A stretch of DNA of 64,000 nucleotides from Atrichornis clamosus (taxonomy: Eukaryota; Chordata; Aves; Passeriformes; Menuridae), in contig WBMZ01005369.1 of assembly GCA_013400975.1 (NCBI GenBank), positions 112,372-176,371 of the forward strand, in the 5' to 3' direction. This document shows positions 1-64,000 of this stretch, piece after piece (the stretch's first letter is position 1; the number at the start of each line of letters is the position of its first letter). The position numbers and the translations under genes were made by a program. The notes under the pieces are model-generated. The model had not been told where the DNA came from, did not search any database, and was given only the letters and a program-made list of their open reading frames with translations.

Positions 1-3000
1 CCCTGCATGATTTTGGCAATACTCACATACTCAAGGCATAATCAAAATCTTGACAGTCAGTATTTAAATGAACCAAAGAACACTACCACCTTCCCTTACG
101 TGAAATAACCAAATATACAGGAATTTAAACTTAAAACATAAAAGAAATTTTAAAATAACTAAATAAAAATCAGAAAAGCAGAGGAGAAAAAACCCCAACA
201 CATACAATTCCCAAATCAAAAAAGGACACCTCTCTGAACAGCTTTCCCTTGTTTGCATTTTAGGGCCAAGTTGCCAGGGCAATAGCAATTTCCTACTGAT
301 TTAAGAATTGCTAAGCAACCTCCAGCACCTCACAGCAACAGCATGTGTGTGCAGCTGGGCTATTTTGAGTAGACAGGGGTTTTTTTTATTTTAAACTTTA
401 GAGCAGGCTTCTGTTAAATGATTATGCCAGCTGAGATCATCCAGCCAAGAGGCAATCTTGGGGCAAAGTGGCTTTAACTGAACAAATCACTGAAATAAGT
501 GAGAAGACTGGAAGAGAATGCCATGACATGCCCAAAGGCAACTATATCCCCCAGATTATCACAAATTAAAAGAATAACACAGGAGAAGTGAAGCTTTCAG
601 CAGGTGGAAGCAGAAGCATCACATTAGCTTGAGCAGCTCTAACAATAGGAGTGAGAGATCTTTAGATATCAAAGAAAAGCCACCAACAGGAAGACCTCCA
701 AAATTATATTAAAAAAATTATTTCATGTCAGTCAGCTTAACTAAGGCACACAACTGTTGGCAGAATTATTTCTTCAGTTAATTGAGAGTTAACATGATGA
801 CACTGTCCATAAAGTATATACAATACAGTCAGCAGTGAGGCAAACATCACAAAGACTGTCCTGGAAGGAGTAGTCTTGAGGACTTGCTCTTGAGGAACCA
901 TGTTAAGTTAAGAAACCAAACTATGCAGACCACTAAAGAGAGACCTTCTTAGATTATGGAATTTTATTTTCACGCACACATTCCACATACATTTGTCTTC
1001 TGCAAAACCAACCTGTCATCAGCTTCCTTCACTTTCACAGTAACTGGGAGAGGGGCAAAAGCAGTCCAAAAGTAACCAAATTAATTTTGGATTAGAACCA
1101 GTGATTTGAGGGTGTAAACTGTCCATTTTACCATGATCACAAGCCGCTACCGTTCAAGGCTTGTATTATAAAGGCAATGATTGGAACACATGTGAATGAA
1201 GATGCTGCTAAAACACAGATGAGTACAACTTTATCTGAGCTAAAGAATCTGAATCTGAGTACTGTGCCAGTAACACTACAGTAAGAGAGGATATCTTTGA
1301 ATCTTCACCATCTCTCTCTGCTACTACCTCCAGCAAAGCTATCAGTACAAGAGTCAAAATATGCATGGGCCAGCAAGAAAATGGCAAGAAATGTTATCAG
1401 ACAAAAGGCATGAACAGCTGTATAGAGATATGAGGACTTGAGAGAGAAAAGATGCACATGTGGTGCAAAGCAATCAACTGCATCATTTGTGCTGTAGACA
1501 AACACAGCCTTGCACATGATTTTAACAACCACTCATCAAGAATGGTATTTCTTGAGCCCTAAACACTTCCTTCATAAAACATAAGCATTTGTTTCACTCA
1601 GTCCAGCAGTGACAGAAAGTTTTTAAGAGGTCTTGAAAAATCATCCTTAAACATTGATTTCTCAAAGCCACAAATAGCAGGCTAAGAAATGTAGTTTGCC
1701 ATTCAAGATATTTTTAAAGAAATATTTTTCATGCTTCAGTATGTATTTGGAGGAACTTTGTGGCTTTCAAGCTCATGGAACTTTGGGTACACAGAAGAAC
1801 TGATAATACCAAAGCTAGTTTTGAGATTAGCAATGATATTTATAATAAACAATCCTTGCTGAAAAAAAAGAATGAACTCTCCACCAATTTCTGAAGTTCC
1901 TACTTAAGCTAAAAGCATGAATGAGGATGACATCCAGCTAATTTCAGAGGATGTTGAGCTCTAAACAGGTGAAGTCCTTTACAGACTCCTAATTCTCTCA
2001 TACTTCTCAGTGTGTTGGATGGATGATCTAGTTTGTGAGGCTGAAGATGACAGGGACTGAAGAAATAACAATTTCTGATGAAGTTCAAAGAACAAAAGAG
2101 AGCAAAAAAGATGTGATGTTCAGATGTCATGTGTCAGTAGGTACACTAATATATTGTAGGTCTTGGCCACATTACAGCTCAACATGATAATTAAAAGAGA
2201 AATTCGGCCTACTACTACAAAACTATTGGTTCCTGCTGCTTCCCTTTTGTCTGACCTAACGATTGTGCACCCATGGGGTGACTCAGGTCAGCCAAACCAG
2301 CAGAGGATTCACTCTGCAAAAGATTAGAAACCGTTTTTTCCAGGATCAGTCGGCTGGCTGGCCGTGCCCTGTGGCTGCACAATCACCAGCTCTGATGCAA
2401 AGGAAGAAACAGGAGTGCAGAGCTGAGCAGAGGTTTGACCTGCCTTTGCAACAGCAGCACACTGAAAGATCAATTTAACTGTAATGTCAAAGAGCACACT
2501 TAAACATCTAGCAGTGGTGCCAACTTAAGCAGCCTGCTACACATTCCCACCCTCATACCTTCCTCCTTGTGAAACCAGCATAAATCTTACAGAGACAACA
2601 TGTACTGGACCAGATGAAAAATAATCTAGAGAAAAACACTTCTTTCCAGGAGGATGTGTTCCCCAGAGTGGCTCACCATGGCCACAGAAACAGCTATGCC
2701 AGCAAAACAGAGGGAGCTGAGAAAGGGAGCAAGCTGTTTGAGCCTGCACTGCTGCCAAAGAAATGCATGATGAACTGCAGTGTGTTTAAAACAGGATTGC
2801 CTGCTTTCCACCACCTTCTGACTGACTGACTTCCTTGCAATTGCTGTCTAATGCATTTTTTTAAATTTTCTTCATCTTAGAGGCAAAGCATTCCTCCCCA
2901 CCCCACAGGGGCAAGTAGTGGAATCAATGGATTCAGCAAAGGCATACGGCAATGGATGCCAACAGCCAATGGAAGCAGGGTGGCTGCAGCAAACTAGAAA

Positions 3001-3220
3001 AGGGAATGCTGATGATCTGCAGCCAGATGTGAGCTTTGGCTTGGAAATTCATGGCTGAGAAAGTATGAAGGAGCTTTTGCTGAATATGGATTTAGAAGAA
3101 ACAATACTCTTTCAGACACAGAAGATTTGAAATTTGGGACTAGAACTGGATGACACAGGAGATAATAAAGTGGTGACTTGAGCAAGGTAGGACAGACAGC
3201 TGAGAGAACAAATCTAGACT

Positions 3221-3240
3221 AAAATAAAATAAAATAAAAT
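3221..3240. repeat. (AAAAT)4 microsatellite
   Basis: Four perfect tandem AAAAT units, flanked by A/T-rich sequence. Simple repeat; no function inferred. Confidence 0.9.
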
Positions 3241-5792
3241 TTTTAAGAGAAAAGAAAAATTAAAACAAAGATAGAGTAGTTAAATTTCAGTCAGCTCAGT
3301 TCCTGGCACAAGCACTCATGTCAGCACAAAGCAGCAGGCAAAACTGCAAAACTTTAGAATCTTACGGATTTTATGGCAAGATTTTTCAGCAATGTACTTC
3401 TGTGTGTCTGAGGAAGTAGTTTTACATTTTAATTCAGCCTGATCACACGCTGTGACTGAGATTTTAAGCCCATATTGTATCACCTCACCTCAGTTTGAAA
3501 TTCTCACCTTCTCTCCTTCAAGTAGTGACTCTGCAGCCACAGAGCAAGTCAATTCAGCTTGCTGTTATGATGGAAAGCTACACCTTGAAATATGCTTGTT
3601 TTCCCATTGTGCTAGCAATCTGAACCCTGCAACCATAGATTCCTTAGAACTCATTTTAAAAAAAGCAAACAAATACCAAAAGAGCCAGAAGAGCAGGGCC
3701 CATTGAAAATTGACAGCTTTCAGTTACCTCACGTTAAGTACAGTGTGAAACCAAAGTCTGAAATAGTCTGCAAGAAGTCTTCTGACCCCAGTCACATTCT
3801 TTAGTCATGACAGTATGAAATTTTCTACAGAAATTAAACCAATCTGAATTGGTTTTGTCTCTCCTCCCCATCAACCGACACTGGGTGTGGAATTCAAATT
3901 TCTTCGCATTTATTGGCATCTTCTAATGCAGCTGCCCAGCATGACATTCACGAAGTGGAAGGCCCAGCAACTGAGACTGATTTACTAGACATTCTTTTCC
4001 CTCTTTCCCCTACAACAGCTGAATTTACACCCTTGGATTTCCCCATGACTGAAAATAGGTAAGAATTTTCTTCAGTGATTCATAGAGAAGCACATATCAA
4101 TACTACTGTCTTGTTTCAGCTAACCAGTTTATTGAAAAGAAGTAGCAAGTACACAAGAGGTGCTCCCTAACATATAAATCTAATGGATGTGAGTTAAGAA
4201 CATGGTGGAGGGCTGGGGGAATCAGAATTGCTGCTGTTCTTTGACAATTCAAAGGATACCAAATTCAACCAAATCCAACTGCTTTCTTCGAAACAAGTCT
4301 TAGTAAATGCTTGGCAGCATTGAAAAGTGGACACGTGCTGTTTATAGACTTAACACTATGAAATCCTTGCTGCACAGCTGTCACACTTGACGCTAACACA
4401 AATCCAAAATATTTTATCTCTAAACAATACTATCCCTCATTTTTAGTGACCACAACCAGTTTTCAATTCAGAACCTAAGAACAAAAGGTGCAGACTAAAG
4501 ACAGAAAAAAGAACACAATACATACCTTACTCACAGTTCCCACGGCCAAACCCAGCTCACTTCCATGCCAGCAGCTCTCTCCCCAGTCACTGAAAGGGAA
4601 AACAGGACACAAACACTCAGATTTAAAAACTACCAACCAAACAAAACCAAACACAGCCCATTTTTTTCTTTAAGAGTAAGGAGCAAAGTTCTCTATCTAG
4701 GATTCTTTTTACATAGAATCTTTAATTTATTTGGTACACACTACGGAAGTTGGATTGAAGTATCATCAAGACTGTCACACTGGTATACACACACCCATGC
4801 TACTTGCAGAACAGAACTTTTACTTTAGGGTTGCTGATTTGTCTGTTCTGAAGAATGCATTGTGTGAGATCTACTCAGGCAGAATATTCACCAAATTATA
4901 CATTCAATTTTCCAGTCCCTGTAATGAAATTATTCTTAAACATTGGATAGTAGAAGTCGGAGACTTTTATGCTAGTTTATTACATCAAGTTATCCATCCA
5001 AACAAAAACACAGAAAAGAAAAAAAAGTACATTTCAGAGATCTGCCAAGAAGACTGTGATGAGAATCCCATTTTGAAGGAGGTGGAGAAGAAACTTCCTG
5101 TGCACCTTAAAAACTTCTAAATGTACTGAAGTAACACACCACTTTTCTCTGGCAATACAGTTTTAACAGGTGTGCACAGCACTACCTAACCAGCAAATAA
5201 TTACTTCAGAGGCTCTGGAAGATTGCTGTCTCAAATGGCAATAAAAAGGGTCAGAAGTTGATCTGTAGTTGCCATTACTTTCACTCTTACTTCCTTAGTC
5301 ACTTTTTAAAAAAAAATACACATCATCATAGGAAAGTTTTAACACAAAGTTTCCATTCCATTTCCTCCTCCAAGCTTTTCAGACTTTAGGGCTTCCTAGA
5401 ACCAGAAGCACAGAACTGCAGTTGAGATGCCATGATATTCTGTCAATAAGATAAAAAAGAAACAGGCACCTCCCCAAACACAAACTTCAAACCAGACGGA
5501 CTTTGGACACGAGTATTAACACAGTTCCAGTGAAAAGGAAAAAAATGGAAAAAAAGAGTAGAATGAGCTATCTACTACTTCAACATCAGAAGGAGTACAA
5601 CCAATTAGACTGATTAGTCTCAATGCCTGGATAGCCAGCATATCATAAAAAGTGAGTTTTCTGATCCCCAACAAATAAAAGAAGGAACGCTGTTTAGGAG
5701 CAGCTACAGGTAATGAATTGCACATCTACTTTGTCAACTCTCCTCCACTTAACAATTTGAAGGACAGGGATTTACCATACTGGGAGGGGGGG

Positions 5793-5807
5793 AAAAAAAA
5801 AAAAAAA
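5793..5807. repeat. Homopolymer A run
   Basis: Fifteen consecutive A after a short G run. No retrocopy homology was recognised next to it, so it is called only as a homopolymer. Confidence 0.8.
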
Positions 5808-6507
5808 GTAAGGACACTACTACTTCAGACTACTTCAGAGACTTCCCTTACAGAGAATATTTTTCTCTGAATAAAATGCGTCAGCACACATTAATCATGG
5901 CTTTATCACAGAATCAAGAAGTCATTCTGCCACCTCTTACAGTATTTGTCATCAAGTCAATATTTAGAATTACTTACAACTACTTAATTAATTTAATGTG
6001 AGAACCCATAACAAGTAATTACTTCTCTTTAATAAAGCAGTCAAACTGATACAACTGTAATTAAAACATGATAATGATGAAAGGCTACAAAACCAAGTAT
6101 ATATACTTACAAGGTACTTTTTACAGAATTGTGGATCCTAGATTTCCTAAGAGGCAAGACAAAAAGTCCTCAAGAAGTCAAGGGAAGTCTTCCACGAAGA
6201 TAGTTTGCTATTCCAACATGATGAAAGAAGTCCCTGACATAATTTGGTACAATAATTTTGCTGCAACATTCTTCTGACAGCACTAAGTACATAAGATCAA
6301 AATTAAGTGGTGAAGATGTTGATTTTTTAAATCACAAATTATATGTGAGTGAAATGTATCCATATATTAAATCTTTACTTCAGTGCAAGTTTTTGGCATA
6401 GGTTGGTTTTGAGTGGGATTTTTATTTTTTAGTTTGCTGTTGCTTTGAGATTTTTTTGGTTTTTTGAGACTCAGGTACACTGAAACTACTTTTCACACAT
6501 GCAAAGA

Positions 6508-6661
6508 GATGCATTTCATTTGAAGATTTCTGCTGGCCAATCCCTAATTTCCAGTAATCTTGGTTCACTGAATACTATCTTCCAATTTAAGATTGCAACA
6601 GCAGTGCTAAAGCTGTACAAGCATCATGCTGCTGCACTTAATTTCCAGCACTTAAGATCCA
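6508..6661 (+). repeat. Unclassified dispersed repeat, copy A (inverted relative to copy B at 13,388-13,541)
   Basis: About 154 bp aligns by eye with the reverse complement of 13,388-13,541 at roughly 85-90% identity. Both copies begin at GATGCATTT and end at CTTAAGATCCA. The similarity stops sharply at both ends, as expected for an interspersed repeat or for fragments of a larger element. Both copies happen to have an open frame across the unit, but there is no recognised protein domain. I could not assign it to a named avian family. Confidence 0.7.
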
Positions 6662-9600
6662 TGTTCTCCAGAATCTCATTTGAGCCAAGACAGGTCCAAC
6701 ACTGAGTCTTTTCTTGATCTGCCTGTCCTGGTACAGGGCATATGCTAATCTGTTACAGAAGTGAAATCCCATAATTAGCCAAAATAATCTTTGTATTTTC
6801 TTCAGTGCATTTTTTCCAGAAAACTTCAAACTGCTGAATATCCCAGATCTGAAGAATATATCAGGCTATCCCTAATCAGATGGTAGAGTGAAGCAGAAGG
6901 GCAGGAACCTCTCCTGACAGCCCAGTTCTACATCCCTTCCAAGGTATTCACAATCAACAACCAGCCAACACAAAACACCAGGCTGGATAAGACATCTCAC
7001 CTGGCACAACATGGTACACACATACGCTCGGTGATTTTTGGCAACTTTTCAAAAACTTAGCACTGTCCTTCAGAAAATAAAGAGCTCGTGTATGTGAACA
7101 TGCAAACACACACTCCAGAAAACAAGACAAATTGTTGCAATAACTTTCTTAGCTTAGCTTATTTACCTCTCCTGACTTTCCAGAACTTCCATTTGCCTTC
7201 TCAGGTGCCTAGAGATCCTTGTTCTCCCACGCAAAGCTCATCGTCCCGGCTATTAATCTTACTTTCTCTACTAAGAACTAAAGTTTTATTCCAGATACTC
7301 ATTATCCTTATTCACTCACTCCATGAAATTTCAATCCATCTTGAAGACAGAACAGAAAACACAGACACACCCTACCTTCAAAAATAACAAGTGAAACTTC
7401 ACAAATATTTAGCAGAAGAGCCTTACAACTGTAATGAAAGACAAGCTCTTTACTGCTCCTTCTATGCTGCAGTGAGTGAGCAAAGATTAATCTGATAACT
7501 GAAACATTTTCTGGCAAAATTCCTCAGTTAAACTGCCTTTGCTCTTCTTCGTCCATAGCACAATCAAAACATTCCTCCAACACTCCTTCTTCCTCTCACT
7601 GTACAGTCAATGCAGGCAAAACTCTACTGTCCTAGATTTTCTGAAGAAAAAACAGTGTCATCTCTAAGAAATGCAGAAGTCTCATCTTGCTGATAAACTC
7701 CTCCATCCAATGGAAATGTTTATATGTCAGTGTTTACATGTTCAAGCCAAATGGCTGCTATTCCAGTGATTACAATGGCTTATTGCCTTCACTGATGACT
7801 GGGAGTTTGAGCATGCCTGAACAACACAGAAACTCACTGACATAAGTCTGATCGTACGTCTGATCAGAACATAGCAGTGCAGAATTCATATCCCACCCTT
7901 CCAACATCCAGACTGCCTCTCGGATGGAGGCTTTGCAAAGATTCAGACTCAAGTGATCTGCTCCTGTAAAGCACAGCTGAGGGAACATATGAGAGCCAAT
8001 TCAGAGAGTTATCTAGGCAGAACATTAACTTGGCCCTACCAGTCACTCAGAGAAAACCTCATCTGGGTTTGGGTCCATTTTACAAAGTGGAACAGAAATT
8101 AAGTTACAGATGTGGACTGTAATCACATTCTGTTGGGAAACTTCATACATTACTACAAAATTCACTAGGGAGGGCAAAAACAGTAATAATTTTTTTTAAA
8201 ACCCCCAACATTCAAGTAGAGTCTTTCAATGTTTTTTTTCCAAAAGTTTTTTCCTTCGGGAGGAAAAGCTTCCCTGTAATCAACAGAAAGTGAATCCTGT
8301 CTCATCTTTGCTCAGAGCTGTACCTTCACACATATAAACAACTGCAGAGCGAATGAGTTCATCATAATGTGGATATGGTTGTGTGTAAAGGATGATCTCA
8401 TTTGAGTAAGCCTAAATAGGGTGTCAACCATACAGCTCAGTCCTGCAGTGAAGACATATCCTCAGTGCTCCACTAAACCACTGAAAGGGTAGAACTCAAG
8501 GAACCACACACCCCCTCCCCAGTGTGTCTATACCTAGTCATAACTGCTATATATTACAGGAAACGTTAATTTGAGGTTGAAACAATCTGTGATGCAGACT
8601 GCTCAGACCAAAATTAATTTCACAAAACTAGACATATCATTTCAGTCTCCTGTTCCCCAAACATGAAGATACTCTGAAGATGATGTGTAGTCAGCACATT
8701 TATTTGCCTCACTAGAAGATAGCAAAGTAGGGAAGTTTCTGCACTGCTTTACGCCAGGGCTCCTGCACTATGGTACATACACATTTCAATATGTACCCAT
8801 GGCAAGCAGAGGTGACAGCAGCAGCAACTCCTCACCATCTCCAGGAGAAAGTTTTTCTTTCAGTGCCAAAGAGGCAGCCCGCAAAGATCAGCTGTTAACA
8901 AATAATGTGCTGGCACGTGCACCAGTAGATACTCTGCTGTGCTCCAAAAAAACCCCTGCTTTTCTGGATCAGCAGGGCCCAAACAAGCTGAAATAGGGAG
9001 CATAAGTTAATTAAGAAGGATAAACAGAAGTAGCCGACATGCTAGTTTTATGGTAAGATAGCAAAAGCACATGGATGGCATGAGGTTAAGGTGCAAAAGA
9101 AATCTCCAATTGAAAGCTTAAGGCCGAACTTTTAAGATTTAAAAAGACTTGTGACTCTGTTAAATTTCACCTACTTACAGAGATATTATGGCTGTGTGCT
9201 GAAATCCAAAATATTCTACAAGAATAATGATGCTGCACACACAGACAAGAAAATGGGGGACGGATGGGGAAAGGAATGCTGCACAAACTAAATTCATTAC
9301 TTCAACTTCTGAAATATAAACCAAACTAACTTAAACATTACCTCGCTCAGTGATAAAGCCTAAAATTTATCTGTGTGGAAAGTAAGTGTCTTAAACAAGA
9401 AATTCAAAAGGATCTATGGAAGTGAGATACTGCTAGCAGCATTGTTTCTTCACATTTGAAAACAGAGTACCAGACTGATGGCAGATTCCTGCATAAGCTG
9501 CATGCACTGTTTGCCCTCCACAAGGACAACCAACACTTAAAAATCTGAAAGCACTGACTGACCGGCATGGCACACCTAAGCCTGGTAATGAAAATTGTCC

Positions 9601-10758
9601 TCACCCCAATGCCATTCATTACCCCTGAAGAAGCCACTTAAGTGTTTGCACTCCATAAAGCATTCAGAGGTTGGAAGGTAAAACATCACATTAACCACGC
9701 ACACAGCATCCCTGAAGAACTGAACAGAGTATTTGACAAAGAAATGAGTTTCTGAATTCATACAAACTCATCCATTTCATTTGACACACACACACAGAAG
9801 AATCACAAGAACAGCTTTAAACTACGGTTCCCTTTACCCTTTAGCTGTAGCTCTTACAAGTCTACTCCTGCACTTCCTTCACTCCAGCTATGCATTCCTG
9901 CAGCCCTCACCCATCTTTTATTTGGAGGTCTGAGGGGGAGAGGAATAGAACACATGCAGATTAAAAAATCAGGTCTCTAACCTGGACTAGCATGCAGCCC
10001 CACAGACATACCGTCACTATTGAGGTGACAGCACAGGGAAGGAGAAAAAAAAAGGCAGATGGGAATATGAGCTGTTTAAGACAGCCCCACCACTAAAAGA
10101 AATGTCTGTGTAACCACATCCTCTGTTTGCAGTCTCAGTTCAGCAATATGTCCAACAGGAAATAATTCGATTTGGCTTTCCCAGAGTAGGTGTTTGACAG
10201 TTTGAAACTGCTGAACAATTGCTTTTTCTGCTTCCTCTCCAGCAGTTTCTCAGGAAAAGACATTGACCCTCAGGACACAACTGATTAAAAAAAACCCCCA
10301 AAACTATAAAGGAAGAGCCTTGTATAACTATAATATGATTTGCTAATTATTACCTCTTTTTACATGGAGGAAGTCAACTGTACTCTTTAAAAGGGATCTT
10401 AATCACAATACTGAGTTATCAGTAAGTACACAGACATTGAGATAGTCCAATTGTATTACCTGCAACACAGGAAGGACAGCTGAGTATAGAGAGAAAAGAC
10501 AGAAAACTGTTGGAGTTGCTATAAATTGTGCTTTTGAGGTAAAAGGCATGTAAGGAGACACCCTGCACATTCCGAACAACTGCAACAATTAATCTTGTGA
10601 TAATGTTTTGACACATCTTAAGAATTTATCTGCTTTCTGCTCCAACATCCAAACCTTTTTTGTTCTGATACTCCTCAATCTAATACAGCTGCTGTTTTCC
10701 CCACCAAATACCACACAGTAATGTAATCATGGCTCAACAGTGAAGGAAATCCAGTAGG

Positions 10759-10799
10759 GATTATTATTATTATTATCATCATCATCATTATCATCATTA
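10759..10799. repeat. ATT/ATC trinucleotide microsatellite
   Basis: An imperfect trinucleotide array that changes from TTA units to TCA units. Confidence 0.85.
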
Positions 10800-12728
10800 A
10801 ATTAAACTCTCTTTTGCTTGGCTGAATGCATTTCACCTGGACATTTAAGGATGAAAGTCTATGAAAAATGCTGCTGCTTTACCATGCCAGTAGAAGTCAG
10901 AGTTTAAAAACAAAAACAGAAGCAAGCAAGCACTCCTCCTGAAACCTAAGAGTTTCCCATTATTTCATATTCAAGAGGAGGAAAAATTAAAGACTGCTTT
11001 TGGAAAAATGCCATATTCTCTTAGCTCTATGTCAAAATGTCTTCTGTACTCCCTTTCTTTGTATTTTATTTCATGAGCTGCTTGTTGCCTGAACATTTGG
11101 GAGCCTTCTCCCACATGATGATAGGAGTGGATGGCCTTAATTAAACAGAAATTAAAGCTGCTTCCACAACTGTTGGAACCAGCAAACACAGCACTGCTTA
11201 CATCTTGTACAGAACAGCATGATGCCCAAGAAGCTAAAACTGGCAATATTTCACTCTTTTCTTGAAATCACATTTGGTATCTAAATTATAAGTGAGGAAA
11301 GACTGGTAAGGGCTCAGCAAGCCAGTATCTGGTAATTAAGAAGGGCAAATTCGCCTACTTGTGGAAAGCTTAAGGCGTTTGCTTTTAGTCCTGAGTCTTT
11401 TGCTCCTTTCAGCAGAAAGCACGAATCTAAAGAACAGAAAAGGAGTTCACAGTCAGCTTCAGATCACACACTTATTTTAAATTCTATTATTAGATTCTAT
11501 TTAATCACAACTATTAGATCACTCATTAAATCACTGCAGCAAACGGGAACAAATGGGTGTCCCTTTCATTTCATATTCAGTAATGACTGAAGTATTTTTG
11601 GAAATACTTATAAAGATATAACGGCATTATACTTCTACCATTTCTACAGTACGGATTTTAATGGTGTCTTTACATACTGAAGTGTTTTGTGCAAGCAGAA
11701 GACATATTCTGAAATCAGTGCTGAAAGTTTATTTGTATATATACCAGAAAAGCAACACACAACGAGAAAACACACTTCCAGTAAGTCAGCTATGCCACAA
11801 CTAACTAGCGCTGATGTCAAATGCAAATTTAAAATAAAGACAGAATGTTGGGATATATACACTCAGTTCAGAAAAGCTACATTATATATTTTCCAAATAT
11901 TCAGAGCTGTGTCTTCAGATCCCACCAAGAAAAAGAAAGCACATATTCGTTTCCAAAACATAGAAAAGAAACATTTTTAATGTCTTCAAAATGTATTTTC
12001 TATGGATGGTAGACTAAGATGCAGTTTCACAGCACAGGCCCTGATATTGTCTGGACAAACGATTCCAGAAAGGAACTGCTATAAGCAGCAGCAAACCTGA
12101 AACCCTTTATTCAGCCCACTCAAGGTTCAAACAAAACCACACAGAACCGTATGAACACGAAGTTTGCATGTTGCAGTGTTAGGCTACACAGATCCAAATC
12201 ATAAAGGTCTCAGAAGGGTTACTTCCACTTAGACACATGGAGAATTGTCCGTTTTCATCCGTGATCGGGAAATATGTGAAATTACAGTCCTCTCTGATAC
12301 AAGATTTTACAGTTAGAGAGCAAGACAGACGGCTGGGACACACGGATGTTACCCCAAATAAGCACCCACCCAGCACCCAGCACGCACAAGTATCTTTCCA
12401 GTAAGAAAAATCAACCCCGCTCAAGAGAGTCCGATGGCAGAAGACGGACGCTGCTGCTGCCCAAACCCTTGAGAGCTCCTGTCAGCACTGCCCGGCCTGG
12501 AACGCCGGAAGGAGACCCTCCAAAAACACGCACCCAAACTGAACGCGAAGACACGAGGTACCCGAGACCCCTCTCAGAGGTGACGGCGGGGAGGGGCTAA
12601 AGGCCCGACCAGGACAGCGGGGACAGCGCGGGGGCTCCGGAGGGGGCGCAGCCGCCCCACACCCGGGGGGAGCGGCCGTGCCCCGACGCAGGGAGGCCCC
12701 TCAGGGCGGGCCCGCGCCCACCCTCCCT

Positions 12729-12760
12729 TCCTCTCTCTCACTCTCTCTCTCTCTCTCTCT
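12729..12760. repeat. (CT)n microsatellite in the CpG island
   Basis: A near-perfect CT array interrupted by CA. It lies just inside the presumed first intron (GA repeat on the transcribed minus strand), about 60 bp downstream of the donor, and could bind GAGA-type or polypyrimidine factors. Confidence 0.9.
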
Positions 12761-12821
12761 GCCGCTGGCGGTCCCCACGGCCGCCTCGCAGGTCCCGGCC
12801 GAGCCGGAGCCCCGCACTCAC

Positions 12822-12905
12822 CTGGTCACGGCTCCATCTCGCCCTAGCCCGCCCGTGCCCGTCCCCGGCGGAGAAGGCGCCGCCCCCGCTCCCGCAGCCC
12901 GGCCG
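12822..12905 (-). other. Probable non-coding first exon with consensus splice donor (MRTFA candidate)
   Basis: On the minus strand the sequence reads CCAG|GTGAGTGC, with the exon ending at 12,822 and the intron starting at 12,821; this is a perfect donor. The 5' end is not visible. It is placed here because CCAAT boxes usually lie 60-100 bp upstream of start sites and the nearest is at 12,963-12,967. The only ATG near the exon end (12,835-12,837) reads Met-Glu-Pro-stop, so this exon cannot begin a long protein and is probably 5' UTR with a minimal upstream ORF. MRTFA is known to have untranslated 5' exons; the gene identity here is inferred from synteny alone. Confidence 0.5.
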
Positions 12906-12962
12906 CGCCACCGCCGGCCGGCGCCTCGCAACCGCGGAAGCGCCCGCCCCGCGCCGCTCCCA

Positions 12963-13131
12963 CCAATCAGAGCAAAGAGACGCGGATGAGCGGCGCGGGA
13001 CGTGACCAATGGGTTGCGACCACCTGGGGAAGCTAACAGGCGCGAGGGCCGGGCACCGTCTGACTGACGTGGCGGACAACCAATCGAAAAGCAGAGATGA
13101 GGTCATAGTGGGCGGGGCGAAGTGGGCGGGC
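12963..13131 (-). promoter_or_regulatory. CCAAT and GC-box cluster
   Basis: CCAAT motifs (plus-strand reading) occur at 12,963-12,967, 13,006-13,010 and 13,080-13,084. A TGACGTGG CRE-like element lies at 13,065-13,072. GC boxes GGGCGGGGC (13,110-13,118) and GGGCGGGC (13,124-13,131) follow. NF-Y binds CCAAT in either orientation and Sp1/KLF factors bind GC boxes. The order places GC boxes furthest upstream and CCAAT nearest the presumed start, as in many TATA-less housekeeping promoters. Confidence 0.6.
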
Positions 13132-13161
13132 TTCATCTTGGGGGGGGTGGACCGTCATCCT

Positions 13162-13187
13162 TAAAGGCGCAGCGCCGCCTTTATGGG
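13162..13187. promoter_or_regulatory. Inverted repeat overlapping a CArG-like element
   Basis: TAAAGGCG (13,162-13,169) and CGCCTTTA (13,176-13,183) form a perfect 8-bp inverted repeat with a 6-bp spacer. The right arm overlaps CCTTTATGGG (13,178-13,187), one base away from the SRF-binding CArG consensus CC(A/T)6GG. It sits about 250-300 bp upstream of the presumed start site. Function is speculative. Confidence 0.35.
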
Positions 13188-13387
13188 CGCCGCGGGGGCG
13201 CGGCGCGGCGAGGTGTGGAAGTCGTTTGGTGAACGAAGGCAGTCAAAACCGTGAGACATCCCGTTCCTGATGGCTATTCTGAGAGTTTTAGATTCAATAA
13301 CAAGTCACCTTCCTTTCTCCCATGTTTCTTCCCATCACCGTCCACCCCTAATCCTTGGGATGGGAATGGGGGGTCCTTGACAGAGGC

Positions 13388-13541
13388 TGGATCTTAAGTG
13401 CTGGAAGCTAAATGCAGCAGGATGGTGATTGTCCAGCTTTATCAGCACTGTTGCAATCTTAGATTGGAAGATAATATTCAGTGAGCCAAGATTACTGGAA
13501 ATTAGGGATTGGTCACCAGAAGTCTTCAAATTAAATGCATC
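13388..13541 (-). repeat. Unclassified dispersed repeat, copy B
   Basis: Reverse-complement partner of 6,508-6,661 (hand-aligned at about 85-90% identity over ~154 bp), with matching ends. It lies just outside the CpG island and abuts a 23-bp tandem triplication. On the minus strand an open frame runs through it, continuing from the triplication, but it encodes no recognisable domain. Confidence 0.7.
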
Positions 13542-13547
13542 TCCAGC

Positions 13548-13613
13548 TTTTCCACACTTTCTGAAAAAAGTTTTCCACGCTGTCTGAAAAAAGTTTTCCA
13601 CGCTGTCTGAAAA
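13548..13613. repeat. 23-bp tandem triplication
   Basis: Nearly three copies of a 23-bp unit (TTTTCCACGCTGTCTGAAAA core) start at 13,548, 13,571 and 13,594. The first differs at a few positions and the second and third are almost identical, so the last duplication is recent. It begins 6 bp beyond dispersed-repeat copy B. Confidence 0.85.
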
Positions 13614-15981
13614 GCCGTTTCAAGGGTACTTGAGTCTCGAAATCTCAGAGCAACCAATAATGGGGGCTGTGCTGCTGTCGCTGCCCGACCTGTGACTGAA
13701 CTGGTGGATGCCTGGCTGGGTGGTCGGTCCTTCTCTTGGAAAAGGATGGAGTTTCTTGATGTAGTACAAAGCCAGGAAAATAAACGGTGCAAGTGGGTGA
13801 AATGCCCATAATGAAAATTTCAGTGAGCTGGGGTGGGACTGAGAAGAAAATAGAGGAATGATGGCATCCCTAAAGAGTAGGGCAGAGGACCATAGTTAGA
13901 CTATTGTAATGTTGTTACAAATAGTGCACTTTACCTGCAATGCTATTCTCACCCCTGCTTACTGTATCTCAAAAGGACATGAGTCATGACAGAGACTGTA
14001 ACAATGCTTGATGAAGGATTGCCTCGCACTGTGAAGCTGAAAAAGTTAGGATCACCTTTCAAAACAAAGAAAAGAACGAGGTATACAATAACAAATGATA
14101 TAAGGAAGACATCATTGGCCTTTCCTTATTCTCTCATACAGTCAAAGAGCTAGAGGACGTGATATAACTGCAAAGCAATGTATGTGAAGTAGTTAGGAAA
14201 AAATGTTTGTGCCATGCACAATTAATCTGTGAACTTCATGATAAGAAGCTTGATACAAGAATGTTAAGAAGAACCAAATACTTAGCCAGTTACTGCCAGT
14301 CAGCCACTATCTTGCCCTAGTTTCCAATCCTGACATTTACAGCTCTTTGCTTTTCATTCCCAGGGATCCAGTTCAGCTTTGGCTATGCACATAAATCTTT
14401 GGAGTAACATAATTCTTCTCCCTGCTGTTTGACAGGGTTAGCCCTCCAGAGGTAGTTGAGTGGAAGAATAGAGTCATAAACACAAAACATTCCCATGCTG
14501 GTAATTACCAATGATGGTAATTGTGTGTGTGTGAGGTTTAATGACAAATCAGGAATATTCACCTTCCTTTCCCCCATGTTTTCTAACAGCTCTTTAGGGA
14601 TCTGAGACAAATGCTCCAAGTGAATGAGAAAGCATGGAAGTCTTCCTGTTCTACGTTGCCAATTTTAGCAACAATGGTGCATGGCTCGTTCTCAAAAGCA
14701 TTTGCTGAGGAGACTTGTTAATAGATCTGTTTACAGAACAGGGGAGGACAGATGAAGTGTCCCAGGGCATACCACAAACTGATGGCAAAGCTCACAGCTC
14801 TGCCTGTATTTCCAGGTCACAAGCTGGAGTCCTAGTCACTGAGCTGCATTTTCCTTCAAACAAATGAACATTCAAGAGATGGAAGCATTTCTCCTCATTT
14901 CTGTCTGTAGGTTTCCTTAGTATCTGCTGACTGGTCGCTAAGGTCTCTACTGATTTACAAACTCTGTATGTTACAGATTGCATTCAGTATGTTTTTCTAA
15001 AGTTTTCAAACTTTTGACAGGCCTTGATAAATATACAGTAGGGAAAATCATAAAGAAATAATTCCACTTGCCCATCAAAGGTTTCTGTCTTCATCAGGAT
15101 CAGTGAAAAGTGAAGAACATGTATTATATGCAAGCTGTATTTTTTGTTCTAGTTTTGAAGGCCTCGTTATTTTCAGTTGCTTTCAATTTCCTTAAGACTC
15201 ATACTGAATTAACTGAATTTACATTTTATTAACAAATGCATAAGAACAGTCTGCAGTATTGGTAAAGGCAGCAAATCAAGTATATTAAATTACTTCCATT
15301 TGATTTAATGTTAGATGAACGTTTACAGTGAACAAAGAAGGCACCAGTGCAGTATAACAGAATACAACAGAATTCAGTACAGTAACAGTGAGACTGACTC
15401 TGAGCGCAGTTCTGAACTCAATTGCGTAATTACAAAATCAAGTTACTTCTGAGTGCCTACCATGAACAACTAAGCTCAGAATCTTGCATAGAAATACCTG
15501 ATTTTCCTGACCTGAAATCTTAGTCATCATTGACTTAGCATTACATTCACTTTTACATTTGGATTTCCTTTCTCTTTAAAGAAAAGCAGTAAGAATAGGG
15601 GGAAAAATCAGAAGACAACAAAGTAAAGAGTGTTTCTAAAGATAAAGTTCTTAAAATGGCTCAATGCTGCACTTTACATTTAAGGCTGGATGACCTTCAG
15701 CCATCTAAAGATGATTCTGCTTAAAACCATAAGCTATTACAAAAACCTTAATGACCAACAACTCAGAGTATGTCTAACAGTGTCTTGCATTAGGTTGATG
15801 GACAAATTGTCTCCTGATGGAGAAAGAACCTGATTGGCACAGATAACTGTTCCAGTTTCTTTTTTTGGGGACTAATGAATTCTGCTAACTTGGCTTCTGA
15901 CTGGTAATATGCATCTTAGCAGCTCGGCAAGACCCGAGGTTTTCCAGTGGTTTGCACAGACCACGGCACCAGATGCTCACA

Positions 15982-16020
15982 CGTGTGTGTGCGCGTGTGT
16001 GTGTGTGTGTGTGTGTGTGT
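15982..16020. repeat. (GT)n microsatellite
   Basis: A GT array interrupted by GCGC, with at least 11 perfect GT units at its right end. It explains the Cys/Val- and His/Thr-repeat open frames seen on both strands here, which are not genes. Confidence 0.95.
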
Positions 16021-19000
16021 CACTTGTCTCACAAGAGTGTGCAGGGACTTCCCAGGGCTCTGGGGAAGCTCCTTCCAGAGACACTTGGCCAAGCAGGGGT
16101 AATTGCCAGCCCTGGGCTCAGGCACAGCCTGTAAGCCAGCTGCTGTGTCCAGGCTCCTGCAAGACACTGAGCTGGGCTCAGAGGAAGCCACCCCTGTGGC
16201 ACCTCTCCCCCAGCAGCTCAGGGGATCGCTTGCATGTGGGTGGATTCTGCTGGGCCATAACTGCCTGTGTCGGAGCTGGATTAGCCCTTCCACCAGACCA
16301 AGCACTGTCCTTCACTTGATCAGCTCAGCTTCCATGTCTGGCCTCGAGCCAGAGCCTACAATTCCCTCACAGGCTGCAGGGCAGAGGTTGAGGAGGAGGA
16401 GGGGTGTGCCAGACAAGGATGGACAGGGAAAGACATAGGAGGGTGAAGAAGTACGGGAGTTCAGGCATGTGTTTGTGTACACAGGAGGAGGTGTAGGCTG
16501 TAGACACTGAAGATTGGGCCCCTAATGGAGAGCAGAGGGCTGTGAATGCCTTTCTGAGCATGGTCCAGCTCCGAGCAGGCAGCTCCTGCAACCCCCCAGG
16601 GTGGTGCTGCAGTCCTACTGTGTCGGGAGTCCTCGTGAGAGCTTTAAAGGGAGCACCTGACTTGGGGGTTGCATTGTAGAACTAGGAGGAGATGGTCTGC
16701 TCTCAGCCTTATTTAATCAAGTATTGACAAGCAAGAATAAGAGACAACTGGAGAAAGTGCCTTACAAGAGTCCTTCAGTGAGGCCAGTTGCTTTCACTTT
16801 TTAAATCAAACCCTGTTCTTCGCATGGTTTCATTATTTTCGATGACTTGCACATCAGTGGTTGGTTTCTGTCCTGTAATCCCTACAGTACAAGTGTCTCT
16901 CGAGAAAAGAGTTGGGCAAGGACATAAACATCTTAGAGAAGTAGTTCAATGGCTGCTCAAAGTGTTAGAGACACCCATTTTCCTATCTTAACTAAGGATT
17001 TTCTGTTTTGAAAGGGGTCAGCAGTTTTAGTTTGGAACACACCAACTTATTTCTATTAATCTAAGCTTCGCTGGGCAAGGAATCTACCTTCCTATGTGCC
17101 CTTTACAAGAAAATAGAATCTTGCCTGCTCTGCTGCTCAAAGAAAGAGTAACATATAAGGAGAACAGAGCAAAGGAAACTGAAATCCTTTTTAAAAGTAT
17201 ATCCTTTAGGCAAATAGCAAGCATGTGAATTTCCAATAAAGAAATTGTTTGGAGAAGTGTAAGTGCTCTTTAAAAAGTATGGGGGTTAGTATCAGAGTTC
17301 AGGGTTAATAATTAGTGTCTTCTATCAACAGATACATTAATTATTAACGTAAGGCTGTGACTTCCAGGTTGTGACCCACATAGGTAGAGACGCACTTACT
17401 GTAGTAAACCACACAGTTTACAAACTCATCAGTTCAAAAGTGCAGGGATAAAGATACATTGTGGCTTATGAGAAAAGGTGAAGGTTGGCCATCATCTTTT
17501 TGTTCGAAAGGGCTGGAACGGACACCAACTTGTTTCTGGGGTTTTGTAGTATTTCAGTGCTTCCCTTAGATGGAGCCAAACTCACGTCGTCCGGCTGCCT
17601 GTGACTCACCAGTAGTGCATGCAGCTTCCCCAAAATCAGAGGAGAACTATGCAGCAGGAGAGTTTGTCATGGGTCCCTAAGCCCCATTTCCTGCCCGTTC
17701 TCCTGGACTGACTTCCTAATACAGTTTCGTTGCCTCCCGGATCTGTTCCCACGGTGCCGCGGCCACAGACAATGACACACAAAAGTACTAATCTGACATT
17801 GACCTTCCCGTGCAGCCTGAGGGGAAATGTTTCTTCAGATGTTACAAATATTACCTTTCTAACTACCCATTATATCATAGCTTTTGCTACCGGTCTATTC
17901 ATCTGCACATTGAATGGATAAGGCAGTAGAAAGGGTCTTAGGAAGCATGTTTTGGAGGCTTCTTCCTTCCATGCCACACTGTGATCTTGGGCAAAATTCT
18001 GATCAACACCAGGTCTTGTGGTTCTGGCCTCCCACTGCAAAATGTTTGGGATCTATATGGTTGCAATGCAATGACTTGAAATAGAAAGTAGGAGCTTCAG
18101 AGAACAGAGAGGAGGAGTCTGCAGTCTCTGCCACCTGTGAAGTGATAGCTAAATTACAGTAATTTGATCAAAAAGCTGCGTAAGGAAGACAGACACAGCT
18201 ATCAGCCAAACAAGGATAAGAGCATTACAGGGTAAGGAGTGAGCATTTCCGGTCTTTGGGAGTAAGAAACCATAGCTACCCTCTGGACAGGAACTCAAAG
18301 TTCTTTCCTCACTTCAAGAGCCAAGAAAGGCATCTTCACATCTGTGTTTAGAAGACTGCAAAGCCACTCATGTCTCAGTAAGGGGCAAGAGTAAATATTT
18401 CCACACTGATTTTACCTACCTGGCAACAGATTTCATTACACTGGATTTGAAAGTGCTGTGGAAACATGAGGCAACTTAGAGTGCCCTTTGGCTAGCCTTT
18501 TATTTTTAAGGAAGACCACAGAACAGAGTTTTCTCAGAAGACCATTAATTTAAAGGGTCTGTCTTGTTATCCTGCCATTCAGTGGTCAGACCAAATCATG
18601 ATGAATTGAAACATGGAGACTATGTTTTGGTAATATCCCAGTGATAAAAATGTGCTTCTAACTGGAGAAAAGATCTGCCTCTGTTTTATATCCCTGTCGT
18701 TCTACACCCAGCATTGCATTTGCAGAAGTCATTTAGTCCTTTTACAGAGGTATACAGAGTGCAGCAAGAGGCTGTGACAACCAAACAACTGAGCAAGCTA
18801 GGAAAGGTTTTCTAGTGCCAGACCAGTCTTTTGGACGGAGCCTCCTTTTCCAGCAGGTTGCTGGAAGGAGAAGATGCTGGAGCCCACTCTGGTTTGGCAC
18901 ATCCTCATCAGGACCGTATTATTTCCCAGTTGCTGTTCTGACTCCAAAGTCTGCTCTCAAAGGAGTTATGTTCTCCCTCTTTCATTGGCAGAGAAGGCGC

Positions 19001-20721
19001 AGCTGGAGGATTTGGAAAGAGGAGATTTGATCCCCACACAACCCTGGGGGCTCCCCAGAGTGGTGAGTAATCAGCATGGGGAGAGGAAGTGTGTGACACT
19101 CATCTTTATTTCATTTAGATGTTTCCCATGAAGCAACAAGAGGATCTTTGGATTTCTCTTTGCAAAGCCTGGGTCTGATTTCAGCTGCGATGTCACCCTG
19201 CAAGAGCTGACTCATCCAGCAGGGCTGGAAGGATGTGTTCCAAGGAACACATGCAGAGGTTGGGAAAGTTCAGACCTATTTTCAGAGCTTGAGGGAGTTG
19301 CATTGTGGGGTCCCACTCTCTGGAAGAGGTGCTGGACAGAGAGTGTGCCATCCAAGAGGCTCAGTAAAACTGGACACTGCCATGACCTCACAGGCTTCAA
19401 AGCAAACAGACTGCAAAGGCAGAAAATAGGAGAGGAAAATAATTGCCATCCACTGGGAAAGAGTTCCTTTGGCATTTTGATCTGACCAATCACCTTTGCA
19501 TAGCTTAGCTGCAATAAATTGTCCCTGGAACAGGATTTTGGCAGTGCCCAGGCAAAGATAAGCCACAGGGAAATTGTGCAGCACAATGGCAGAGTATGCT
19601 GATATTCACCAAAATGAGTGCAGCCTCCTTTCTGCCTCAGTTTACCTTTATCTGTTTACCTTGACCCAACTAACATGCCTGGTATTTCCAAAATTCTCCC
19701 TAGTCTGGGTAAGGCTTGTTAACATAACATTCAGCCTTCCAGCCTTAATAACAAGATTTACAATTGTGATAAGAAACATTTTAAAATGTGATTTAAAATA
19801 TATATTAAAAACAGTGGAGGGAAAAGCTCTGGAGAGAAATTAGAGTATTGTGATTTATGTTGAGAAAAGAGGGATCCAATGGAAGGGGGAAAAAAGAACA
19901 AGTTCTTAATGCTGTCCGGGGAACACAGCAGCCTCTTTCAGACAGGCCTGATGTTCCTACAAAATAACCAATCCAGGAATGAGCGTCCCAGATAAACAAA
20001 GAGGCACAAATAAAGGAAGTAGGAATGAAATTCAAGTGGAGCTGCTTTCCGCTTGCCCCTGCCCCTGCTGCAGCACAACGTTGAAACAGAGCAGATGAAT
20101 TTGCTCCCAAAGAAAGATATCCTTGTGTGGCAGAGATGCCCATCAGACGCCAAAAGCTCTTCCAGCTGCTGGCAGCACAGGAAGAGTGACGGGCTCCTGG
20201 CCAGGGCTCTCCTGATTGAGCCCACGCAAATCAGAGAAGCACCCGGGGGCGGTCTGTTAGCACTGGGGACTGCTCAGCATCTCGGATGCCGACAGCCCAC
20301 AACTCCTTCTGCTCCCAGGGAGCCAGTTGTCAGAGTCAGAGCTAAACACGTGGTTAAGGGGGCTGATGACAAAGCATTCTCACAGAGCTGATTTCTCCAG
20401 AAATGTGCAGGATGCCAGTATGTAATGTCAGCAGGCAGCTTTGCCTGAAATATCAGGGGGATCTCCTTTCAAAAAAAGGATACTGGGGAAAGGGTGTGGG
20501 TTGGAATTGAAGGACAGATACGACTAAAAGAAGGGAGATACTGCTATGCTGAAGCCCCCTGTGACTATTTAATTTACAGGAAGGCATTCAGAAAAGGGAA
20601 TATAATGGAAAAGCAAAAAATACTGAAGACTATAAAGGTGTGTTCTACTGTGCCCTGATTGCTCCTATACTCAACGAGGACTCAGTGAACCCGAAAAGGG
20701 ATGCATTTTAAAGTGGGTAAC

Positions 20722-20796
20722 AGGAGATGTGTTTATTACAGAATAATGTTAGGTGTGTACAGGAAATGTATTTACTACAGAATAATGTTATTTGTG
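20722..20796. repeat. 39-bp tandem duplication
   Basis: Two adjacent copies (from 20,722 and from 20,761) share an ATTACAGAATAATGTTA-like core with a few substitutions. A local duplication about 0.5 kb upstream of the MCHR1 relic. Confidence 0.75.
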
Positions 20797-21285
20797 AGAG
20801 TTTCGCAGACTGTCATTGAGAACAAGAGTCAGCTTAAGCCTTAAGTAGAATTAGAGAGGAGACAAAAGAGGATAATCAGAGGTTGTTACTTTTATTCTCT
20901 CTTTCATGTTTGAGGGATAAAATCCCACTAGCTTCAGGGCATAGAGCAACTTCAGAAAGCCCATGACTAGAAATAACTTCTTCTGTAGGCAAATTATCCT
21001 GTTCTTCTCTTGAACTTTTCTGGGAATAATCTTCTGCTGGTTTCTGTCACAGATAGCATAGTAGCCTGCAGGGGTACTTTTTTCAGTATGTGTTTTACTG
21101 CTGGGGTGTATTAGTAAAGGTATGAGCTGGAATTTCAAAGACTGTTTTCAGGCCACTTCCACTGGCAGAAAAACACTATGTGACAGATGAAGATAGAGGT
21201 CAACCGACTGACACGATTTTTCAACCACTCAGTTCTATCTCAAACAAAAGAAAAAAGATATTAAATCTGTATTTTGTAACTATGC

Positions 21286-21300
21286 TTCTTTTTTTCACAG
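21286..21300 (+). other. Relic splice acceptor of the MCHR1 pseudogene
   Basis: A pyrimidine tract (CTTCTTTTTTTCACAG) ends in AG at 21,299-21,300, immediately before the first codon similar to MCHR1. As I recall, vertebrate MCHR1 has an intron in the sequence encoding the extracellular N-terminus just before TM1, so this junction sits where exon 2 should begin. Its presence argues against a processed retrocopy. Confidence 0.6.
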
Positions 21301-22065
21301 CAACCTAGTCTTCACAGAATCTCTTAGGTTAATACTGTCCAACTTTGTATCTTGAGCATCATCTATTCCTGGACATTGTCTGCATCTCTATTGCTGTTTC
21401 TACTGTAGTGAAAAAATCCAACCTTCTCTGCTGCCACCATGTTCCAGACATCTTAATCTTCAAAATCTGTCAACATGTGGGCAATGGGGTCTGGCATGTT
21501 GAGAGACCCTATGTTTGCCTCCCCTGCTATGGATGTCAGCAGTTCTCCAGCACCTCCATTGTCACTGCTGATCCATGGACTGATGCTTAGCCACAGTTTA
21601 CCAGTCTTTTTCCTAAGATGTTGCAAGTGCCTTCCTGCTGACTTGATCACTTGCCTTCTATGGGCACAGTCTCATCAACATTACCCTGGTTTGGCTCCAT
21701 TGCAGGCTTATCCTGATGGTGCCAGAGGTTGTGACATTCACTGTCCCTACTCTGCCTGTGTCCTGTAGTGACCTTCACTCCTCACATGGTGCTACCCGCA
21801 TGCAGATAGTCTGTAAGTTTAAGTCTCTTCTGCCCCAGCAAAGTGCCCAGCTGAGGGTGAAGTGAGCCACACGATTGCTGTAAGTCTGGTCTTCTCTGTC
21901 TGCTGGGCATGGTATGACTTGCTGCCATGGATACCTACACCCTCTGGTCCTCCTCTGCTCTTGCACCTGAAATGTGCACTTCATCCTGGGCTGTGCACAG
22001 AGCTGGCTTGTCCCTCTCTGTACTTGGTGAGTCGTGAGAGCTGTCACTGGGTCTCTCTGTCAGGT
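21301..22065 (+). pseudogene. MCHR1: MCHR1 pseudogene (melanin-concentrating hormone receptor 1), exon 2 relic
   Basis: An intact MCHR1 is a ~350-residue class A G-protein-coupled receptor for melanin-concentrating hormone. Here similarity is spread over three frames in the correct order. ISxVN before TM1 is interrupted by a TAG at 21,325-21,327 in place of a Tyr codon. The end of TM1 and first loop follow (VVKKSNLLCCHHVPDI, about 21,405-21,452; family VVKKSKLHWCNNVPDI). Then come GNGVWH before TM3 (21,481-21,498), LATV after the lost DRY motif (about 21,587-21,598), TM4 (LITCLLWAQS), the second loop (GCDIH), a third-loop region with a TGA at 21,863-21,865, and TM6 (IAVSLVFSVCWAWYD, from about 21,871). 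TM2 is deleted between VPDI and GNGVWH, TM5 is mostly missing, the TM6 CWxP proline is lost, and NPxxY in TM7 is unrecognisable. At least five frame changes are needed. Position and plus orientation between the MRTFA-like promoter and SLC25A17 match mammalian gene order, supporting a unitary pseudogene. The end coordinate is approximate. Confidence 0.88.
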
Positions 22066-25000
22066 CAGTGGCCCAGGATTGGCAGGGCCTGACTGCGCAT
22101 TTGCCAAGAGGCAGATAGCAAGCCAAAGATTAAAAGTATTTGACATAGAGGGGATATAAAGGGACCTAAAAAGGTGCCTGGAGTCCAGAAAGACTTCAAA
22201 AGGATGTTTGATTTCCCCTGCTGATTCCATGCTTTAAAATGTTTAAACAAATCCAATGTATAATTTGGTCGAATGACAAGTATATATATAGAAGAGAATG
22301 GTGATAATAATTCACAAAACTTTGGAGAATATAAATGTCAGGGAAGGAGGAGTGGTTATGGTGGTACTAGTGTGATAGCCAGGAGGACCCAAGTGAATTT
22401 GAGAAAAGGAAAATTTTGGCTCAGTACAAGGAACAAAAATATAAACTAAATAAAGTGACCTAAAATAAGTAACTGTACAAAGCCTAAGAAACCAAACAAA
22501 ACCTTTCTCCAAGCAGTTATTTTGGCAGAGGAAAAGTACCAGATACTACATTGAGTTCTTTGCAAGCTTCACTCTTGTTGTGGGTTTTTGTATGGAAGCC
22601 ACTCAAAAGGTTATGGTGATGGTGGCTGCCTAAAATGGAAAGAGCCAACAATAATCTCTGTTTGATTTGAACAATCCCCAAAAGGGAGAGGATGAAATCC
22701 CTCAGAAGCAGTAAATTCAAACTGAGCAGAAACCTGGCACGTAGAGTAAATGACGCATACAGTGAATGGCACAATCTTCTGTTGGGCACTGCACATACAG
22801 GACAGACACATCATGATTTTCCGTGTCTAAAATAAAAAGCCTATAAAAAGTACTTCCCATTATGGAGACAAATACATTTGACAAGAATGATTTGTCTTCT
22901 TATTACAGAATTGATGCTTTTTTCCTCCATTTTTTCCCTTCTTTCCCTTGTGAGCTTTTAAGTACAGAGAAAAAAAAAAGGTGTTTGATCTGGGTAAGAG
23001 TCTGGTATAGATGAGGGGTCTGAAACTGGGACAATATCATTCCTTTTCACACTGACAGTGCTCTCTCTTCACTGGAGTGTCCCTGGGGTTTACAGGATGT
23101 GATAAAGCCTGTTCAGTCCAAGTGGAGGAAATGTTAAAACTTCAGACAAAAATAGACATAGTCTTTAAATTTAGGCACTGTATTAAAAAGTTGTAGCAGG
23201 AGCTAAACCAAATGTTTAAAGACGTGGAAATTTAAAGTCAGGTTAATGGTCAAAACCAGAAATCAAAACTGATCTTCCCAGACAGACTTTTTCTATTTTT
23301 TGATGAAGGTTTTTTTAAAATGAAGGCTAGAAATATCTGTATGCTGATGGCTGTGCTTTGATAGATGAATGGTAAAACAAGGCTGGTCACTAGATCAGTG
23401 GGACAGATGCTGCAAAGGAGAGCATCCACTTCAGCTTTATGGAGCACTGACTCCTACGCCAGCAGGGAGGCAAAGAACTGCTGCACCATGTTCATAGTCC
23501 ATTAACTGCTGGCATTTTCAGTGCATACCAAACCCCAGATCAAATAACTCTGCTGTTAGATCACACTAAAGTGCTCCACTGCTTATTTCTCTCCATCACA
23601 TCCCAGTTACCAGGCTGCAGGGGCATCAGTGAAAGCGGCATGTGGAAGCTTTAAACTACATAAACTTTGGTTCTTGAAACAAACAAACGTGCAATGAATG
23701 AGCACGCGTTGTTCCCTTGTTCTGTGTTTATGCTTTGGTGAAGAAGGCCTAGAGTTCCTGCTGGAAAGTGGGATGACAAGTTTAAAAGGACATGGGCACA
23801 GTGCCGGGCAGCAAGTCCCCGCATCACCCCACTGTGCCTGGCCCCGGCAGAGGCACTGCCCTGCTCCTTCCTGCTGCCCTGGTTCCTGAGACTCAGGCAT
23901 CCAGCTCTGTACTCGCCTCTCTGCTGGCTTCTGGCCCGGGATGGCTAACGGTTGCTGGTAGGAAGGAGGCAGGAGATAGGAATGTGCTGCCATCATGGCA
24001 CTCTCCATTCCACTCAATGTTTTTGAGCTTTTGGGTGTTTTGATTCAAGGGAAGCACTCTCCAGATGTTTTCATTCTCGTGTATTTGAGATGTGATTCTC
24101 TGCCAAGTGATGTGCCTTTTTTTATCTGGGAAAATCCTTGGTGTGTTTTACGAGACGGATGTCCGAGGCCCAGGAACTACCAGCACGTACAAATGTCTGC
24201 AGTCTTTCCTCAGACAAAGCCCACGGGCCGGGTGCTTGCCATCCCACCGAGTTAGCAGAAATCAGTGCTCCAAGCGGCGCCTGGGTGTTTGCAGGAGAGG
24301 CTCCCCGGCTGGCCCCGGCCAGAGCCCGCAGCCCGTCCCAGCCCCGGGCGGCGAGGGAGACGTGCCGGCAGCGCTCTGCTCTTTCTCTGCTCGGCACAGC
24401 AGCCCCGGGTGACAGCACGGCTGATATGCTGGAGAAGGCTCTGGACTGCTTCAGCTGGCGTAGCGGTGGGGAGTGAACCGCATTGACCCCTCAGATGGTA
24501 AAGTACACAGAGGCAGGTTAAATCTTCTCTCTTATTTTGCCACTGAGTCTTGCTGTGCTGTCCCTCCCAAGCCCCATCCTTCCCTCTTTTCAGATCCTGT
24601 TTATTATCCTTTTCTCCCCAGGTATCTACCACTCATTTTACTCTTATAGATCCTGATTTTTGTTTTAACCTTTTTACCCACTCTACTAACATACACCCAG
24701 ATCCCACACTTGAACACAAATACGGGAACCCCTGAACATACCAGTGACAGTGTCTCCCCAACGTTATTATTATTACTAGTATAATAGCATATAATAATTA
24801 CAGTAATATATGAAACAGGTAAAATAATGCCAGTAACATACTAGTATCCTACAGCTGGGAAGAGCAATTCCCAGGAATGCTCTGTTCCATTCCAGGATAG
24901 CACATGCTTTGGGGACATAGCCTGCTTGTGCCGAGGGAAATGTACGAAGCAAGACAGCATTGCTCTTTGTTTTTATTTAAAGGCCTATAATCTCAACAGG

Positions 25001-28000
25001 CATGGAGCAGAAGGTAATAATAGACTAACTTTATGTCTGAAGTCAGGGCATAGCTCTGTTAGAAAATCTCAATGAAAGCGGATGTGGTTTTCTTTTTACA
25101 CTAACAAAGCTTGTTTCCCTTAGTCAGTTATGGAGAAATGACTGACTTGTTTTACCTGAAATTTTCCTGAGACAGTACAGGTCATGAAACTTTCTGCCCA
25201 CACCACTTGCCAATGCTATCAACAACTTCAAATAAGGCTTGATAAGAGGAAGGGTCAGGTAGACTCAGCTATTAGTATTTTCCTGCCTATGCCTCTCTTA
25301 ATCAGATGTGGCCTTGTTTGTCTTGCTGGGTCAGCAGTTTTATAGCTAGGTGAGGCACTGGAAGAGCCACATACATGTACTTTCAGAAAGCTGCAATATT
25401 TAACTACTGTTTTTCTTTTATGGCAGACAAAGCAATGTAAAAGTACAAGGGATATCCAGCAGGATGACTCGTGGTGTGGAGGAAGAACACCTGCATCCTC
25501 TCTGAGCACCCACCTCCTTTACTGCTGCTACTGATGTGTCCGTAACACCAACAAATCAATGGTGGTATTTGTGCTTGCCACTGAAAATATGACCATGGAA
25601 GTAGCTTGACATAGTCTAGGCCAGAATCAGCAGGAACAAATGTGAATGTGTGTCTTTCTTGCAGTTCAGACATCCATATCCTGAGAAAACCATGCACTGT
25701 CCAAAATTATCAGTGTTCTTGTATTTGCCAGCTCAAGAGCTGTTTTGTTAGTGATATCAAGAGGGGAAACACAGGTGTTAATGAGGTCAGGATTTCTCAG
25801 CCCATGCTTATTTGTGTTTTAGATTCCTGTGAGTGGAGCTCCATAACCCAGTGAACTGAACAGGGCAGGTGTTCCTGGCAGCAGGGCCACCCTGTTAAGG
25901 AAGGGCATGGCACTGAGGGCCCTCAGGGGAGAAATATCCAGCTCTGTGCCTGTTCTTCTATAGCCTATGCAGTTTATCTCTGGACAGAAGTCTGAGGCCT
26001 CCACTTCTTGATTCAGGTTCCTCACTAGCAGTGATGCTCATGGAGCCATTGCTTCCCTCTTACACCTGCAGCCTTTCCTTCCTACAGCTGCACGTCAGCA
26101 CAACCACCACCTCTGCAGCACCAGCACGATGGGTTATAGAGCCAAGTGTTGAACCCCAGCAGAGAACCAATCCAGGCTAAAACCCCAATGTGATAGGAGG
26201 AGAAGAGAGCTAGATCTCTTTATGGGTGTCACCAAAAAAAAGCCCCACAGGAAAATGCAGCTCCTGGGTTCAGGTGGCCAGCCATGAGCATGACCAGCCC
26301 TCCCTGGATGTGTGAGCATGGGGAAGCCCATCCATGTGGTTGCCCCACTTGGATCCACTGATTGTGTCTGTTCCTGTGTTCAGAGATAATCTTCACATGG
26401 AAAAAAAGAAGGTAGTGCCTTTCTGACCCCACTTTTCACTACGCAATGGTTAAAAAGTTGTAGTTGGCAAAGAGCCCTTCCTACCTTCAAATTTCTTCCT
26501 CTGTGTCAGAAATCCAGGTCTTAGCTAGAAAGCTTCTGGTGATAAAGCAGGAGCAGTTGTGTGAGCCACCAGCTGCAGCAACATTCAGGAAAATCTGAAG
26601 CAGGGGAAATAAGTTCATCCAGACGACCTGGAGCTCTGTGTGCCACTGAGAGGACCAAGGGGGCAGAAAGTAGCAATGAAAGATAAAGTTTTCAAGAGCA
26701 ATATGGAAACAGTCATTGCACAGGATTTCACTGGTAAATTCACTTTGCAAATACAAAAACTTCCAGAAGTTAATGTTATCCACAGTGCTATGCCCTAATT
26801 AAATCTCTCCAGTAAATCACAGCCACAGACCCCAATTTTACTTGCAGTTCAGCTTCCTCTTACATGTCTTCTGAGCTTCCCAGTCCTGACATAGCTGACA
26901 GCTACCTACACCTCCCCCTACCCCCTTCAGAGCCTACTGTGGCCTGAGCTCTGCTTACTCCATGAAACGAGGCTGTCCTTTTGAAGTTCACCACTCACTT
27001 CAACCACAGCCCTGAAAGAGCTGCTCACATGTGGACGTGGGCTGAACAAATATGTGATGATAGTCAGAGCTCAGTTAAAAAGCAGGAGACATAGTAAAAG
27101 CATGAGTGCAAGTTTTCATAGTGAAAGGGAACAGGTAATTGAGCCTTAGGCACAATGTGTCTCTCTTACACTTAACACTCATTCTGACAGCACCTGGCGA
27201 TGCAGACCTTTTATCTGCTGGCTGCAGCCTCTCCCACAGTGGTGACTCAGCCAGCCCTTGTCTACAAGCCTTGTTTGAGCAGGAACCTGTCCAAGAGGTC
27301 CTAGTAAAGTTCAGTCCCCTTAGCCCCAGCAATTTCTGACTTCTCTAAGAATGATTGCATCAAGCAAAGCCCAGGAAAATCTGGTCCCAGTCACTCCTTG
27401 TTTGGAAAGTGGAGAAGCACTACTTCAGGCCTAAGCTTGCTTCCTCGTGGACAGGAAAACATCTCCAGGCTATTGTTATCTGTCCTCCCAATCCTGTGTC
27501 CCCTGTCCTTGCTGTTTTATTATATCAGCAATACTTGAGGAATTGCATTTGCTACTCCATTTCTGTTGGATGGGGGCAGGGGAGAACAAAGCTGAAAAGG
27601 CTTGATGGTACTGCTGTTTATCAGTCTGCAGGTAGGAACTTTGGTTGGTGATTTTGAAAATATTAACGTTTCCTTCATAAACTGGCTTTCCACCCAGTGT
27701 TATGGTCCCCCAGCCTCTCCATCCTGGCAGGAGGGCTCTGACACTGGGAGAAGCGACCCTGCTGTCCCTCATTGTGCCACCCATGGCAACATTGCTGTCT
27801 GATCCCAGGGAGAACCAATCTAAGTAGGTAGAGTTTAGAAAAATATAAAATAAAATTAAGCAGAGTTTTAAAAAAACAAGCAGGAAAGCTTTTTCATCAG
27901 ATCTGCTCCCTGCACTGGCTCATTACATACTTCAGTGAGGATTAAGCCAGGATGAGGATGGCCCAATTTATTCCCATCCTTGCATCACCCCTACCCTGAC

Positions 28001-29899
28001 CCTGCCTGGCTGCTGGCCAGGTGACACAAAGCACTCAAGCAGGGAATGCCAGATGCAAAATAAACCAGGTGAAATCTGGGAGGCAAGATGCCTATGGGCA
28101 GTTTGACCATGCAAACACTTGGGACAGCTCAAAGGCATATTGACAACAGGGAAAAGAGGAGTGATGCTGAGCTCAGATCCCCAGGACCTGGCAAATAGAT
28201 TTCCTGGGATGTTTAGGGGATTTCTCACATACTGCAGGACAAACAGTGCTGCCTGCAGTCCCTGGGCTTGGGGACGTGAGAGTCCATTTGCCCTTTTTCC
28301 TGAAGTGCTGTGAATTAGTATTATAAAAACACAACTTCTCTCCAACCCCTCGCCTGCTCTGTTCCTCTAAGGGCTGAAGCTGTTCACCTCAGCCTGAAGG
28401 TTTTCCGGGGGAGGACACCACTGTGATTGCAATGGATTGGCTGCCGTGCCCTGCCTTCTGTGGCAATCAGTGTCCCCTCATACATCTGAAGGACTGCCAG
28501 CGAGGAGGGGTCCCACAGATGGTGCTGCTCCCTCACGGCACTGCCCACACCAGCATTTGGTGTGCACTGTGATGCACATGTAAGAGTCAGCAGGGTCGAG
28601 GCACCTCTGAAAGGAGTAGACTGAAATTTGGCTGCCTATGAAGCCAGCGAATCTCCCCACTGGCTGAGGCTCTGGCCACAGCAGCCAGTACCTTCCCTAG
28701 AGCCAGCAAGAGGCTGGATGGTCCCCAAGATGCCAGCCCTGCACCACACTGGGGACTGGGCAAAACTCATTGTCTGTTGGGGAGACAAGGAGACTTTACT
28801 GGAAAATTTGAGATGCACAAGAGCTCAGAGGGAGAAAGGGACTCTCAAGAGCTGGCTTGAAGTGGTGCTCACAGGACTGGCCAGCTGCCAGCAGTGGCTG
28901 AAGCTACACAGGGCATTTCAGGCTTGAGAGGTCAAGGAAAAACTGTCAGGGAGCCTAAGAGCAGGGATGGCCACTGACTATTCAAAGTCCGGTCTGAAGC
29001 TCATAGGAAGGTGAATTTAGGAGCAGAGGGAATTGAGGTAATCCTCTGCAGCTACCCCAGCCACACACTCCCCATCTTCACCCCGAGCAGGCACACAGAG
29101 CTGGTTTTGGTCCTGACTCAGCCACTTTGCTCCAAGCAGGAAACTAAGAAATGTGTTTATGTCTTCCTCAAGAGGAAAATAAAACAAAAACAGAGCAAAA
29201 GCCTCCACTTGGGATTACAGGAATGAAAGATGGGCAACAGGAAACACTATTTCCAGTGCTGGGAAATGCAGTTGTTACGTTAACCAGCTGCTGTCAGCAG
29301 TTCCACATGGCATGATAAATGGAATTGGGCTTGGTGTGGAAGCCAGCTGGCCTGAACCAGCCATATCCTTATGGGAAGAGATGAGAGCTTGAGGAAGAGT
29401 TTGTTGGCACCCAAATGTGGGTGGCTTTGGAGAACATCAGCTATCAGTGTCCCCAGTTTACTGTGGAGTGGATGCTGTGAGTCACCAGCACCCCAAACCC
29501 ACCCACATGCTTTGCCCTTGAGGACAGCAAGAGATTTCAAGGGAAACCTTTTCCTTTCAAGGGTGGCCTTTTCCTTACACACAATGCAAAACCAACGTCC
29601 TATTCAGCTCAGTCTGAGATATGATCAGGGAGCAAAAAAAAGGAAGCAAACGAGCTGAAAAAGGTGAGTGTTCCAAAAGCCCTCGTACCCACCGGGAGTT
29701 TCCCTTTACCTGGCACAAATGAAGAAAAGCCACTGAGAAATCACATGGACCCCTTGAACCACATCTGAGCCAGCTACATGCCTGGTGGAACCACGGCCTC
29801 ATTGACCTCTGCCAGTGACAGAGGGCTGAAAATCCCCATGGGCAACTTTGCTCAAAAATAAACATCATAAACACATTGGCTGTGACATTTTGTACCAAA
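22066..29899. other. Intergenic stretch without recognised gene
   Basis: Apart from a small CpG island at 24.15-24.48 kb nothing here is recognisable as a gene. Open frames of 60-136 codons occur on both strands in the GC-richer parts, but they overlap one another antisense and show no conserved domain. No tRNA or other structured RNA was recognised by eye. Confidence 0.55.
24150..24480. promoter_or_regulatory. Small orphan CpG island
   Basis: About 25 CpG dinucleotides occur in 330 bp, with 13 between 24,300 and 24,420, in a region otherwise poor in CpG. No gene start or coding sequence could be linked to it. It lies about 2.1 kb downstream of the MCHR1 relic. It could be a lncRNA promoter, an enhancer-type island or a former promoter; direction is unknown. 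Confidence 0.55.
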
Positions 29900-30485
29900 G
29901 ATAGGGTAGCCAGCAGGACCAGGGCAGTGATTGTCCCCCTGTACTCAACACTGGTGAGGCTACATCTTGAATCTTGTATTCAGTTTTGGGCCCCTCACTA
30001 CAAGAAGGACATTGGGGTGCTGGAGCATGTCCAGAGAAGGGCAACAGAGCTGGCAGAGGGTCTGGAACACAAATCTTATGAGGAGCAGCTGAGGAAGCTG
30101 AGGTTGTTTAGCTTGGAGGAAAGGAGGCTGAGGGGAGACCTTATCACTCTCTAAAATACCTGACAGAAGATTGTAGCCAGGTGGGGGTCAGCCTCTTCCC
30201 CCCGGTAACAAGAAACAGGACAAGTGGAAAGGGCCCCAAGTTGTGCCAGGGGAGGTTTTGATTTGGGTATTCATAAATATTTCTTCACCAAAATGGTTGT
30301 CTAGCAGTGGAACAGGCAGTCCAGGGAAGTGGTGGAATCACCACACCTGGAGGTATGTAAAAGACATGTAGATGTGGCACTTAAGGACAGGGTTTAGTGG
30401 TGGTCTTGGCAGTGCTGGGTTAACAATTGGACTCGATAATCTAAAGGTCTTTTCCAACATAAATGATTCTATGATTCCATGATTT
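29900..30485 (+). mobile_element. CR1 LINE fragment, 5'-truncated, with end of ORF2
   Basis: The first part encodes the C-terminal end of the CR1 reverse-transcriptase ORF2 (for example [18 protein letters not shown] and [13 protein letters not shown], 29,980-30,090). It is followed by the diverged 3' region and a terminal ATGATTCTATGATTCCATGA tail. The open frame ends at a TAA in CTCTCTAAAATACC (about 30,154), and indels follow. CR1 elements move by target-primed reverse transcription and are usually 5' truncated like this copy. It is not capable of movement. Confidence 0.95.
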
Positions 30486-31631
30486 TATTCTATCTGTTTA
30501 CCCAGAGAATACATAGATGGTGACTCCCCTATTACAGTGCCAGCAACTCTGGAGGATAAAGTACTGGTTTTTGTATGCCAAAGAAGCTTTGAAGAAGCCA
30601 AAACTGCAAGTTCTGTTGCAAAACTAACCTCAAAGTAACACCCTTGCAGGGGCCTCACACATTGTCCTAGTGGATACCTTACATGCTTGTTTTGGAAAAG
30701 CATGAGGTTTTCAGAAAGGTGAACAACCACCTTTCCCTTCAGTTTTAAACAGATTTTCTTACTAAAATGATGAGCTTGTCTCTATCTTGGGGGCTAATCG
30801 GACCATTTGATTGCTCAAAATTGGATGTGAAGGACTCTCTGTTCCATTGAAAGCAAATAGGCCAAGCAGAGTGGCTTGAAAGCCAAAATAGCGACTTAGT
30901 CCCTTTCTAAAGGTGGTGACAGTCTCCAGTGCAGTGGTGATAATGTGCCTTTAAAATACAGAAACCAATTATTGTGTCCTTCTGTCCACACCTATGTTTG
31001 CCAGCCTTGCAACCCAGCCCTTCCCAGGAGGCAGGGGAAAGGCAAAGCCCACAGCAATTGATTTAATTGACTTCACTGCCCTGTAATTCTTATCCTCTGC
31101 TGTACAGCTGGCATTTTGTTTACATACTGCTATATTCAATACAAATTAATGATCTTTAAAAGAGACAGGAATATTGCTCTTAGATGTACTAGATCTTGGC
31201 CTTCCCCATAAACTCTAGTTTCCACATACTAAGTTGTTTAGAAATCTCTGGATGTAATTAATAACAGCCAAAGGTTAGGAGTATTTAAGCAAAGAACAAA
31301 AGGGAAATTCTGTGTGAAATAAACTTTACTTTTATTGTTAAAAAGATGATTTAAACTAACATATTCAACTTCATCAGTGAAGTCATGGCTAAAATTACCA
31401 ATAAATAAAATAAAGAACCCTGACAGACTCTCTCTGCTATTGTCTAGCTGCTCAAAGGAGTTTTTGCAGTCCCATGGCAGCTGCCCCAGTACAGCAGAAA
31501 AGATAAACTGGTTTTTGCCAGCAGCTCCCCTCCAGCCACCCAGCCTGTAGCTGCTCCCAGGGGAGCTGAGGGAGCAGAGAGGATGCAAAGGAGCAGCAGC
31601 TTGGCTCCTGCAGCACCTTGACCACCCCAGT

Positions 31632-32001
31632 CCTGGAGAAAAAAAAGGCTCTGGGGAAACCTTACTGCAGCCTTTAAGTACTTGAAGTGAGCCTTGAAGT
31701 AAAATGAGGACACACTTTATATCAGGGTCTGTTGCAATAGAACAAGGGATAAACTGAAGGAGAATCAATATAGATTAGCTATAAGGAAGAAGGTTTTTTA
31801 TAATTAGGGTTGTGAAACACTGAAACAGATTGCCCAGAGAGGTGGCAGATGCCCGATCCCTGGAAACATTCAAGGTCACGCTGGACAGGGATCTGAGCAA
31901 ACTGGTTTAGTTGAAGATGTCCCTGCTCATTGCAGTGAGGTTGGACTAGATGGTCTTTAAAGGTCCCTTCCAACACAAACTGTTCTATGATTCTATGATT
32001 T
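31632..32001 (+). mobile_element. CR1 LINE 3' fragment
   Basis: Typical CR1 3' region: AAGGCTCTGGGGAAACC, then a middle part with TATAAGGAAGAAGG, GATTGCCCAGAGAGGTGG and TCCCTGGAAACATTCAAG, then TAGATGGTCTTTAAAGGTCC and a TTCTATGATTCTATGATT tail ending near 32,001. It is 5' truncated and non-coding. It lies 1.15 kb from the previous CR1 copy in the same orientation, but the two look like different subfamilies. Confidence 0.95.
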
Positions 32002-33072
32002 GAGCATCCCAGAGATTTTGGAAAACTCACAGAGAAATAAAGGTGCAGTACTCACTTCCTGTAGGGACCCCTAAAGCTGGAATAAGTCCCAACACAGAGG
32101 CAGACACAGCCGGCACTGCAGCTTGAGTTCCTGGCAAGGATAGCTGAATCAGCACAAGATTAACTGAGGGAGAGAAAATGAGAGACAGAGTGGAAAAACA
32201 GAGGTGAGATGACTGGGAAGAGCAGGAGAGAAATGCCACTGGTCCCCACAGCACCTCCTCTGAAGGGCTCTGTAGGCTCTCGCCCATCCGCTCTCACACG
32301 TGTACTCACAATGAAAAGTGATGATGTTGTACAAAAACATGACTGTTTCCTTCTTTCCTGTGGCTAACTCTTGGCACAGTGCCTTCCTCACCAACAGCTT
32401 TTGTGCACAAAGGATGTCTGATACCTGCTGAAACAGAGCTGTATTTTCTTTAAGCACACCCCTGTCGCTGGCTGCAGGGCTGCTGGCACACTGAGGGGGT
32501 GCAGCTGCCAATTGCCCAAGAGGTAAAAATTTCAGCACAAAGCAGAATTAGTAGGAAGGTGGGTTGAGATGGAGGCAGGAGGAAGCAAAGCCATATGGGC
32601 GTGAAATGCCAGGAGCACTGAACATCTGCTGGGATGGGTGAAGAGGGCTTTTGTTATTAAAGCACAACTAAACGAGATGGGGGCACCTGTCCCTGAACTT
32701 CAGAGCCCGGTAAAAGGAGCCCATCCGTTTGCACCTGTAACCCATCCGTGCTTCTCTGGGCCCTGGTGGATGTGCATGTCCGTGGTGTCAGATTCCAAAC
32801 TTGGAAATAACTGGTGCCCCTCTGGTCGGCTGAGGGAGCAGCCAACCAGTGAGACATGCCATGGGTGAAGGGCAGGAGGCCGTCGAGAACAGGGGAACAG
32901 GGAATTAGTTACAACTAAACAAGCATGAGGTGGACGGAAAGTCTGCCAGGAGCCAGGTCAGGAAGGGAAGGGAAGGATACTCACACAAGACTCCAGTGCA
33001 GTGTTTTTGGGGTCTAATCACAAAGCTGCTCTAGAAGGCAAGAGTGCTAACGGACCAGTGCACGGGAAGGAA

Positions 33073-33106
33073 ACGACGACGACGATAATGATGATGATGA
33101 TGATGC
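33073..33106. repeat. ACG/ATG trinucleotide microsatellite
   Basis: ACG units pass into at least six ATG units. Translated frames give Met or His runs that are artefacts. Confidence 0.9.
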
Positions 33107-34108
33107 CAGCCTCCAAGCCTCCGCAGGGCATCCGGGGTAAGAGGCAGGAGCTGGCAGGTAATAGCAGCAACAGACAGGCTGTGGTACAAGCAGAGGACCA
33201 AAATGGCAGCAGATTTGGCCACAGATTACCTGCCTGCTCACCTTCAAGGCAATCAGCAGCGTAATGTGTCACTTCTACCCAGCCCTTCTCTGCTGGGAGG
33301 TTCCCAGCTGGGATGAAATGCCTGGCACCATCCTACCTCTGTGGGAGGGGTGACACTGCTGATTTTTTGCTGGTGGCATTAGAAATCGTACTCCAGAAAG
33401 GCTGCTTTGATTGCCTTGCACTTACTTTATTTTTCCTGCATATTTGAATGTTTCCAGGAAGAAGATTTGGGTTAGTTGGGTTTGGTTTTTTTCATTTTGG
33501 GAGCTGTTTGGTCTTTTTTTTTTTTTTTTACACTTGAGTAAAGAAAGTATGAGCTGTGAAAATAGAGGCCCTTAAAAAAAGGCAGATGTATCAGCAGCAG
33601 CAGAAGCCCTGGCTCTCCCAGCCATGGGATTTTCAGCCCCTCACAGACACATCTGCCTGCAAGAGAGCTGACAGCAATTAAAGAATAACATGACTTAACC
33701 TGAACAGTACATGTGGGCTCGCTTGTTCCTGCAATTACACAGTCAGGAAATTAATTTTGATCAACTGCTCCTGAATATCTTCCTGTGCAAACAAAACCTG
33801 GCTTTATTTCTTTCCTCTTCTATCACTGGGGAATCTCAAGGGGGATGCTGAGAGGCCCTGAAAGTGTGTTATGAAACCACCATGAGGTGCAGGAACGTTC
33901 ACATAAGGAGGAACTGGATCCTTGCCCATCCTAGCCGGGAACACCAGAGACTGCTCTGTCTGGACATGCTTTGGCTCACAGGGATGTAGTGACAGCTTCT
34001 CCCCCCCGCCTTGGTGAAGTGGTCTAGACTGTGAAGGGAGGTGGAAATTGTGCGTGACTCGCCAGAGGAATGTCATATTTCAAAAATACTTGAACTGCCC
34101 AGCATGGA

Positions 34109-34190
34109 TTTTGTATCAGTGATCTATACACACTGTTTAACAGGAGTAGTTTTTGTATCAGTGACTTACACATGCTATTTAATACGAGAT
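34109..34190. repeat. 42-bp tandem duplication
   Basis: Two adjacent copies starting TTTTGTATCAGTGA (34,109 and 34,151) with moderate divergence in the second half. Confidence 0.75.
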
Positions 34191-36278
34191 GGGTGTCTGA
34201 TTTCAACTCAGAGACCTGCCTGAGAATTGAATCAGAAAAAGAGGTACTTGCTTTGAAAAATCAAGCCTGATCCCACAGCTTTTCTCAATCAGCATCACCA
34301 ATTGCAGCCATCCAGCTTCACCAAACAGCCCAAATTTCACAAGACTAGCTCTCACTCCAGACAAGAGTCCCAAGCTCTTTTGTGTGTTACAGAAGAACCC
34401 ACAGATTTATTTTTCTTTTGTTTTCTGATGCCCATATCAAGTTTTAGAATTCAACCACTGACCCGTGCCGAGAATTTCCAGATGTTTCTGGCTGTGTCCC
34501 ACCTTAGGGGCAAGGCTTGCCCAACAGCAGTGGAAGGAGGCAGGAGAGGTGATGGTCTCCCTCCCTTCAGGACAGGGAGCCACTCAACTCCCACATGCAG
34601 ACAATCTGCTCTGTTCTACCACAAACTCCCCAGGTCACCTGCCCCAGCTTAGCAGCAAGCCAGGGAGGAAGGGAAATGCAGTCAATGTTGGACATGAAAC
34701 ACAGGGAGTGAGTGCAGGGAGGCGGCAGAAGAAAACTGTCCATCAGCTGCTCGCGTGAGCACACAGAAGGTGGCCTGAACTCATTCCCTGGCTACACACA
34801 GTGGGGTCTTCCCTTTGCTATCCTGGACTCTATGCTCTTGCCTTGGGAAAAGCAGTAGGGAACACTCTGCTGCTGAGCAATCCTGGGCCAAAGTCGCCCC
34901 TCGATTAATCCCACTTGAGTTATGGAAGATCCATCTACAATGATACAGCTCCCTTGAGTGCTATGACAGTACAGATAAGGACAATCACAAGAAAAATGCT
35001 CAAATATTTTATCTCCCATACTTTCTTTTTTTCTGAATCTACTATGAAAAAGATCAAGGGAAAAGATTACTCATTTTCTGTAAAATTACTAATTCTCTCC
35101 AGAAGAGAATTAGTTCATCCAGTTGACTCCCCGCCCTCATCCCAACTTCTCATCCTATGGCTGAGAAGCAGAGACAAAAATTACGCCCCTATTTTGCACA
35201 AGTAACTCCAGCCATTGGGAATGAACCTATTTTCCCACTCTCTGTGTTTTCTCCCTTTTTCTGCCTAGTATCAATCCTAGCAAAGTGACACATGGGAAAC
35301 TAAACCAAGAACTTAACGCTTGCTTTTCATTGTAAAGTATTTAAAGTGTCAGGTTCCCACCTATTACCATGACTAGAAGGCATTGGTACAGTGAAGGGAG
35401 AAAGGGGAAAGGAAGCCCTTCCTTTATTTTCTGTTTGCAACTTTTTTACTTATTTACACCAGAGAGAACTATAAAATAATGGCTTGATAGAGACTGTCCT
35501 CCTTCCTGTCAGACCTTTTCTCAGTAAAAGAGCTAAGAGGAAAACCTCTGATGTCTTCAGCATGATTAGAGTGCCAAACTTGCCTTTCCAGGATTCCTCT
35601 ACTGAAAACAATTGTGTGTTTAAACTGTACTTGCATTTCTTACATTTTTAACCTATATTCCTATATAACCTATAACCTATATAGCGATCACTGCAATGAC
35701 AGGCAGAAAATACAAACTCACCATAAGATGCAGCACCACACAAAGGACAATCAAGAGGAGACCAGAAGGAAGGCAGATTTCATATTCTCCATGCTCTTTG
35801 GCTTCTTTTATCAGGCTCTGTGCAAGACAGGGCAAGAATAAATCATTTCCAGTAGCAACAGTGCTGGTACAGTGTAGCTTCCTGTCCAGAAGCAGCAGAT
35901 TGCATCAAACAACTCAGCCTGGCTAATGAAAGCAAATGCCAGAGGGGCAATTCCTGTGCTTACAGCACCTCTGGGCAGAGTGGCTGAGGTTCAGGAGGTC
36001 TCTGAAGAAATCCGCACCCCCTCTGAGAGGTTTCATCACACTTCCCCAGCTGCAAGAGAAGAAAGATGTTAAACTTCTGTCCTGGGTTATTCAAAGCCTC
36101 TCCTCGTGATAACACTGGGCTTTTCTAAGCACCTCTGTCTGTGGTTAGTTGTAGGAGACATGTTGGGTTCACATCTCTCACTGTGTGCTCAGTGGACAAG
36201 GGGACTTTTCTGCAGCTGTGTCTGGATTGGAGCAATGCATTCTAAGTGAGCCTCATGCTGTAATCCCTGCTTCATTTT

Positions 36279-36610
36279 ATCATGAAATTATCAAATGGTT
36301 TAGGTTGCAAGAGGCGTCTAAGATTATTGAGTCCAACCATTAACCCAACACTGCCAAGGCCACCACTAAACCATGTCCCTATGTACCAATCTACACATTG
36401 TTTAAACACTTCCAGGGCTGGTGATTTCACCGCTTCCCTGGGAGTCTGTTCCAATACTTGACCACCCTTTCAGTGAAGAAATTTTTCCTACATTCAATCT
36501 AAACATGCCCTGGTGCAACTTGAGGCCCTTTCCTCTTGTCGCTTGTTACCTGGGAGAAGAGGCTGATGCCCACCTGTACACAACTTCCTTTCAGGTAATT
36601 TTATTATCAG
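36279..36610 (-). mobile_element. CR1 LINE 3' fragment (minus)
   Basis: Reverse-strand CR1. The low-coordinate end carries the degenerate 3' terminus (ATCATGAAATTATCAAATGG). It is followed by GAGTCCAACCATTAACCC, ACCACTAAACCATGTCCC, CTTGACCACCCTTTCAGTGA and CTTGTTACCTGGGAGAAGAG, all characteristic antisense CR1 blocks. Diverged and non-functional. Confidence 0.93.
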
Positions 36611-39600
36611 TAGGATTACGAGGGTAGAAGGGTGCTGAAAGCAAACCTGCTCTGTAAACTCTCTGAGACGGACCTTGTTTGCCTCATAACCTGCCCTGAA
36701 CTTGATTTGGCCACATCTGTGCAAGCTGATGTTGCTGTGTCAGCAGTGACCACTCTAAAGTCAGCATTGAGCCAGCTTACTTTCACAGCTTAAAAATAGG
36801 TCACATTCACAGGGCATCTGCATTGACCCTAAGGCATTGAACAAGGAAATTACTTTCATAAAGGTCTCTCCTCTTGGGAAAGGGGGTTAGATGTTATCCC
36901 CATTTTACAGATGAGACAAACAGAAGGACCACAATTTGCTGTAAAATCAAGCACATGTTCCCTTTTCTACTCAGCATGAAACACCTGAGAAAGGTTTACA
37001 ACATGATCTGAACTGCACTAAGACTAAGCTGGAGGATCACAGAGCCCACGCTGTTGAGTCTGGTAGTCCCCAGACCTTCATGAGGAGCCACTCATGTTCT
37101 CTTCACTTGGAGCAAGCTGCATGGCATGCCTTGTGCTCCATTTTGAATCATACAGCAGAGACAGGTGGATGTTGGACAATGCCAGCACCCACTAAACCAC
37201 ATGGCCCAGCTTGCACACAGCCACCAGTGATTTATTGGGACCCATCATCCTCACGCCACAGGCCACAGCTTCACTTCTGCTTAGAGAGTGGCCAAGGGGC
37301 ACCAGACTCCCTCAGCAAAGAGGGCTGCAGCCAGGAAACTGTAGAGAGCAATTCATCCCACCTGTGCTGACAGCTGTCTGGGAGGAGAGGGACCAGGAGG
37401 AGGCCCCAGATAGGAGAACTTGCTCTGGTGGGCCACAGCTGCCCCTTCGGACATAGCCAGTGCCTTTGCTGTGGAGGACAGCTGGCTGAACAGCGTCTGG
37501 GGAGGCTCTGCTGTGCTGTAGCTGCTGCCATCCCCTGCCAAGGGCGGTTGGATGTCATTTTGTGTGGCATTGGAAAGTCAAACTTCATGCTCAGGTGTCA
37601 TATCATACATCACATTAGCCACTCCAGCAGCTAGGAAGGGACAGTCAAGATTCATTAATGCTGTTTTAACATTAATTATGTTTGCAGAGCAGTGCTGCAA
37701 AGGAGCCTTTTGACAAGTGTGTCCTTCCTTGGCTACATAATTTTCCCCTTCCTTTGCCTTCCAGAACTGCACACTTCTTTCCATCAACAGAAAAGGACAG
37801 AGCAGAAAGAGCATTAAGATCTGTCAGGACAAAATAAAGGAGTTCAAGGTCATTGTGCTGTCCACTTAACAGATGACTTTTGACTTTTCCTCCCCATTTC
37901 TTCCAATGTATAGCATACTAGATCACTGCCCTGTGGAAACTAAAATTCCTCTAGGTTCTGAAAAGCAACTGAAGAGGTGGCTGCCTGGGACAATTCTTGT
38001 AGCAAAGTCAGTTTTCTTAACACAATGCTTTGAAGTCTTTGTCAAACAGGCTTTTAAAACTGAAGAAGTGTTTCCACAGGTATCAAGCCACATTCTCTCA
38101 TTCACCTTTGACCTTTTAATGCAACTGGAAAGTAACTCCTCAGGAAAAAAGGAAGAGTATATATATAGGCACAATGAGAGCTGTGATGAAGTCGTAGCTG
38201 GGCAGAGGAAGGATGGCTCAAGGCTCAGTCATTGACAGGGACTCAGCTGCACAAACCAGGAAGCAGAGACTGAAATCATGGATGTTGGTGGCATCGTGAA
38301 ATTATTTGGTGATATCTTTAAGCCAAGTGCTAGTAAGAACTCAGACAAAATGCAAGAAAACCCACAAAGCAACAACATCTGCTTTTGTCAGCCTAAGTAA
38401 TCCACAAAATCATGTCAAATCTGTGAAATAAACATATCACTGGTGGGATTTGCTGTTGGTGGCAGCAATAAGAAAATATCATCCCACCACATCCCGGGGG
38501 TGGCCTGAATTCAGACAACCTTTTGCCACAATCACACTACAAATTCTTCCTTCTGGCAACTTAATTTTTCCATTCCATGTAACTCCATGGATTTCACTCT
38601 CCCCTCTGAAATGTCTTGCCCTGAAACACACCACTTGGCTATTTCTTTCTCTTCCTACCAAACTTTCCCTCACTTTGATTCAACCTGTATTTCCCAACTA
38701 GAGAATGTTGTTCCCAGCAGCATTCAAGACAATAGGCAGCACATTCAATTCATTAATGTTCTGACACGGCAACAAACAAAAATTTTGGCTGTATTAAAAC
38801 AAAGGCCTGAGGTTCACCTAGGGTTTTAATTCACTGGAATGCTATAATAACCCTAAGAAAAAAATTCAGCCTCCCCAATGTGTACAAGCAGTGTTGGATG
38901 CACACAGCACAGCCCAAGGGCGAGAACCCACTACCCAGCAAAGAAATTGAACTTTTCTACACAGAATGGCATTGACCCTCTCCTCATTCCCAGCTTCTGG
39001 TTTGCCCTCCCTTCGGACTAAGGTTCCAAATCTTCTGATTGCAATTTGATTTCTTTTGGCTCACAGAAAAGTCCCTCTGCTTGGGTTCCTGGCAGCAAGG
39101 AAGAGTGAGGCAAGGCAGTGAGGCTTGGCTGCCACCTCCTGGCGTCTGACCTCCCTCCTCACTGGACACACACCAAAACCCATTCAAAAGAGAATATGCC
39201 AAAAATACAAATAATACTGGCACTGCCCTCCGGCTTCTCGGGCTGAGCCCCTTCTAACTCAGCAGGAATAAAACAGACTCATCCCAGAGAATGAGTGTGA
39301 GATAGGTTGCTGATCTTCACAAATTAATATAGTTTTAATGCATATGAATATGCACATATTTATAGTTTTTAATACCATGAAATCTTGTGACACACTACAG
39401 GAGCAGTTAACATCTTGCACACAGGAACTACGAGGCTTCCAGGGTCCGTTTTCACTTCTAAAAGTCTAGTCGAACAAAATACACCTTCTCAAGGGTGTGG
39501 TCAATGTGTCCCTCTGTTACAAAAGGCTTCCGTGAATGTTTCTCCTTCAGCTTAAGGAAAAACTTACATGTATTTGTTCCAGAGAAAAGCAACAAAGAAA

Positions 39601-39952
39601 TAAATCTTATTAATTCTATCTCCATTTCTTTGTCCTCTTCCCTGCTTATGAGGAAAAGAGAAATTTTTCCCACTTTATCCTCTAAACACTAAATATATCC
39701 ACTAAACATGATATTTCAGTTTTCTTGGCACATTCTCTTTTATTCTTGATACAGACTTTAAGAGTTTTGAAAGCATCATATGAAGTCTCCAACTTGTATC
39801 TTTCAAAATATTAGAGTAAGATAAAATGTTGTCATGTGAAAAAAATACAAAAACCTCATACATTGCCTGCTATAATCCTGAGACTTTCAAAACTAGAAAG
39901 ATGTGGCATCAAAGTATTCTTGATTCGCAGCCACAAAGGAGAAATAGTTCAA

Positions 39953-39993
39953 AATAAATAATAATATATAATAATATATAATAATAATAATTC
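39953..39993. repeat. AAT/AATATAT-rich low-complexity array
   Basis: Imperfect AATAATATAT units. Simple repeat. Confidence 0.8.
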
Positions 39994-42783
39994 AAAAGGA
40001 ATGAAGACATTAGTTTTGTATGCAGCAGGTGACTCCAAGGCTTGGGACTGCATGGACATGTGCACGAGGAAAGATTATGAGAAAAATCCATCAAATTAGT
40101 TTTCTCACATCAGCATTCATGAAAGACAGTGCTTCATAAAACCTTCACATCAGCAAGTCACCATGACTCCTCAAGGACATTAAAAGAACAATGAAGTTCC
40201 TAAAACAACAGGACAAAGGAGTTTTCTTTGTTCAAAACAGCAGCTCTGGGCCTTGATGTGCCATCACTCAGCTGAGATAATGGAACATTTAGGGGAGGCC
40301 CTATCATGTTTTGAATCCACCCAGACATGCTGAAATCTTCTTCCCATCACAGATGAAGGCCAGAAAGGCCAAGCCAGGAATTATAAACTGACAATTTTCA
40401 GTAAGGAAGCCACAGCCAAGCCAGCCAAAGCCTGGTCGGCATTTGTCTCTAATAGAAATAAATCCCATCGGGAAAAAAACCTCCAACCTCGTCCTCCCTG
40501 TCTGGATGTAAGTGTACAGAAGAGATTAGCTGTTGCTAAGAATAAGACCGACGTGCGCTGTGACGACAGCTGGATAACAAGCAGTAACACTTGTAACTCC
40601 CCCAGTGTGAAAAGAGCACTGGCTGAAGTCAGAAAAATATGTTTTCCTGTGGCCGGTGGGGTTTGATCCTGGGCCCTTTCTGCATAGATATCCCTGAGCC
40701 CAGCACATGTGTATCAATCTGGTGTTTGGAATTAGAGATAAAGCTACAAACACAACATTGTGAAGAGGAGTTCCCTGTGGTTAAAATCTGCTTCTCTGAG
40801 GCGCTATTCATGTGACTAGTAACTGTGTGCCTTTTAAGTCCTTTCTAACTGTCTTCCACTCTGGCATATTGCTCCTTTGGGAGACCTTCTAAATGCCATA
40901 TTGCAATTTTGGCAGCCAAAATTCACATGAAAATACCAGCAACCTGGACACACCTATTATTTTCTTCAGCTGGTTTGAAAAGTCACAAGTGACATAGCAA
41001 ATGAAAAGCACTAATGGGATATTCTGCAAGGGAAAAAACCCAACTATCCAGACCATTCCAGCTCCAAAAGAATATACATCCAATCTTTCAGTCAGGGACT
41101 GTAAAAATGAAGCCGCTCACTGCTGGTACAGCTGAGATGATGATGTGAACCGTGTAGTTCATTACTGCTGTGATAGCACCCCTGTGAGCCAGGCTCCACT
41201 GTGCAAGTGCTACACTGGGATCTCTTAAAGTGCTGGAGATGGATGTCTGGGAATCTCTCACAGATAGATTCTGGCCTTGTCATCACTTGTACATTTTCAT
41301 CACTGCAAGCTAGGGGGACAGACTCTTGTCTTGCTGGGCTTTCTGATCTCGACAACCACCAAATTCATGCTCTTCCATCTACTCCAGCTGCAGTAACTGC
41401 ACTGGCACTTCCCTGAGTGCAGAGGACAGAAATAAATCCATCTTTGCACAAGCTTCTGCCCCTTACCTTGAAGTGGCTGTGCTGTCCTCCAGGCTTGCTC
41501 TGACAGATTCACTACATTGCTACAAACAGCAGAGAAAAATGTTGGCAGCCAAATACAAAGGTGGAGAGATCTCTTTTTAGTTATTATGTTCCAGAAAATT
41601 CTGGAGTCTATTTCTTTCACAAAGCAAAGGAAGAATAGAGAAGTTAAAATACCTCTGTAGCGGGCAGTTTATTTGCATGGTGTAGTGCCAGTTCAAAATG
41701 AGCTCTTTTCCTGTTGTTCATTGAATCCTAAAGCTATCCTATTTTATCTAGTGCTATCAAAACCCGTGAGCTATGAATATTACATAAATTCTATATGATG
41801 TTACACACTAGTAAAGTTTTACACTAGATCAGCATCAACAGCCCTGCACAGACCACATGGTCATGCAGGGTGCATTTGTGCAAGAGATGGACCTGGCCCC
41901 TCTGTACTATGAAAACTCGCTTTGAAGATGGCTCTGCAGCCCACACCATCAGACCATGCCCTAAAACCTCTGTTTCTGCTGTGAGAGACTGCAACTGCAA
42001 AAGGCAGAGAGGTTTATAATGCCCATGAAGCAGCCTGTGCAGACACAGAATTCAGCCTTTTAGATTAGGCGATTAAACAACTACATAAAAACAACTGGTT
42101 TAGATATTCATCTTCCTTATCACACTCTTTGCTTTAAACCATATTAATAAAAAAAAAAAAGACAAAAACCAACAATGGGCATAAACACTGCAGGCCTCCC
42201 AAACAGCTCCCTCTCTCCCACGGCCCTGTGCTCTCCTTATCAGTTGAGAAAGGTTTTTGACATGTGGTGTAAAAATAATTGCATTGATGGTAATTAATAC
42301 TTTTTTCAACAGATGACAGTGCAGGAATATCCCAGTCTGGAAAGCTCACCTGTTTTTTCCTCTGAATGGACTGTGTTTACCTGCCTTTACTACAAAAGTC
42401 CAGCAAGGAGCAGGATCAGTACTCCCCCTTTTCCTTCCTCAGCAGGTGAGCAATAAGACATGTAATGGAACGATTAATCTGGACAAGAAGCTTTGCAGTG
42501 CAGCACACTGTCTTCCTCTTGGACAGAGTGGAGGTAAATCTTGTTTTTCCTCCCACAAAAGGGCATGCACCAGCTTTTGGGTTTTAGTAATTTTCTTCAG
42601 TGAAGCCAGAAAAGGAAAATCATTCAATGGAGAGATTCTTCCAGCAAAGTACAGCCAGCTCTGACAGCAAATACTGTTATTTAGCAGCACTCAGCAATTC
42701 AACAATATTACATAGGACAAAAAGAACACATTATACCTTATCAGTTGTCATCCTACTAACTGGGCTTAGTGAATAACATTTCT

Positions 42784-42862
42784 GTTATATATTAATATAT
42801 ATACACATATATATATACGAGAGAGAGATATACAAGGTTTTTATATATATATATATATACAC
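42784..42862. repeat. AT-rich dinucleotide block with an embedded GAGA run
   Basis: Two TA/AT arrays flank a short (GA)n segment and TACAAGG. The (TA)10-like arm at about 42,840-42,860 is self-complementary and may form hairpins or be unstable. Confidence 0.8.
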
Positions 42863-44868
42863 AAATAACATTAATTAATAAGCTAAAGTGTGTTAAATAC
42901 TGCCCTACTATACAGGCAAACAATCTATAATCACAAGAAACATGGTTTGGAATACAAATTGGAGGAGAATTCATCCCAAACATCATAGACACCACAAAAG
43001 CCACATGCTTTGCAATTTCTAAGGTGCCACAGGGGTTTCCTACCTTCAGTCAAAGTGTGGGGTGGGGAAGAGAAAGAACAGCACAGGATTAAATTTAAAT
43101 CTCCTAAACTGAGCCAAGGACAGAATTATCCATGACGGAACTTGGCTAAGACAGACGATCCTCACTGCTGCTGTCTTTTGTAATCATCTTTCCTTTCTCT
43201 CTTCCCTCAAAAATAGTATTGAAAAACAGGGAGAAGGTCTGGTTTTCACCTGAGGATAAAAACATTTTCTGTTAGGTTCTCTGTTAGTGAATTTACACAA
43301 TTTTTGGATGGAACACACAGTTACTGCTGACTGCACAGCAGAAGTGCAGTGCATTGGCAACGGAGGCTGTCACTGCAGGTACTTGTGCCTAGAGCTGCCT
43401 TTGCCACATCACCTCATACTCTGCCTCCATGTTTCATTTCCAGCTACAACTGCCACAACCATTAGGAGTCACTCATGTCTAAAACAACACTTGTATATTT
43501 TGTGCTAATATGGAACTGTGTCATTAGTTCTCCTACAGTTACTTTTTTCCAGTGAAATGACCGAGCTACAGAGCCAGATTAGCTGGATCATGTCTTTACA
43601 CCACCCCCTGAAGCTGTAAGTTTGCTTGTGGGGGGGACAGTAGGAAATAACAATTTACATAAATATATTTTAATATATAGTAAAACGATTGTATTTCAAG
43701 TTTATTTCTGGACAGTATTTATCTGCCAAGGGTAACTTACAACTTCAGTACCAAGATTAGAAATAGTCTTTCTTGATAAATTACAGGGGTTTTAATCTCA
43801 AAAAACACTCACCTATGCCTCTGAAGCCTGAAATAATTTTAGGCATTCTAACAGAAATGTCATCATCTGTTCAAACTACATCTGAAAAAACTTAAGCAGA
43901 GATTTCAGCTGTAACATGAACATTTGCCTGCCGATGGAATGAATGACTAAACAATTCCTCAACCATCTGAATTTTGGCTCAGTCACACAAGGCTTAGTAG
44001 TGTTTCAGTTATTTCAGTCTAATGTCTAAATCAATACTGGAGAATGCAGAAGAAAAACGTTTTAAATGCCACAGGTCTACCATTAAAAGGAGACGGAGAT
44101 GCTCCCAGCTTCAATAGCTTTTGCTTTCATTCCTTTATGAAACTGTTTCATTATAATTGGTCAGCAGAGCCAAGTAGCGTTTAATGCAAAATGTCTATTG
44201 CAGGCTTAATGGTAACACAAACACAGCCAAGGCCAGCACTCCTTTACACAGGGCTTCTGGATTGAGCTCTTTTGCAAAAGGAAATACTTTATCCCTTTGA
44301 ATCCACAGTGGCAGGTGGACAAGTATCTTTTGGCTAGTAAATGCTAGCAACCATTTACTTTCTTCTTACAGGTACAGCAACCAAAAAAATATTTCTGCAG
44401 GAATTGCTCCTTCACGTCACATACCAGAAAAATCCAAGGTGCTGAACTACAGCTCCTGGCAGCCATGCAGATTTCAGCCAGAGTTGCACAAGAACCGCTT
44501 TGCTTCCCCCACAATGATTGTGGTAGCAGGAATTTCGAGGTGAGGTAGCTTATCAAGAGCCATACTACCGATTCCAAATTCCTTATTAAAAACGCCAGAA
44601 AGACTGCAGACTACCTTTCCACAGGGCACCTCATTTCAGTCAAAAGAGTATTTTCACTGAAATTTTCAGAATTGTGATTCATTCTTTTCCAGTAGTGAGG
44701 TCTCCAGTCTTGCATTAAATTTTATCCCTTAACCAAGTAAAATTACAGCGCACTTTTTCATTCTTCCTTGTCTGTGTAAATCTTGGACTGATAATCATCC
44801 AGCACTGAATTAAGGGCATTTTTCTTGTATAGATAATACTCTTAAAAGAAGCAATTGGTGTAAAGGCT

Positions 44869-44874
44869 TTTATT
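44869..44874 (-). terminator. Candidate SLC25A17 polyadenylation signal AATAAA
   Basis: AATAAA on the minus strand about 1.2 kb after the SLC25A17 stop codon is the first canonical hexamer I see. An ATTAAA variant is closer, at 45,638-45,643 (about 440 nt after the stop). Which is used cannot be settled from sequence alone. Confidence 0.3.
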
Positions 44875-46079
44875 CTTGTTTGAAAGACATTATCTGCAGA
44901 ATTGTTTTCCAATGTCATCCTTAAACTGATTCCATTGAGAGTCAAAAAAAAGGGGCCATTTTGCAATTCGGTAACATATTTCCTGCAGCACTTAAGTCTT
45001 CTCCCAGACATTCTTGGTGTTAAACTGCCATGAAATTTTTCAATACTTCAAACAGAAAACTCTTCTTCAGAAAAATCCTACTGCCAACTTAACACTGGTC
45101 AGAGCAGGATTTAAATTGGATTTTATGGTCTAGGACTACAGACCCAAACTATGCAAAAAGAACATACACATGTACGTTGAGACAGCACATATGACTTTTA
45201 GGCTTTATGGTCTGGGAAAATCAGTGGAAAAATAAAGAAGGCATATTTTTGAGAGGGCATAGCACTTCTGAAGCATAGGGCAGTGCCCTGTCTGCATGAG
45301 AACATGGTGTGAATTCACATATTCTCACAAGGAATGGGGTTATAAAACCTCATGTATTTCTGTGTAGCAAGTCCATTTTCTTGAGGCAGCTTGAGTTACT
45401 CAGCTTGAAAAAGCAAGAGGTTATGCTCCTCCTATGAAGCCAGTATTTGCATTCAAAATTTTCAAGATTCAAAATAGGTGGATTGAAGAAGACAGAATGC
45501 CCACTCGCTTGTAATATACATACCAGCAGTTCAGAGACCTCACCACCAGGTATTTGAGGCAACATCACATCCTGTGCCACGAATTTACTTAAAGGTAAAG
45601 GAAAATCATGCCAGAAATCTTATTATTTATGAATTATTTTAATGAACCAAATATGAAGTGACTTAAACACAGGTCAAGGAAAATAACACAAAAATAGCCC
45701 CACCAGCTGCTGACAGAAGGTAAAGATACAAGAGTAGCTGAGGATGATTTGAGGAAAAACAAGAAAGCATAGTAAGAGATAATCATTCCTGCCAAGAATA
45801 TCAACCAAATTATATAACAGTTTAAATTTCATGTCAAGTGCTTAAATAAGGTCTCTGGTTTGTTTCTTAACACAGTGAGTCCACAGAACAATAGGGAATG
45901 AGCTATCCCTGAATTCATGGCAACAGGTCCTATAGGGCATATTCTGGATTTCTCCAAATACTGGAGATAAAAAGGTGGCTAAAAAGAGAAGTAGAGAAAG
46001 TGAGGACCCTTTGTTACCCAGCCAGGTCTCAGAAATGGAATGTTTTCTAGACCCCGTAATCTTTGGCATAGGTTCCTTT

Positions 46080-46227
46080 TCAATGTCTGCGTGGGTGCTT
46101 TAAGCCCATGACTGTGAAGGTTGCAGCAGTCAGTTTCTCATATACCAGAAACATAAGAGCAGCAGTAAGGACTGTCTGCAGGAGCTTTGCTTCAAGGCCT
46201 TTGTAGAGTCCCACTAATCCAAAACGC
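46080..46227 (-). CDS. SLC25A17: SLC25A17 exon 9 (last coding exon, stop codon)
   Basis: Follows an acceptor CTTAG|G at 46,228-46,229 and encodes residues 260-307: [18 protein letters not shown], then [13 protein letters not shown], ending in GLKHPRRH and TGA at 46,080-46,082. It covers the end of carrier repeat 3 and the sixth membrane helix. The C-terminal tail differs slightly from the human GLKRAHQH-type ending. Confidence 0.96.
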
Positions 46228-49200
46228 CTAAGGAGGAGGAAAAAAACCAAACGAGAAACAAATATTAATAGCTTTCCTTAAGTAAATCAGTACACTACAA
46301 AGAAGAATTAATTATCAGTTAGTGACAACTGTAGGAATCTTAAACCCATTCTCGATCTCGAGTGCCAGCTATATGTAATAATATTTTAAAGAAAATTCTG
46401 CAGAAATTTAAGGTCTTTTGTGCAAGAAACCTGTTTCTTTTCAAGATGAGAGGTGAAATGAATTGGCATCCCTATGTATCCTTCATGCCACTTACTGTAC
46501 AGACATTTAGGAGAATTTGGGTTTGTGGACTTATTCTGCAATATATTACAAAAACCAGGTTGACCCAGAGGTCAAGTTTAAGGGAGACAAAAAGAAACTA
46601 AATTCAGGTCCAGCAACATTTCCAACATATTAGTAATACTCAAGTCTTCTATATCATAGTAGGAGAAAAAAATGGGAAAGCTCACCTCACTCTCTGTTGA
46701 AGAAGGTAAAGAACATTTCTAAGACTGCCCAGTGTTCGGTTCTCTGGGTTCAACCTGTGGCGTCCAAACTGAAAAGAAGAGTATTTTGTTGTACTATTTG
46801 CCCACAGTGCTTGGCAGAGAACGCAACACATGCATGAAATCTGGAGAGCCCATCTTAAACCTCTTTAAACAATCTCCATGCTATATGGCCATCAGCAGAG
46901 AACTGAGGCCAAAGCTCACACAGCAAGCACAAAAATCATATAAACGACAGTAATTTGTTTGGGTTTTAAGATGGATTCTAACGAAGGCCATATTTCCTCT
47001 CTTTTGGTTGCTCTGGAGGAAGCAGTTTTCAAGACCTCAAAAGCATAATTTGCACACTCCTAGTAGGGATATGACATTCAAAGCAAGTTCTTTCTAGCTT
47101 GCTCAGCTTTCACTTCACAAAGATTCAAACCCTCACGCATCTGCAAACCATTACTACATTGAGATTGCATAGTTGAACACAAAATTTATCTGCCCAGCAA
47201 TGGTCTTGGAACAACACGCTTACATGTGAATTGCTGTGGAAGAATTCAAAATTGTTTCATTCACCTACCTGGCCTAAATAATATTTCTCTTTTACTCACT
47301 TCACTTTATCCCCAAGCTGGTTGTCAGTAGGCATGATAGCTGCTGCTGTAGTTTTATGTCTCAAGAGTTAAACTTGCAATTTCAGCAATTCCTTTTCTAG
47401 CATTCAATGATACTTTTAACTGATACAGGTCAACAGTACTGTCAGCAAGCTGTAACTATGAATTATTAACGTACAAGAGTTGGCACATTGGTATTTGTAA
47501 CAGCACAGCCTAATAGCTTTTGAAGCCTGTATTAAGTCTCTGTGCTAAGAAAGGTAAATTTGAGCAACTGCACGTGGATGAGTTTTCCCAGAACTTGCTC
47601 AGGCAACTGCTACTGCTTAGGTGTAAGAAATTACCATTGACAGTAGGTAAAGTATGCCAGCTGATTTATGCACTTCAGAAATTTTAAGAAAATGATACAA
47701 GTCCCTTTACTATGTGTCTTAACAGCTTGGATGGAAACAGCAGCAACAGAATGCTAGTGGAAATCTCCTTTTATTGGTAAATACGTGCTCAAAATCCACA
47801 ATCTTCTCATCAGCAACTACTCATTTGATATTGATAAATCAATGTTAACAATTATTGTCAAAAGACTCAGACACACCCCTCAAAAAATTGCTAACTAGCT
47901 TGCAAGTTACAGTATCATTCACTGCCCAGGTTACTCATAGGCTTCCACACTACACCACCATAAGGTGCTTCATTCTCCTCTTTTTTCCACCACTGGACAA
48001 TTTTTGTACTGCAAACAAAGGTTCATCGAGAGAGAAAAAAACCATTAATTTCTCACTAGGATGTTAACACTTTAGTGTTTACTGCAGATGTCCCAAATGA
48101 ACTAGCATTCTCTCTGACAGGGAAAAGAGACTATAGTTTTAAAGATAACTTTTTCATCTGGGATCACTAAAAACATTGACAGAATTGCTGTCTCTCCAGA
48201 GGCAAATGTATCTGCTCTCTACTGACACACAGGCTGAAGAACAGTTTCACTGCATAATAAGTAACACCAGTGTCACATATTTCTAATGACTGAAAAGAAT
48301 ACAGACATACCAAATGGGAAGGCTGGAAGCTGCTACCACTGTCAGTTACATAGGATAACTGTTGATTATATGGAAGCAAGAAGAATGCTGTGCCAAAGAG
48401 TTGAAAGCAAAGGTGTAGAGACTATTAGAAAGAACCCTAGTAACTTTCAAACAAGAATAAGTTTCTAAAGGTTTAAGGCTGAAAAGAAAAAAGAAAAAAA
48501 AGTCCTGTACTACTACTTTGATGACAGAATTTAGTTATGATGTGTAAATTTATATGAATTATATTGAGCTTGTATTAGTTTGTGTGCAAATCTGCTAAAA
48601 TTGTTTCCAAAAAAATCCTGCAACTATATAAAGTATATGTAATGCAGATTGTTAATCTGAAAATACTAAACCTTTATTCATAACTTTTTTTTTTAATGTC
48701 ACTTAGTGTGAGTGACAAGAACTTTATCAAGTAGAACAATGCCAGCTTTAGATTAGAAGACACATCACAAAGCAGAGCAAGTCCGAACTGGACAGCACAG
48801 GTATCACAGATGCATACTTCTGCTGTCCTCTACAGTTGTGTTCAGGGTTCCTGGCTATCCTTTCATAGAGCAAAGGGACTCCAGTCACTGCCAGTGACTG
48901 CAGAACTAGGGACGTGGTCCTTGTGTTCCCCGCCATCCCAGGGAGAGGATGGACTGGCACTGAGAAGTATCATATAGGCCACTTTATTTCACAGTGGGCC
49001 ACTGTGAGGAAAATCCCCCCTCCCCACCAGGACACCAATGGTTCGCGGTGCTCCAGCAGGAAGACAACTCATCACTGTTCAGGGAAGCCAGCAGGGAACT
49101 GCCTGACTGCAGCTGAGGTGAGCAGGAAGCAGCAGCTGGGCAGTGCACCAAGCTGGCAGCACAACTTACCAGAGCTGCCCATTTGGTGGGTTTTGGTTTT

Positions 49201-61618: not shown

Positions 61619-63167
61619 TTATGAAACTATAGTTCAAGAGAATGTCATGGGATAACTAAGCTGACCTAACAGAATCACTGTAAATAAAAAACAATTCGTA
61701 CTCTCTCCCCTCCTTTTGCTAAATTGATGGAAATAAACTCAGAAAAGCCAAGCTACTTTTCTCCTGGGTTTACAAATGGAACAACTCAACTACACGACGA
61801 GGAGGCTGCCAGAAGTATTGTATGGAGGAGACAGGATTTCATGGCTAGAAGGAAGGAAAAGAAGAGGGACGAGCAGGACCAGTCCTTTCCCCAGCAACAA
61901 AAGCCCTTGAGATGGACTCAGGATTCCTTGCTGAATCGCACTTGAGACCAGCAGGTAAAGTAAGTCACATTAGTGATTGCAGGAACAGATGCTGACATGT
62001 AGTACCCTGCACTGCTGGAAGGGTGAGGCTTCGCTGTCAGCTTCCCACCACCTCCCTGTCAGACTGAATCTCAGTAGTTTGCCAAGTCAAGTCACATTAC
62101 CACTGAATAATCACTGGGACAGGTACAGACTGGTTCATGTAATCCCAGGCTCCTGGTCAACTGTATTTGCACCCCTGCCTCCTCCAATCTGGTGGCATAA
62201 TTTTTTGGGCACCTACACAATGATGGAGACAAAGAAACTAATCTGGCTGAAAAACAACTTTTTCTGCTGGGCTACTTGTTCAGTCACATCAGTTCACTGA
62301 CCAGCCACAGCACCAGATAAACAACTGTGCAGTAGCCAAGAGGTGGTCAGAACAAATGACCTGAGGTGACTGCTGCCAAGAAGGGGTGTGCAGGACCACA
62401 GCCTGAAGCTTGGCTTTTAAAAAAATAATAGCAAAAAATTTAAATCGCAAAAATAGTAATAGCAAAAAATTGAAAACATATTAAAAAATGTAAATACTAT
62501 GTTTCAGCCAACATTGAGAGTCAAACAAAGCAGCCTGACTACTGCTTTAATACTCCCATAAAATTCTCATCCCTACAGCTTTTGCAACAGGAAGGTTACG
62601 TTTTAGCTACAGACAGAGTTAAAGAATACTTATGTAATTCAATTAAAGTTCACAGGAAATCAAGCACTGATTTCTTTAACTGTTCACAAAACTATTCTTT
62701 CATCTCAAATTCAATTAGGTTGCCTAGAAGGCATATGAACTTTCAGTATATTAGAACATAAACAAAAATTATCATGTTGTGGTCTGACATGCGCTTCTGA
62801 TGCATTACCTCAACACAGTTCTGTGTTCATGGCTGGATGTATAAGTTTGGTTCACACCACAAACTTCATTCAGGGGCACAGCCTGATTACAGTGATCTGT
62901 ATTTGATGTGAGAAGCTAAAAGCAAGAGCTAGAAAGTATTGCTGACTTCTGTAGAAGCCAGCAAAAGAAGAGTGAGTAATATGAATAATGCAATCATTTG
63001 AGAGAGTTCCATTTTTTGAAAGCAGAAACAAAATCCCCATTGCCTTTGATGCTTAGACAAGCAGACTTAAAACCATTTACAGAGCAGACAAAAATCTTGT
63101 GTTTATTTATAATAAAACTAAAACATCCTTTAGAGTCTTTGTTTTCCTTTTATAATCAGTCTTTACA

Positions 63168-63350
63168 ACAGAATCAAAGAATTGCCAGGGTTGGAAGGGA
63201 CCTCTTGCAATCACACAGTCCAAGCCCCCTGCCAAGGCAAGGTCACCTAGAGCAGGTGACACAGGAATACATCCAGGTGGGCTTCGAATGTCTCCAGAGA
63301 GGAAGACTCCAGGACTTCCCTGGGCAGCCTGTTCCAGTGTTTGTGATTCA
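63168..63350 (-). mobile_element. CR1 LINE 3' fragment (minus)
   Basis: Begins with ACAGAATCAAAGAATTGCC, then GGTTGGAAGGGACCTCTTGC, CAAGGTCACCTAGAGCAGG and GGGCAGCCTGTTCCAGTG: the antisense 3' end of a CR1 element, truncated early. Lies in SLC25A17 intron 1. Confidence 0.94.
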
Positions 63351-63859
63351 ATAACATTTAGCGACTTTCATCCTATACGAGACATGAAGAGTTCTTTCTA
63401 TCCATCCATATGCCCAATTCAACATTCTACGTGCACTAAAATTCATAATTTGTTGGAAATAGAAGGCTGATTTGCTATTTAGAGCTAGCATCCTGAAAAG
63501 AAAATTCAAGGGCTGGGCATACTACAAAATCTACATAAATTAAATGCTACTTTTTAATTTACAAGCGTCATATGAAAAATTTAATTCAGTAACCAACACA
63601 AACCTCTGACTGCCCTGCACTCGCTTTACATTTTGATTAATATCTATGTGCTGCCTCAGCGTTCTCGACTCCTAAGCACTTATGAGGCCATGGCAGGAGA
63701 ACGACGTTTAGTATAGCTCTTGGATTACACTGCTGAGGTGCTGCCCCTCTGCCTGAGCTTCTGGGAGGCTTAAATTTTCACCCCTGAAGTGATGCCCAGC
63801 TCCAGATGCATCACGCCGCCTTTCTGAGGGACACCCTGCAGCTCCTGCTGGCTCAGAGG

Positions 63860-64000
63860 AGGCTCCGGCTGCTCAGGCCCAGCGCCGGCCTCCAGCTTCA
63901 CCAAACCCCGCGGCCGGGTCCCCGGCCCGCCCGAGCCGAACAAAGGCTGCGGGCGGCCCGCGCCCCTCGCCAGGCCGGCACGGCCGCTCCGCCCGCCGGG
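63860..64000 (-). promoter_or_regulatory. Edge of CpG island, probably SLC25A17 promoter
   Basis: CpG density and GC content rise sharply in the last ~140 bases (more than 15 CpG) and the island runs off the end. The next exon of SLC25A17 should be its first, so this is most likely the intron-side edge of its promoter island. No start codon for SLC25A17 was found in it. Confidence 0.65.

Follow-up and report, generated by a model that had tools for sequence, protein, structure and literature searches.

A decayed MCHR1 gene at its ancestral locus in the genome of Atrichornis clamosus

In the present study, we analysed a 64-kb stretch of the Atrichornis clamosus genome (C3382:112372-176371, hereafter the window), in which positions 21301-22122 on the + strand hold the main exon of a decayed MCHR1 gene, from TM1 to the C-terminal tail. 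The right-hand neighbour of this relic is SLC25A17, for which tblastn with the human sequence returned eight matched pieces at 46083..59753 on the - strand; these covered residues 19-307 and carried no stop, and residues 1-18 were not found in the window. To the left of the window, ten matched pieces of MRTFA coding exons were located at C3382:33,850-45,808 (- strand), the stretches of C3382 examined for MRTFA being 20,001-70,000. MRTFA (-), the relic (+) and SLC25A17 (-) therefore lie on one contig as in human, where we take the strands of the three genes to be the same. The earlier note had read the order MRTFA, MCHR1, SLC25A17 and its orientation at this place; order and orientation held on the one contig, but MRTFA coding exons were absent from the window and from the 10 kb to its left. 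An MRTFA match at E 0.026 in a CpG-rich stretch of the window was rejected as low-complexity. According to the part of a published account available to us, human MCHR1 consists of two exons and is flanked by MKL1 (now MRTFA) and SLC25A17 (PMC3102661); both neighbours are common to the human gene and the relic. These results supported the conclusion that the relic sits at the ancestral MCHR1 locus.

Several other features were recorded in the same interval. A CpG island at 12251..13250 (G+C 0.61-0.75, CpG observed/expected 0.73-1.04) may represent the MRTFA promoter, and a tandem repeat adjoins it at 13548-13613 (23-base unit, 2.9 copies, 95% matches). A weak CpG-rich stretch at 24001-24500 (G+C 0.57, CpG observed/expected 0.64) lies 2 kb to the right of the relic, and no gene was recognised there. 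Judged by what we take to be the CR1 terminal motif, two CR1-like terminal repeat units were found at 30466-30481 and 31982-31997 (two matches against 0.08 expected), which presumably fit a bird or another sauropsid. The 13-46 kb interval holds 18 open reading frames of 120 aa or longer; ten of them were compared with Pfam and gave no receptor, one frame having two matches below the cut-off, and an Rfam search of the window gave nothing at the gathering threshold.

To establish the identity of the relic, three stop-free frames on the + strand were compared, without any guide, with 177,635 distinct PDB sequences, and human MCHR1 was the best match of each. The frame at 21333-21587 reached E 4.1e-5, and those at 21823-22089 and 21457-21765 reached E 0.42 and E 0.54, which are not significant by themselves. 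The PDB case for MCHR1 lies in the order and agreement of the three frames. The six peptides listed in the earlier note were likewise all present, in order, on the + strand. That note had proposed tblastn with mammalian MCHR1 as a check; human MCHR1, a query whose residues 1-336 match PDB 8wss (chain R), found the relic in the 64-kb window at E 1.6e-10, and the MCHR2 and SSTR1 queries gave no match at the relic in the same search. The extent given earlier, 21301..22065, was correct at its start and too short at its end, since the alignment reaches 22122.

A frameshift-tolerant alignment was then used to measure the strength of the match. Under strict costs, human MCHR1 scored 176 at the relic, compared with 55 at the highest-scoring site outside it (both strands of the 64 kb) and a maximum of 53 in 200 dinucleotide shuffles of the relic region. 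At the relic itself, MCHR2 scored 35, SSTR1 47 and reversed MCHR1 44. Under the loosest costs, the corresponding scores were 257 for MCHR1, 70 for MCHR2, 74 for SSTR1 and 81 for reversed MCHR1, and 100 shuffles reached a maximum of 92. The earlier reading of this segment as MCHR1 in decay was thus borne out by the tblastn E value, the gap between 176 here and 55 elsewhere, and the shuffle limit. When the frames were joined into a read-through with human MCHR1 as guide, the match to MCHR1 had an E value of 2.2e-26, and HCAR2 followed as the next family with E 0.085. This weak HCAR2 match is the point in favour of a descent from another receptor (MCHR2, a somatostatin receptor or HCAR2), or of a chance likeness. 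We give such readings almost no credence: MCHR2 and SSTR1, at 35-74, did not rise above reversed MCHR1 (44-81), MCHR1 itself reached 176-257, and the shuffles stayed at or below 53 and 92. The score gap to MCHR1 refutes both the other-receptor and the chance reading, and it settles the earlier question of a closer likeness to some other GPCR, MCHR2 and SSTR1 being at background and MCHR1 far above. The PDB search, the tblastn search and the frameshift-tolerant scores indicated in common that the relic is nearer MCHR1 than MCHR2 or the somatostatin receptors. The Pfam 7tm_1 profile was blind to the read-through and to two of its frames, for which no Pfam family was found at E<=1; this counts against the identification.

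The relic can be aligned with human MCHR1 (PDB 8wss, chain R) from ahead of TM1 to the C-terminal tail with 43-48% identical residues; unlike the human gene, it is untranslatable. Under strict costs, 96 of the 222 aligned residues were identical (43%), with seven frameshifts, one stop and 46 codons missing, and under the loosest costs these values were 122 of 260, with 15 frameshifts, five stops and 56 missing codons. TM2 and TM5 are largely gone. In the loose-cost alignments only, outside the strict-cost path, a TGA at 21581..21583 on the + strand takes the place of the DRY arginine codon, so that the relic reads S-M-D-stop-C-L-A-T-V where human MCHR1 has A-I-D-R-Y-L-A-T-V. The open frame, seven helices and DRY motif expected of a functional MCHR1 are therefore not present in the relic. 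Since these lesions are known from the assembly alone, we considered that the gene might be functional and the lesions artefacts of sequencing or assembly. This is very improbable, because an identity of 43% (96/222) together with 46 missing codons goes beyond base errors, as does the loss of half the residues that human MCHR1 has in common with the paralogue described below. Moreover, no stop interrupts the eight pieces of SLC25A17, which lie at distances of at least 24 kb, and this makes poor sequence quality unlikely.

The loss of shared residues also bears on constraint and age. Of the residues common to human MCHR1 and the paralogue, the relic kept 46/91, 52/84 and 51/81 under the three cost sets; half of them being gone, we concluded that constraint had been lost. 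The CpG observed/expected ratio of the relic is 0.08, a value that does not set it apart, because 17 of 78 windows in the 13.5-46 kb interval were equally low. In simulated decay, a residue retention of 51-63% corresponded to about 0.25-0.4 substitutions per site. The avian substitution rate is near 2e-9 per site and year, and the decay would thus have gone on for some 100 million years or longer; the rate, the starting codons and the alignment are uncertain, so we say only that the relic looks old. It is plausible that the gene was lost early in the history of birds.

The rest of the genome was searched for related receptors. The assembly comprises 1,013,637,577 bases in 11,269 contigs, and the PF00001 profile search listed 150 matches, with 147 of 464 candidates scored and 317 unscored; the 147 distinct places were compared with human MCHR1. 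One locus, L051 (C2597:101163-102527), was an intact-looking receptor of MCHR1-like type that shares 61% identity with human MCHR1 (180/294 aa, 397 bits) and 40% with MCHR2, and was the sole MCHR among the 150 matches listed. The next six among the matches listed were SSTR1-like or other receptors with 31-35% identity and 141-176 bits against human MCHR1. The main exon of L051 is open over about 349 codons and has an acceptor (L051 217-1272). A putative first exon of about 19 codons with a donor was read by eye upstream of it (L109, about 6864-6921), giving a two-exon gene at about 98.0-102.4 kb of C2597. Open reading frames were listed around L051, and no neighbour gene was identified among them. 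In chicken, a receptor named MCHR4, with 367 aa and 58% to human MCHR1, was reportedly described by Cui et al. in 2017, and L051 probably corresponds to it. In keeping with an MCHR4-type receptor, it is MCHR1-like, with a putative short first exon and an open main exon. L051 differs from the relic in lying on a separate contig and in its open frame, the relic being nearer human MCHR1. In the same list, L107 (C7925:154093-154746, 142.8 bits) was the only one of the 150 rhodopsin-family matches listed to bear a stop, a single internal TAG, and is possibly a receptor pseudogene or an error.

This search answered the earlier question of an intact MCHR2/MCHR4-type receptor elsewhere, L051 being an MCHR1-like paralogue and a candidate to serve MCH; it is likely the remaining MCH receptor of this genome. 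The same search bears on whether a functional MCHR1 persists at some other place or is hidden in an assembly gap, in which case the relic would not be unitary. The 11,269 contigs and the scoring of 147 of the 464 PF00001 candidates leave room for such a copy, but we regard it as unlikely, for L051 surfaced among the scored matches (neighbours at 184-189 bits), where an intact MCHR1 should score alike, and the relic occupies the ancestral place. Judged by the 147 places compared, there is probably no other MCHR1 in the genome.

We further compared the relic with L051 and human MCHR1, since the relic might instead be a dead duplicate or retrocopy of L051 that came to lie here by accident. As a close MCHR1 relative in the same genome, L051 aligned well to the relic, scoring 130, 156 and 197 under the three cost sets; human MCHR1 outscored it in all three, with 176, 208 and 257. 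When the count was confined to columns that both guides place alike and in which human MCHR1 and L051 carry different residues, the relic agreed with human MCHR1 at 19, 18 and 15 columns, with L051 at 7, 5 and 5, and with neither at 18, 16 and 16. The excess toward human MCHR1 gave one-sided p values of 0.014, 0.005 and 0.021. Counts from a single guide lean to that guide: the human-guided differing columns divided 36:7, 44:8 and 43:8 between human MCHR1 and L051, and the L051-guided columns, the result most favourable to a copy of L051, divided 22:21, 19:25 and 18:25. We therefore relied upon the shared columns. With one human sequence and one paralogue compared, the relic is nearer human MCHR1 than L051 by the scores and the shared columns, not by the L051-guided count. 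Taken with the MCHR1 gene order and a retained splice-acceptor-like site, these results make an origin from L051 quite unlikely.

The acceptor-like site, a pyrimidine tract followed by CAG at 21281..21300 on the + strand, is one of 20 such sites on that strand of the window. We interpret it as what remains of the 3' splice site that closed the N-terminal intron. It lies 30 nt ahead of the Asn codon before TM1, and the acceptor of L051 lies 26 nt ahead of the same residue. Its closeness to the intron position of the paralogue suggested that the relic is an unprocessed gene and argues against a retrocopy. The ancestral place together with this retained site does not fit a processed pseudogene, intronless and in a new place.

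Based on these results, the relic is very probably a unitary MCHR1 pseudogene at its ancestral place, which decayed without constraint, with MCH signalling then probably running through L051. The relic lies at the ancestral place by gene order and appears unprocessed by its acceptor-like site, and its unitary status is well supported because of these two observations and its greater closeness to human MCHR1 than to L051. The earlier description as unitary probably holds on these grounds, the absence of a second copy applying to the 150 PF00001 matches listed. As a course of events, we propose that MCHR1 function would have been lost in place between MRTFA and SLC25A17. The gene would thereafter have decayed freely through frameshifts, stops and deletions, and MCH signalling was probably taken on by L051, the MCHR4-type paralogue on another contig. 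The takeover by L051 is thus a predicted step, and the loss may well be old and common to other birds.

MCHR1 is a brain receptor for melanin-concentrating hormone, and MCH stimulates feeding in mammals. In the available portion of a review, MCH injection is stated to leave the food intake of neonatal chicks unchanged (PMC5089991). We tentatively suggest, as a possibility somewhat short of an even chance, that the loss of MCHR1 dates from around the origin of living birds or earlier, that the MCHR4-type receptor, absent in mammals, took over MCH signalling, that this swap underlies the missing feeding response of chicks, and that the chicken "MCHR1" is the paralogue. An effect of MCHR1 loss on feeding would follow from this proposal. 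Two chicken papers, in the parts available, treat "MCHR1" as an active gene and read it by its mammalian function (PMC7376702, PMC8847365), a usage that weighs against the proposed loss; we take their gene to be the MCHR4-type paralogue. If the loss is bird-wide, these readings concern a different receptor, and bird-mammal comparisons of MCH circuits or drugs need correcting.

Previous studies give this loss a context. Among the titles and abstract openings listed, there was no report of an avian MCHR1 pseudogene; the loss may already be in print. "MCHR1" is not mentioned in the main text of Lovell et al. 2014, a study of genes absent from birds (PMC4290089). In the accessible sections of a review of the MCH system, a gene-related peptide is the single loss marked for birds, and the sauropsid system is called strongly conserved (PMC6901935). 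In Xenopus tropicalis, MCHR1 and MCHR2 are each present twice, according to the part of the source available (PMC2709155), and the available part of a receptor survey distinguishes MCHR1-like subtypes, one with five sauropsids, unnamed there (PMC6504862). The accessible sections of the same review also state that Glires lost MCHR2 (PMC6901935), which likewise leaves a clade with one MCH receptor paralogue gone and another kept, except that Glires kept MCHR1 and here MCHR1 is the lost one. The relic adds a further case to a type of event already known, and its wider interest hinges on whether other birds share it. With one dead gene and one intact-looking paralogue, this genome provides a direct test case.
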